Source: Gibbula magus (taxonomy: Eukaryota; Mollusca; Gastropoda; Trochida; Trochidae). From it: a stretch of 64,000 nucleotides of DNA. Shown piece after piece: positions 1-64,000 of the stretch (position 1 is its first letter; each line of letters opens with the position of its first letter). The notes beneath the pieces are model-generated. The model saw nothing but the letters and a program-made list of their open reading frames with translations. It had not been told where the DNA came from and ran no database searches. Where the stretch lies: positions 18,551,266 to 18,615,265 of the forward strand of contig OW388300.1 of NCBI GenBank assembly GCA_936450465.1, in the 5' to 3' direction. The position numbers and the translations under genes are program-made.

Positions 1-1520
1 ATTCCATGGCATCCTTAAATTGCCACCTCTTAACACATTATCTAATGCCATTGTATGGGGACACATGATGGGTACACCTGTTATTAATATCTTTCTCACA
101 TAACTTTCGATCTTTGAGTAACAATCATGTCAACTGGTTCTGTTGTCAAAATCATTATAAATGTCCCCCTTTTTAAATTAAAAATGAAATTTGCTACACC
201 TAACCATATAAAAAAAAGCTTTAATAAATGCAATTGAATTGGGTAATACACGAATTTAAGCGTTTAAAATACTGATTTGTCAATAAATTGTAATAGATCG
301 TTTAGGACACTAATGTGTGAATGTTTCATTTCATAGACATTTTTTTCGTTTAGTTGTTGCTAAGTGTTTGACATGATACCTCTAGGCAGCTTAAATCGAA
401 GATGATTATGCCACACATACGTCTGGCCAATACAAGAAGCTGTGTTCATATTCAAGAGTATAGTAAATCGGTTAACATGATGAGGAAATACTTGGGTGGT
501 TTTGGTACAAATGGTAGCTTGATATGTTGTGACTTCTCAAATGCACTTTCATGTTACATGTTCTGTTGTATGTTTGTTCTTTAAATGGAATCTAAAAACT
601 TCTGTTTCACTTCCGTTGCAAACTAAGTTCATATCCAGGTGTCCAATGTCAATCATTTTCATTATTTTAAAGCCAGTTACCTGATACCAGTGTAGGAAAC
701 AGCTGCCCGCCAGAACGCCCGAGACGGGTTAATTTCGTTGGGGGCTGGTAACTCACGGCCGGGCTGTTATATTCATCTGTGTCAGAATCATGTCTGGTAT
801 TAAAACATACCATTTTAGATGAAATAAAACTTGAATGTTAGATTTTTAGTAACCAAGCGGAATTACCCAGAGTTGTTTAACATACGTTAACATGGTAAGC
901 AACGCAACTGTCTAAATGCCACAAAATGTTGCAGTTAAGGTTAGTTAACAGAGATTACAATATTAATATTTAAATTTTAAAGTAGCATGAAAGGGTAATA
1001 ACATTCATTTAAATTATGGTCCAAATGATTTCTTGGAATGAAAACAGCACTAGCGATCTACAAATGCGTATTTGTGAGAATATATGACACATATTTTCAT
1101 CAATTATTATTAACATAATATCTAATGCATGTGTCAGGAATCATTATGTTTGGGTTACAAGGTAGCTTTATCATTTGGTTTAATTTTACTGCAAAAATAG
1201 TCGGCATCATGAAAATCGTTTAGTTTCTAGAATATATGCATAAGAGCAAATGAATTTTCTGCCTATCCTTCAAGTGTCATTCTACTAACATTAAACACAT
1301 GAGGGAAAATGCACTACTTGTTTTGCAAAAATTACACTTGATAGATAAATGACTGGGTCATGTCAAAGTGACATCCAGTGGTTTTTCATAATATTGTTTT
1401 CGGCTTTAATAAGTGCCAACCACCATATGTGATTATTTCATTTGAGATAAATTTAGTTTCACTAAACTTGCAGTCTGATTTAAATCGACCTTGTTCCGAG
1501 GAATAAAATGTGCAAAATTA
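1..1520. other. Intergenic, no gene recognised
   Basis: AT-rich sequence with only short ORFs that resemble nothing I know. A short GC-rich island lies near 700-775 but shows no coding pattern or obvious promoter. No repeat from elsewhere in the window was recognised here. Confidence 0.6.
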
Positions 1521-1605
1521 TGCATCTACCGGGATACGAACAGGTTCTGTAGATTCCTCGGTTTGGCGTGGAACCTACTACCGAGTTCGTATCCCGGTAG
1601 ATGCA
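1521..1605. repeat. Long hairpin, 21-bp perfect inverted repeat
   Basis: TGCATCTACCGGGATACGAAC at 1521-1541 is exactly inverted at 1585-1605. The roughly 43-nt loop contains a further small stem (AGGTTC / GAACCT). It could be a tiny foldback MITE or the tip of a palindromic element. No second copy was seen in the window, and the stretch 1606-2107 holds no recognisable gene. Confidence 0.8.
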
Positions 1606-2105
1606 CTATTTAGCAAATTTTTTCCCACGGAAAACCGTCGATTTTAATCAGACTGACTAAACTTGCATATTCATCCCAAATCGCAAGGAGGTTTGGTTGC
1701 GCGCGCATAGCAGTAACCAGGCTAACGCAACCATTACGTGAAAGAGATCGGACAACATCAGCTGATATGCAGGTTGAGGAAAAGGCGATTACGCTTATTG
1801 AATACATCCGGGTATTTCATCTCCGAAACCCATTCATCATTACGACGTTAACGCCAAAGACGTCACTGAGACACACGATAAGCAGACAAACTTGGTAAAA
1901 GAGATTGAAGACTGATGATATCTGAACACGTCGTCCACACCACAAAACATTCAACGATTAAACAAACAGACGAGTTCAACGTTGGCAAAAGCGAGACTGA
2001 GCACTGACCGTGCTCTCATATGGGAGCCGATTTTGCATCTTCAAGAACAATGGTAGACAGCGTGTGTACCGAAGAATTAGTTACCTTTTTTGCTCTGAAT
2101 TGCGT

Positions 2106-2718
<613 letters not shown>

Positions 2719-4264
2719 ATATTCAAAAGTTAAAAAACACACAACACCAATAGACTCCTACTAGTTTCATTCTAATCTTCAGGGAGTACAAAACAGTTGT
2801 GACGTTAGATTGTCATAATAGTGATGACGTAACACAGGTATGACGTCACAGTCATTAAGCAAGCGATAGAATCAAACACATTTATACATGAATATATAAT
2901 TATGCATTCAAATTGGGTTTAAGCATTCTAATAAAGTAATCTTCTTTCAACTTTCTGGCCAGTCTGTCATTTGTTTCCATTTTGTAAAATGGAAATATTT
3001 GAAATTTTATATCTTTGCCTTTAGCACAATTGTCAATGTGCGCAGATTTAATACCCTGAAACACGATGTATTCCCCTTAGTGCGAAATTTTCACCAACAT
3101 GACCCCTGCCCTGTTTAAAATGTTTTAAATGTGTTCAGAATCAGGCACATTTATGTATTTTCACATAGGATATGACTTATATATGGATGAATAGTTGTGT
3201 ATCATCAACAATAATTTAAAAACAAAAATAAAATTAAAATTTCATTTTTGAAAAAAATAATTAAAAAACATGTTGCAGTATTCTTTGACTGCTAACTAAA
3301 CACCTGTACTTATCAGTTTTGGATTATGACATCGAAAACTTGAGATATTTGCAATTGAAAATCATACATATGATAAAATCAACTGAGGTGAGTACTTTCT
3401 TTTGCCCGGTAGTTTAATTAAAACGAGATAAGCCCACCCGAGTAGATGACCCAGTTAGAAGGCGTCTATAGACAGGAGTGCACAGATGATCTAATACTGT
3501 GTCGAGACAATCGGTAGTTTGTTTTGTCGTTTTGGCCACTGCCGAATAGAGATTGTTCAGGCAACTTAACCCGTGTCAGACAAGAATCAGGTGGGTTTAT
3601 TATTCATATACTATGATTTCATACTTACTGTTCACTATTGAATAGAAGTGTAAATGATAAACTAAAGACTTTAAAGCTTCGAGAGGCGTGTTCAAAACAC
3701 GATGCACGCTTGGTACGTACGCGCGTACACGCGAAGTTCTGTTTGAATTTATCCATGAGAAAACGGTCATTAAAAAAATTCAAACCAATTTTTTGTTACA
3801 AAAATGAGAAAAGTATTAGAACTTACCAATAAGAATGATTATTAAAGTTAAAATTCAACTTTCCCAAAGACGACCTTGCACCGCCAAACACATTTGTCCG
3901 TTTTCTTACCAAAAATAAGTTTAATCAATAAATAAATACAATAAGTAACAATTATTTGTTTGTACATTTTTTGTTACCACATACAGAGAATATAGTCATC
4001 TTAAAATTGTTTATCATATCAGTAGGACATATGTTGACAGTATGGACATTATTCAACTCATTCAAACAATGTACAAACCTATTTCTAATACATTTGTATG
4101 TATGATTAAATGTTTTGACCTTCGCACAGTTTATCACATAAGGGTTTTGTTACCACTTCCTTTCCTGTTACCATATGTTCGGTAAGCAAGCAAAGGGAAT
4201 AAATTAATCACTTAAATTTATGTTCGAAATGATCACCTATTGCATTTATACCTGTATACTCAAG
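2719..4264. other. Intergenic, no gene recognised
   Basis: AT-rich. Near 2800-2850 there are a few CRE-like TGACGT motifs resembling the body of family D, perhaps a decayed remnant. The short ORFs at 3638-3832 (+) and 3952-4137 (-) have no recognisable similarity. Confidence 0.5.
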
Positions 4265-4626
4265 TTAAAGGCGCTGTAGCACGTTTTTGGAAAATTTAAT
4301 TTTTTCAAATTTCTCATTTATAATGAAAGTTTATGTCATTTATATTTACTTTAGAGGGTAAAACATCTTATTACACAAACCAATTATCCGTAGTGGTAAT
4401 AACGGTGTTGTGTGTAAAGCCAAAATTGCATGGCGGCCATTTTATTGTGAACACATTTTATCATTTCGAATGACAAAAACGATTCCCATGGCTTTACGGA
4501 ACTATGTACACTCATTTGTAACTTGATTTACCGAAGAGAGAAGGGTGTTTTACTATTTTTGAAGTTAGTTTTCAAATACATTTTATCGACTTATTTGAGC
4601 GAAAAAACGTGCTACAGCGCCTTTAA
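4265..4626. mobile_element. TTAA-flanked MITE, family A, complete copy
   Basis: A 354-bp element (4269-4622) begins AGGCGCTGTAGCACGTTTTT and ends with the exact inverse of those 20 bases. It is flanked by TTAA on both sides (4265-4268 and 4623-4626). Incomplete relatives lie at 25099-25409 and 28786-29002. TTAA target duplication is typical of piggyBac and Kolobok superfamilies; the AGG termini fit Kolobok better. It has no ORF. Confidence 0.9.
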
Positions 4627-4700
4627 ACCTGTATAAATAAATAGCAATTGCCATTGCGTGAATCTGATTCGCTGAACACACTCACAGAGACTCAGTTCAT

Positions 4701-4953
4701 TTAAGAATTGACTTCAAAATTTATTAAGTTCATGGAGGTATAAACTTAAAAAACGCTGTGCAAACTGTGTAAATCCCCGTAGGTATGAACTGAGTCTCTT
4801 TGAGTGTCACATTACATTTAGCCACGCCCCCCATGACGTCAGGTTCATAGCTAGTTGCGTTGTGCATTTTCATTGGCTGATATACACAGTTTGCACAGCG
4901 TTTTTTAAGTTTATACCTCCATGAACTTAATAAATTTTGAAGTCAATTCTTAA
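4701..4953. mobile_element. MITE with 71-bp perfect TIRs, family E, copy 1
   Basis: Starts TTAAGAATTGACTTCAAAAT. The first 71 bases (4701-4771) are perfectly repeated in inverted orientation at 4883-4953. The central part carries AGCCACGCCCC (GC-box-like), a TGACGTCA site and an ATTGGC (CCAAT-like) motif. The ends read TTAAG, so the target duplication could be TTAA or TA. The perfect arms suggest recent activity or ongoing homogenisation. Confidence 0.9.
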
Positions 4954-4965
4954 ATAAACTTAATT

Positions 4966-5056
4966 TCGTGACGTCACATCATATTCAGCCACGCCCCCAT
5001 GACGTCAGGTTAAATTCATGGCCAGTTACGTTGTGGATTTTCAATTTTGCTGATGA
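4966..5056. repeat. Duplicated core of family E lying outside the MITE
   Basis: The segment with GTGACGTCAC, AGCCACGCCCCCATGACGTCAG and GCTGAT repeats, with small changes, the interior of the neighbouring MITE (4803-4880). The layout suggests an older element remnant into which, or beside which, the complete MITE was placed. Confidence 0.65.
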
Positions 5057-5224
5057 ACGAGTTGTAGGCGGGGTTTGACATCTTGTCTTTAACTAATAAT
5101 TGGTACGCGTTAATAGTGCATCTCTAATTGTTGCAAATATGTTTGGGGGAATGAAACTTTACGAAAACATTAAGTGTGAGTAGAGCGGATGAGGCAGTAC
5201 TCGGACACTCCATATTTATTTATA

Positions 5225-5356
5225 CTATTTGACTTCCAAATTTATTAAATTAATGGAGGTATAAACTTAAAAACACCTGTGCAAACTGGACGTAAATCCA
5301 CTGCTTGGTTTATTCCTCCATGAACTAAACACATTTTAAAGCAATTCTTAAGTAAC
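5225..5356. mobile_element. MITE family E, short decayed copy
   Basis: The left arm (TTGACTTCCAAATTTATTAA, ATGGAGGTATAAACTTAAAA) and the inverted right arm (TTTATTCCTCCATGAACT, AGCAATTCTTAAG) match family E, but the interior is largely deleted. A solo arm also occurs at 19403-19466. Confidence 0.75.
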
Positions 5357-5963
5357 AGGCAAGCCTTAGCATACCGTATGGCTGTGCAATTAGAAATTAT
5401 ACAAACTAATTTATGCACAACCAAGGTATACTTGACAAGTTTGTCCAAACAACATCAACATTTTAAAGATAAACATTTTAAAGATAAGTGAGTAACCTGC
5501 ACATATCAACCGGTCAATTTTTTAAGTGGAGGAGGAAATGTCCATCATTACTATCAACTGAAAGAAGTTGACGTTATCAAAATTGTTGACACGGGACTCG
5601 ATTTATGTATCCATTCACTTAGCAAGATCGACTACTACAGGCCAAAGTAGTCACAGGTGGGCGCGATCTGTTTTCGTTCAGAGGCAGGTACCCGAGAAAA
5701 CCCATGAGATTTCACACTGTTGAACACGCCTCGTTTTATTTTTAAAACTTGGAAATATGGCGCGTTAATGAAATGCAGCGCAAGCCTAAAGGCGTCTACT
5801 ATCGGAAGCTCTAGTTTATGTGCAACTGCATAGGGTAATTGTCGCTTCAGAGAGCTGTCGTAATCGTCATGTCACGATGACATTAACGAATTCAGAGCAA
5901 TTAGTTCAACTCAAACTCGTTATTCGCAGAAACAACTCTGTGATATATTTACAGTTTCAGATT

Positions 5964-5999
<36 letters not shown>

Positions 6000-7544
6000 T
6001 TAATAATAATAAACATGAAAAGCCTTTAAAAGGCATGGTTGAAGGCGTCTTGTTATGGCTATAAATATTATAAAAAAGGATATGTATGTCCTTTGTACAT
6101 AAAGCAAATTGAAGACTGCATTGCGACCATTTTGGTGTGAAAGCTGCGATTACTAAGCACACAATTAGTTGTTCAATTTATAAGTCTCAAATATTTTTTT
6201 TTTTACCTCGATCGTTTAAGTGGTGCGACATAGATATATTATGTATTAACAATTTACATACATTATGTATTCATAAATAAAGTTCTCCAAAATATATATA
6301 TATAAACACAGAGCCATTTTTCCCCCAACAACAGTGTGTACAAATTGTGTACTGTTCTTGTAAAAGTAAACTGCTTGGATATGTTAACGGATAAATATTT
6401 TGTGTAGGTGTTTTTGTGGTATGGGGAAGTCGTGGGTCGGGTATTCCCCATGAAGCCGGTTTTGAACTCCGGTAAAATCCTTATTTGATGTATATTGTTT
6501 TGACATTGCTTATGGGTAAAATTAGAACTGATCATTTTGATCGAAATGAGACTTGATTTTCAAAGTGATGTAGTATGCTGTCAAGTTGAATTATACATTG
6601 ATTGTGTTCATTTAGAATTGCATAAGCAAAGACAACTGACGTCAGACGGGTCATTTCCATAACGGCAAATGAATTTCAACTTTATTCACTGCCGATGATA
6701 TAATCACCAAACAACTCAGAAACGATTCGCCGAAACCATATATTCATAATCCATTTTCATTGAAGAATGTTATACAGTAATATTGATTGATATACTTTAT
6801 ATACCTTGATATTTATATTTCTATTAACATTACCAATTATACATATTTGATAAGGGCGTCGTTACATTTACATCCTTATATGGGAGAAGGTATGAAAACC
6901 CCACAGGACTATCTTTTCTTTTCATTTGTCATAAAAACTTTAAATTAGGTCTTCTTTCGGGGATGTTTCTTTCTGCATGTTAGTGGATTTGATTAAACTG
7001 TTGGCTTATCTAATTTCGCTCCCGTTTATGAAGTGTGTAATTAATTATACACGCAGATACATAAATCAAAATCGTAAACATACATGTAGTAATCTCTCAA
7101 TGATAATAAATGTACTTTTAAACAAAACATTTTCAAGATATTGGATTTTAGTTTGAGGTAAATTTGACAGTTTAATCTGTTAAAGACACGTATATATACA
7201 TTCAAGGTTCAAATATGTATTCCCAAATACATGTATGCACGTCTATAAGATACATGTAGATATTACTGTACATTAAAAATAATTACGTGTATGCTGTTTA
7301 TTGCATTTCGATAGATGTGTGGCGAATGTCAATAATTTTATCTAAATACTGAATGTTTGTGGACTATTGTTGCTTCGGTTTCTTAATTTGTTCAGTGAAT
7401 ATATTTACACTTCTAAGTGGAATTCTGTATGTATACATTTTATGAATAAACTATGAATTTAAATGTATATTCACATAATCCCTATGACCTTTGATCTAAA
7501 ATGTACACAACATTAGTTTAGTGTAATTTTATATTAAGATTTTG
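5357..7544. other. Intergenic, no gene recognised
   Basis: AT-rich sequence apart from the TAA microsatellite listed separately. ORFs of 60-90 codons on both strands show no recognisable domain. Confidence 0.5.
5961..6013. repeat. (TAA)n microsatellite
   Basis: Imperfect run of about 17 TAA/TAC trinucleotides. Confidence 0.95.
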
Positions 7545-7675
7545 GGGGTGTACCACTTTTTGAAGGTTTATTTCAATGGTCATTTTTTAAATTGGCAAAT
7601 GAAAGGGCCCCCCCCCCCCCCCCCTTTTCATTTGCCATGAATGTATCCTTAACACAATGTATCCAAAAAGTGCAA
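7545..7675. repeat. Foldback with a 17-nt poly-C tip
   Basis: GGCAAATGAAAGG left of the C tract (7608-7624) is inverted to its right as CCTTTTCATTTGCC, and further out CCACTTTTTGAAGG pairs with TATCCAAAAAGTGC. The whole forms a long imperfect hairpin centred on the homopolymer. It is probably a small palindromic MITE. Confidence 0.7.
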
Positions 7676-7808
7676 CATGTATCTAATCATGTAGATTAAA
7701 TAACTTGCTGATGCAATTGTATCTACAATCGAAATCAAAGTAAAGGAAGTATATTGTCGGTACGACTTTAAAGAAAATGTCAGTAAAACACAAAGTATTT
7801 TATTTTCG

Positions 7809-8060
7809 CGCGCGACCCCAGTGATGATTCAACTTGTTAGAATAACTTGAATAATGAAAAAAATTTTGTCCCAAAAAATTTTTTTAAAAAAAATTCCCAT
7901 TTTATTTAAGCTGAGGAGAAGGCGGAACAGGGAAAGGCGAGACCCAAAGTTTCCGAGCTGCTCTGCTTTTGAGGTGTCCTGCAAACGCTCTTCTAGTTTT
8001 AAAACTGATGCACAACAGAGCCAATGGTTCAAATTTTCTATGATAACATACAAGTTAAAA
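7809..8060 (-). mobile_element. Helitron-like family F, 5'-terminal fragment
   Basis: Matches 10902-11135 nearly base for base, from GACCCCAGTGATGATTCAAC through AAACGCTCTTCTAG, and reversed at 53056-53227. Only the roughly 250-bp terminal unit is present; the tandem core and CTAA-side hairpin are missing. Similarity to the 11-kb copy continues about 50 bp past the point where the 53-kb copy stops, so the two plus-strand-read copies also share flank. Confidence 0.75.
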
Positions 8061-8374
8061 CGGAAATTACAAATTAAACAGCATGAAACATGCTTACACA
8101 ATTACACTCCTGTCGTGCATTACAACAGAGCGATTGTCAGTTCATTTTCTCTCGATTTGCAACATTGTTTACAATATAAATAGATTGTTTACTACGTCAA
8201 ACCAATTTTGGAATAAAATTCAACAGTTACTTTAGAATCCTTCTGAAATAAGAGCGCAAGTTGCAAACTATTCACAAATGTGAGTGCGTTTTTGAAAGGC
8301 GTATGAATACCATTCACATTTTACAGTCTATTAAAAGATTGCGAATTCTCGTCTTGTTTTTTTATTCTTAAGCA

Positions 8375-9541
8375 TTAAAATGATATTTGTGGAATAATGA
8401 TGGAATAAGAATAGATCGAAAGCCTATTATGTACAGATCATGGTATAACAAAGGTGTAATATGTATCAATGATCTGATGCACCACGAGGGTAGACTTATC
8501 AATTTTGAGGAATTCGAAAATAAATTTAAAATCCAAACCAATTTTTTAAGGTATGAAGGTATACAAAGGTCTGTTATGTCGTATATCTCTAAGTTAGATA
8601 TACAAAACATACAGAATGCTTGTCCAAATCCAATTTATCCTTTTAACCTATTTCATATTAGTGAAAAATTAGGCAGTAAATATATATACACGAAATTAAT
8701 GGATTCGAAATATGTGCAATTACCCTGTTATGGCAAATGGGCCAGAATTTTAGATTGTGAACTCTCAGAAAAGGAAAATGCATCCGTAGTACTGACTTGA
8801 AATGGCTGCAGTATAGGATTATCCATCATATTCTACCAACAAAGTGTTACTTATTCAGAATAAAGGTATCGGAAACACCACTATGTCGGTTATGTAATAA
8901 AGAATTGGAAAATTTAGAGCACTTATTTTGTTATTGTGACCCGGTTGTAAAGATTTGGAAAAGTTTAGAAAAATGGCTACAAACCGCCCAAATTCATATA
9001 AATTTAACAGAGTCAAAGATAATGCTAGGGATAAAAGGAAGGAATAACAATCCCATTAATGCTATCATTTTACTTGTAAAAGACATTATATTCAAGAACA
9101 GTCAAAAAATGAATGTTCCGAATTTTCCGTATATACTTGGCCAAATCAAGCAATATTACGACATAACGAAATGCATTTACTTAGTTTCTGGTGAGAATGA
9201 TCCATTTGTTAAATTCTGGTCATCCTTACATACCATATTGAGAAATTAAATGTTTTGATAATCGACTGTAAATTTTCTGTATTACACACAGTTTCACTTT
9301 GTACTTACAATAAGCACGTCATATTGCCAATGTTTATAATGTGCATGTACCTTAACCAATAGTATAACCTGTATAGCGCTGAAGGTCACTGTAACCTATG
9401 TATATATGTCCTGTTATTTAAATGAACAATGTTTTTTTGTTTTTTTTTACGTTTCAACTGTGAATATGATTCAAACCGAATGTATGTAAAACTTGAAAAA
9501 TATGCAAATAAAACAAAATAAAAAATTTAAAATGATATTTG
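8375..9541 (+). mobile_element. 5'-truncated Tx1/L1-like LINE with 15-bp TSD (pseudogene ORF2 end)
   Basis: The insertion body (8390-9526) is flanked by the identical 15-mer TTAAAATGATATTTG at 8375-8389 and 9527-9541. It starts directly inside the ORF2 C-terminal region (WNNDGIRIDRKPIMYRSWYN at about 8390), and continues through LKWLQYRI-type and CRLCNKELENLEHLFCYC motifs, a CCHC-like knuckle typical of the ORF2 tail. One frameshift near 8797-8800 splits the reading frame (8387-8800, then 8797-9249). The 3' UTR ends in an A-rich tail. The perfect duplication and single frame break indicate a comparatively young, dead-on-arrival insertion made by target-primed reverse transcription. Confidence 0.92.
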
Positions 9542-9910
9542 GTAAGCAAAACAATAAACATCTCTGTGCTCTGAATTACGAATTATCTGTCCCTCGTGAA
9601 TTATTATGTCAAACTCGTCACACACTTATCACAATAATTAACTGGACATAATCAAGTATTCGTCGCAACTCGTTGATTATTCCAATAATAAACCTCAGCA
9701 AATTGTTCATAAGTATCATTTGCCTGATAACATTGGTATACAGTTCGACACTTCGGCTACAAAGAATAAAGAAGTTGTATATCCATAAAGTAGTTCTTCC
9801 TTTATCATCTCTACTTCTAGAACGGTCATTGGCCAATTTTGATTATAAAGTGTGGATTTGTTATCACTTTGATGACTACTTAATAAAAAATGGAACCCTT
9901 TTAGTGTTTA
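9542..9910. other. Spacer, no gene recognised
   Basis: AT-rich DNA between the LINE and the Helitron-like repeat. An 84-codon ORF (9673-9927, +) runs into the repeat and has no recognisable domain. Confidence 0.5.
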
Positions 9911-11087
9911 TTAGCAGCTCCGACTAAGTCGGAGCCGCTATCAGTTTTTGTGCAGTTTCCGTCACCGCCGCCGCCGGCTATAACTTTGCTATAACTTTTT
10001 TCCTAGAAGGTTTTGAGAACTCATATACATAACTTCTTACTTATGTCCCTGGGGAATTTATTTGACATGCTCACATTCAAGGTCAAAGGTCAAGGTCATG
10101 AGTTCTGAAATCACTACAAAAATCCTTGTAAACATGATAACTTCAACAACTTCTGTGCTTTCAGGCCCTTATTTGGAATATATCAACTATGGAGAAAGAC
10201 TGAGATTTGAAAAGGTTTTCGCTTAAATCTGTCCAAGGTCAAGGTCACAATGAGCTCTCAACTTAAGCATGCAGTTGCGAACATGCCTTATTTTAACTAT
10301 TAACACTTTGAATCATTACATGATTGTTATCCACAATGAATAGTGATCATTGACTGTGTGACCTTGAAGATCAAAGGTCAAGGTCACGAGATATGGTCAT
10401 GGTGACCAGTTGTGAAATCTCTAAATAACTTTTTTCCAAGAAGGTATTAACACCTCATATACATAGCTTCTTTCTTATAAATTTGGTGAATGATTTTGAC
10501 ATGTTCACATTCAAGGTCAAAGGTCAAGGTCATGAGTTCTTTAATTACTACAATAATCCTTGTAAACATGATAAATTCAAACATTTTTGTGCTGTCAGGC
10601 TCTTATTTGGTATAAATCAACTATGGAGAAAGACCAAGATTTGAAAACGTTTTCGCTAAAATCTGTCAAAGGTCAAGGTCACAGCAAGGTCACAACTTAA
10701 GCATGCTATTGTGAATATGCCTTATGTTAACAATGAACACTTTGAGTCATTGCATGATTGTTATACACAATGAAAAGTAATCATTGATGGTGTGACCTTG
10801 AAGGTCAAAGGTCAAGGTCATGAGATATTGGTTAAGGCCATGTTAATCCTTTGATCCAATTTTGAAATCAGAAATAGCTTTTAAGAACAATCTTGTGAAA
10901 AGTGACCCCAGTGATGATTCAACGTGTTAGAATAACTTGAATAATAAAAAAAAAATTGTCAAAAAAAATTCCCATTTTATTTATGCTGAGGAGAAGGCGG
11001 AACAGGGAAAGGCGAGACCCAAAGTTTCGGAGCTGCTCTGCTTTTGCGGAGTCCCGCAAACGCTCTTCTAGTTTTAAAACTGATGCA
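9911..11087 (-). mobile_element. Helitron-like non-autonomous element, family F, two-unit copy
   Basis: On the minus strand the 3' end reads as a 10-bp-arm hairpin (AGCTCCGACT / AGTCGGAGCT) followed a few bases later by CTAA and a host T, as expected for Helitron 3' ends. The reversed copy at 54597-54623 has the same hairpin-GCTAA-T end. The core consists of two tandem units of about 440 bp (starting near 9984 and 10425), each with clusters of AAGGTCAAAGGTCAAGGTCA. The other end (about 10900-11087) is the 250-bp terminal unit. The 5' end does not begin with the canonical TC, so assignment to classical Helitrons is uncertain. It lies immediately upstream of the DUF6119-like gene. Confidence 0.75.
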
Positions 11088-11125
11088 CAACAGAGCCAAT
11101 GGTTAAAATTTTCTATGATAACATA

Positions 11126-11152
11126 CATTTTATCTTTGTTACCAGGTTCGAA
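11126..11152 (+). other. Putative 3' splice site and start context of the DUF6119-like gene
   Basis: TTTTATCTTTGTTACCAG followed by GTTCGAAATGAG: a pyrimidine-rich run ending in CAG (AG at 11144-11145), seven bases before the ATG at 11153. This suggests an upstream non-coding exon joined by an intron that covers the end of the Helitron-like repeat. The frame is open upstream to 11099, but those 18 codons lie in repeat and intron-like sequence, so 11153 is preferred as the start. Confidence 0.5.
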
Positions 11153-13549
11153 ATGAGTTATGAGAGTGTGCCGCCAGATGGATCCTTTATGGAAGAGCTT
11201 TCTCCTCAAGTTTTAAAAGTGAAGATTCCTGCCTTGAGAATTACCAAATTACTCATTCGACGGAAGGAGAAAAATGAAAGTGCCGAAGAACATGTCAAAA
11301 AATTTATCAGGTCAACCAGGAAATTGAAAGAACGGCCCATATCGATACCATCTAATACATTTGATGTATTTCCAGCGTCATTTGAAATCAAAATATGTAC
11401 CTACACAACAAGTTCGAAGTCAGAGCTTTCAGAGTACATTGACAAACTCACAAACAACGACTCGGGGGAAAAGCAGACGATCCATTACATGATCCTGTTC
11501 TTCAGAGAGGTTCGATCAACTACTGACCCACTAGTTCCACAGATTGAAATGTACGCTCTAACTTCCGGTATAGCTCATACTTTGCTGCCTGAGAGTGAAT
11601 GTGATGAAGAGTTCCCGAAAAAGATCTCTCGTCGTCTGTTGGAATTCAACCTCAAGTCTCTCTCTTCCAAACACCTGATTGGCACCCATAGATCTTCAAG
11701 CAACACCTTCAGGCTAAATGAAGGAACAGAGTTGTCCATCTGGGACTATTTGGGTCACATCACAACCACCTTCAAGGTGCCGTTTAAAGGTGATTGCTCC
11801 CTCTGTAGGATTGGGTGCTTTCAGACGAAAAAAGGAAGACCTCGGAAAGTATCAATGACTGTAGGTATTAACTATCTGAGAGTTCACATGAAGCTGAGTT
11901 TGATCGACTTGGCCTACATCATTCAGCAGCTGTCTCGCATTGCTAGAGGAACAGTCTTTAAAAGATTTGGTTCTACAGAAGAGGAAGTGGATGACAACCG
12001 ATTTGATATACTCAGTCATGTTGAACTTGTCAAGAAAAAGAAAGTCATTGCTAGACTAGATAATCGACTGAAAAAAGACATCATCGATAGTATCAAAAAT
12101 GACGATCGTTTGAAAATATCACTTGTACACCGTAAACTAGAAGCCTGGAACAATGCAAACAGTTTTTCATTACTTTTAAAGAAAAGTTCCAACTCCCGTC
12201 CAATAAAGCTGAAGACTTGGAAAGACGTTCCACCTTTGTTCAGCGACATCGCTGAAGAAGTCAAAAAAGAATTTCCAGGTGACTCTTTGCAGAAAAATGA
12301 CTTCGACCAGCTCTACTTGAAGTTTGAGGACACTGCAAGTGGATCAAAACCGACATCGGAACCTCTGCTTCAGTTTGTGGAGAGACACGTTAGAACCTCA
12401 GATGGAAGGTCCTTTTTCCGATACTGTGGAAAATGGCTTAGGATTCGAACCGCTTATCTAAGTCAGCTTGAGGTAGAATTTACCAACATTGAAAGAGGCT
12501 GTCAAGTGGAGCAGGATATTATCCCCTTGCCCTGGATTTATTCAGGAAAGAATGCAGGAAAGGATATCAAGAGGGACAAATCAGAACGAAAGCGACCAAC
12601 TACATCAATGGATCAGACTACGTTTGAGAATTGGTGCAAAACGGTTGAACAGCAAAAGCCTGATGCCATCCAAACACAATTGACAGTAAACTTCGACAAT
12701 TATCCAAAGATGGACACAGAACCCTTGGACTGCACCAAAGAGCTGTTCTACCGGATGCACTGCCACCAGACGGAGGGGATGTTCAATGAAGGCTTTCTCT
12801 GGTACGATCATCTTGTTGGAACAACAGAAATGGGATATCTTCTTAGCGACAGGATCTTGGTGAAGCATGTGGAGTTGTATGATATTTTGCATTTCACCCC
12901 AAAGAAGACCTACCTGATCCACGTGAAAGAAGGTCTTGCGGTAACAACCAGAGATGTGTGTTCCCAGATCCGAGTGTCTGCTGATCTCCTCTTCAAGAAT
13001 ATCATCTGCAACAGTCGCTTTGAATTCCTTGAAGAGTTGTGGAGCGTTGTCACAAGATGTGAGACGGATGGATATAGGACTAAAGTGAAACAACGTTACG
13101 AACGTCTGGGGAAAATAAAGTTCTTGGATCTGTTCCAGAGAGACGAGCTTGTGTATGTCCTGGCTTATAGGGATCATAGGGAGGACAAAAACACAGCTCC
13201 ATTTGACAATTACCCCGAACACAGACTACAAGCCGCATTTGGAAACAAGTTCAAAAAAGTGAAAAAAGAGCTGTTACGAACTGGATATCTTCAAAAGTTT
13301 GATGGAACAATCAGACTCACTAACAAAATCTACTGCACTAAGGAAAAGGCAAAGCAGGAGATAAAACTGTCTACAGTTTCTGATGGTTTGAAGGCATTTA
13401 AGATCCTTCAAGAGGCGATGTCAAAACACCCATCCTTCATCGCAAAGATAGAACTAGTTCATCTCTACAATCACTTCAAGCAACTCCAGACTGCGAGCAA
13501 GAGCATGTCCCTCAAGTTATGCCGAATTGCAACTAAACTCCCTGGTTGA
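11153..13549 (+). CDS. TIGR04141/DUF6119-like protein, single exon, 798 aa
   Basis: An uninterrupted 798-codon frame, less AT-rich than its flanks. Features that recall the TIGR04141 ('sporadically distributed protein', DUF6119) family: an EMYALTSG-type segment near residues 130-140; a central segment GRPRKVSMTVG near 228; FRYCGKWLRI near 421-430, matching the family's 'G-K-W-Y' strand; and a block from NEGFLWYD (545) through YLLSDRILV, VELYDIL and LIHVKEG (589) to SADLLF, matching the family's 'YNE...LLDK...ELCDLL...LIHVK...SAELL' order. The C-terminal 200 residues are Lys-rich and shared with the broken paralogue downstream. No signal peptide or membrane segment is evident. Family biochemistry is unknown to me; members occur sporadically in bacteria, often in variable regions, and a defence role has been suspected. 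In an animal genome it may reflect an old transfer or a domesticated mobile gene. Assignment is by motif memory, not by search. Confidence 0.72.
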   Translation: MSYESVPPDGSFMEELSPQVLKVKIPALRITKLLIRRKEKNESAEEHVKKFIRSTRKLKERPISIPSNTFDVFPASFEIKICTYTTSSKSELSEYIDKLTNNDSGEKQTIHYMILFFREVRSTTDPLVPQIEMYALTSGIAHTLLPESECDEEFPKKISRRLLEFNLKSLSSKHLIGTHRSSSNTFRLNEGTELSIWDYLGHITTTFKVPFKGDCSLCRIGCFQTKKGRPRKVSMTVGINYLRVHMKLSLIDLAYIIQQLSRIARGTVFKRFGSTEEEVDDNRFDILSHVELVKKKKVIARLDNRLKKDIIDSIKNDDRLKISLVHRKLEAWNNANSFSLLLKKSSNSRPIKLKTWKDVPPLFSDIAEEVKKEFPGDSLQKNDFDQLYLKFEDTASGSKPTSEPLLQFVERHVRTSDGRSFFRYCGKWLRIRTAYLSQLEVEFTNIERGCQVEQDIIPLPWIYSGKNAGKDIKRDKSERKRPTTSMDQTTFENWCKTVEQQKPDAIQTQLTVNFDNYPKMDTEPLDCTKELFYRMHCHQTEGMFNEGFLWYDHLVGTTEMGYLLSDRILVKHVELYDILHFTPKKTYLIHVKEGLAVTTRDVCSQIRVSADLLFKNIICNSRFEFLEELWSVVTRCETDGYRTKVKQRYERLGKIKFLDLFQRDELVYVLAYRDHREDKNTAPFDNYPEHRLQAAFGNKFKKVKKELLRTGYLQKFDGTIRLTNKIYCTKEKAKQEIKLSTVSDGLKAFKILQEAMSKHPSFIAKIELVHLYNHFKQLQTASKSMSLKLCRIATKLPG

Positions 13550-15271
13550 CTTAGACAAAGCAATGAGTGTGACATTACAAGATGATGAACCAGCAGGGTT
13601 TGACACACAACTGTATTGTGATCCAAAACCAGAGAGATGAACATGTGTCAAGTTAAAATATGCGAACATGAAGTGAAGACAGGTGGAGAAACTCAACACA
13701 GTAATACCTACCACCCCCGTGTACCGGTCTCCTCTTTTAATGCCACTCTAAGCATCTGCTGAGTGAGATAAGTACAATATTAAAGAAACTGTGACATTTT
13801 AGACATTTCCAAATTTTATAAATGTTTCTCACGCGAGAGGTATAAGGTATTATTGATTTTATTGTTGTCCACCAGTACTGATTTCTTATCGTTATTGTGT
13901 ATTCATTATGTTGCTTCATTTCTCTGATTGCTTTCAATTTCAATATTTAAAGATATCGATAGGGAATCCATCTATTCTTGGAGTTTTATTAGTTGTCATA
14001 GTTTGCAAAGCACAAGTGAGTGATTAAATATATAACATGAAGGTTTATGTAACATGAATATGTGCATCCTCGACATTTCCATTACGAGAGACATGACATA
14101 TCTCGACCCAACCCTGTATATCCATAGCTCGGCCTGCTAGTTTATAATCGTCCTTGCCTGACTAGACCTTCACTGTAGCCTTTCAGAGAAGTCTTGCAAG
14201 CAAGTTTTCCTGATTGAGAGCCCTAGACGTTATGCTGTATGGAAATAGCGGAAGTGACGTATGATAGAAGGTTTTGATTGGTACGTCTTTTAATGTAGAC
14301 ATTTGATTGGATAATAGACCAGACAAGGGAGTTAATCCAAGTGTATCTGTGTAGATTAATCCAGGGTATGACTAGAGTTTTACCAAATGTGTACCTGGGA
14401 GAAAATCAAGGATAGAAAACGGCGGCTGAGAACTTGTATTCGTAGAATTGCTTTTATGTCTGTTGTAGAGTTATTATATTTGTATATAGAAACACTTTAA
14501 ACAACATTTGTATACTCCACATACTATGTGATTTGTAATTCTTGTATATGAACCTGTAATCGCATCACTTCGGCTTTGAGCTGTGTCAATCATGTTTTTG
14601 TCCCTGTTTGAATCTACGGAAGAGTATATCTTGTAATATTTTTACTCTATATGCACAACTAATTAACAGTGTGAGTTACATTCAAGAAAAATTTTCCAAT
14701 TCACCATTTTGATTGGGAGTATACATTGTTATTGTGTACAATGTTGTTTTCAAAAACATAGAATTCTCTCCATATGTACAAAACCTGGTGTCAGCCAATA
14801 TACTTCTGGTGAAGGAAACTCTGTTTCCACTAGTTTCTTCTCATTTTGTTAATATGAGTATAGACTTAGTAAAAAGATTTGTACATTTGACTAAAAGTGT
14901 GTTTATTTCTCCATTCAGATGACATAGTCTTGTTTGTCAAAAAACTCTATTAATTTACAACTTTTACGACTTGAAGAACGTTAATTAAAAAAATGTGAGA
15001 AAAAACTATACCAAACCTGTAGATTTTTTTTATATCTTTGATATAAATCGAATGTTTGGAAAAAAAACTATACATTATTGTACATCAGTGTATGATGGTT
15101 TGTCATATCCGTTTAAAAACATCGGGTACTGAAACCAATTTTACTAAATGTTTGAAATTGAAGTATTCATTTTATTAGATTTAACCATTTAGTTAATAAG
15201 TTGTGAACATGTGTAACGCATACTGTTGAGGTGAGATTCAAAAAAAAAAAATTGTGTTTGTCTGATTTTTC
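13550..15271. other. Probable 3' UTR then intergenic
   Basis: No recognisable gene. An ATTAAA at 14023-14028 could serve as the poly(A) signal of the upstream gene; no AATAAA is closer. Between 14215 and 14345 there are ATTGG boxes and a TGACGT motif that resemble promoter elements, but no gene follows. Confidence 0.4.
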
Positions 15272-16020
15272 ACTTATCTGGTCCGAAAGGCCCAATAGGA
15301 TTATGGCATGGCGTGGTGTCCGGCGTCCGTCCGTCCGTCCATCTGTAAACTTTTCGCTTTTTCGTCTTCTCCAGAACCACTAGAACTGGGAAGGTGAAAT
15401 TTTGTTTACAGACTCCTTGGCCAATGGGGAGTCTCAATTGTAAATTAGGTGACCCTTTGACCCCAAATATGGTAAACAAAAGTCACGACCTTATAAACCT
15501 TCTTCTCCAGTAGAAAAAGGTCTAGAAAGCTGAAATCTTGTGTACAGACTCCGCAAATGGGGATACTTAATTGTAGTTTTGGTTACCCCGTGACCACTAA
15601 TAGGGTCACAGGGGTGACAACCTATTTTTGTCTTCTTCAGAATCACTTGGTCGAGGGAGTTGAAATTTTTTGTGCAAATCCTTTGCCAATGGGGATTCTA
15701 AAATGTAAATTTTATGACCCTGTCACCCCAAATAGGGTCACAGGGGCACAATCTAAATAAACAGTACTCTTGAGATTTAATGTGCTCTTCATTCACTTCA
15801 GTGCAGAGACTAAGGGAGGGAATCCCTAATATACCAATTCCAACATGTTTTTTGAGAAATGGTTGTTGAGAAAGAGAAGTTCAGACTTGAAAAGTAAGAA
15901 TTGAGAGTCTGACAAAATTTGTATGTAATGTTTATTTTGTAAAACTTGTATGTACATTCATATAAGTAATTTTTAATATTTCATTATTAAAGCCTGATGA
16001 GCTACAGAGCCAATGGCTCT
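15272..16020 (+). mobile_element. Pearl-like tandem-core element, family G, copy 1
   Basis: 5' end CTTATCTGGTCCGAAAGGCC, then a (TCCG)n tract, TAAACTTTTCGCTTTTTCG, and about 2-3 tandem monomers of about 150 bp (CTCCAGAACCACTAGAACTG..., GGGTCACAGGGG). An A/T-rich spacer follows, and the 3' end is CCTGATGAGCTACAGAGCC plus hairpin AGAGCC-AAT-GGCTCT. The short inverted ends (AGCTCATCAGG in other copies / CCTGATGAGCT) and 3'-terminal hairpin match the architecture of 'pearl' elements and Helentron-derived HINEs in molluscs. Confidence 0.8.
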
Positions 16021-16271
16021 ACTTTTACCAGATCTAATCCAAATGGTCGGGTCTTCTACATAGCTGCTATATTACTCACAGTGCAGCTTCGGATTCAGAT
16101 TCGGAGGTTGTTGGTGATGTTAAAGTCACAGGTCCTTGTAGAACTGAAAACACATGTCCTAGCTCAAAGATTCGTTTTCTTACAGCTACCGACATATGAA
16201 TAAGTAACAACACAAGCCCCTGTGGTTAGAGTGCGTGCAGCATCAATTGCCTTCAGAATGACTTTCAGCGT
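16021..16271. other. Short spacer
   Basis: No recognisable feature between the family G element and SINE copy 1. Confidence 0.4.
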
Positions 16272-16599
16272 CTCGACATGAAATGAGTGAGTGAGTGAGT
16301 TAGGGTTAAACGCAGCTTTCAAGAGTATTTCACTTAAATCACGGCTGCTAGTATTATTGCAGGGAGAAAGCCCGCAACGCCATGTGGCTATGCATTGCGG
16401 TGAACGGCTGGAACTAGCGAACCATGGGTGGTCTATGCTGAAATTCAGTGTAGCATTCCACCCAAACCTTACTGCGTGTAGAACAGTTTTCTACTGCAGA
16501 CAAAGTTGCCGTGCCCCTGGCGGGATTCGAACCCTGGACCTCGTGATCCAAAGCCGAACGCGCTAACCACTGCGCTATCCCGCCCCCTCGACATCAAAT
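16272..16599 (-). mobile_element. tRNA-derived SINE, copy 1, with 13-bp TSD
   Basis: Reads on the minus strand. The tRNA-like head at the right (CGGGATAGCGCAGTGGTTAG with A box; GGTTCGAATCCCGCC with B box) is followed by a conserved body and ends in a (CTCA)n tail near 16285-16305. The flanks CTCGACATGAAAT (16272-16284) and CTCGACATCAAAT (16587-16599) form a target duplication with one mismatch. Confidence 0.92.
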
Positions 16600-16639
16600 C
16601 CGACAGTTTTCATAACTGGGTCTATGTTGTGGCAGACCT

Positions 16640-17710
16640 GACTCGCTTAAAACCTAGTGTCATAACACTATTGTTGGTTTCTCCCAATATAAGATGGCCA
16701 GGACTAAGCAGAATACTAAACTTGCTGCCGTGTAATACGCTAATTAACCAGCTTGGCTCCTTAAATACAAAGTCATTGAAGTGGCATTACAAGGGTTTTG
16801 TTTGGTATTTTCTATTTCGAGGATGATGTTTAAAATTATAATATCAACATCATTTTATAATCAATAATATCTTTAATATCAAAACCCACTATTGATTGCA
16901 ATTAAACCTCATCTTCAACATTATCACATATCAATTTATCCATCGTCATCAATGTAAGATGTCCTGGACATTTTGATTTTTCCATAGGAAAGCACAGTTA
17001 GATGCCAAGAAACGAAGTGACGCGTGAAACTAGTGTCTTAACAATGTTGTTGGTTTCTCTCATTTTAAGTTGGCGAGACCCGAACAGTAAACTTGCTGCC
17101 GTGTAACATTCTAATTAACCCGCTTGGCTCCTTGAATACCAAATCCTTGAAATGGTATAACACGGATATTGTTTAGTATTTGCTATTTCGATAATGATGA
17201 AAATAGTGAAACTATGTTATAATTATGTTATAATCAATAATATAAAGATTAAATCACACTATTGATAACACAGTTATCAACAGTTAACTATTATTTTATC
17301 AACTATCATCGATGGTATATGTCCTTGAAGTCTTGTTTTTTTTCCCAAAAGAAGGGACAGAGTGAATGTTGAGTGAGTGAGTGAGTTGGGGTTTAACGCC
17401 GCTTTCAAGAGTATTTCACTTATATCGCGGCTGCTAGTATTATGGCAGGCAGAAAGCCCGCAGTGCCATGTGGCTATGCACTGCGGTGAAACCTGCGAGC
17501 ATCGGCTGGAACTATCGTGGTAGGTACTACGCTGAAATCCAGTGTAGCAATGCACCCAAACCTTACTGCGTGTAGAACAGTTCTCTACTGCAGACAAAGT
17601 TGCCGTGCCCCTGGCGGGATTCAAACCCGGACCTCTTGATCCGAAGCCGAACGCGCTAACCACTGCGCTATCCCGCCCCCAGAAGGGGCAGAAAGATGCC
17701 CAGAAAATGT
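16640..17710. repeat. Tandem duplication of about 377 bp (two units)
   Basis: AACCTAGTGTCATAACACTA near 16650 is echoed by AACTAGTGTCTTAACAATG near 17028, and the units stay alignable (CTTGCTGCCGTGTAA, GCTTGGCTCCTT, long AT tail, GATGTCCT...). The second unit is interrupted near its end by SINE copy 2, after which unit sequence (GAAAGATGCCCAG) resumes. Confidence 0.8.
17350..17694 (-). mobile_element. tRNA-derived SINE, copy 2
   Basis: Complete SINE (about 17363-17680) with tRNA-like head on the right and a GAGT-repeat tail on the left. The flanks AGAAGGGACAGAG (from 17350) and AGAAGGGGCAGAA (from 17681) are a slightly diverged target duplication. The undisturbed first tandem unit at about 16985 shows the empty-site equivalent. 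Confidence 0.9.
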
Positions 17711-17835
17711 GTTATTTGAAAACAAAAACTAAAACATCTTCCATAACATAATGTCATGTAGGCGAATTATTTTCTCACAAATAACTGGATTTCAATGTAA
17801 TTGTATAATGTTAGAATAGATAATTTAATAAGGTA

Positions 17836-18373
17836 GACTTCGAGCTGCATTTGGAAGAAAGTTAAGAGAAGTGAGAAAACAACTCCTACGAAGTGGATAT
17901 CTTGAAAAGTTTGAAGAGAATATCAGACTCACTGACAAAATGTACTGAACTCAAGAACAAGCAAAACAGGAGAAAAGCTATCGCCAGTTTCTGATGGTTT
18001 GAAGGCATTTAAGATCCTTCAGGAGGCGGTGTCAGTCCACAAATCATGTATGGTCAAGATCAACTTCCCAATGCAAGGCATAACTCTTGCCAGTTTCCAT
18101 TACTGGCTGATTAAGGCCTTGCAGTATTTCCTTTAGAAATCCAGGCCCGCTATGCATTTCTGGTGCAGAAATTCACTATCTTGACACAAGAAAGCGAGGG
18201 AAATACCGCAAGGGATAAATCAACAAGTAATGCTGACTGGCAAGAGTTATGCCTTGCGTTTGGAAGTTGGGTCAAAATTGGAATCGTTCATCTTTACCAA
18301 CACTTCAAGTTGCTCCGAACTCCAAGCCAGTGCATGTCCTTGAAGGTATGAAAATTCCGACTAAACTCGCTGG
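17836..18373 (+). pseudogene. Broken 3' paralogue of the DUF6119-like gene
   Basis: Aligns with the last roughly 115 codons of the gene at 11153-13549, starting at RLRAAFGRKLREVRKQLL (gene: RLQAAFGNKFKKVKKELL) and ending at the shared stop after the ...TKLAG-like terminus. Damage visible: an in-frame TGA where the gene has a Cys codon (near 17948), a frameshift in the following CAGGAGAAAAGC stretch, and a 209-bp MITE with its target duplication. Protein-level divergence is substantial, so it is an old tandem copy, not a recent duplicate. The 5' part is absent; the break is at about 17835. Confidence 0.88.
18052..18278. mobile_element. Mutator-like MITE, family M, copy 1
   Basis: Element 18061-18269 (209 bp) with terminal inverted repeats of about 33 bp (CAACTTCCCAATGCAAGGCA and its inverse, extending through TAACTCTTGCCAG). 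The flanks GGTCAAGAT (18052-18060) and GGTCAAAAT (18270-18278) form a 9-bp target duplication with one mismatch, placed exactly where the DUF6119-like paralogue is interrupted. Nine-base duplications are characteristic of the Mutator superfamily. Confidence 0.88.
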
Positions 18374-18420
18374 TTGACAAAGAAATGAATGAGTTGCAAT
18401 AGAGATGAACAAGGTGACAT

Positions 18421-18666
18421 GAGGTGAGTTGGGGTTTAACGCCGCTTTCAAGAGTATTTCACTTATATCACGGCTGCTAGTATTATGGCAGAGAGAAAGC
18501 CCCCAACACCATGTGGCTATGCTTTGCGGTGAAACCTGCGAGCATCGGCTGAAACTAGCGAACCATGAGTGGTACTACGCTGAAATTCAGGGCAGCATTG
18601 CACCCAAACTTTACTGCGTGTAGAACAGTTCTCTACTACAGACAAAGTTGCCGTGTTCCTGGCGGT
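18421..18666 (-). mobile_element. tRNA-derived SINE, copy 3, head missing
   Basis: The body and tail match the other copies (GTTGGGGTTTAACGCCGCTT, CTACTACAGACAAAGTTGCC), but the sequence stops at CCTGGCGG, so the tRNA-like promoter region is absent (5'-truncated). Confidence 0.85.
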
Positions 18667-18971
18667 TTTTGGAATAGTTTCAAGCCAGTTTCAAAGTAAT
18701 GCACAGTACACAATAATTACAAACATTCATATGCTATGCACATTCATGGCAGTAGAACACAGATAGCAGTAAATTCATTCTAATCTAGTCGCCTTCTACA
18801 TAAAGAAATATCTTTACTTATAGGATAAGACCAATTGTAAACTTACAAACATTGACAAATGAATTAAAATGATAAAATACTAAAATGCTTAAATGTTGTG
18901 GGAAATCAATTCAAAATTAGTTAGTATCAAGTGTCATCAAACAAAAAGGATATGTGAAATGTATATAAACT

Positions 18972-19300
18972 CACGTGCAAAAGAAACGCCCCCATACAAA
19001 ATACAATATATTTCAATCCATGGGCGATAATTACGACTGAAAAGGCGAAATGTCATGTCTTCAGAACATAACTATACCAAATATGAATTTTCAAAACATT
19101 ATCTGTTCATATTTCGGAGAATGCGTTTACAGAAATCGTTTTGGAATATCCTTATCTAGACTAGATAAAGTCCAAAAGGACTTTTTTGCTTGTTTTATGG
19201 TGTCCTACAGTAAAGACGTGTCAAAAAATTTAAGGCCGAGAACGTTAATTATTTATATCGACAACATCATTTATTCATAAAACTTCTACGTGTTATGAAT
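18972..19300 (+). repeat. Dispersed repeat, family L
   Basis: Starts ACGTGCAAAAGAAACG, as does a copy near 37247. Its interior TATGGTGTCCTACAGTAAAG...GTGTCAAAAAATTT is echoed at 19770-19810 and, inverted, near 37550-37580 (GACGCATCATTACTGTAGGACGTC). It is probably a decayed DNA transposon; the superfamily is not determinable here. Confidence 0.55.
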
Positions 19301-19402
19301 GTGTAAGTTAAATGTCAAACATTCTGGCCAAAGGCCATTGTGAATAAAATGATATCAACATCCTGAATGTACCCGAACAGACATAGAATATAATTATTAT
19401 AC

Positions 19403-19466
19403 TTAAGAATTAACTTCAACATTTATAAGTTCATGAAGGTATAAATTTGAAAACTGCTGTGCAAAC
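19403..19466 (+). repeat. Solo arm of MITE family E
   Basis: CTTAAGAATTAACTTCAACA...GTATAAATTTGAAAACTGCTGTGCAAAC matches one arm of the MITE at 4701-4953. The opposite arm was not found. Confidence 0.75.
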
Positions 19467-21045
19467 ATAATAGATAAATGCAAAAATAGATAAATGTTGT
19501 CAATTCTTATAAATACATATACTCACATTTCATGTTTTCAAAAGGTTTCATTGCTCCAAATATGTAAATTTGAAAATTAGAGCTGCACTTTTTACGTGTA
19601 TGAATTCAAAGCTCAACAACATGAAAGAGACAGGAGTCAATCATAATGCCATATTGGACTCATGAAGTATAAAACGATAAGGTATTGTCGCTCGTTGGAA
19701 TCCCATTGTTTTTGTCTTCAGAAAATATTTTTGCTGACAAAATTCCGACGTTTAAAGCGATTTTGAATTATTTTATGACGTCCTACAGTAATGTTGCGTC
19801 AACAAATTTAAAAAGGTTGTATAGGTCGACGACTTTTTTTATTATTTCATTTTTTACTTTCTCATACGAAACATTGTGACCAAAGAAACTTCTTGAAAAA
19901 GCGATTTACCACCCCAAGTGTAACAGTGTATTTGTATATTTGAACAGACACATACATAAAGGCATCATACCCTGATGTATGAAATTGTGAGTACTTCACT
20001 ACAAAGCCCGTGTCTTTTATATATATTCAAACTATTTTTCGACAACAATTTTCAATTTTAAATTTTTTTTAAAATGTGGGAACATTTCTATTGCACGTCA
20101 GTATATTTTTACTGTTAAAATACATATACAAATATTGTTTAAATTATTAAGGTAAAAAATACTAATTTAGGACCATCCATTTTGACAATTTGAGCATTTG
20201 AATTAGCATAACGTATTTGATGATAATATAGGTAGTAGTAGAAACTTCTAATTTTCACTTTATGTATATGTCATGAACAAACAGTCATCAAATGTTTTAT
20301 TATACTGTCTCATGTTTGTTTATATCACGCAATATTCAAAGATCAAACTTCTTCTTGATATTGAGCTTGAGATGCCACGTATTTGATGAATGGTGTCACC
20401 TATACAATGAAATTCAGTATCTCATAAATGGTTTTACTACTTATATAAATTTAAAATCATCTTCATTTGTCTCTTGAACTTTAACAAACATCTAAGTTAC
20501 CCTTCTCATATCAGAAAATATTTCTCAAGTTAACCCTCTCCCTCTTCAATTTTACAAACGCAGATTATGATGAATTTACACACTTCCTAAAGGTTAACAT
20601 GACATCTACAGATTCCTTGGTGAATGTCCAAGGCATGCACATTAATAATATGTAGGAAAGTACCCTAGTATAGACGTTCAATGTATTAAAAGAAAATCTG
20701 CAATCAGCCATGTTTTGACCAGCCGCAATTTTTGGAGTGGGTTACGGCAGTTACCCAACACAGTGAAGTAGGGGTGATTGTCTGCACTGTTTTCCGACGG
20801 CGTCGTTTGCTCCAGTATAAGGTCAGTCTTGGGTATGGCCGTTTCCATCGCCAACACCTGTCAAGCCATGACGGCCTTTGCCAAGCAGGCTGCGATAGAG
20901 GTCAGTGCCAAAGGCCTCTGACGCGGATTTGGCTCAGTGGCGGAAAGAGTGCTGCAGCAGGTCATGCTCGAGTTAACCAACATCCAGCGGTACCGTTTTC
21001 TTTCACCTATTCTCCAGTGGGGCGTCCACCACCCGCAGACAGACT

Positions 21046-21975
21046 CTCCTTGACACTGGAGGTGGTCAGTGGATCAGATTTCATGAAACTAGCTCAAGAA
21101 GCACCATGTAAATCATGCCAACTTGATTCTGTGCATACCCGGTTATTGCGCCCTTGCCTGCCAGTTGTGACATCAGCAACTTGCTCTGTTATCAACAGTT
21201 CGCTTGACTCTGGTACAGTACCCCACAGTTTCAAGCAGGCACTCGTGACTTCAGTGCTCAAGAAACCCCTCTCTGTGGAGCTTAATAACTATAGACCCAT
21301 ATCTAACCTTTCATTTATTTATAAAATAACGGAGAAGGTTGTTTTGAAGCAACTGAATCAACATGTATCCAGAAATGATGTCACAGAACCGTTTCAATCC
21401 GCCTACAAAAAGTCCCATTCAACAGAAACTGCTCTACTAAGGGTGTACAACGATTTATCACCCAAAACTGTGTTCCACAGGAGATATCGCTTGTGGGAGA
21501 TCAAGCGATATCTCCTAGGAGATATCTTTCTGGCAGTAGATTTAGCACAATGCACTGTCACCGTCAACTACATGACATCACTTTGCATTTACGTCATCGA
21601 GTAATGACATCACAATACTATGACGTCATAAACAAGATGATGTCACAATGCTATGACTTCACCGTGCTGGACGTCAAATGGAGAGATGGGCTCAGAGATG
21701 TACACTATTTTCACTTAAACGTATTAAGAATGATTTTGGATGATAAATAGAATCTCACCCTCGTGTCTTCTGATATAAAATATATCAACACTCGTTGATA
21801 AAAGTAAAAATATCCTCGGCAAGCCTCGTATATTTTTTACTTTTATCAACTCGTGTTGATATATTTTACACTTGGGTGAGATTCTCTATGTCCTCCTATC
21901 CTTGAACAAACAGGAAGTTGTATTGCTGGTCTTGCTTGATCTCTCTGCAGCATCACCCCCTTGGAGATGAGAATA
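21046..21975 (+). pseudogene. CR1-type LINE reverse transcriptase fragment, split by family D
   Basis: The N-terminal part of a CR1-like RT: CKSCQLDSVHTRLLRPCLP (near 21110), NNYRPISNLSFIYKITEKVV (near 21285) and PFQSAYKKSHSTETALLRVY (near 21390). After family D copy 2, the same domain resumes at about 21900 with NKQEVVLLVLLDLSAA, which is RT motif A including its catalytic Asp. The fragment ends soon after. Upstream endonuclease and the rest of the RT are absent. Confidence 0.85.
21465..21893 (+). mobile_element. Hairpin-ended element, family D, copy 2 (nested in CR1)
   Basis: Starts CCCAAAACTGTGTTCCACAG followed by the ATATCGCTTG/CAAGCGATAT palindrome, has the ATGACATCACAATACTATGA body and ends in the large palindrome (21751-21893). 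It interrupts a CR1 RT frame between the HSTETALLRVYNDL segment and motif A, which shows it is mobile. Confidence 0.85.
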
Positions 21976-21990
21976 ATAATACATAATAAT

Positions 21991-22300
21991 GTGAGGTTAG
22001 GTGATTTGACGCCGCTTTCAAGAGTATTTCACTTATATCGAGGCTGCTAGTAGTATGACAGGGAGAAAGCCCGCAACGCCATGTGGCTATGCATTGCGGT
22101 GAAACCTGCGAGCAACGGCTGGAACTAGCGAACCATCGGTAGTACTACGCTGAAATTCAGTGTAGCATTGCACCCAAACCTTACTGCGTGTAGAACAGTT
22201 CTCTACTGCAGACAAAGTTGCCGTGCACCTGGCGGGATTCGAACCCCGGACCTCTTGATCCGAAGCCGAACGCGCTAACCACTGCGCTATCCCGCCCCCC
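21991..22300 (-). mobile_element. tRNA-derived SINE, copy 4
   Basis: Full-length, with tRNA-like head at the right (boxes as in copy 1, GGTTCGAATCCCGCC). Its head directly abuts the point where the neighbouring minus-strand LINE RT breaks off. No clear target duplication was seen. Confidence 0.9.
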
Positions 22301-23745
22301 TGCACATCAGAGATAGCTTCGTATTTATCTACCCAGGTAGATATTCTCTCAGTTAGTATAGATGTAAAGAGTTTCGAAAAACAACTATTATTCCTATGTT
22401 ATTGTTTACGTCGTCAGTTGGACCTTTATTGTGTAACGGGATAATCACGCCAGCTGACCAACATCGTGGGAAAATACCGTAGGAGAGTATCTTGTTGAAT
22501 AATGTTGTTAATTGATCTAGAATAATATCATTTGCAAACTGGAATAATTCATTGAACAACCCAACGAGTCCAACTCCAAGTCAGTTTGTCGATAGCTCGC
22601 TTTACATCGTCCACTGTAATATCTTCATCAAGTTCATGGGTAGTTATAGAACTGTTTTCAACAATAATGTGCCGCAAATCATGCTCCACATGCGTATTTT
22701 CAACTTCACCCAATTCATTGTAAAGATCTCTGAAGTACTGTAGAAAAACATCTATTTGCGGCGACCTGTCACCTGAAACATTCTTTTCCTTTTTGAATAC
22801 TTCCAAATGTCTTTTGGGCTCTTGCTTTTTAAATTCTCAATCTCTTTTGATTTTACACCTCGATACTTACTCCTTTTTCTTTTCGAAATGTTCTTGTATT
22901 TTCTTTTGCTGTCACTCAGTAACGTTCTATTTCTTTCACTCACGTCCTTATTAAAATTGTTAAGAGCGTCCAGGTAACTGTTCTCTGCAGCTCTACACTC
23001 AGAGTCAAACCACTGTGCATCTCGTAACTGAACTAAAACCTGTTGAAGCATTTATGCGACATCTCTCTGTATAAGTTTTTGAAACATTGAATAGTATAGA
23101 AGTGACACATTCAGCAGCTTCGTGTAGCTTGTTTTGGTCATACGTGTCAACTACTTCTGATATTACTTGTAAATGTGCTAAAAGTTCGATTCGGAAACGC
23201 TGTGTTTACTTTCCCTGCCACTTGTAGGATGACGTCACAGCTCGGTTTCTGTCCAACAATTTTAAGCTGCAATGTCACAGGCGCATGTTTGATGTGTGCA
23301 TCAAAGTCAAGCACCTTAAAATATGTTAAAACACACTCACGACCCTCTTCACATAGTACATAGTCAATAACCGATATTTCCGTTTCTATTCTGAAATGGG
23401 AACAAATTTGTTGAGCATCCATTTATACGACCATTAGCTATTCTTAAACCAGTGGCAAAACACAGATCCAATAGTTGGATACCACATGAATTACTACTCT
23501 TATCCACAGATTGTCTTCTCCGCATATCATCAGCCTTGTAACTTATATCATCTGTATTCTTATTGAAGAAATCGCCCACAACAAAATCTGCTCGAGTACC
23601 GACTCGAGCATTAAAATCACCCACAATTAACACTTCACCACATCCTTTGTATTCTGCAAATAAATCAAAGAGATAAAAATCATGTTCATTGTACATAAGA
23701 GACCCTTCTTTCCATATATACACTATAAAGATATACATATATAGA
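22301..23745 (-). pseudogene. Non-LTR retrotransposon fragment: endonuclease plus start of RT
   Basis: Read right to left: an AP-like endonuclease part (VLIVGDFNARVG near 23620; NSCGIQLLDLCFATGLRIAN near 23460; SVIDYVL near 23365), a charged linker (SKRKYKNISKRKRSKYRG), then the RT N-terminus (DITVDDVKRAIDKL near 22605; WSAGVIIPLHNKGPTDDVNN near 22430; SKLFTSILTERISTW near 22360). Several frameshifts separate these pieces. It ends at SINE copy 4 before the catalytic RT motifs. It belongs to a CR1/Jockey/RTE-like clade that I cannot name exactly. Confidence 0.85.
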
Positions 23746-24055
23746 CTCTCACCCAAGTGTCTTCTGATATCAAATATATCAACACGAGTTGATTAAAGTT
23801 ACAAATATCCGAGGCATCATTTTTCAACAATTATTAGCAAAAGAATGAACACAAAACTTCTAGCAGTGCTCTCAGTTAGGTCATAGCATTGTGACGGCAT
23901 CAGCATTATGGCGTCATAGCATTGTTACGTCATCAACTTTGTGATGTCTTAGCATTGTTCTCAGTGATGTCAAAGCCTTCTGATGTCATTTACTGATGAT
24001 GTATTAGGATTATGACGATTTGATTGTAGCAATATCTACAATGTAGATATCAGAA

Positions 24056-24850
24056 GAACAGGAAGATTTTCTGGAAAACAACTTCTTAAATGTGAAAAAA
24101 CACGACGTTTCGGAGTACATACTCACTCCTTCATCTGGTGGAATGTAAGGGAATAACAAAATATGGTACATTTATATAGCAAACAAAACAATGGTGAGGA
24201 ACCTCCATCGGGGAAGTTAACATGCATGAGAATGGTATACAATGGGGATTTGTAATACAAACATGATGGGGTGAAGCATGAGAATGGTATACAATGATGA
24301 TTTTCAATACAAACATGAGTGGGAGTAAGTAGATAAACAATGGCATGTAGGCTTTATTGAAGATGTACATAAACACACATGATGAAACGAGGGAAGCCGA
24401 TTGGCTATATTGAAATTGTTAAACAAATAATAATTACAGTTGATTGGAAGAGAGGCCAACTGTTGATGTGGGTGGCTTTGAAGTTGTTGCATGGTGATTG
24501 GAGCTGATAGGTGTTGATTGGTGGGGACTCCTCTGATAATTTGCTCCGACAGGAGGGGAAGATAGGGATACTTGGATTTGGTTTTGGTTGGTTCTCCTCG
24601 GATATTTCCTCCGACAGGAGATAGAAATTCTAGATGAGTGAATCCCAAGCACGTGGTAGGAAGATGCCTTGATCGCGGTTTATTGCAGGTTGTTCCATTC
24701 GAATTTCAATCGCTTCTTGGAGTTTTCTTTGGCGCCAGTTCTTGTTGTTGGTAGACAGGACTTTGGTAGCTGCCCAATCGATGATGTCATCCTTGTTTTT
24801 CGAGGTATGCTCAGATAGGGCGGATTTCTGGTCAAGTTGTAGATAACATT
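24056..24850 (-). pseudogene. Penelope-like element, GIY-YIG C-terminal fragment and 3' region
   Basis: The minus-strand frame from about 24845 reads LDQKSALSEHTSKNKDDIID, ...WRQRKLQEAIEIRM and NRDQGIFLPRAWDSL. This is the conserved C-terminal tail of Penelope GIY-YIG endonucleases (the 'SALAEH...D/W...R..KEA.EI......NRD.G..L...W' pattern). The reverse transcriptase and GIY-YIG core are missing. The roughly 590 bp downstream are 3' untranslated, with a short direct repeat (GAATGGTATACAATG twice near 24230-24290) and the hammerhead-like motif at its end. Confidence 0.8.
24101..24139 (-). ncRNA. Degenerate hammerhead-ribozyme-like motif of the Penelope fragment
   Basis: The minus strand reads CCAGATGA, stem GGAGT / ACTCC with a GAGTATGT loop, then CGAAACGTCGTG. 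This is the layout CUGAUGA-stem II-GAAA of hammerhead ribozymes reported in Penelope-like elements. The core CUGAUGA is here CAGATGA, so catalysis is unlikely unless my alignment of the core is wrong. Confidence 0.55.
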
Positions 24851-25098
24851 TGTAGATATCGCTTGATCGCACATAAGCGATATCTACTATGGGAACCAGT
24901 TTTGTCAAATGTCAACCAAATCAATGTGTCATAAATGTTTTAAACAATAATGACACCATTAAACCAATTGTTCTTTATATACACAATCACTCCTCCACTT
25001 CATCGCTTCGCACGTTTATGTGTATACTGTCTGTGAAAAGTTATTGCTTTTGTAACCATTAAGCTCAATATTCTTGTGTTCGCCAGTCCAGGTTTCCC

Positions 25099-25409
25099 TT
25101 AAAGGGGCAGTGGCACGTTTTTTTCGCTCAAATAAGTTGATGAAATGTATTTGAAAATTAATTTCACCAATAGTATAAACCCTTCTCTCTTCGCAAAATC
25201 AAATTAAAAATGAGTGTACATCTCTCAGTAAAGCCATGGGAATTGTTTTTGAAAGTCGAAATAATAAAATGTGCTCACAATAATATGGCCGCCATGCAAT
25301 TTTTGCTTTATACACAACAACTTTATTACAACTATGGATAATTGGTTTGTGTTATAAGATGTTTTACCCTCTAAAGTAAATATAAATGACACAAAACTAT
25401 CATTTGGGA
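25099..25409 (+). mobile_element. TTAA MITE, family A, 3'-truncated copy
   Basis: TTAA followed by AGGGGCAGTGGCACGTTTTT, then the same interior as the complete copy at 4269-4622 (CAAATAAGTTGATGAAATGTA, GCCATGGGAATTG, ATATGGCCGCCATGCAATTTT). It stops at CTATCATTTG, where a minisatellite begins. Confidence 0.85.
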
Positions 25410-25536
25410 CCAGTGACTCGCTTCGCCGGTGACTCGCTTCGCCAGTCTATCGCCTTAGGTTTGATTCTACTTGACTCGCATCGTCTCGCCAGTGACTCGC
25501 TTTGCCAGTCACTCGCTTCGCCAGTCATTCGCCTTA
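25410..25536 (+). repeat. 16-bp minisatellite
   Basis: Six to seven imperfect units of AGTGACTCGCTTCGCC. It lies between the truncated MITE and the DIRS terminal repeat. Confidence 0.9.
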
Positions 25537-25541
25537 GACCT

Positions 25542-25795
25542 ACGCGTTAGGCCGTCCCATCCTCCCCACTTGGTCTGTCCTGCCTTTTGGGACTGAGTGG
25601 CATATTCCGGTAGTGACGTCACGAGACCATGCAGACTTACCACCCTTGGATAGGGATTTTACGCATCCCTTACTCCACTGTTCAAGTTTCGTCTGTGTTA
25701 AGGCTGAAATAGCCTACCTAGAGAGGAGGTAGGCAAAGTAGGTCTAGTCAACAGGTAAGTATAAATAATTACTTTTAATAAAAAAACGTACTATT
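25542..25795 (+). repeat. DIRS-type element 1, left terminal repeat
   Basis: About 240 bp, from GGCCGTCCCATCCTCCCCAC through GTGACGTCACGAGACC and TTTTACGCATCCC to GTCAACAGGTAAGTATAAAT. It recurs in direct orientation at 34088-34330. Its right part (25731-25795) is also inverted at 34019-34078. The direct plus inverted repeats fit a tyrosine-recombinase retrotransposon rather than an LTR element. Confidence 0.8.
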
Positions 25796-25814
25796 TTAAT
25801 ACTTTGTTAATACA

Positions 25815-26206
25815 CTTAGGGGTGAAACGGTACGGTTGGGCTTGGGCTTGGGCTTGGGCTTCGGTTCCGTACGAATTATGGTAAAGAATCCTCGGTTCGG
25901 TAAATTTTCGGTTCGCTACAAAACCAAGAATGTCTTTACATATAACGAATAACTAACTAACATTTAACTAAAACCATAACTAATCACATGTTTTTTTCTT
26001 TAAAATAAGTGTGTAGGGTGTGGAAATCATTTGTTTTTGAAAGTATACAACGAAAAATATAATTACATTAGCTAATAACATTGTTGTTTAATTAGGTTAT
26101 ATATTCGGTATATACCGAAAAATCCCATTGAGGTACCGTGTACCGAACCAAAAGCAAAGTACTGCGGTTCAACTACTGTAGTTTGGATTCCTTTCACCTC
26201 TAATGC
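25815..26206 (+). mobile_element. hAT-like MITE
   Basis: The ends TTAGGGGTGAAACGG and, inverted, TTTCACCTCTA, with subterminal GGTTCGGT / CCGAACC motifs and a GGGCTT repeat, resemble hAT termini (TAGGGGTG...). An 8-bp target duplication is not evident, so the boundary is approximate. Confidence 0.55.
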
Positions 26207-26269
26207 ATATATGTCTTAAACAATACTGTTAAACAAATCAAAACTAAATTTTTCACTAATATTCCCCTC

Positions 26270-26595
26270 TTAAGGATAGATGTCATGATATGTGGTCACA
26301 TTCGGATTAATTAAAATAGGATTTCAATTTGACAATTGCTCGATTTTGAATTTCTTAAATCGGACCATAATAAACGTATTAACGGTCTTTTAAAAAAAGC
26401 CTAATTTAGCCCCGGCGGCCAGAATGAAAATCTATCGGGGTGTGGAAGCGATGACTCCTGTGACAACACTGGAGTAATCTCATTATCGGCGTTGGTCATA
26501 ATTCACATTATTTCACAACATTTTGATTGTGATTTTTACTCACAAATTTTCAATAAAATAACTTAAATTATCCATATATCGAATGTTTAGATATC
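26270..26595 (+). mobile_element. End fragment of the THAP/TTAA element
   Basis: TTAAGGATAGATGTCATGATATG and about 300 bp inward match the right end of the complete element at 31091-32957 (inverted there), and the fragment at 37994-38315. The rest of the element is absent. Confidence 0.75.
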
Positions 26596-26609
26596 ATTAT
26601 AGTTTATAA

Positions 26610-27225
26610 TGATATTGAATCGAGAGTCATGGTAAACGGTTTCGCGTCAAATCCATTTGAAATAAGCCGGGGATGTCGCCAGGGTGACCCGTTACCCCCG
26701 TACATTTTTCTTATGTGTGTTGAAATCTTAGGCATCATGATACGGAACATAAAGGGGGTAAAACATGAAGGGAGTAAAACTTGGAAATATAGAATATCTT
26801 CTTTCGCAGATGATACACACTTACCCTAGATTGATCTGAAAAAGCCTATATGCAGCATACTATAGAACTATTTGCCCGTTTTTCAGGATTAAGAGTAAAT
26901 ATAGATAAGACTATAGATGTTAAACTTTCTCAGATTGTAATGCAAATGAATATTTGGTCAGCTCGTACCCTCACCCCGTATGGAAGGAATACTGTTCTCA
27001 ACCATCTGTTCTCATCACTACCAACTCCAAAGACATCTGCCGTTACAAAACTTCAGAAACAAATGTTTCAAATTTATATGGAAAAACAAACCAGATAAGG
27101 TAAAAAGAGATGTAATGAGGCTAAATCCAGAATACGGAGGGATAAAAACGCCAAACATTAGAAAAATAATATCAACACAAAAATTGAAATGGATAAAAAG
27201 GATAAACGATAAGGACCTTAAATGA
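26610..27225 (+). pseudogene. Tx1/L1-like LINE RT fragment
   Basis: GFASNPFEISRGCRQGDPLP (RT motif B region), then SSFADDTHLP (motif C, FADD) ending in a stop at 26827; then FARFSGLRVNIDKT, LTPYGRNTVLNHL and, in a shifted frame, FIWKNKPDKVKRDVMRLNPE and IKTPNIRK. It has internal deletions and frameshifts. It is related to, but not contiguous with, the LINE at 8375-9541. Confidence 0.88.
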
Positions 27226-27357
27226 ACTGTTTTATGGTCACTGCAGCGTAATATTATGCAACAAAGTGCAAGTGAGGCCACCCCACTTTCTCTGCCACAG
27301 GTGACATCTGACGACAGGGACAGTGACGTTTTCATACCACTCCTAAAGTCCTAAAGT

Positions 27358-28797
27358 GGAGGATCTCAATCCGGAGGTCCCCGTATATTGTGTGTGCAGA
27401 CAGCCAACGATGGGTCTTTTATGATCGTATGTGACAGTTGCAATGGGTGGTTCCATGGAGAGTGCGTAGGAGTGACGGTAGAAACGCCTGCCCGCTATAT
27501 GAAGAGGGCGTACTCCCCATTAGTACTTTTGATTCTCTTTCCAGAACAGACACAATGATGAAAGGTAGTCAAGAAAATTGACAAAAGACTAGAAGAGCTA
27601 GAGGAGCCAAGGAGCCCGGTGGAGGAGGAGATGGAGGTGACCCTCTACAGGGAGGAGACGGTACGGGAGCAGCTGCTCTCGTTTTTTGTTTTTTTTTGTT
27701 CTTTTTTAGTTTAACTTTAAAAAAAAATTGTTTTATTCAGTTCAAAGTTCTTTGTTTACAAGTTCTTTACATACATTCATCATTTTTACATATATGAGCA
27801 TGTAGACTGGGATAGTTGCAATTTCAACTACTGAAGCATATCGTTCACCATTGGACCTCCATTTTTGTTCAAAAATAAAACTTTTGTTGTTCTTTGTTGC
27901 ACTATATTTCTCTATTTTCATTATTTCCGTTGCTCTCGTTTGCTGTCCCCCACACGGACTCCCGGACGGGATCGCCACGATGACGTGGATTCAGAGGGAG
28001 GTAATAACCAGGGGTCGACTGGGGAGAATGAGAGGGACGGTATCGCCAGTTCTACCATGACCCGGGGAGCACGGGGGATCTCCGGCACCATGGATGCCGA
28101 GGCCAGAGAGCAGGACGAGGCCAGGTGTCTCTTTGAGGGAGCCTGCCGACCTGGCCCCATGGAGAGAGACAGCCCGTCTTTCTCCTACACGACTGGACGT
28201 ACCCTCGCCCTCAGGGGAGCCAAACCAACCGCCACTCCTCCAGGACCACCGGTCCCCTTCCACCAGAAGTAGTCCCCCGTATTCAGAGGACTATGAACCA
28301 GAAGCCAGGAGCTGGGCCCAGGAGAGGTTCGTCAGTCTGGAGGGGTCCAGCCCCCTAGACTCTTGGGGAGACGAGCCCCCAAGGCCGAGAAGAGGGAATC
28401 ACGGGACAAATCCCTTCAGGCGGTAGGGTGAGGTACCGCCCGGCTAGATGCAGCCCTACCTTCAGGAACTCTCGCCGGACCGTGACTGTCGCCCCCAGCC
28501 GAGAAGAAAGGGACTCTTCCAGCACCAGAAATAGAAGGAATGGGAAAGGCTCGATGTGCCCCGTCGACCAGGAAGCTTACCAAACACGCCCTGGAGTGCC
28601 ACATCCCGGCCTTCTTCTCTGAACGAGTCAGCCAGACTCCTAAGGGAGCCATGGTAAATATGGCAAGGATGAAGAAGACCCTCGTGATGATGGCCGTGTG
28701 GATCCTCGGACGACTGGCAGCATTAAGAGAGTTCCTGACCTGGGCCAAGGAGCACCTGGAGAGTGTATATGATTCGGTTAACCCATGGGTTTTGTAA
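27358..28797 (+). pseudogene. DIRS-type element 1, ORF1 remnant with PHD-like and zinc-finger-like segments
   Basis: Begins with VPVYCVCRQP and, after a frameshift, MIVCDSCNGWFHGECVGVT: the C-x-C...C-x2-C...W-F-H-x2-C order of a PHD finger. A charged stretch (KKIDKRLEELEEP) follows, then a 257-bp retroelement insertion, a Pro/Arg/Ser-rich linker and RKLTKHALECHIPAFF (C2H2-like 'K-H...C-H-I-P' segment, about 28575-28620), ending at VNPWVL. The protein is broken by several frame changes. Its position between a DIRS terminal repeat and DIRS pol-like segments is why I assign it to the same element. The RT is missing downstream. Confidence 0.65.
27674..27941 (-). mobile_element. Short retroelement insertion with 11-bp TSD
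   Basis: TGCTCTCGTTT occurs at 27674-27684 and again at 27931-27941. The left side of the insert is a T-rich run (the complement of a poly-A tail), so the insert points to the minus strand. About 246 bp are inserted into the DIRS ORF1 remnant; the inserted family is not identified. Confidence 0.8.
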
Positions 28798-29002
28798 TTT
28801 GAAGTAATAAAATGTGTTCACATTAAAATGGCCGACATGCAATATTTGCTTTATATGAAGCACAGTTATTACCACTTCAGATATTTGGTTTGTGTAAGAA
28901 GATGTTTTACTTTATAAAGTAAATATAGATGGCATAAGCTATCATTATAAGTAGGAAATTTGAAAAATTAAATTTCAAAAAACATGCTTCAGTCCCTTTT
29001 AA
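28786..29002 (+). mobile_element. TTAA MITE, family A, 5'-truncated copy
   Basis: Starts within the element at CCCATGGGTTTTG and ends ...AAAACATGCTTCAGTCCCTT followed by TTAA (28999-29002), equivalent to the right end of the complete copy. It directly follows the DIRS ORF1 remnant. Confidence 0.8.
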
Positions 29003-29613
29003 TGTTTTATTGATATATGAATAATTTTTTTAAAAAACACATAACAGCATATTGTGTGTTTCAGTGTTTTATTTTAACCTTGTTACTTCCAAGATCAATC
29101 ATCTTAGTTATTTTATATCAAAGCCACACTTACAACATTTTTTAAGTACAAGTTGTCAATCTACGAGACTTAAATTCAAACAATAACTTTCAAAGAGTAT
29201 AAAATATCCATCATTTAGCTCAGCATCTCTCTTCATATCACTCTTCCAACATTTAACAGCTCAGATTTCATAATTTTTTAACTACAAACTGTCAATCTAA
29301 TACACTGAAAATGCAATTTAACAGTTAAACAATAATTTTCAAAGATTATAAAAAATATTCAGCATTGCGCTCAGCATCTTACTTCCTATCAAACTCACAC
29401 TTTCAACATTTAACAGTTTAGTTTATGTGAAGTTATAATAAGTTTTTATTGTTTTACCTTGAAACACTTAAGTCAACAAACTGAAGTACTATTTGAGCCA
29501 AACCAAAGTTGTTTACCACTGGTCACTGATTTCATTTACATATATCAATTGTTGAGCTCAAAGGGAAAATATCCTATTTATATATATACAACAAGGTCAT
29601 GCACATTACATTA
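29003..29613. other. Spacer, no gene recognised
   Basis: AT-rich DNA with an imperfect internal duplication (CAATAACTTTCAAAGAGTATAAAATAT near 29180 and CAATAATTTTCAAAGATTATAAAAAAT near 29328; TTCAACATTTAACAG-like motifs twice). It may be 3' UTR or downstream flank of the minus-strand gene remnant. Confidence 0.5.
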
Positions 29614-29969
29614 TCCCATTACACAGCTGGGACAAAACCATGATCCTTTTGGCTTCCTTCGAATGTCAACACACTCATAATGAAACCAAGCGTAGGAACA
29701 GTTTGGTCCCTCACACATAATCATGCGACCATGTTCTTCTTGTTGACACAGGCACCACACATTGTCCGAGTCACTGACAGCGTCTCTGTCAACAGGCTTG
29801 GCTTCTTCCAGTCTCCTTGTCACAATCTCAGGAAGAACATGATCAAAGATAACGATTCACTCACACTTTGATACAAGAGATGAGATGGAACTGTCATCAT
29901 GTGATTCTCGAATGATGGCCATGTCGATGTTTGTAAAAACAACAACATCACAAAACAACAAGTCATTGA
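29614..29969 (-). pseudogene. 3' part of a YqaJ-nuclease-like gene with C-terminal PHD finger
   Basis: The minus strand reads FCDVVVFTNIDMAIIRES (end of a YqaJ/lambda-exonuclease-like fold), an in-frame TGA, then FDHVLPEIVTRRLEEA and the PHD finger CLCQQEEHGRMIMCEG, NCSYAWFHYECV, KGSWFCPSC, then stop. The same order (nuclease end, 'LPE(I/L)V', PHD of ING type) occurs in multicopy invertebrate YqaJ proteins. The upstream limit (29969) coincides exactly with the start of DIRS coding sequence, so the gene was cut there. Confidence 0.72.
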
Positions 29970-31090
29970 CATGGGTTTGTCACGAGTGTTGGCTTTGCTA
30001 ACGTCAGCTAAGGACCTGACCCGCAGGGGGAGGTTATTCCTCCGCCCTTTACAGGTGTTCCTGAACCCCCACATCAGGACTCGTTGTCGTCACGCCATAG
30101 CTCTGACCCCAGATCTGCATCGCTTCCTAGCCAGGTGGCGGGTCGACGAGATTTTTTCTCCGGGGTTCCACTTCGGCCTCGTCCCCCCTCAGTTCACCTG
30201 TTCGTAGACGCCTCCACTCCAGGGTTGGGGGTGCATCTGGATCACGAGCAGGTGGCGGGAGTCTGGTCTCAGTCAGAGCAGAACTCACACATCAACGTCC
30301 TCGAGTTGGACGCAGTCCGTCTAGCCATTCAACACTGGCAGGTCCCCTTGCGAGGCCAGTGCCTACTAGTCAACACGGTCAGTTCAGCTGCTCCTTGGTC
30401 GATAAGCAAGCAGGGTTCCAACAGGGCCGAGTTTCTGCTACGCATGCTCCGGCTTTTCGAGCTGGTGGACCATGTGGACCTTGACATTCGAGCAGTCCAC
30501 ATTCCAGGTGCCAAGAACATCTTGGCGCTCTCGTTAGGGTGGGAGGGAATGGACGCCTATGATTTTCCGCCGCCGGTCATCTTCTCCCAAGTGGTAACCA
30601 AGATATGGACAACTCGGGTCCTTCGACTTCTTCTGGTCGCCCACCTGCTGGCCAGCCCGACTGTGGTTCATTCCTCTCCGGCGGCTCTGTCATCAGGAAC
30701 CTGTACCAATTCAGCCACGGAGAGATCTGCTCCTCAGCAGGCCAAGCTGAAGGTTACATGAGAACCCTCAGGTGTTCTGCCTTCACATTGGCTTGTATAA
30801 AGGAGCAGTGCTTTCTCAAGGTGCGTCGCCAATGCCATAGCTACCTCTCATAGGAAGACCACTAGGAAACTCTATGATTTTCAGTGGCAGGCCTTCGCCT
30901 CTTTCTGTGCTCAGCAGGGTTTCGTCCCGGCAGAGGCCTCCGTTCCTCAGTTGGCGGAGTATTTAGTGTACCTACGCAACACCAGGCATCTTAAGGCGTC
31001 ATCTATTAATACCAACATGTCTGCTATCCTCTCCGTACTCAGGAAGAGGTCGCCAGGTTTAGATGTGTCGGTCCTCAATGGCCTCATTAA
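29970..31090 (+). pseudogene. DIRS-type element 1: RT end, RNase H, linker and recombinase N-domain
   Basis: Starts in the RT thumb/connection (RGRLFLRPLQVFLNPH). RNase H follows (LFVDASTPGLGVHLDHEQVA with the first catalytic Asp; HINVLELDAVRLAIQHW with Glu), then RAVHIPGAKNILA. Here LALSLGWEGMDAYDFPPPV joins directly, showing an internal deletion. From about 30850 comes the tyrosine-recombinase N-terminal domain (YDFQWQAFASFCAQQGFV, AEYLVYLRNTRHLKASSIN). The frame is cut at 31087-31090 (TTAA) by the THAP element and resumes at 32958. Confidence 0.85.
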
Positions 31091-32961
31091 AGGGAGGCCG
31101 AAATGTTATATGTTATATTGAATTCTAATCTGGAATTGGTTCAACAGACTAATATGTGAAAATGAGACCCAAAATAAAGGTAAACGGTTGTTGATTTTTT
31201 AAACTAGACCGCTTCAAACTTTGCAAAAATCATCGTCTGCTTTTCGACGGATAGCAACGAACGGGGTGGGGCTTAGAGAGTTGGGGTTAACCGGAAGTGA
31301 CGTACGAGAAGGGACGCGGTGTAAACATAAGCTTACTATTTACTATTGCAAACACTTGGGAATCGGTCAGTTAATCTGTTATATCCACGCTTTGCAATAA
31401 TGCCACATCACTGTTCTGCTGTAAACTGTTCGAGTAATGTTAGTTATCAAGTTCACTTTACAAATGTCCCAAAATATCGGTATATATATAACATATAATT
31501 GATATGAATAGTGAAAGACTGTGGACTCATAGACGTTCGTAGACATAGGATAAATCACTGCTAATGAGATATACGATGACAAAATGAAACCAAGATATGA
31601 TAATATGATAAAATAGAACAACAAACGTGAGATAAGCAGACTCCGGCGAAGCAGGCCCTACGGTAAGCCATCGACAATCAAAGCACATCACAACATCTTG
31701 ATTTTTTAACGTCGTTAATCTACCGACAACTTAATTTACTAATTTACATTACAACAATCAAAGCAACTCACCACATATTTTAAAACACCAAAAGAAGTTT
31801 GTTATCAACGATAATAATACGTCTACGAATCCACCTACGAAAACACCGCATCCCAATGTTACATTTTACGATTTAGTAATCAATTATTAACACGTTAAAA
31901 CATTCAGAATGAAATAGATAATAAACTAATGTTTTCAATAAAATGTGTGGTTAATCAAATCAAATGAACATCGTATTAAATTGACATTTCAGCAAGAGTG
32001 TCAATTAATGTAAGAAACTTACCTTATAAACGTATCCAAACGGACAGTATGAATATCCAATGCACATTAGGCACAAATTATAAACCTATAAATCCATCAA
32101 TGACAGTACTTGGAAACAAAAGATGGTCAAATACTAACCCTCTTACAGCAAAAGTCTTTTCACAAATGGCAAGATAGAAACCAAATAGTTATGATGATTT
32201 TACACTGAAATGAATTTCATTGGTACATATTTAATTCAATGAGACAAAACGCGTTCATGTTGTTACAAGCAGAAACTGGATTGGCGCCGACTAATCACTG
32301 CTATAGACAGATAATTGCGTAAGTATCACCTGCTTGTGATTACAGGTGTTTTGACACTCACCTATCTCACCACGGTCCGACATAGGCTTAATTGCTTTGT
32401 CTTCAGGATCAAAGCAAAAACACAGACCAGTAAAAAACATGTCATAGAGTGAAAATATATTTTGATAGCGATAGATAGAGCAGTATATGCGAGCAAAACT
32501 TCCGTCTTGGCCATGTGTTATGACAGCAGTCCCGCGGTTATTTGTTACAAACATACTGTAAATTAGCGCAAAATGCAATCAAATCAAGTAGGACCCGGTC
32601 AGTGTATCTATATGAAATCGCTAGTTGAATAGTTAGGTTATCCCTTGAGTGAAAATTTGGGTTGATTTGATGAAGATTTCTGTCTTATATGAGCAGTTAA
32701 AAAGTTGTGAAAACGCGTTAAATTATGATTAGCGGCCATAGTGAGACTCCTCCACGTACGTCACAGCACAATACGGTTCAGTGACCACTCCCCTCCCACT
32801 TTCATTCTGGTCACCGGGGCTTAATTAGGCGTTTTTTTTAAAAGCCGTATATAAGTAATTTATGGGTCGATTTCAGAAATGTAAAATGGAGCAATTGTCA
32901 AATTGAAACCCCTTTTCAACGAATCCGAAAGTGACCATATGTCATTTCATCTAACCTTTAA
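31087..32961 (+). mobile_element. TTAA-flanked Kolobok-like DNA transposon with THAP first exon
   Basis: Element 31091-32957 (1,867 bp) between TTAA duplications (31087-31090, 32958-32961). Its ends AGGGAGGCCGAAATG and, inverted, AGGTTAGATGAAATGACAT are imperfect TIRs. A promoter-like GC-rich segment (31260-31320) precedes a THAP-like exon. A second, reversed and truncated copy lies at 49459-50675, and end fragments at 26270 and 37994. The interior has no long ORF, so the transposase is mostly deleted. TTAA targets together with a THAP domain point to the Kolobok superfamily. Confidence 0.8.
31400..31480 (+). pseudogene. THAP-domain first exon of the Kolobok-like element
   Basis: MPHHCSAVNCSSN...VHFTNVPKYR: Met-Pro, C-x4-C and the F-x-x-(F/V)-P-K motif that opens THAP zinc fingers. 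It ends at TATCG|GTATAT, which looks like a splice donor; the rest of the C2CH finger would be in a later exon that I cannot find. In the second copy the donor GG is changed to GT-less TT and a stop appears early. Confidence 0.6.
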
Positions 32962-33795
32962 GACCTTCCCTTCTGTGGACGGCAGGACTAAGCTTCGTCC
33001 ACCTGAGCCATCGTGCTCAACCATCTTCATTCTGATAGGTATGAACCCCTCTACGACGTTCCCCTCCTCCCTCTCACCATCAAGGTCATTTTTCTTGTGG
33101 CCATGACCTCCGCAGCTCGGCTTTCTGAAATCCATGCGTTGCAAGCGGACCTTCTACGTTTTTAGGTCAGGGACGGGGGGTCAGCCTTACTTGGTTTAGC
33201 TCCCGACTTTGTCTGAAAAAACCAGGCAGCTGATGAGGCTGGCCGTACTTTCTCTATTCCCGCTCTGGACTCGTGACTCGCGAGAGATGGATCTCTCTCT
33301 CTCTGTCCGGTTAGGGCGTTGAGGATGTACGTGCAGTGTACCGGTAGGCTGAGAGATGGCAGGCGTCGTCTGTTCTTGCCTAACTTGCTGAGGAGCACCA
33401 AAGAGCTGGACAAGTGAGCGTTGGGTGTATACCTGAGGTCGGCAGTCATTGATGCGTACAGGGCCGCTGACCTGCCTGTTCCATCGCGTTCCAAACTGCA
33501 TGAGATCCGAGCAACATCGCTGTCTCAGACGTCATGCCGGGGTGTTTGTGGTGTTCTTCAGAGGTTTTCGCCCATCATTACTTACGATATTTCTCCACAG
33601 CAGATCTCAAAGGCATCTCTAGGCTGGGTCCACAGGTGTTCGCTCAGACGAAGGTGTCCCCCCGACCAGACCGAGAAGTGGGACAGTCCTCTTAGGAGGT
33701 TGTTCCCGCGTGTCTTACGATGCTCCTTGGAATTGACTTTGATTCGCATTGTTTGCTCTTTGTCTATTGTTTTGTTTCTTATACTTCGCTTTTAA
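32958..33795 (+). pseudogene. DIRS-type element 1: tyrosine recombinase catalytic domain remnant
   Basis: Resumes in phase after the TTAA site with TFPSVDGRTKLRPPEPS, then DVPLLPLTIKVIFLVAMTSA followed by ARLSEIHAL (first catalytic Arg region). After a stop (about 33163) and frameshifts come LRMYVQCTGRLRDG, VIDAYRAADLPVPSRSK and LHEIRATSLS (H-x-x-R box). The catalytic Tyr segment is not recognisable, so the enzyme is dead. Confidence 0.82.
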
Positions 33796-33959
33796 CCAGT
33801 GTGTTAATCAGAAGTTGAGAGGCTGGGTTGTCTCATCGATCACTTAGCAATAGAGATGGTGTCTCCCGGGCTGTACCTTGTCCTCACCACAGGGTGGATG
33901 ACTCGTAGGTTAGCTTACACTCAGGGCTTGTTGCTTGTCTCGTCTCTAGCACATATCTA

Positions 33960-34330
33960 CTGACCCGCCTCCGTGCAGTGGGATTCTAGGCATAGTAGGT
34001 CTACTCAACAGAGAGTTATTTAAATAATAGTACGTTTTTCATTAAACGTAATTATGTATACTTACCTGTTGACAAGACCTTCGCGCTAGGCCCGCCCATC
34101 CTCCCCGCTTGGTCTGTCTTGGTTTTTTGGGCCTGTTTTGAGAGTGGAGATTTCCGGGTGTGACGTCACGAGACCTTGCGACTTACCGCCTTTGGGAGAG
34201 GGATTTTACGCATCCCCTACTCCACTGTTTAAGTTTCGTCTGTGTTAACGTTGAAATATCATACAGAGAGAGGAGGAAGGCATAGTAGGTCTAGTCAACA
34301 GGTAAGTATAAATAATAACGTTTAATCAAA
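33960..34330 (+). repeat. DIRS-type element 1, right terminal repeat complex
   Basis: Contains an inverted copy of the left inner repeat (34019-34078: AAACGTAATTATGTATACTT, CCTGTTGAC) followed by a direct copy of the left terminal repeat (34088-34330: GCCCGCCCATCCTCCCCGCT, TTTTACGCATCCCCTACTCC, GTCAACAGGTAAGTATAAAT). It marks the right end of the element. Confidence 0.8.
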
Positions 34331-34672
34331 GACCTACTATTTTCCACTATTCAATAAACATTCTTATATTATGTGAAAGACATGACACAGACACAAAGAT
34401 AATTAATTTTAACACACCTTTTGTACTAAGATTGTATATGTTTGATATGATGTGAATACAAAATTACATACATAAAAATGCATATATTGTAAATTACCCA
34501 GATTATTTGAATTCAAACTTCATATTGATTTCTCTCTCTGAATTTTTCTACACAGTGTTTAAAAGTGGATGGGTCCAGGTCGATCATGATCTATTTCACA
34601 TCAATATTAAGTCACCTTGTGTAATTTATATACATAGAACATGTCATGTATGAACAGATTTAACAACAACTG
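34331..34672. other. Spacer, no gene recognised
   Basis: AT-rich, no recognisable feature. Confidence 0.5.
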
Positions 34673-35800
34673 CAGTGGAACACCTATATATTGTGGTACC
34701 TGAGGGATAAGTTTTATACCATGTTACAAGTGAACAGTGACACCAACCTTGGTCACATCGACTAATTTTATTATCAAAGTCACACAGTTCACTAAAAATC
34801 GTACATTGCAACCAAATACAACATTGAGTTGATGATATCAGATGGAGATTATGCCAACAAATGTAAATAAATATGAGGCTTATATGGTCTAGTCAGTCGA
34901 TATACTTATGTTAAGCAAATTAAACCCGAGTTGACAAGCGACAGTAGATAGGTTTCATATTAAATACTAAATTTTACGCATTTTTCATAATGATCAAATA
35001 AATGTATCATGTTATTATTTAATTATAATTGTGTAATAAAAAGGCAATAATCTAAATCTTATATCTTCACCGTTTATGATAATGACACCGACATATGAGG
35101 TTAAATACTCCACTTTCATGTCAACTTATCAACGAGATGTCGCCATTGAATAACTACGCATCTTTCTAAAGGTATGTATAAGTAAGATAATCTTTTAATA
35201 AAACCGATTTCTTTATTATTTCTTAAATATTAAAATTCAGTATCTATATCTCAACCAAATTTTTACTTTTATACTTGCCACCCTTCATGAAATGATCAAG
35301 ACCATTCTCTGTCTATTAACATGGCAGGATGTTTACTTAACGACCATGTGAGTTACTCTTACAGACTGCAATGATTTTCAAGATTAAGGCTTTATAAGTT
35401 CATATATGGTTTCTAATATAAACATCAGACATAAACTTTCTTCCTAGCTTTTCCATATCGAGATTTCTTATACTTGATGTGAAAATTACAACAACGACAC
35501 TCTGTCACAATTTATTCACCGGTACCCTTTTCTGTCACATGTACTGTATGCTTTTGTTACTGACATAGAACATAAGTAAATGTTATTTTATTGGAATTGT
35601 CCTTCTCTGTCATATGCATGCCTTTATCAGAGAAACAGGAAATAAATAGCCTATATATTATTTTATATTGAACCTTAAATGATGTCAGATTTATCAACTG
35701 TAGTGCTGAATGTTTTATGTGTACTCATTATTTTGGGGGACATATGGCCATACTGTATCGCGAAACCGGTAGTAGTTCGCGGTTTATCAGGGTTCCACTG
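34673..35800. mobile_element. Possible pogo/Tigger-like element
   Basis: Left end CAGTGGAACACCTATAT; right end, inverted, CAGTGGAACCCTGATAAACC. CAGTGGAACC is the typical pogo/Tigger terminus, and TA follows on the right (35801). The roughly 1.1-kb interior has no ORF. The left TA is not preserved, so this is tentative. Confidence 0.5.
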
Positions 35801-35856
35801 TATGCATAATCTAAAACCTCAAAGACTAACACAATGTTAGTGTGACATGATGCTAC

Positions 35857-36354
35857 TTAGTTGAAAGGTATTAATTTCGAGTACTCGAGTCCGAGTCGAG
35901 TCTGACCCCTCGAGTACTCGAGTCCAATTTGTTTGGACCCGTGGAAGCCTTTGTGAGGTTTGTCACGTAGGCGTTGAGGAGGGATCACTTTTGTCTTCAA
36001 AAAACAGTACGGCGATTGCTCGATACTGTGATAAAAAATCGGGAAAACATGTCCACTTTTCACATACTCGTAGGCATTTAATGATTTGTAAGCTTTCAAA
36101 CTATCGTGAGTGAATTGCCCAGGCGTATCAACGAGATAGAAGTATATATCCGTGAAAGTAATGTCCGGCCATAATGACGGATCATCAAGCCATCCACTCT
36201 GTAAATTGTATGGATCGGGCAAAATACACGTGTCAGACCGATACCTGAACTTGTTAATACACCTCTCCCGAGCTTCAACTGTTAAATTTTGCACATAATC
36301 GGACAATTGATTGGATTTCATGGGAGAGCACTTCGCTTTGTTATTGACGCCCAT
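35857..36354 (-). CDS. N-terminal exon of a YqaJ-nuclease-like gene (fragment)
   Basis: An ATG in good context (ACAATGG, 36352-36354) opens a 165-codon frame. Recognisable are ERCINKFRYR...LPDPYNL, DDPSLWPDITFTDIYFYLVD, and LKAYKSLNAYEYVKSGHV, ending KVIPPQRLRDKPHKG. This 'DPY.L...W..D....P.(I/V)TY.DI..YL......(Y/F)T...LKAYKSL.AY..F.SG' order is the N-terminus of multicopy invertebrate YqaJ/SWIM proteins. After KPHKGFH the frame runs into CTCGAGTACTCGAG repeats, probably an insertion, so the exon is truncated. No SWIM or YqaJ core follows. It may belong to the same broken gene as 29614-29969. Confidence 0.7.
   Translation of the reverse strand: MGVNNKAKCSPMKSNQLSDYVQNLTVEARERCINKFRYRSDTCILPDPYNLQSGWLDDPSLWPDITFTDIYFYLVDTPGQFTHDSLKAYKSLNAYEYVKSGHVFPIFYHSIEQSPYCFLKTKVIPPQRLRDKPHKGFHGSKQIGLEYSRGQTRLGLEYSKLIPFN
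35878..35930. repeat. CTCGAGTACTCGAG palindromic repeats
   Basis: GAGTACTCGAGTCCGAGTCGAG and a nearby partner sit at the 3' edge of the YqaJ-like exon. Such strings are common at hAT-type MITE ends. The full element is not delimited. Confidence 0.5.
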
Positions 36355-36760
36355 TGTAAGTTCCCGCCGCGTTGCCTCCCAGTGGAAAATTTCACGTGAT
36401 TTGTGACGTTATGCTTGTAAACAGTTGGCAGTCGCTATAACAACAAGGTAATCAAGTCCTAAAAATAATATGTTTGTGATCATGTTTGCATCAATGCACA
36501 GGGAATTATGGCACAGGCATTGTCATCAAAAGGGAGGGCGTTCAGGTAAAATCGATATGATGAATGGTTTTCCAAGAAAATGCAAATTTCAACTACAGCT
36601 CGATTTCATGGAAACGTGTTCCATTGATTCATACCCACGTGACCCATGCCACTGATAAGGCGAGCCGAGCCGGGCAGACTGACGGCAGTAGGAGCTTATA
36701 CAAGCGGTTTACAGCGGAGCTGATTTCCCGGTGACGGTCGTATACAGGTAAGTAAATATT
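36355..36760. promoter_or_regulatory. Possible bidirectional promoter with plus-strand splice donor
   Basis: GC-richer than its surroundings: TCCCGCCGCGTTGCCTCCCA and CACGTGATTTGTGACGTTA lie just upstream of the minus-strand ATG. On the plus strand a GC-rich stretch (GAGCCGAGCCGGGCAGAC, 36661 on) ends in CGTATACAG|GTAAGTAA near 36750, a good donor consensus for a non-coding first exon. No plus-strand coding exon was recognised downstream. Confidence 0.35.
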
Positions 36761-37993
36761 TTTTAAAGTCAATACTTGTAAGTCATGCTGAAAAGAAGGG
36801 AAGGCTAAATATCCCCGATATTAGGGGATCCGGGGCAAAGCGCCCCCTTAACTTTGCAAGGCATTTTTTTTAAACTTTACAGTTTTCAGTTTGGAATCTT
36901 TAGAACTTCGGGAGAACTTAGTTTTGGAGTGTGAAATCAACACTCTCTTTTACTTCTGGTCACCATCGTTAGAAGGAAAAACAATTTTTTTCGAACACGG
37001 GCCACTTTGCCCCGTGGTGCGGGGCAAAGTGACCCATGGTGGGCGCTTTCCCCTAATGTGGGTTGAAACGACGTTAACGTTCTTTGAAACGGTAAACACG
37101 AATACGGTCTTGATATACAGAATACCATCAAGTCAATTGCTTTTTAGTTCTACCCCAGAAACAGAACCAACTTTTGGATGAACGGATTATAGGCCTTTAT
37201 GCCGAGAACAAAAAAAAAAGAAAAAGTTTATATAAAACAAATTCTGACGTGCAAAAGAAACGTCCAGACATTTTAAAAAGAGCAGAAAATGAAATATTGA
37301 TGTCGTAGAAAGTACATTGTGAATGCATTTGATAGACACATGTTTTGTAAGGTAATACTCACAATATCAACCTTCAGAGTATGATACTTTTATTTATTCA
37401 GAATGTTTATATTGCACATGGTGTGTTATAAAAGCTTTTTCGAAATGTTTTTTAGCTACAACATTTGCTTTTAAGTTTAAAAAAATAAAAAGTAGATATT
37501 TAAGTACTAAAAGTGTTTTCAACATAAATATTTTCTTGGATTTCAATTTGTTGACGCATCATTACTGTAGGACGTCACAAAACAAGCCAAAATTGCTTTT
37601 GACTCTTCTATCTCGTCTAATATTAAGGAGATTCCAAAAAAAATCTTTAAACGTTTTTTTCTCATAAATATGAAGAGATAATTTTTAAAAATTCATATAA
37701 AGTATTAATGTGTTTTAAAGACGTTGTTTCAGTCGTATTTATCGCCCGTGAATTGAAATATGTTGCATTTTGCACATGAATATATTTGGGGACATCTTAT
37801 GTTCCAGTGAACGGCAACCACACTTGTCAAAACGTAACAAAACATAAAAGTAACAAATTTGTAGGAAACACATTTCCAAGTGCAAACGTTCAAATACCCT
37901 TTGAAGGTCTGATAAAACAAAGAATGACCTATAGTTAGGATCCTAACAATTGTCCATGTTCAGAAACATGTAAAATCAAATCATCTTTCTATC

Positions 37994-38315
37994 TTAAAGG
38001 ATAGATGAAATGACATATGGTCAAAATCGGATTCATTAAAATGGGATGTCAATTTGACAATTGCTCGATTTTAAATTTCTAAAATCGGTCCATAAATTAC
38101 TTAAATACGGCTTTATTAAAAAACGCCTTATTTAGCCCCGGCGACCAGAATGAAAGTCTGCGGGGGTGTGGCCCCTGAAGGGATGACTTCTGTGACGTAT
38201 CAGGAAGAATCTGATTTTCGGCGATAGACATAATTCAACGTAATTTCGCAACATTTTGATTGTTAATTTCACAAATATATCAAATGTTTAGATATCCAAC
38301 TAGGTAATTCCGCAG
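37994..38315 (+). mobile_element. End fragment of the THAP/TTAA element inside family K
   Basis: TTAA at 37994-37997, then AGGATAGATGAAATGACATA and about 300 bp matching the right end of 31091-32957 and the fragment at 26270 (GACAATTGCTCGATTTT, TTTAGCCCCGGCGACCAGAATG). The other end was not found. Confidence 0.75.
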
Positions 38316-39526
38316 ATGACAATTACACAATTATTACATAAACATGTCGGAGATGTAATACACCTCATAAATTCATTTAGAGGCAGTGATAATCATCATT
38401 AATTAATTAACGTGACTTGGCGGAGTAGCTGTCTAGCCGTCGCCTTCTGTCGCTTATCACAGTCACGCCTCAGTGAGCATTTACAAAATGAATCGTCCAA
38501 CTTTTTGCGCTAGTGTTAAAATGAATTACTTTTATAAAAATGGGCATCATTCAGAGTTGTTGTGTTAAGTTAGTGTTGTTTTCTTTAAAAAATGGAATGT
38601 TAATAGATTAAAAAAAGGGATTTATGTAATTTGTATAAGTTTAATTGTGTCAACCTTATATGATTAAAATACAATATCTCAGAAAATAGGTCCGTGATAT
38701 ATATCTTAAAGAGTCTTCAGAAGTACATTTTCATATTTGAATTGTTTAATTGTTTTCATATTTGAATTTTTTTTAATTTGTTTCTATTCTTGAACAGGAC
38801 TTTTGAAGTTATTTCTGCAGAATCCATTGTCTGTATTGTATTTTAATCATATAAGGTTGACACAATTAAACTTATACAAATTACATAAATCAAACAAACG
38901 CGCCCTGACGGTTTTTGAGACATTACTACAATAAATGTCATTTTGCAGAAAAAGGTCCGTAACATGCACTTTTCCTCTGTGAATTTAAAAAAATACATAT
39001 TCAGCTTGCACCATGTCAAGTAATAAAACTTTTTCATTTATTTTGATTATTGGTGGAAAGAGTGGCCTTTAAAGGGTATTAACCTGATACTGATAAGCTT
39101 ATTCTGACGATACATTTGAAGGCCCAACATAACATTAACTGCATTGGGCCTTTGCCCCAAAGCATATACCTTTTTAAAATGGAAATAGAAGAAATAAGAC
39201 CGGACACCAAGTGCATACAAACATGAAAATTGTAAGCTTAGATAATCTGTTTTCACCTAGAAAGTGATTATTTAGCTCCGGTGATAGAAAATGTGTCTAT
39301 CAATTATGATATTTTCTCCCGAGTTTTACATGAAAACTTTCAATATAAAAATTTTCGCCCTCCTATCGATTTGCCGCTGACTGCTCATGACGTCATCAAC
39401 TTATACGTTGCTTTACGTCATCTGTGATGGGTAGATAGAAACTGATAGTGTCATCGGCTGTTGATTCTAAAAATAAACCGTTTGGTCACATTGCCCCGGG
39501 GGCGCGCTTTGCCCCGGTCTCCCCTA
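38316..39526. other. Interior of family K, no gene recognised
   Basis: AT-rich. TATGATTAAAATACAAT near 38660 has an inverted partner near 38838-38880 (TTTTAATCATATAAGGTTGACACAATTAAACTTATACAAATTACATAAATC), so 38610-38890 is a large hairpin-like inverted repeat with arms of about 50 bp. Confidence 0.6.
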
Positions 39527-39539
39527 TATACCATACTAA

Positions 39540-39967
39540 CCGCGAGGGGTCGATTCCAGTCAAGTCTTTTATTCGCATGAAGGCCATCGGCAAAACAAAC
39601 AAACAAGGATACATATAAACAGCAGTAGATACATAGCATTTAAATATATAATAATATATCGGTTAACAAATAGGACATGATTAAACACACAGTAACTATT
39701 AAGATGATTATGTCTTAATTCAAAACTTAGACATAAATATCGGCATACATTTTTCAATAACTTTACAGACATAGAGGACATTTATTGATTAGATTTATAG
39801 GTTGATGGAGTATCATAATACAAATGTGGTATATAATGGGTTCTTAGATTGTGATAAAATTCCCATTTCAATATAAAAAGGAACTCATCTTCGATTTCTG
39901 TATTACACATAGGGCATATAGGTTGTTGATAGTCAATTCCTAGCCACCGCCCCTCTTTCAAATTCAA
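39540..39967 (-). pseudogene. LINE ORF2 C-terminal fragment
   Basis: The minus frame reads GRWLGIDYQQPICPMCNTEI and EDEFLFILKWEFYHNLRTHY, then PSTYKSNQ. This is the cysteine-containing tail of non-LTR ORF2 proteins ('R.C..C....EDE.HF...C..Y..LR..Y'); the third Cys is replaced. The 3' end (ATGCGAATAAAAGAC) carries a poly(A)-signal-like AATAAA near 39568. Confidence 0.78.
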
Positions 39968-40998
39968 CTTGAAAACAGCCGCTCAATCCGGCGACCAGAA
40001 GTTAGCAGCAGCTTCGTTTTTAAATCTTAGTTATTCGAAGAACGAAGAACTAGACAGAAGAAAAATCGTTAGTTCTTCGTTCTTCGAAGAACGAAGAAAC
40101 GAAGAACTAAACAAAATACACAATCTTAGATCTTAGTTCTTCAAAGAACGAAGATCTGGAAAATATGGACAATTTTAGTTCTTCGTTCTTCGTTCTTCGT
40201 TGTAATTCAATTACTTCACTTTGCCTACAACCGACTGGATGAGGGTCGCCCGATCTCGAGATAGAGCTGCCTTGTCTTTATGTCTTTAATAAACAAAGAA
40301 CACTTTACAATAAAAAGTATGTCAGGAGACACAGTCTGAATCGACAGTAATGTTTCATTTTTCGAACTAGAAAACTGGAATATCTGACAATGCAGTTATA
40401 ACACACTTAGTTTATTTTACCTACACCACTGTGAGATAGTCGGATAAACAGAACAAATCAAACATCAGTCAGTAAACAAACTCTGGCTGATTTATTCCTG
40501 TATTTCATCATTTTTCGAATAAACGAAGAATTAGAAAACTCGGATGAACTAAAATATCCCAGTTTTGTAGAAGAATGAAAATTGGACAGTATTATTTTTC
40601 TTTACCTACACCAATGTAAGATGATCGACCATCGGATATTTGAACGCCATTTAGAACCCTGCCTTTTGCCCATTTACTTGAATCCCTAATAAAGTTGTTC
40701 GTTCTTCGAAGAACGAAGAACTAGACAGTATGGAATAGTTTAGTTCTTCGTTCTCCGTTCCTCATTCTTTGTTATAATTCACTTTCATTATTCTTCCTGC
40801 ACTATTGTAAGGTGGTCGGACAATCAGGGGATATGTTAACTTCAGTCCGTTACTAAACTTTAGCTGATATATTCCTGCTTTGTTCTTCATTTTCGATGAA
40901 CGAAGAACTAGAAAACTGGTATGTTTTAGTTCTTCGTTCTTCGAAGAACGAAGAACTTAACAGTATGGTATATTTAAGTTCTTCGTTCTTCATTTTTT

Positions 40999-42110
40999 AT
41001 CCCACCGGTATGTAATACCGTGGAATATAGTCATCGCCCCGTCCGTCTGTCCGTCCGTCCGTCCGTCCGTCTGTCCGTCCGTAATCATTTCGTTTCTGGA
41101 GCAGAACTCTAAAACCGTTCATGATATCTTTCTGAAACTTTCCATGTGTATTACCCACCAACTGAAGTGGTGCCTTTTGATATTTTCAGATTTCTGAAAT
41201 TTTTTTTTTTTCGTTTCCATAGAAACTTGTTTAATTTGGACTTTGTTCAGAGACAGTTTCGTTTCCGGAGCATAGCTCCAAAACCGTTCATCATATCTTC
41301 CTGAAACTTTGCATGTGTATTACCCATTAACTGAAGTGGTGCCTTTTGATATTTTCAGATTTCTGAAAATTTTATTTTTTTCGATTCCATAGAAACTTGT
41401 TGAATTTGGACTTTGTTCAGAGACAGGTTCAATTCTGGAGCACAGCTCCAAAACCATTCATCATATCTTCCTGATACTTTGCATGAGTATTACCCATTAA
41501 CTGAAGTGGTGCCTTTTGATATTTTCAGATTTCTGAAAAAAATGTTTTTTTTTCGTTTCCATAGAAACTTGTTGAATTTGGACTTTGTTCAGAGACAGGT
41601 TCAATTCCGGAGCACAGCTCCAAATCCATTCATCATATCTTCCTGATACTTTGCATGTGTATTACCCATTAACTGAAGTGGACGACTGGTGCCTTTTGAT
41701 ATTTCAGATTTCTGAAAATTTTATTTTTTACCGTTTCCATAGAAACTTGGTGAATTTGGACTTTGTTCAGAGACAGGGTCATTTCCGGAGCACAGCTCCA
41801 AAACCGTTCATCATATCTTCCTGAAACTTTGCATGTGTATTACCCACTAAGTGAAGTGGTGCCTTTTGATATTTTCAGATTTGTTCTGAATTTTTTTCTT
41901 TTTCTGTTTCCATAGAAACATGAGAGGGATGTTGGTTGTTGTTGATTTTGACTGCTTCTGGAGCAGAAGTCTAAAACCCTTAACATACCTGAAACTCAGC
42001 ATCTGTAATACCCACTAACTGAAGAACGGTAGTAGATACACAAGTATCTATCAAAGATGTGTTTTACAAATTTTGTGGAACCCGTGGGATATGTCATCTT
42101 CTGATGACTC
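40999..42110 (+). mobile_element. Pearl-like tandem-core element, family H
   Basis: 5' end ATCCCACCGGTATGTAATAC, a (TCCG)n tract (41038-41084), six tandem monomers of about 168-177 bp (each with CGGAGCACAGCTCCAAAACC, ATCATATCTTCCTGA, TGCATGTGTATTACCC, GAAGTGGTGCCTTTTGATAT, TCCATAGAAACTTG), and a 3' end AACCCGTGGGAT followed by hairpin GTCATC-TTCT-GATGAC. It has the same architecture as family G (short inverted ends, TCCG tract, tandem core, terminal hairpin) with unrelated sequence. Confidence 0.85.
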
Positions 42111-42410
42111 TTGTTTTATAATACCCTTTCATTATTTAACCTGCACTATTGTAAGGTGGTCGGACAATCAGTGGATATGTTAATTTCAGTCAGTCAATAA
42201 ACTAGGGGTGATATATTCCTGCTTTGTTCTTCATATTCGAAGAACGAAGAACTAGAAAAACTGGGATATTTTAGTTATTCGAAGAACGAAGAACTAAACG
42301 GTACGGTATAATTTAATTCTTGTTTCTTCGTTTACTCTACTTTACAGACACCAGTGTAAGGTGTCGGACAATCAGGGGATATTAAAACTTGAGTCAGTAA
42401 ATAAAATAAA

Positions 42411-42620
42411 TTAAATGATACACTCAACTGGGTATCACGCAAACACAGCATATCAAATACTATGATTTTCATTAGTATGAGTTACATGTACTTTACATTG
42501 CTTCACCTTCAGCACAACTAGAAAGAGCTGCATTAGATACATTCTGAATATAACTCACGCATTCATATATAATAAAGTAAACTTAGTAAACTATAAGTCA
42601 TACTACATATATACGTTATA
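42411..42620. other. Unassigned segment within the foldback
   Basis: AT-rich, between the left foldback arm and family G copies; no feature recognised. Confidence 0.4.
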
Positions 42621-42793
42621 GGCTCATCAGGCCTGAAAGGCCAGGAGGGCTTTTGGCATGGGTTGTCCGGCGTCCATCCGGCGTCCGTCGTCCGTTAACT
42701 TTTCACATTTTCTCCTCTAGAACAGCTACACCCCCAAAGCTGAAATTTTGTTGAAATACCTTGCATCTAGGGGATCTTATTTTGAACATTTTT
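42621..42793 (+). mobile_element. Family G element, copy 2 (5' fragment)
   Basis: GGCTCATCAGGCCTGAAAGG, GGCGTCC-type tract and the start of one monomer, cut off where copy 3 begins at 42794. Confidence 0.8.
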
Positions 42794-43352
42794 AGCTCAT
42801 CAGGCCTGAAAGGCCCGATGGGCTTATGGCATGGCATGGTGTCCGGGATCTGTCCGTCCGTCCGTAAACTTTTCGCTTTTTCGACTTCTTCTCCAGAACC
42901 AATGACTCCACAGAGCTGTAATTTTATGTACAGACTCCTTGGCCAATGGGGATTCTAAATTGTAGATTTCGTGACCCCGTGACCCCAAATGGGGTCACAG
43001 GGGTCATATCCTTAAAAACCTATTTTCATCTTCTTCGGTTCCAAAAGGTCAAGAGCTGAAAAGTTGTGTGCAGACTCCTTGGCCAATGGGGAATTCTAAA
43101 TTGTAGATTTTGTGAAAAGGTTTTTTGTGAAAAGTTTTTTCTTGAGAGCTGAAAAGTTGTATAGAGACTCTTTGGTCAAAGGTGATTCTTAATTGTAGGA
43201 TTGGTGACCCTGTGATTCCAAATACGGGTCACAGGGGTCATGATCTAAAAACCTATTTTTTGCTTGTTAACAATCTATTACTTGAGATAACTAAGATATT
43301 CAACCAAAGATAATAAATCAAATCCTGATGAGCTACAGAGCCCATGGCTCTA
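42794..43352 (+). mobile_element. Family G element, copy 3 (complete)
   Basis: AGCTCATCAGGCCTGAAAGG at the left, TCCG tract, about three monomers (GACTCCTTGGCCAATGGGG; GGGTCACAGGGGTCAT) and the right end CCTGATGAGCTACAGAGCCC with the AGAGCC/GGCTCT hairpin. Confidence 0.88.
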
Positions 43353-43975
43353 CAGTATTTGTGTAAGCGTAACATCTCATTATCCTTTTCAACTGTCAAT
43401 TTTGTGTTCATGATAATATATACCTGTTATATGGTCTTGTTTAGTCCACTCAGCAGAGAGCATATATCATATATATAATTTCAATGCATGAATTGATATT
43501 TACATGTTTACCTTCAATTGTTTTTATAGATATCCTGTCTATCGCGAAATATGTGCAGTATGTTGGAACAGTGTATAAAGAGCATTGAAGAAGTAATGAA
43601 ACGTTTATAATTTACTCGCCTTAACATTTGTTTTACAGGATAAAGATCAGCTAGGGTAGATTTTCGATATCATGTCATTAATCAACCTTGACTATTTTCG
43701 ATCAGAGTTAGAAATTTGATTATTTTTTGTCTAACTATTTGGGAGACATTTACGAATATCTGCAGATACCAATCATCTACAGTAAAAGCTTGTAAAAAGG
43801 TGTTGAAAATTGCTTTGCCACTGCGGCTTCAAATGTTGTAACTGCCACCGGTTGATTATTGATTTTGCTGCACCACCAAGGGTTGTCTAAGCTTGTGCAA
43901 GTTCACACAAACCGCTGTTCTATTGTTTTTATTTATCATATTTCTACTACGGACCAGGACGAAAATTCGGAAAAT
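43353..43975. other. Unassigned segment within the foldback
   Basis: AT-rich; no gene or known repeat seen. Confidence 0.4.
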
Positions 43976-44470
43976 TTTTCGAAGAACGAACAACTAAGAT
44001 ATCTCAGTTTTTCTAGTTCTTCGTTCTTCAAAAAATGAAGAACAAAGCAGGAATATATCAGCGAAAGTTTATTTACTGACTTAGTTACAATGTCCCATGA
44101 TTGTCCGACCACCTTACACTCGTGTAGGTAAAATTGAGTATGTGTATATCAACGAAGAATGAACATCGAAAACGAAACACGAAGAACTTAAATAGTCCAT
44201 ACTGTCTAGTTCTTCGTTCTTCGAAGAAAAAACAACTAAAACAAAACAAAGAGGATTCTATCAGCCAAAGTTTATTTACTGACTGAAGTTAACATATCCC
44301 TTGATTGTCCGAACTTTTAAAAACTAAAAACGTAATGCTGATGATTCAGCAAGTGTCTCCCGAACTTAGTGTCTCTGAATGAAGGCTCTTTCAGTTTATT
44401 AACTGTCAAATATCCGCTGACTGTCTGACACAGTGATGTAGGTAAAGTAAGTTAATTGAAAACCAACAGG

Positions 44471-44772
44471 GTCATTTAGGTTTTAACGTCGATTTCAAGA
44501 GTATTCACTTGTATATCACGGCTGCTAGTGTTATTGCAGGGAGAAAGCCCGCTATGCCATGTGGCTATGTCTTGCGGTGAAACCTGGAACAAGCGAACCA
44601 TGGGTTGTACGTACAGCGCTGAAATCAGTGTAGCATTGCATCTACACATTACTGCGTGTAGAACAGTTCTCTACTGCAGACAAAGTTACCATGCCCCAGG
44701 CGGGATTCGAACCACGAACAACGGACCTCTTGATCTGAAGCCGAAATCGCTTAACACTGAGCTTTCCCGCCC
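44471..44772 (-). mobile_element. tRNA-derived SINE, copy 5
   Basis: Full-length but the most diverged copy, with tRNA-like head (GGCGGGATTCGAACCAC on the plus strand contains the B-box complement) and the body motif GAACAGTTCTCTACTGCAGA. It sits inside the right arm of the foldback. The head carries small insertions (ACGAACAACGGACC). Confidence 0.88.
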
Positions 44773-45129
44773 TTTTACAAAAAATGAGTTTTTTGCAGTT
44801 GTTCGTTCTTCGAAGAACAAAGAACTAAACATATATTTTTTGTCTAGTTCTTCGTTCTTCGAGGAACGAACAACTAAACGTTTCTATTCTGTCTAGTTCT
44901 TCGTTCTTCAAAGAACGAAGAACTAGAAATGAAGCTGCTGCTAACTCTAATACTACCCAAATATTTTTATTAAGGATGAATCCTTATTATTGGCGTGTTT
45001 TTTATTTTTATTTGCACACATCGTGTGAACAACCTTAAGCAAAAACGGCTACAGATAATACAACCAAACTTTACAGTCTGAAAGCCCTTACTGAGCACAC
45101 GCCAGGCGAAGCTTTTGGGCCCGATCGAT

Positions 45130-46140
45130 TCAGTCATTAAAGGTCAAGTTCGAATCCAAATTCCTATTTTTAACATGGGATTTTTTTTCAAAATGTACCT
45201 AGAGACTTGAAACTTTTTCCAAAAGATCCATAATGCCCTTGCGAGCAATAAAGTAAATCGTGGCGAAGTCGTCAGTCACGTGGTTTAGCCGCCATCTTGG
45301 ATTGTTCAACTTTTTCAAATTTTCAGACCCCATGTACCTTTGCGGAAACACCACTCCGAAGATATTAGCACCTAAGAGCTGAATCTTTATTTACATATAG
45401 CTGAAGCATTGGGGAATAACAAGTTTGTTCTCTTTTGAGCGAAATTCTAATACTTTTTTCACAGTGACCTTTCAAAGTCAGGCAACTTTTGAAAACCGCG
45501 AAATTCCAGGGGCGATAATTCAAAAACCTGACACTCGAATTGAACAATTTTTTCAGGAGAGTGAGACAGTACTATGGTCTTTATGAATCAATAATAAAAT
45601 CGCTCGCGTACAGTCATTTCCGGTCATAATAAAGAAAAACCTTTTACATAGGATTTTTTTTAAAAAAGTTACTTAGAGACTTGAAACGTTTTGCAAAAGA
45701 TGCGCAAGAACAATACAAGCAAAAAAGTAAATCATGACAAATTCGTAGGTCACGTGGTTTAGCCGCCATTTTGATTTTCTTTAAATTCGTCTGATTATGA
45801 CATGTTAAATTTCGCTCTAAATAATCCCAGTGACACACTAGAGACTCGCAACTTGTTTTAAAAGATGCTTAATAACTAGACAAGCAAAATATGTTACCAT
45901 TGCGGAGTCGTAGGTCAAGTGGTTTCGACGCCATATTTAAATTTTAACGTTTTCAAATGTTTTGACCCTGTGCATTTTTGCGGAAACACCACGCCGAAGA
46001 TACTTGCATCTGAGAGCTGAAACTTAGATGTATAAGCAGCTGAAGCATTGGGGAACAACAAGTTTCATATCTTATTAGCGAAATCCTATTAACTTTATCA
46101 CAATTATCTTTCAAAGTATGATAACTTTTAATGTTTACCT
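45130..46140 (+). repeat. Irregular tandem repeat, family J
   Basis: Three partial units share AGAGACTTGAAAC (45201, 45668; AGAGACTCGCAAC at 45841), GTCACGTGGTTTAGCCGCCAT (45276, 45751; a variant at 45914), TTTGCGGAAACACCAC and GCTGAAGCATTGGGGAA. Solo pieces occur at 47713-47790 and 50700-50745. Confidence 0.75.
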
Positions 46141-46149
46141 AGGTTCTTA

Positions 46150-46765
46150 AACAAATCGAATTTTCTTATTTCTCCAAAGATATACAATTTACAGAGCAAT
46201 AAGTCATACCAGTTCGAGTTAAAATATATTCTACGCGTAATGTGAGGTAAAACCTCTTCGAAATACATAGGATATTTATACAATAGTCGATTTAGAGGAT
46301 TTTGCAAGTGTAAAGAATCATGCTAAGACACGAATAACCGGACACCAGTCTCAACACTGTCTGGTTCATCGTGACCTAGTTACTGGAATTCTATAAAATT
46401 CTTATTTCTCCAAAGATACACATGCTATTAAGCTTTAAATCATGCCAGTTCGAGTGGAAATGTATTCTACGCGAACTGAGATATACATACTGGAAGGAAT
46501 TCATATGACATTTACACACTAGTTGAATTAGATGATTTTCAAGTGAAAAGACTCATACTTAAACTCGAATAACCGGACAACAGTATCGACAATGTACGGT
46601 TCAACGTGGCCTCCCGGAAACCTTTAAAATTCTAATTTCTCCACAGATATACATGCTACTATGTACTAAATCATACCAGTTCGAGTGAAAAGCTATTCCG
46701 CACGAACTGAGAGATATATCTTGGAAAAAAACTCATACGATATTTACTCTGTAGACGATTTAGAT
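46150..46765 (+). repeat. Tandem repeat of about 235 bp, three units
   Basis: Units begin near 46163, 46401 and 46629 with CTTATTTCTCCAAAGATATA. Each contains CATACCAGTTCGAGT, ATTCTACGCG and, in two, GAATAACCGGACA. Confidence 0.85.
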
Positions 46766-46982
46766 GCACCAAGTCACAAGTCAAGCTCAGAAACCGGCTC
46801 CAGATCCGACCTTTTCAGTTAAGCTAAACTGTTACGTCAGTTATACGGCTCGAAACATCGAAGTTTTCCTTAAGTGAAATTGGTGGTTTTGGATCCGCTT
46901 TTTTAGTTTTTTTTCCATGTTTCAGTTGAAGCCGTGGGGCCTTCTGTTTGGGGTATACCCCCACCCCCCAGCCCCCACCCCG

Positions 46983-47018
<36 letters not shown>

Positions 47019-47019
47019 A
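46983..47019. repeat. Poly-C tract
   Basis: A run of about 36 cytosines preceded by C-rich ACCCCCAC motifs. The Gly- and Pro-rich ORFs through it are artefacts. Confidence 0.95.
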
Positions 47020-47176
47020 GCCATGTCGCTTCACTTCTTATCTTTACTATCATTTAATATTCAAACATTCTTTTGGACTTAAACATTTAATTTACTCACA
47101 ACCTTTTTTATATTTTATTTGGAGGTGTACTTACACTTTGAAATTATCTGTTTTTATGTTTGATAGCTTTCAGCTT

Positions 47177-47417
47177 AAGTAAGTACAACTTCCTAATGCA
47201 AGGAATAACTCTTGCCAGTCTCCATTACTTGGTGATTTAGGCCTTGCAGTATTTCCTTAAGAAATCTGTGTTTAGAAATCCAGGCCCGCTATGCATTTCT
47301 GGTGCAGCTATTCACTGTCTTGACACAACAAAGCGAGGGAAATACAGCAAGGGTTAAATCAGCCAGTGATGCAGACTGGCAAGAGTTATGCCTTGCGTTT
47401 GCAAGTTGAAGTATGTA
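47177..47417. mobile_element. Mutator-like MITE, family M, copy 2
   Basis: Element 47186-47408 (223 bp) with the same ends as copy 1 (CAACTTCCTAATGCAAGG...; inverse GCCTTGCGTTTGCAAGTTG). The flanks AAGTAAGTA (47177-47185) and AAGTATGTA (47409-47417) form a 9-bp duplication with one mismatch. The interior matches copy 1 (GAAATCCAGGCCCGCTATGC, TCTTGACACAACAAAGCGAG). Confidence 0.9.
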
Positions 47418-49458
47418 TAACTGCCCGTCGGCAAAATCACCAATGGTGGAAGCAGACGTTAAACTCCCATCCAACAGCTTTTTTTGCGTTGTACCCTACA
47501 CATTGTCAATGGGGTGGTTCCCGATGGCAGGTGGAATGTGGATATAGTGTCGTCATTTACACGTTGGTCTATGTCTTCCAAGTCAGACTTCGTAAGCCAA
47601 ATGGACTTGTCTGTACTGGTTGAGTGAATGGTACATTCCATACGGGTAGTTGTTGTTTACTCTAAATGGGAGAATCATAATTATTACGCTAATAGGCCTA
47701 TACTTAAACAAATCGTTACACCACTGAAGATATTTGCATCTAAGCGATACAACTTAAATTTATCTGCAGCTGAAGCATTGGGGAATAACAAGTAACATTA
47801 AATAACTCCTAATGTTGACGTTGAACATTTGAACAAGCTGGATATGATAACGATTTTATTGAAGCGTCATGTGGATGAGTTGCTTCCCCTTGACCATCCT
47901 ACGATGCTGTGACAACACTATCTCATCAGAGAGACGCAATATCAAATGGAAAAAAGGGCCATTAGCACGATAATTTATATGACTAATGAGTTTTAAATAT
48001 AACTTCATCAAATTTGACTTTCATTTTCATTTTGATATTCACACTTTCGTTTTGGCGTACATTGTGTTGTTGGGGGTCAGGCCTGTTATATATGGTGCTA
48101 TTGTATCGAGAAGTACTGACTGTTACCAATTTGAAGACATTTGACTCCGTATATTGACGATATATATGTAAAAGTAGTTCTGGTCGAAAACCGGACACTG
48201 CATAAAGATTAACGCACATGTATCAGCCAAAGAAACAGACAAATCTAGGTTGATTATGCTTGAAAGATCTGTGCATGTAAATCGGACTGTAGTTTCGGGT
48301 CTTCAAATATTTTATATGATTCACATTGAGTGTAATGCACACAGACATTGGTATGCAATTTGTTATATTTACATAATAGAGAATTATTGAGGAACGTAGC
48401 ACGAGTCAACGAATTAACACTTCATTCATTCATAAACAATATTTTACTATTGTCATAGACCTATTGAAACCATTCAATGCGTATTATAAAACCAGCTAAG
48501 GGTAACGAATTTGAGACATCATTGTCTCCTATCCACAGACATTTATTCTGCCCTGTTCTACATCTTCATTGTACTTGCATTTCTAAACTATTTCAATTCT
48601 ATTCCTTCTCTTTTCCTTTTATACTAACATTATTATTAAATCACATTCTACCTAACCAGCACGCCACTTGCTCCCTTTTGAAAATAGGTCTGAAACATGT
48701 CGGCATGTTAATTTTGTTTTGTATGTATTAATAAATAAATATATATGGTAGGTATAACTTCATATACACTGAACGATTGGCTGTTCAAACAAGCGAGACA
48801 ACGTTGCAGATTTATAAATAACATTTTGTATTTGATATAAAAGATTACTGTATTTTAAGTGTGTCAATTAAAATATTCTATATATGATGTAATTATATAT
48901 GCAAACCATTTTCACTTCACTTTCATGAATAAATAAATGAACTGTATTGGTCAACAAGCTCAATGAAATTTACATGAAGATTGCTCTATTGTGCACGCTA
49001 AACATATACACAGATTGATATAGACAACGAACATTATCGAATAAAAGAATTATGTTACCAGAAGCATTTTAATGAACATATCGTTAATGAAAACGAAATG
49101 GTTTAATTAATAGTCTGATAGCTTTTATGTGTCACTTCTGCACATCAACACACAATTCTCAGTTTAGCGGACCATATAGATGTTTCTTCCAGATCAAAGG
49201 GGAGAAGTGTTGTTACAGCACATTAGTTTACGCAATTAAGAAGCTGAGTATGTGAGAAGGAAGGAGTGTAATTATGTTTGTACAGTTTTACTGGACCGAC
49301 TCAATTATATAACACAAGTCGGTGACCAGCATGTCATGTTTATTGCCAACGTCCTGTCTTGGTGACACACAATACACTTAACGCGACATTCAGTCTAGAA
49401 ATTGTCAGCCAATGAACATATCTCTATCAAGTTATCCAATAAAAACTCTTGTTTAAAT
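47418..49458. other. Intergenic, no gene recognised
   Basis: Holds a family J piece (47713-47790). The ORFs at 47366-47641, 47983-48219 and 48477-48731 have no recognisable domain. Confidence 0.45.
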
Positions 49459-50675
49459 CTAATGTACCAATGAAATTATTTTTAGTGTAAAATCATCATA
49501 ACTATTTGGTTTTCTATCTTGCCATTTGCGAAAAGACTTTTGCTGAAAGAGGGTTATTATTTGACCATCTTCTGTTTCCATGTAATGTCATTGATGGAAT
49601 TATAGGTTAACATTTTGTGTCTAATGTGCATTTGGATATTCATATTGTCCTTTTGGATACGTTTATAAGGTAAGTTTCTTACATTAATTGACACTCTTGA
49701 TAAATTGTCAATTTAATACGATGTTTATTTGATTATATTTGATTAACCACACATTTTATTGAAAACATTATCTTATAAACTATGAAATTCTGAATGTTTT
49801 AATGTGTAATAAGTGATAACTAAATCGTAAAATGTAGCATTGGGATGCGATGTTTTCGTAGGTGGATTCGTAGACGTATTATTCTTTTGATGTTTTAAAA
49901 TATGTGGTGAGTTATTTTGATTTTTGTAATGTACAGTTAGTAAATTAGGTTGTCGGTTGATTAACGATGTTTAAAAACAGGATGTTGTGAAGTGCTTTTA
50001 TTGTCGATGGCTTACAATAGGGTCTACTTCGCCGGCGTGCTTATCTCACGTTTGTTTTTTATTTTAAACACAAACAATCTCTAACAAAAAATAACAACAA
50101 CACCGACTATCTGATTTCGTTGTCTCAACTGTACTTCGTTCATATTATCATATCTTGGTTTCATTTTGTCATCTTATATATCATTAGCATTGATTTATCC
50201 TATGTCTACGAACGTCTATGAATCCACCGTCTCTCACTAGTTATACCAATTATATTTGATTTGATATATATAACGATATTTTGGTGCATTTGTAAAGTGA
50301 AACTTGATAACTAACATTACTCGAACAGATTACACAGCAGAACAGCGATGTGGTATCATTGCAAAGCGTAGATATAACAGAATAACTGACCGATTCCCCA
50401 GTGTTTGCCATTGTAAATAGTAAGCGAATGTTTACACCCCGTCCCTTCACGTACGTCACTTCCGGTATCTTCCAACTCTCTAAGCCCCGCCCCATTTTTG
50501 GTTTGTTGGTCACGGGTGAAAAGCAGACGATGTTTTTGGGTGTTTTTAAGCCGCTCTAGTTTAATATAGGAACAACATATGGATTTTTTTTGGTCTCATT
50601 TTTCACAAAATAGTCTAATGAACCAATTGCAGTTAAGAATTCAATAGAAAATATTTTATTTCGGCCTTCCTTTAA
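49459..50675 (-). mobile_element. Kolobok-like THAP element, second copy, truncated
   Basis: The reverse-complement equivalent of 31087-32215: the terminus TTAAAGGAAGGCCGAAAT (minus strand) at 50675, the promoter-like GC stretch (50440-50500), the THAP exon (near 50310-50370, now with an early stop) and the long AT interior (GTGTGGTTAATCAAATC equivalent). Similarity ends near 49459, so the far end is missing. Confidence 0.82.
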
Positions 50676-53055
50676 CATGTTAACTTTGGGTCTCAATACT
50701 CCTAGAGATATGCTAGAGACTTGAAACTTGTTTTTAAAAAAACGCAACAACATAGGACAGTTGTCTTTATTAAAACAATTTACATGCTGAATCCGCCTTT
50801 TCGTCGCTTGCGACTATATCTTTAAAAAAAAAATTTTTTTTAATATATTTCGTTTTTTTTAGTCACCAATGTAAGATATTTGTAACGTATCAGAGGAAAA
50901 ACACAAGCCAGTGGGTGAAAATAATTAATGTATTTACATAAACAAAAACATTATATACACCAACCAAGCCGTCCCAATCCACTTCCTAAATAACACCAAC
51001 ACTAACTCCCCAAGGAACACATACTAATCATACACACTGATAAACAATCAGAATACTCAACACAACTCAATTCACTTTTCATACACTAACCGACACAGTA
51101 CATGTATTCAGCACAACACAAGTTTGTTTGTTTTCACCAATATTCAAACAAAGTAAACAACACAACACATGTTCATGTGTATACAATACACAACATGACA
51201 TATCCATGATATTATAACAATGGTAAATGCTTTTGGATAACTTGTGCCCAATCCCTTTCTTGACTGAATAAAATATGTTTCAATCAATGCTTTTCACCCG
51301 GTATAATGGTTGCGATATAAATGTTGCTTTAGTATGAGTGACATCTGGTAAATATCGACATCATCGTGTTCGCTAGTGCCTTATCTATCTATCTATCAAC
51401 ATGGGTCTTACCTCTATGTCACCTTTCTAATTAGAGATGTATCACTTTAATTACGCCAGACGAGTCTTGCAGCGTTTCGGTAAGACGTTGCAGCCAGATA
51501 CTTAATTACAAGTAATGAATGAGTACTGAGATGAATTTTCAATGATGTATTTATATACGAAATCACAAACAAAGGAACGGTTTACCAAATAGCGTATGTC
51601 ACAACCTTCACACTGTTTATGAAACAAGATTGATTCGATAACAAATACTTATCGTTCAGTTTGTTGGCATACTCTTTCATACGCCCCTCCTTGGAACTGG
51701 AAATGCCTCTTTTGTGAACATATTGTCATTCATCTTGTCGCCTGTGGGCTCCACGTGCAGTCAGACAATTTTTTTCCTATTGGTCCTGTATTGGTAACGT
51801 ATTTGTAACGTATCTGTTGGTAACGTATCTGCTGGACATAAATGTATTTGGATGTGTTGGACAACCTCTTAAAGGCAGAAGAGTGCTGTCATCCTCCAAC
51901 TATTCACAGCACTACGTGCAAGATGGCCATGTATGAGAGTTTGTGACTGTAAACAAAATAATTACACACTGGAAGGCAACATAGGTAACGTACATTGTAT
52001 CTGTTGATATTTTCGCGTACCGTTTCCAATTTTGACAAGTCTACCCAAAACTAAAATGTTATGAGACTTTGTGTGTTTCATTTGATTGTTATATTTTCTT
52101 GTATATCTATTTGTGGTTAAGATTACATCGTAAGTAATTGTATATACCCAAGGAATTTGACAATACAATATGAATTTTGGTAACATATCTGTTTGTCATT
52201 TTGGAAACACCTATATCTGAGATATTCTTTTTAAAACACTGATATACTAAAGTAATGGATTCATACTAAATGTATTTTAGTGCTATCGAGACATCTTTAG
52301 AATCGCAGTTTTAGAATTTATTATGTCTGATAGACTGATTAGACTGATATAATTGCAATTGCCTATCGACTGGAGACATGCATATTTGTGTAGATTTGAC
52401 ACATTTAGAAGCCTGAATGAAAAATATAATGGTTTCTATAACTTATGTTAATTGCTTACTGACACTGCAATGTAGTAAGGTACATTTTAAAGTATAAATT
52501 AATAATTTCAAAGAAAACGTTCAAAAGATATTCCCTGGAGATATGATTTTCTGGTAAATGCACGTTGAGTGGAGCATGAGCCTTTAGATAAAAAAAAACT
52601 GCTCTACCGTAACGATATAGAAGATCAGAAATTGACTTTGCAAAGGCCGAGATTGAATACATTTCATGTAAATTTTTTGATGACTTGCATATAATTTTGT
52701 GGTAAAAATATGGTGGTTTACTGAGAATATGTTGTCGATGCGGACCTGCAGAAATCTTACTTCGACACAATACACGTGTGTGTCCGCTATTTATAGCACC
52801 AAATAGACCAATAATATCTATGATCTTGACATGTTTTTCTTCTCGGTATTACATGTTTTTCGACACACGATACGATTAGATTTTCCTGAATGTTGAACAT
52901 AGAAATAAAGGTATGTTTTTCCGTTTTCCGTTTGTTGATAACATTTCCTACACAGACAGTTATCTCCCTTTATTCTACTAAATTGTTTCACTCCAGTTTT
53001 GTTGAAATATTTTGCAAATAAGCCATCTAAAATATAATTGTTCAATAAAAGTTGT
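50676..53055. other. Intergenic, no gene recognised
   Basis: AT-rich. A family J start piece lies at 50700-50745. Small direct repeats of TTGGTAACGTATCTG occur at 51790-51835. A 104-codon minus ORF (52456-52770) is unassigned. Confidence 0.45.
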
Positions 53056-54622
53056 AAACTAGATGAGCGTTTGCGGGACACCACAAAAGCAGAGCAGCTC
53101 CGAAACTTTAGGTCTCGCCTTTCCCAGTTCCGCCTTCTCCTCAGCATAAATAAAATGGGATTTTTTTGGGACAATTTTTGTTTCATTATTCAAATTATTC
53201 TAACAAGTTGAATCATCACTGGGGTCACTTTTCACAAGTTTGTTCTTAAAACCAAAGCTAATTTCAAAATTGGATCAAATGATTAACATGGCCTTAACCA
53301 ATATCTTATGACCTTGACCTTTGACCTTCAAGGTCACACCATCAATGATTACTTTTCATTGTGTATAACAATCATGCAATGACTCAAAGTGTTCATTGTT
53401 AACATAAGGCATTTTCACACTAGTATGCTTAAGTTGTGACCTTGCTGTGACCTTGACGTTTGACAGATTTAAGCGAAAACGTTTGCAAATCTTGGTCTTT
53501 CTCCATAGCTGATATATACCAAATAAGAGCCTGACAGCACAAAACTGTTTAAAATTATTATGTTTACAAGGATTATTGTAGTGATTTAAGAACTCATGAC
53601 CTTGACCTTCGACCTTGAATGTGAACATGTCAAAATCATTCACCAGATTTATGAAAAAGAAGCTATGTATATGAAAAAGGTTATTTAGAGATTTCAGAAC
53701 TGGTCACCATTACTCGTGACCTTGACCTTTGATCTTCAAGGTCACACAGTCAATGGTCACTTTTCATTGTGTATAACAATCATGTAATGATTCAAAGTGT
53801 TAATAGTTCAAATAAGGCATGTTTGCAACTGCATGCTTAAGTTGTGACCTCGCTGTGACCTTGACCTTTGACTGATCTTAGCGAAAACCTTTTCAAATCT
53901 CAGGCTTTCTCCATAGTTGAAATATACCAAGTTAGGGCCTGATAGCACAGAAGTTGATGAAGTTATCGTGTTTACAATGATTTTTGTAGTGATTTCAGAA
54001 CTCATGACCTTGACCTTTGACCTTGAATTTGAGCATGTGAAAATAATTCCCCAGGTGTACAAGAAAGAAGCTATATATATGAGGTGTTGATACCTTCATT
54101 GAAAAAAGTTATTTAGCGTTTTCAGAACTGGTGACCTTGACCCTATCTCGTGACCTTGACCTTTAAAATTCAAGGTCCCACAATCAGTGATCACTGTTCA
54201 TTGTGTATCAAAATCATGTCATGATTCAAAGTGTTAATAGTTGAAATAGGACATTTGCGCAAAAGCATGCTTAAGTTGTGATCTCGCTATGACCTTGACC
54301 TTTGACAGATGTTAGCGAAAACCTTTTCAAATCTTGGCCTTTCTCCATTGTTGATATACACCAAATAAGAGCATGATAGCACAAATACTTTTCAAGTTAT
54401 CGTGTTTACACGGATTTTTTTTTAGCGATTTCAGAACTCGTGACCTTGACCTTTGACCTTATATGTGAACATTTCAAATAATTCCCATGGGGCATAAGTA
54501 AGAAGATATGTATGTGAGTTCTCAAAACCTTCTAGGAAAAAAGTTATAGTGAATACAAAACGCCCCGGCGACGGAAACTGCACAAAAACTGATAGAAGCT
54601 CCGACTAAGTCGGAGCTGCTAA
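53056..54622 (+). mobile_element. Helitron-like family F, three-unit copy
   Basis: The opposite orientation to 9911-11087. Left end CTAGATGAGCGTTTGCGGGA, terminal unit to about 53230, then three tandem units of about 430 bp (landmarks AAAAAGGTTATTTAGAG near 53677, AAAAAAGTTATTTAGCG near 54100, AAAAAAGTTATAGTG near 54537) carrying TGACCTTGACCTTTGACCTT motifs, and the right end hairpin AGCTCCGACT-A-AGTCGGAGCT plus GCTAA followed by host T. Confidence 0.8.
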
Positions 54623-56117
54623 TTACTAACAAAAGAAAATAGTACACCGACTTTACTCATTAAACTGGGAATAATATGTATAAAACTAGTAGTTGTCCAC
54701 ACCAACTGAACAGCTGCAATCATCTTACAAATATTATGTTGAATTTCTAGAGTTATAGGAATGTAATGTTTATGTGTGTAAAGCTGTTTATCATGTTTCA
54801 ATATTTTATGATGAAATCAAGATATATCTGTGCTGTCATATGTATGCATTGTATTATAAAAAAAATACCATAATAATCATTCAATAATCCATGAAAATGT
54901 GTAACAAAATTAATATGAACACTTCCATTCGCTGATGATGATTTACATGTTAACACAATAAAAAAGTATATCATGATAGAATATTCTGATATTTAACAAC
55001 TAGTTAAATAATAAACTTTAAAATAATCTTTTATGTAGAGTTTCAGAGATTATTATAGTCATAAATAGGTAAGATAATAAACAATCAATAAGTATATTTA
55101 TTATTATTATCCTATACAAAAACAACAAATAAGGTACATGCTGCTATATTTACTTAGATTCAAAAGGATGTTCAGCTTGATACTCTCATTCATCCTGTAG
55201 ATTTCACTATTTCTTCTGATCTTGTGAATTTGAAAAATTAAATCATAATTGTTACCATGCATACAGTTCGTGCAATTATTGATATCATTCTCTTAATTGT
55301 TATCTTATTTTGAACTTGAAAATGTTAAAATTATTCCGGCAAATTTTATAATTGACCACTAAATTGTATTCATAAATTTTTAAAAACAGAATGTAAACAA
55401 ATAATTTCCAATTGTCCACTCTTTCCAAGTGAGTAAAAGCAATGATAAATCCAAAAAGTCACATAAGCATATTATTAAATAAATATATTTTTTAACATGA
55501 CGATTAACAGATTTTTCTTAATGAATCCAAATAACAAATGGTTCTAGGTAAATTAATAGATATTTTTGTTTTTGGACAACACTTTTAATCCAATTCTAAG
55601 CATTCTCCTCCAACAGAGGTTACTCCCTTCAGATTTTCGACCCTACCCTCTGTTGTTTTACGCTTGACATCTGGGGCGTTGTAAAAGTGACATTTGCCAA
55701 TGACACGTCATAATGATAAAATAAACGTAAGGCCAACGTTTTCTCGTTTTCCTGTGTTTTCCTCGAAATTTGCCATTTGATATTGTGAAAACTATTGATC
55801 ATAAACATACTTATAATTAAGAAATAGATTTCATAATGTGTTTGTTCACTGGCTTATAAACGGTTTGAAAGGTGCAAGTTAAACTGGTATAAATGCCGGA
55901 GCTTGTCGACGGCATTTATACTACAGTTTAACTTGAACTTTCGTGTTGACTGTAGATCAAACTGTCATTGTTGTGTAGACGTGTACAGTAAGCATAGACA
56001 TTTGTTTACACAAGGCCTACGGTACAGAATTGTCTAAAGTGAGTTGGTTTCCTGAATCCTGAAAATACCAGGAAAGTGTAAATGTGTTTACTTTCGATAC
56101 TTTGTTCATAGATTTTA
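54623..56117. other. Intergenic, no gene recognised
   Basis: AT-rich. The only structured feature is the hairpin at 55875-55935. Confidence 0.5.
55875..55935. repeat. 24-bp inverted repeat hairpin
   Basis: CAAGTTAAACTGGTATAAAT(GCCG) at 55875-55898 is inverted at 55910-55935 with two extra bases (CGGCATTTATAC-TA-CAGTTTAACTTG). Loop of 11 nt containing GTCGAC. Confidence 0.85.
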
Positions 56118-58470
56118 AGCTCATCTGGCCTGAAAGGCCCGATGGGCTTATGGCATGGGATGGCGTCCGTCCATCCGTCCGTCCGTCCGTCCGTCCGTAA
56201 ACTTTTCGCTTTTTCGACTTCTTCTCCAGAACCAATGACTCCAGAGAGCTGAAATTTAATGTACAGACTCCTTGGCTGAAGGGGATACTAAATTGTAAAT
56301 TTGGTGACCCTGTGACCCAAAATGTGGGTCACAGGGGTCATAACCTTAAAAGCTATTTTCATCTTCTTCTCCAGAACCAATGACTCCAGAGAGCTGAAAT
56401 TTTATGTACAGACTCCTTGGCTGAAAGAGATTCTAAATTGTAGATTTGGTGACCCTGTGACCCCAAGTGTGGCTCACATGGGTCATTACCTAAAAAAACC
56501 TATTTTCATCTTCTTCTCCAGTCACAATGAACGTAGAGAGCTGAAATTTTATGTACATACTCCTTGACTGAAGGGGGTTCTAAATTGTAAATTTGGTGAC
56601 AGTGAGACCCCAAATATTGGGTCACAGAGGCAATGACCTAAAATGCTAATTTCATCTTCATCTCCAGTCCCAATGGCTCTAGCGAGCTGAAATTTTATGT
56701 ACAGACTCCTTTGCTGTAAGGGATTCTAAATTGTAAATTTGGTGAGTCTGTGACCCCAAATATGGGTCACAGGGATCATAACCTAAAAGCCTATTTCAGT
56801 TTACAGCATCTTTCTGAGATTATATGTGCACTTCAATCAGTAAGTAGGTAAGGGAGGTAATTTTAAAGAAAACAGCTGAGTTAAAGGCATTTCATCTTTC
56901 TGATGTGAGAGTTCTAACATGTGCTTTGAGAATATAATATGTCTGATGAAAAAAAAATATTTAGTATTAAAAACTTAGAATTGGAGGTCTAACAAAAATT
57001 ATAAGTCATATTTTATCTTTGTCTCACATTTCACATATGAGTAATTATTTGTATTTTGCAAGTGAATTTGCTGATAAAGGTACACAAGTCTAAAAGTATT
57101 CTAAAGACTTAATACAGAATCTTTTATTAAATCTAATATTATGTTCTTTGTAATTGAAGAGTTTCTAATGGAGTTTTTTAATATCTCATGATATAGTGTA
57201 ATTATTTGGAGAATTAATTAATTAATTAATGAGAATTTCCAGTACGAGTCAATTTTGTATACCTTATTTATATCATATTTTATACTTTATAACTGATTTA
57301 GTTTTCTATTAACTTTGCAGTTAATTTTATTCAATAGGAACAAGAAATGAGATAGATGTCTACATCATGGACATGTTTAATGTGAATCTATTTGAAATGA
57401 GAACTATTGAATACCCTTTCAAGGAATAACTTGAAGAGGAATTAATTTTTTTCATTTTACATGAGATATGTGAACTGAATATGACTAGTGATGACTGGTG
57501 ATAACATAGGACTATAAAAGAAGTAGCTATATGAAATTGTGACATCACACCTATTTTCATCATCTTCTCCAGTACAGAAAAATAATTAATTGTAGGAAAA
57601 ACTGCATCTAACATATAAATTTTACTGGCTGTGAGTCCAGTGTCTGCATGTTATGTAATTGCATTGTGTTGACCTCTTCCTGGCAGAAGAATGAAAACTG
57701 ATAGTTACACAGAGGTTTCAGGTTACTTCAAACTTCTGTGCAGCACTGTGTTATCATAGACTGTGCGTGAGACTGCTTTTCACTGACTCTAAAAAAGAAT
57801 TTATTCATAGAATATCACCATTTTATCAAATATTAAAACAGAAGCCTATAAGAAATGGTGAAAAAGAATTTACTAAAAAAAATTCACCAATTTATTAAGT
57901 ATTGAAATGGAGCCTATGAGAAATGGGATTTTCAAAAACTGAGACTCCTATTCATTATGTAATAAATGTTGGTATTGCCATAATGCAATTAAGAATTAAA
58001 ACAATATAATGCAAAGGTGTATGATATTCATAACGAATGTTGATTTATGTGTAACCAATTTTGATAATAATTAGCAGGGGTCATGACCTAAAAAGGTTTT
58101 TTTCATTTTCTTCTACAGCCCCAGGCCATTATTGCAATAGCTTACAGTGGAGAATTGTATGCAAAGAATTGTACCCGGTATATTCATTATTATATAATGT
58201 GTGTACGATCTTAAAAAATAGTATGATATCTCCACCACATTATTATATGTTTTATACCAGCAATTTATTTCAAAGCTTTGTGTTGCTCTTTCAACACATA
58301 TATATAGCAGATTGGCAAAGTTATGGTAACAAAATATTTTTAAACTGCTTTAATCGTTTCACTACCTAGATTCTTATTACTACATTCCATTATCTGACCA
58401 TTGCTATAAAGTCCACTCCATAACATACCCCACTTACTATCTCCTGATGAGCTACAGAGGCCATGGCTCT
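56118..58470 (+). mobile_element. Family G element, copy 4 (expanded)
   Basis: 5' end AGCTCATCTGGCCTGAAAGG, (TCCG)n tract, four monomers up to about 56800, a long AT-rich stretch with a stray monomer piece at 58074-58130 (GGGGTCATGACCTAAAAAGG), and the 3' end CCTGATGAGCTACAGAGGCC plus hairpin at 58443-58470. The 1.6-kb interior is unusual for the family and may contain other insertions; at 57800-57930 a roughly 65-bp unit is duplicated. Confidence 0.65.
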
Positions 58471-58710
58471 ATTTTTTAAGAATATATATAAAACCAATCA
58501 ATAAATTGGCCTGTCATAAAGTCACCATGAACCTAAAATACTAACTTATGGTAACGTACTGCAAACAATATTTTCCCGTTTTTGATGTAAACAAACCAAG
58601 TTTGGCATGCACTCACCTCGATCCTCATGTGATTGTATCTTCAATCTAAATGAGAAATAGTTTCTTCCAATGCATTTCCGATAAGGTGGCTCAACCTTTC
58701 AAGCTTCAAA
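58471..58710. other. Short spacer
   Basis: No recognised feature. Confidence 0.4.
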
Positions 58711-58772
58711 TACGGACGGACGGACGCCATGCCATGCCATAAGCCCATCAGGTCTTTCAGGCCTGATGAGCT
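58711..58772 (-). mobile_element. Family G element, 5' fragment, reversed
   Basis: GACGGACGGACGCCATGCCA and TCAGGCCTGATGAGCTAAAA are the 5' end of family G in reverse orientation. Nothing further is present. Confidence 0.8.
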
Positions 58773-58905
58773 AAAAATCTAAATGTATTCTTACATCCAT
58801 GACATCCAAGATGGAATGACAAATAAAATAACAATTACATACCTATAAAGGTTTCTCAGTGCATGTTCTTGCTTTAATTTCAATATCTATCAAATATGGC
58901 TTTTT

Positions 58906-59613
58906 AGCTCAGCAGGCCTGAAAGGCCCGATGGGCTTATGGCATGGCATGGGGTCCGGCGTCTGTCTGTCCATCCGTCCATCCGTCTGTAAACTTTTCGC
59001 TTTTTCGACTTCTTCTCCAGAACCAATATCTCCAGATTTCGTGACCCCGAGACCCCAAATGGGGTCACAGGGGTCACAGCCTTAAAAACCTATTTTCATC
59101 TTCTTCTCCAGTTCCAATAGGTCTAGAGAGCTGAAAAGTTGTGTGCAGAATCCTTGGGTAATGGGGATTCTAAATTGTAGATTTCGTGACCCCATCACCC
59201 CAAATGGGGTAACAGGGGTCACAACCCTAAAAACCTATTTTCACCTCCACTTCAGTTCCAAAAGGTATAGAGAGCTGAAAAGTTGTGTGCAGACTCCTTG
59301 GGTAATGCGGATTCTAAATTGTAGATTTCGTGACCCCATGACCCCAAATGGGGTCACAGGGTTCACAACCTTAAAAACCTTTGTTCATATTCTTTGGTCT
59401 TTTGTCTAGAAAGCTGAAATGTTGTGTGCAGAGTCCTTTGAAATAGGAATTCTAAATTGTAGATTTGATGACTCTGTGAGCCCAATCTAGGTCACAGGGG
59501 TCATGATCTAAGATATTTTGCTTGTAAACAATGTATTACTTGAGATAACTTAAATATTTAACCTTAGATAGTACATAAATGAAATCCTGATGAGCTACAG
59601 AGCCCATGGCTCT
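58906..59613 (+). mobile_element. Family G element, copy 5 (complete)
   Basis: AGCTCAGCAGGCCTGAAAGG to CCTGATGAGCTACAGAGCCC plus hairpin, with TCCG tract and three to four monomers (GTGACCCCA(T/A)CACCCCAAATG). Confidence 0.88.
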
Positions 59614-59952
59614 ATTTTTTTACTAGTAAAAAAAGAAGTCATGATTGCAGATTGATACCGATCAATTATTTTATTTTGTCCAAGTTCCAAACAACACACA
59701 TATATTGCTGATATCTAAATCATGACTCTTACTATCCTCACTTTTATTAGACTAAAATTATGTTACACACTTATATAATACCCCCTTTTACCAGGGCATT
59801 TGAATTTTAAAAACATATATAGTGAAGTATGTGTATAAATTTTCTTTCAAGAAGTGACATTGCATTTAAATCAATTACCAAAAATATATCTTAAAAAATG
59901 TCTGTTACGAATCCAAATATTTTGGATTATGTGAATACAAGATTACATTTTT
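59614..59952. other. Spacer, no gene recognised
   Basis: AT-rich DNA between two family G elements. Confidence 0.5.
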
Positions 59953-60496
59953 AGCTCATCAGGCCTGAAAGACCCGATGGGCTTATGGCATGGCATGGTG
60001 TCCGGTGTCCGGCGTCCGTCCGTCCGTAAACTTTTCGCATTTTCGACTTCTTCTCCAGAACCAATGACTCCACAGTGCTGAAATTTTATGTGGAGACTCC
60101 TTGGCTAATGGAGATTTTAAATTGTAGATTTCATGACCCGAAGACCCCAAATGGGGTCACAGGGGTCACATGTTTAAAAACCTATTTTCATCTTCTTCTC
60201 CAGTTCCAAAAGGTCTAGAGAGCTGAAAAGTTGTGTGCAGACTCCTTGGCCAATGGGAATTCTAAATTGTAGATTTTGTGACCCGAAGACCCCAATCTAG
60301 GGCACGGGTCATGACCCAAAAACCTATTTTCATCTTCTTCTCCAGTTTATATATAAAGCTCTAGAAAGGTGAAATGTTGTGTTGAGATTCTTTTGTCAAA
60401 GGAGATTCTTGAATGTAGGATTGGTGACCCTGTGACTCCAAATGTGGGTCAAAGGCCGGGTCATGATCTATTTTGCTTGTTAACAAAGTATTACTC
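59953..60496 (+). mobile_element. Family G element, copy 6 (3' end lost)
   Basis: AGCTCATCAGGCCTGAAAGA, TCCG tract and three monomers. It is cut at about 60496 (after ATTACTCGAGAT), where the DIRS-type element 2 begins. Confidence 0.85.
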
Positions 60497-60499
60497 GAG

Positions 60500-61890
60500 A
60501 TTGGTCAAAACCGCGCTATTGAGCCGGCGAGAACCGTGACTCGGAATACAATCACTAAGCCACGGAGCTACAGTGAGAGTTTCCATGCGGACAAGGGGCC
60601 GGTTTCTTATCCCTCCGGGGGTGGTTGCCGTAACAGCCTAGCTGTCACTCAAGCTAATACGGCCCAGGGCTGCAGACCCGGGAGACTGGGGCTGTCCCAG
60701 TTTATGACCTCTTGATAAGCTCTCGCCGCAGCTGCACGGACGGCTCAGGCTCAGCAGCCGGGTCACGTGTCTCGCACGAGCTCGACCCAGTTACTGGCTT
60801 CCTCTTGCCAACTGCGTCTCGTCCTGATCATGTCACACTAGGTCACCCTGACCCAGTACAGTTCAGTGCAGAGCAAGGTGACGGGAACCGTGTTGGGGGT
60901 GATGATGATTTAGCTGGGCTACATACGGGAGACCTCCTAGACATTTCCAATCCAGCTTTTATTTGCTTGGATGCGCGTTGGATTTAAATGGGAACTTTAA
61001 TGATAATTCGGGAAACTCAACTTCTCAAGTGGTGATTAAAGAAGGTAATCCCTTCTGCAGATGATTCAGCCGATGATTTGGTACCCGGTTGGACATTTCA
61101 AAAAAACTTGCTATGTTACATCACCTTTATCCTTCTACTCTGCATCCTGCTGACAATAAACCGGAGTTTGATATTCCTTAGGAGTTAGGGGAATCAGGTT
61201 GTCTTCCCCCTGTTAAGGAACCCAAATTGTCACTGCCTCATTCCTCGGTAGTAGCCATGGCTGTGGATAATTTCAGCAAGGCTCTCCCGACTTTTACTAT
61301 GGATTCTAAACTGCCAGCTTCAATGCCAAGACAGTGCTATCCAATTCATGGCCGTCTCATTCCAGCTCCAGCCCTACTTTAGATAATGATTTACCTGGGA
61401 GGGAACACGGATGCGGGTTTCATTTCAATTAGGAGAAAAGATTTAAAAGATTCGGCTAGGGCGTCCATTGATGCTCTCTCTTATGTCAATTGGTGTGGCG
61501 CTGGCGTCAGGGCAATTTTACCACCCCTTTTTAAAGATTATCGAGGGGTAAAGGCTGATACTATGGTAACCATGGCGGCCAGTGATGTTGCTTTGGCTCA
61601 CTTCCTCTTGGATGTAGTGTACACTGGCATTCAGGATGTGGTACAGTTGCAAGTGAACAGCCTGGGGAAGTTAAATCTATTGCAAAGAACTAACCTCCTT
61701 AAGACCGTCAAGAATTTGTCCGAGAAAACTAAGGACATGCTATGCCAGCAACCTATATCTGCAGACACCCTGTTTAATGCCAAATGCGAGGAAGCTATCG
61801 CTTCTAGAGACTCAGCGTCTAATGGGGTACTCACACAACAACTCGCGACAGCTCTCATTGTACAAAACAGGGTAAAAGAGGAATCCCCCT
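60500..61890 (+). pseudogene. DIRS-type element 2: gag-like ORF remnant
   Basis: A GC-richer stretch with short frames (60473-60715, 60712-60987) followed by an ORF (61386-61892) reading ...SARASIDALSYVNWCGAGVR, VTMAASDVALAHFLLDVVYT and LTQQLATALIVQNR. Helical, Ser/Leu-rich sequence upstream of a DIRS-like RT is typical of DIRS gag. The start and several frame links are lost (frameshifts near 60990-61380). Confidence 0.65.
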
Positions 61891-61973
61891 AGAGGTAGGG
61901 GTAACAGGCAGCAAGCTCCACCTCCTCCTAGGAATATCCCATCTCAAGTACAGCGTTCTGTCTTGTATGTATA

Positions 61974-63180
61974 ATGTGGTTCCTAAGGGACAGAACAGGA
62001 ACAGCTATCAGAGAGGGTCAAATACCCGGGGAAGGGGTCAGAACTTTCGGGGTGGTCCCGGCAGAGACCAAGACCCTCCAAGGAAAAATTGACTCAACCC
62101 AACACTCTCTGAACACCATGCATTTCGACTTGGAAACGCCCCCGGACAACTATTTAGTTCTGCGATTTTCAACCCACGTTATAGAATCCCCAGTTGGAGG
62201 TCGGCTCAGGCACTTCCGGGAAAATTGGAAAGCCATCACAAACAATCCTTGGATTTTGAAGGTGATGGGCAACGGATACAAACTTCAATGGGAGAGAACC
62301 CCGCCCTTAACTATCCATCCAACGGGCAATCGGTTCTTTCTTCAGGGAGTAAAACTAGAAGTGGCACTAACTTCCATTCAACAGTTGTTAGACAAGGAAG
62401 CAATTCGACAATTACCGGAGTCAGACAGCTCTCAGGGGTTCTTCTCGCCAATATTTCTAATTCCCAAGAGAGACTCTCAGGAGTTACGAATGATTATAGA
62501 CCTGAAGATATTGAACAAACAATTCCTCAAGAGACCTCCGTCCTTCACCATGGAATCTCTAAAGAACATTCGGAAACTTGTTTTACCCAACATGTTCCTC
62601 ATAAGCATAGATCTGAAAGATGCTTATCTTCATGTGCCCATTCACCCAAGGTCCAGGATATATCTCCAGGTTGCCATCAATGGCCGGAGGTTCAAGTTCC
62701 AAGTTTTACCATTCGGGATTTCAATTGCCCCCTGGTGTTTCACCAAGTTAATGAATCCAGTACTCAGGATACTGCTTCAGGAACATATCCAGATATTTGG
62801 GTACCTCGACGATTTTCTGGCGGGAAATCAACAACAGACAATGCTACACAAACAGACGTTGTTTATCATACAAGTGTTTTCTCATCTTGGATTCATAGTC
62901 CATCCCGGGAAGTCAGAACTAGTACCAACCAGGACCATCAAATACATAGATTCGGAGAAGGGCAGGATATTCACTCCGGAATCCAAATGGAGAGAGATAT
63001 GTCTCAAGATAGAGAAAGTGGTCAGCGCACACTCAGCCTCAATCAGGGTTTGGAAGTCTCTGATTGGATCTCTGTCAGCAATTCAGGACTGGACATTGCG
63101 GGGGCGCCTACAGTTGAGAAGCTGTCAGTATTGGATAAACCAATTCAAAAACATGCAATTTGACCAGCATGTTTTGAGAG
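61974..63180 (+). pseudogene. DIRS-type element 2: reverse transcriptase
   Basis: RT domain with SPIFLIPKRDSQELRMIIDL (motif 1-2 region), LISIDLKDAYLHVPIHP (motif A with catalytic Asp, about residues 210-226 from Met 61974), FQVLPFGISIAPWCFTKLM (motif B) and FGYLDDFLAG (YLDD, residues about 277-280), followed by the connection WKSLIGSLSAIQDWTLRGRL. Open for about 400 codons. The correct frame then shifts near 63175-63185 into the RNase H frame. The frame is intact enough to suggest a moderately young insertion. Confidence 0.88.
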
Positions 63181-63186
63181 ACTCGA

Positions 63187-63474
63187 GTGGTTTGCAGGGG
63201 TCTAATTTGGTGGTTGATCAAGGACAACATTCTATCAGGGGTTCCCCTAGTTCACCCAGACGCTCACATGACACTCTACTCAGATGCATCAATCTCGGGT
63301 TGGGGAGCGCATGTGGGATCAATGATGGTTCAAGGAGTTTGGTCGTCAACCGAGAGCCAGTTCCACATAAACGGTCTCGAGTTACTGGCGGTTCTCAAGG
63401 CTCTACAGGCGTGGAGAGAGCAACTAGCAGTAGGCCAGTGGAAAAGCCTGAAAACCCGGACATTTTACCTAACA
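63187..63474 (+). pseudogene. DIRS-type element 2: RNase H, truncated
   Basis: In the +1-shifted frame: GVPLVHPDAHMTLYSDASIS (first Asp), GWGAHVGSMMVQGVWSSTES, HINGLELLAVLKAL (Glu). The domain stops after about 90 residues, and AT-rich DNA follows from about 63475. The linker, tyrosine recombinase and terminal repeats are absent from the window, so the element is 3'-truncated here. Confidence 0.85.
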
Positions 63475-63609
63475 ACCAAATTGTATGTTGATTCATGTAA
63501 TACCAATTTTAACACAGACAATTAATAGAATATTAGACACAGAATTTATTTTATCATCAAAGCCGCTTTTTTCACTCATGTTTCAAGGTCAACTTCAGTT
63601 CCTACCATA

Positions 63610-63999
63610 TTAGTGAGCGTCATCATCATCATCAACAGATCCATTGTCACATGCACCTTTACATTTACAGTGGATACTGCATCTGAGCCCCCTTTTCACA
63701 CAACTGCAGGACCGACAGGGTTTGTTCAGGGACTTGCAGCAGCACCTGACCTCCTTCAATATATCTGCTGGAGCTGGGGCTCGATCTGTGATAACAGGGA
63801 TCACATGCCCATTGTCACACTTGAAACCATGATCTGATTTGTCCAACCCTGTTGCTAGGTTCTTCCATGTGCTGACCTGTAAATGCACTCTCTGAGAGTG
63901 AAAGAAGGAAGCTCTGCTTGTAGGGGGCATCCTCTCAATGCTGACATATCTTGATGATTTTATGTTCATGAAACGCAGTTCATCAAGTTTCAAGTCCTT
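63610..63999 (-). CDS. Cysteine-rich (CXC-like) protein, C-terminal part, runs off the window
   Basis: The open minus frame extends from the window edge to a stop at about 63610 (127 codons from the first Met at 63993). It reads MPPTSRASFFHSQRVHLQV, GHVIPVITDRAPAPADILKE and then VRCCCKSLNKPCRSCSCVKR, GLRCSIHCKCKGACDN, ending in an Asp-rich tail. The 'LPPTS.A...HS.R..LQV..W' motif, 'P..T...PAP..(I/L)L..(V/I)' and terminal C-x-C-rich knot recur in multicopy uncharacterised invertebrate proteins; the knot resembles CXC/tesmin or pre-SET zinc clusters. No break is seen within the window. The function is unknown to me. Confidence 0.6.
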   Translation of the reverse strand, partial: KDLKLDELRFMNIKSSRYVSIERMPPTSRASFFHSQRVHLQVSTWKNLATGLDKSDHGFKCDNGHVIPVITDRAPAPADILKEVRCCCKSLNKPCRSCSCVKRGLRCSIHCKCKGACDNGSVDDDDDAH

Positions 64000-64000
64000 C

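Follow-up and report, generated by a model that had tools for sequence, protein, structure and literature searches.

A multi-copy animal branch of the DUF6119/TIGR04141 family in Gibbula magus, of likely bacterial origin and predicted to encode a DNA nuclease

The genome of the gastropod Gibbula magus carries a multi-copy animal branch of the DUF6119/TIGR04141 protein family, which is likely to be of bacterial origin, to possess a 5'-UTR intron and to have expanded in tandem, and whose product is predicted to be a DNA nuclease. This combined reading is held with moderate confidence. Its parts rest on profile matches, a genome-wide search for copies, a phylogenetic tree, the gene neighbourhoods of bacterial relatives, residue conservation and structural models.

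Structure and family membership of the gene

The gene lies in a stretch of 64,000 nucleotides, referred to as the window, which is part of contig C12 (76 Mb) in a 1.47-Gb assembly of 140 contigs. An initial sequence-only reading had described it as the only long intact gene of the window, intronless within its coding part, and both descriptions hold, given that its 798 codons run uninterrupted to the stop (Table 1). An alternative in-frame ATG upstream, at position 11099, would extend the protein from 798 to 816 residues; the start at 11153 is preferred because the abalone proteins P0002, P0003 and P0005 start there too ('MSLES/MSLDS') and because a splice-acceptor-like tract precedes it. A pyrimidine-rich tract ending in CAG before the start is what a 5'-UTR intron would show, and such an intron is predicted here; the position of the tract is common to all five distinct copies of the gene cluster described below, where ...TT(T)GTTnnCAG stands directly before the start. 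The gene had also been described as less AT-rich than its surroundings, which is true of its immediate flanks (GC of 0.42 versus 0.32-0.35 in most flanking kilobases) but not of the window as a whole, where other kilobases equal it.

The proposed resemblance to DUF6119/TIGR04141 was borne out by profile searches. The DUF6119 profile (PF19614) matches residues 83-678 of the window protein with E=5.7e-16 and 58.7 bits, against a Pfam gathering cut-off of 27, and the NCBIfam profile TIGR04141 matches with E=2.7e-12 and 46 bits, against a cut-off of 35; no profile of a different family in either library exceeds its cut-off. The DUF6119 cut-off is also passed by the paralogue L163 (49.7 bits) and by L169 (81.5 bits), and the profile finds no match in L168 or abalone P0001. 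HsdR, HsdM and HsdS domains are absent from the window protein, DUF6119 being its only Pfam match above cut-off. At E up to 1, it matches none of the anti-phage families of PADLOC-DB 2.0.0 and no solved structure in a sequence search of the PDB. A tblastn search of plasmids gave no match, and neither a PHROGs search nor a search of viral contigs with the animal alignment A1 returned anything useful. The single tblastn row among phages, from a Gordonia phage at E=9, was taken as chance. The literature searched contained no mention of TIGR04141 and named DUF6119 only, judging by title, in work on wheat MADS-box genes; by their titles and the openings of their abstracts, none of the papers on abalone gene transfer, restriction endonucleases, defence-gene transfer or rotifers concerns the family.

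Part of the 5' flank of the gene (10904-11127) occurs again 3 kb upstream, at 7814..8052 (+), with 89.5% identity and without the coding part. The window also contains four copies of a tRNA-derived SINE-like repeat (16284-18729 and 21983-22299), one of which gave a weak Rfam tRNA match (17614-17670), and reverse-transcriptase remains at 8797-9249, 20732-21604 and 61974-63491, with matches to zf-RVT (2.5e-7) and RVT_1 (4.2e-7, and 1.2e-20 in a 505-aa open frame).

Table 1. Features of the DUF6119/TIGR04141 gene and its fragment, in window coordinates
Feature	Position	Strand	Remarks
DUF6119/TIGR04141 coding sequence	11153..13549	+	intact, 798 aa, single unbroken frame, stop included
Splice-acceptor-like pyrimidine-rich tract	11127..11145	+	ends CAG, 7 bases 5' of the ATG; predicted 5'-UTR intron
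N-terminal region, residues 25-266	11225..11950	+	model shows a weak Iml3/RdgC likeness
C-terminal PD-(D/E)XK-nuclease-like region, residues 520-798	12710..13546	+	
E541	12773..12775	+	invariant acid, helix preceding the core sheet
E574 and D577 (ExxD)	12872..12883	+	invariant acids
H590-V591-K592	12920..12928	+	invariant K; some prokaryotes have L, Q, A or F at the H position
Q605	12965..12967	+	E in paralogue L163
Insert, residues ~680-757 (~77 residues)	13190..13423	+	helix-rich, short beta-hairpin; putatively winged-helix-like
Decayed 3' fragment of a second copy	17835..18348	+	pieces of residues 691-789 only, in-frame stop

Copies in the animal genome

A six-frame search of the assembly, the counts of which are lower bounds, found at least eight intact copies: six on contig C12 within 364 kb (18.562-18.927 Mb) and two on contig C8. 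Relative to the window gene, the other C12 copies show identities of 77% (one), 82-84% (two), 86% (one) and 85% (one, on the opposite strand), and the two C8 copies are diverged, with 23-31% identity in pieces and open reading frames of 1006 and 891 aa. The true intact paralogues of the window gene all lie outside the window, and the 'diverged paralogue 4 kb away' of the sequence-only reading is a pseudogene fragment. At least three 3' fragments of this kind exist, each downstream of a C12 gene. The fragments in the window, at C12:18635860 and at C12:18749020 follow three cluster genes downstream at a distance of 4-11 kb, a layout that would fit duplication of gene and fragment as a single unit. 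The two copies of 82-84% identity (L170 and L171, at C12:18679054 and 18688280) differ from each other by one codon and lie 9.2 kb apart; their 1500 bp of upstream sequence and all of their synonymous sites are identical (dN 0.001). Either the gene was duplicated in tandem very recently or the assembly contains one copy twice. In both, the usual ATG is altered and a later ATG would serve.

The cluster copies are under purifying selection. Whole-gene dN/dS is 0.31-0.57 in all 10 pairs of the five distinct cluster copies, pairs that are not independent of one another, and every bootstrap upper bound is at most 0.74; the C8 pair is too diverged for an estimate. When the halves of the gene are taken separately, the range exceeds 1 in one of 20 comparisons (the C-terminal part of L160-L163, 0.38-1.18). 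Synonymous divergence in L160-L163 is 0.457 in the N-terminal half versus 0.128 in the C-terminal half, and the halves differ in some pairs, an unevenness that suggests gene conversion within the cluster. As far as sequence tells, the copies constitute a working animal gene family, and a six-gene cluster with two diverged copies fits the old transfer and local expansion that had been envisaged.

Relatives in other animals

Searches of 5.8 billion proteins returned six named relatives, all of them from abalone. P0001 from Haliotis asinina exhibits 34% identity over 85% of the window protein and matches the G. magus genome at no more than 36% identity, and three proteins from H. rufescens and two from H. 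cracherodii exhibit 47-53% identity over the last 269 residues. These searches use shared words; the early ones found P0001 only, perhaps because the words come from the first 500 residues, and a search with residues 530-798 recovered the five further abalone proteins and missed P0001. No bacterial member is among the matches, and such searches are therefore blind to distant relatives.

Prokaryotic relatives and their gene neighbourhoods

A pattern scan of GTDB contigs yielded at least 118 loci, spread over many phyla of bacteria and two archaea (L118 and L141). An in-frame motif ORF is present in 112 of these loci, and the six without one were dropped. Surveys with the Pfam profile found the family in 7 of 299 genomes of Pseudomonadota (the phylum of L083), 6 of 296 of Actinomycetota (L115) and 9 of 294 of Planctomycetota (L066), each count including the centre genome of the sample, which had been chosen for having a DUF6119 gene. 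The family was found in none of 14 control genomes; the 11 named among them are prokaryotic. Such a sparse spread agrees with the patchy, mainly prokaryotic distribution expected by the sequence-only reading. One bacterial gene, L059 (183-1751), is split over two frames and another, L117, has a stop inside the motif; these are either genes in decay or artefacts of sequencing.

A type I restriction-type protein is located at most two predicted ORFs away at 23 of the 112 loci, among the matches listed. 'Type I' refers here to three similarity clusters comprising 32 proteins, of which all eight that were checked are HsdR, HsdS or HsdM/N6-methylase and the unchecked members may include other helicases or methylases. 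The other 89 loci, which often end short, have no protein of these clusters within two predicted ORFs. L083 and L135 share the gene order hsdM-hsdS-DUF6119-hsdR on one strand and L067 has hsdS-DUF6119-hsdR, the frames around DUF6119 touching or overlapping slightly in each case; three of the L083 genes and the L135 hsdR were named by Pfam, and the remaining operon genes were labelled by cluster. The 123 ORFs that adjoin DUF6119 genes, drawn from no more than 75 loci, include up to 9 restriction, 7 methylase and 6 specificity subunits of type I systems and five mad2 matches by PADLOC (best 25 of 322 families), and HSDR_N (7), Methylase_S (5), N6_Mtase (4) and BrxL, AbiH and ApeA (1 each) by Pfam (best 25 of 62 families). 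This adjacency to restriction genes would be far above chance, as judged from the general rarity of such genes. Some bacterial members also adjoin integrases, identified by Pfam or, in other cases, by eye. The support for the defensive role in bacteria that had been conjectured comes from these gene neighbourhoods.

On a viral contig (L005), the region upstream of the DUF6119 gene contains, at 2659-3579, an antitoxin-like gene of the SocA_Panacea type and a 137-aa gene of unknown kind; ORFs recognized by eye as integrase-like lie on both sides.

A small number of bacterial members resemble the animal proteins in the block that follows HVK. L195, from the Actinomycetota sample, possesses 'QVKDGFGASIRDACSQ' where most bacteria have 'SHLFxQG'; L216-L218, from three of 345 Bacteroidota genomes, possess 'HVKKGFNNSMRDLCAQ' and alike; and L202, from the Planctomycetota sample, has a less clear version. 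L195 belongs to a run of six co-directional genes, its immediate neighbour being an AlwI-type restriction enzyme; two others encode N6/N4 DNA methylases. L217 adjoins an Alw26I-type enzyme, which is followed by a C5 methylase; putAbiC is the neighbour of L218 and a KAP NTPase that of L216. Searches of viral contigs, plasmids and phages with the L195 protein gave no relatives, and the profile A9, searched against 35 genomes of the order of L195, matched in its own genome only.

Conserved residues and predicted fold

The first bacterial set was picked by the DNA pattern HVK...HLFxQG, so that invariance at those letters holds by construction, and rows found with the Pfam and A9 profiles were therefore used for residue counts. 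E541, E574, D577 and K592 are conserved in all 34 rows (13 animal and 21 prokaryotic rows not chosen by motif), and Q605 in 33 of the 34. The LIHVK segment that had been singled out near residue 589 is located at residues 588-592. Animal proteins share the HVK block and the invariant E, E, D, K and Q with the 'sporadically distributed protein' of prokaryotes but are longer (~800-1000 aa versus mostly 510-660), possess 'RD(V/A)CSQ' in place of the common 'LSHLFxQG', form a multi-copy family and include an additional insert. This insert sits between the last core elements, is present in the aligned animal proteins and missing from bacterial L195 and L202, and appears winged-helix-like in our reading of its secondary structure.

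A model of a bacterial protein (pLDDT 91.8, pTM 0.86) matched, in 13 of its top 20 VIA rows, nuclease, Hachiman or CdiA-CT toxin entries, taken to be nucleases by their titles or from general background. For the model of the window protein (pLDDT 78.2), the top 6 structural rows consist of five Nt.BspD6I (nickase) entries and R.BspD6I2. The window protein is a putative DNA nuclease, with its fold class, catalysis, substrate and role in the animal inferred. The predicted alpha-beta-beta-beta-alpha-beta core, a conserved D followed by xK, and a Q in the next helix recall the PD-(D/E)XK nucleases EndoMS/NucS, HamA of Hachiman, Nt.BspD6I/R.BspD6I2, McrC and SduA of Shedu, to which the structural matches are middling. 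A conserved acid followed by xK is present together with the E and Q of motifs I and IV (34/34; Q605 33/34), but the D or E expected two residues before the catalytic K is absent, the position being H in 13 of 13 animal rows and H, L, Q, A or F in prokaryotes. Because H replaces the motif-III acid, the family is likened to PD-(D/E)XK nucleases, in the sense that it would work like them, and is not classed as a member. RdgC is also among the closest known systems, given the weak likeness of the N-terminal part in models. Type I restriction-modification systems (HsdR/M/S) share operons with the family, DUF6119 lying between hsdS and hsdR in some of them, but DUF6119 is none of the three subunits.

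Proposed mechanism

A captured bacterial gene would have acquired a eukaryotic gene structure, in the form of the predicted 5'-UTR intron, and then undergone tandem duplication. In its product, the N-terminal part, RdgC-like in the models, would hold on to DNA, and cleavage would fall to the C-terminal PD-(D/E)XK-like domain, using a putative metal site of E541, E574, D577 and K592 aided by Q605. The bacterial protein probably serves restriction-modification loci as an accessory or alternative nuclease. The winged-helix-like insert of the animal protein would provide a new surface for binding DNA or a partner, and this protein would probably cut foreign (viral or mobile) DNA, perhaps as defence. 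A bolder version would have the copies act as a tandem family of nuclear restriction factors, in which the clamp loads, the insert reads foreign or unpackaged DNA and the domain cuts, conferring restriction-like immunity to DNA viruses or transposons with no companion methylase; this version is speculative and rather unlikely in full. A search for PF01555-type methylases matched 11 of 14 control genomes and nothing in the animal genome, where introns might conceal one; self-protection, if needed, must therefore work otherwise.

The strongest competitor, itself rather unlikely, is that the fold was kept while cutting was lost or never present, the proteins acting as DNA-binding sensors or chromatin factors. 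The H in place of the motif-III acid, the Q605E change in L163, the fairly high dN/dS, the additional insert of the animal copies and the clamp-like N-terminal part would all suit such a role. Catalytic residues usually drift once catalysis is lost, whereas E541, E574, D577 and K592 are unaltered in 13 of 13 animal rows even though the identity of the window protein to the bacterial rows is only 13-19%, which argues against this alternative.

N4CMT of bdelloid rotifers is described as a bacterial-type DNA methylase that an animal captured from bacteria, with a demonstrated role (PMC8885841); the snail gene would likewise be a bacterial-type DNA-modifying enzyme of captured origin, but it is a predicted nuclease of another family with a putative role. 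Bacterial defence genes are described as having been drawn repeatedly into the immunity of animals and other eukaryotes, as with CD-NTases (cGAS-like) and algal viperins (PMC10732462). A nuclease taken over from bacteria, with relatives in restriction loci and eight intact copies, would differ from the CD-NTase, viperin and methylase cases and, if true, raises the question of how an animal nucleus holds a restriction-type nuclease without cutting its own DNA. The reading also supplies a structural and mechanistic hypothesis for DUF6119/TIGR04141.

Phylogenetic position and origin

The tree comprises 53 rows (13 animal, 18 profile-found, 3 Bacteroidota and 19 pattern-found) and no outgroup. Twenty of the 112 pattern loci fell outside 480-700 aa and were left out of the tree set; close bacteria were thinned from 92 to 76, after which every second row was kept, twice; and L203 and L204 (short) and L171 (near-identical to L170) were omitted. 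The animal rows form a single clade (100/99) whose sister is bacterial L195 (99/94), and L202 and L216-L218 join them at 100/99. A quick tree with L195, L201 and L202 shows the same nesting with weaker support (91, 93 and 89), and in an early tree built without the animal-type bacterial relatives the animals sit on a long branch of their own. The nesting of metazoan among bacterial members that the sequence-only reading looked for is thus present within the bacterial clade, unless the root of this outgroup-free tree lies on the animal stem, which is unlikely because the prokaryotic spread is wide, if sparse. On this topology, a bacterial source is likely for the animal DUF6119 genes.

An improbable alternative is vertical descent from an ancient eukaryotic gene that almost all other lineages have lost. 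It could draw on the tree having no outgroup root, on the long animal stem, and on the word-based protein searches, which returned no bacterial members and could equally have missed other eukaryotic copies. Against it, abalone proteins alone were returned from 5.8 billion proteins, a bacterial sequence (L195) is the sister, the prokaryotic spread is sporadic and lies partly in restriction loci, and many independent eukaryotic losses would be needed.

Less probable still is that the gene belongs to a mobile element, as a transposon or integrated-virus enzyme intact by chance. The gene does lie among reverse-transcriptase debris and SINE-like repeats, bacterial members also occur beside integrases, and a 40-nt direct repeat brackets it (11073-11112 and 15987-16026, 78%). 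However, this repeat reads as the 5' flank of a broken second copy, with no other bracketing pair among the matches listed; the 5' splice-like site is conserved; and the copies, at least eight intact with at least three 3' fragments, are mostly in one cluster, with common upstream flanks that point to segmental duplication. The 'mobile gene' option of the sequence-only reading is not supported by this pattern. Bacterial contamination or assembly error, which would account for a coding frame without an intron, has a negligible probability given eight copies on two contigs (76 and 80 Mb), repeats of animal type to either side, debris of retroelements within the window, and the annotation of related genes in three named abalone species, on contigs of up to 102 Mb.

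Among the animal proteins aligned, one shows a further peculiarity. The C-terminal tail of P0001, absent from the others, spans approximately the last 190 residues and is repetitive and charged, with imperfect repeats of the SSHSSPEYxxxxKPNKRTHDSERSRS type.
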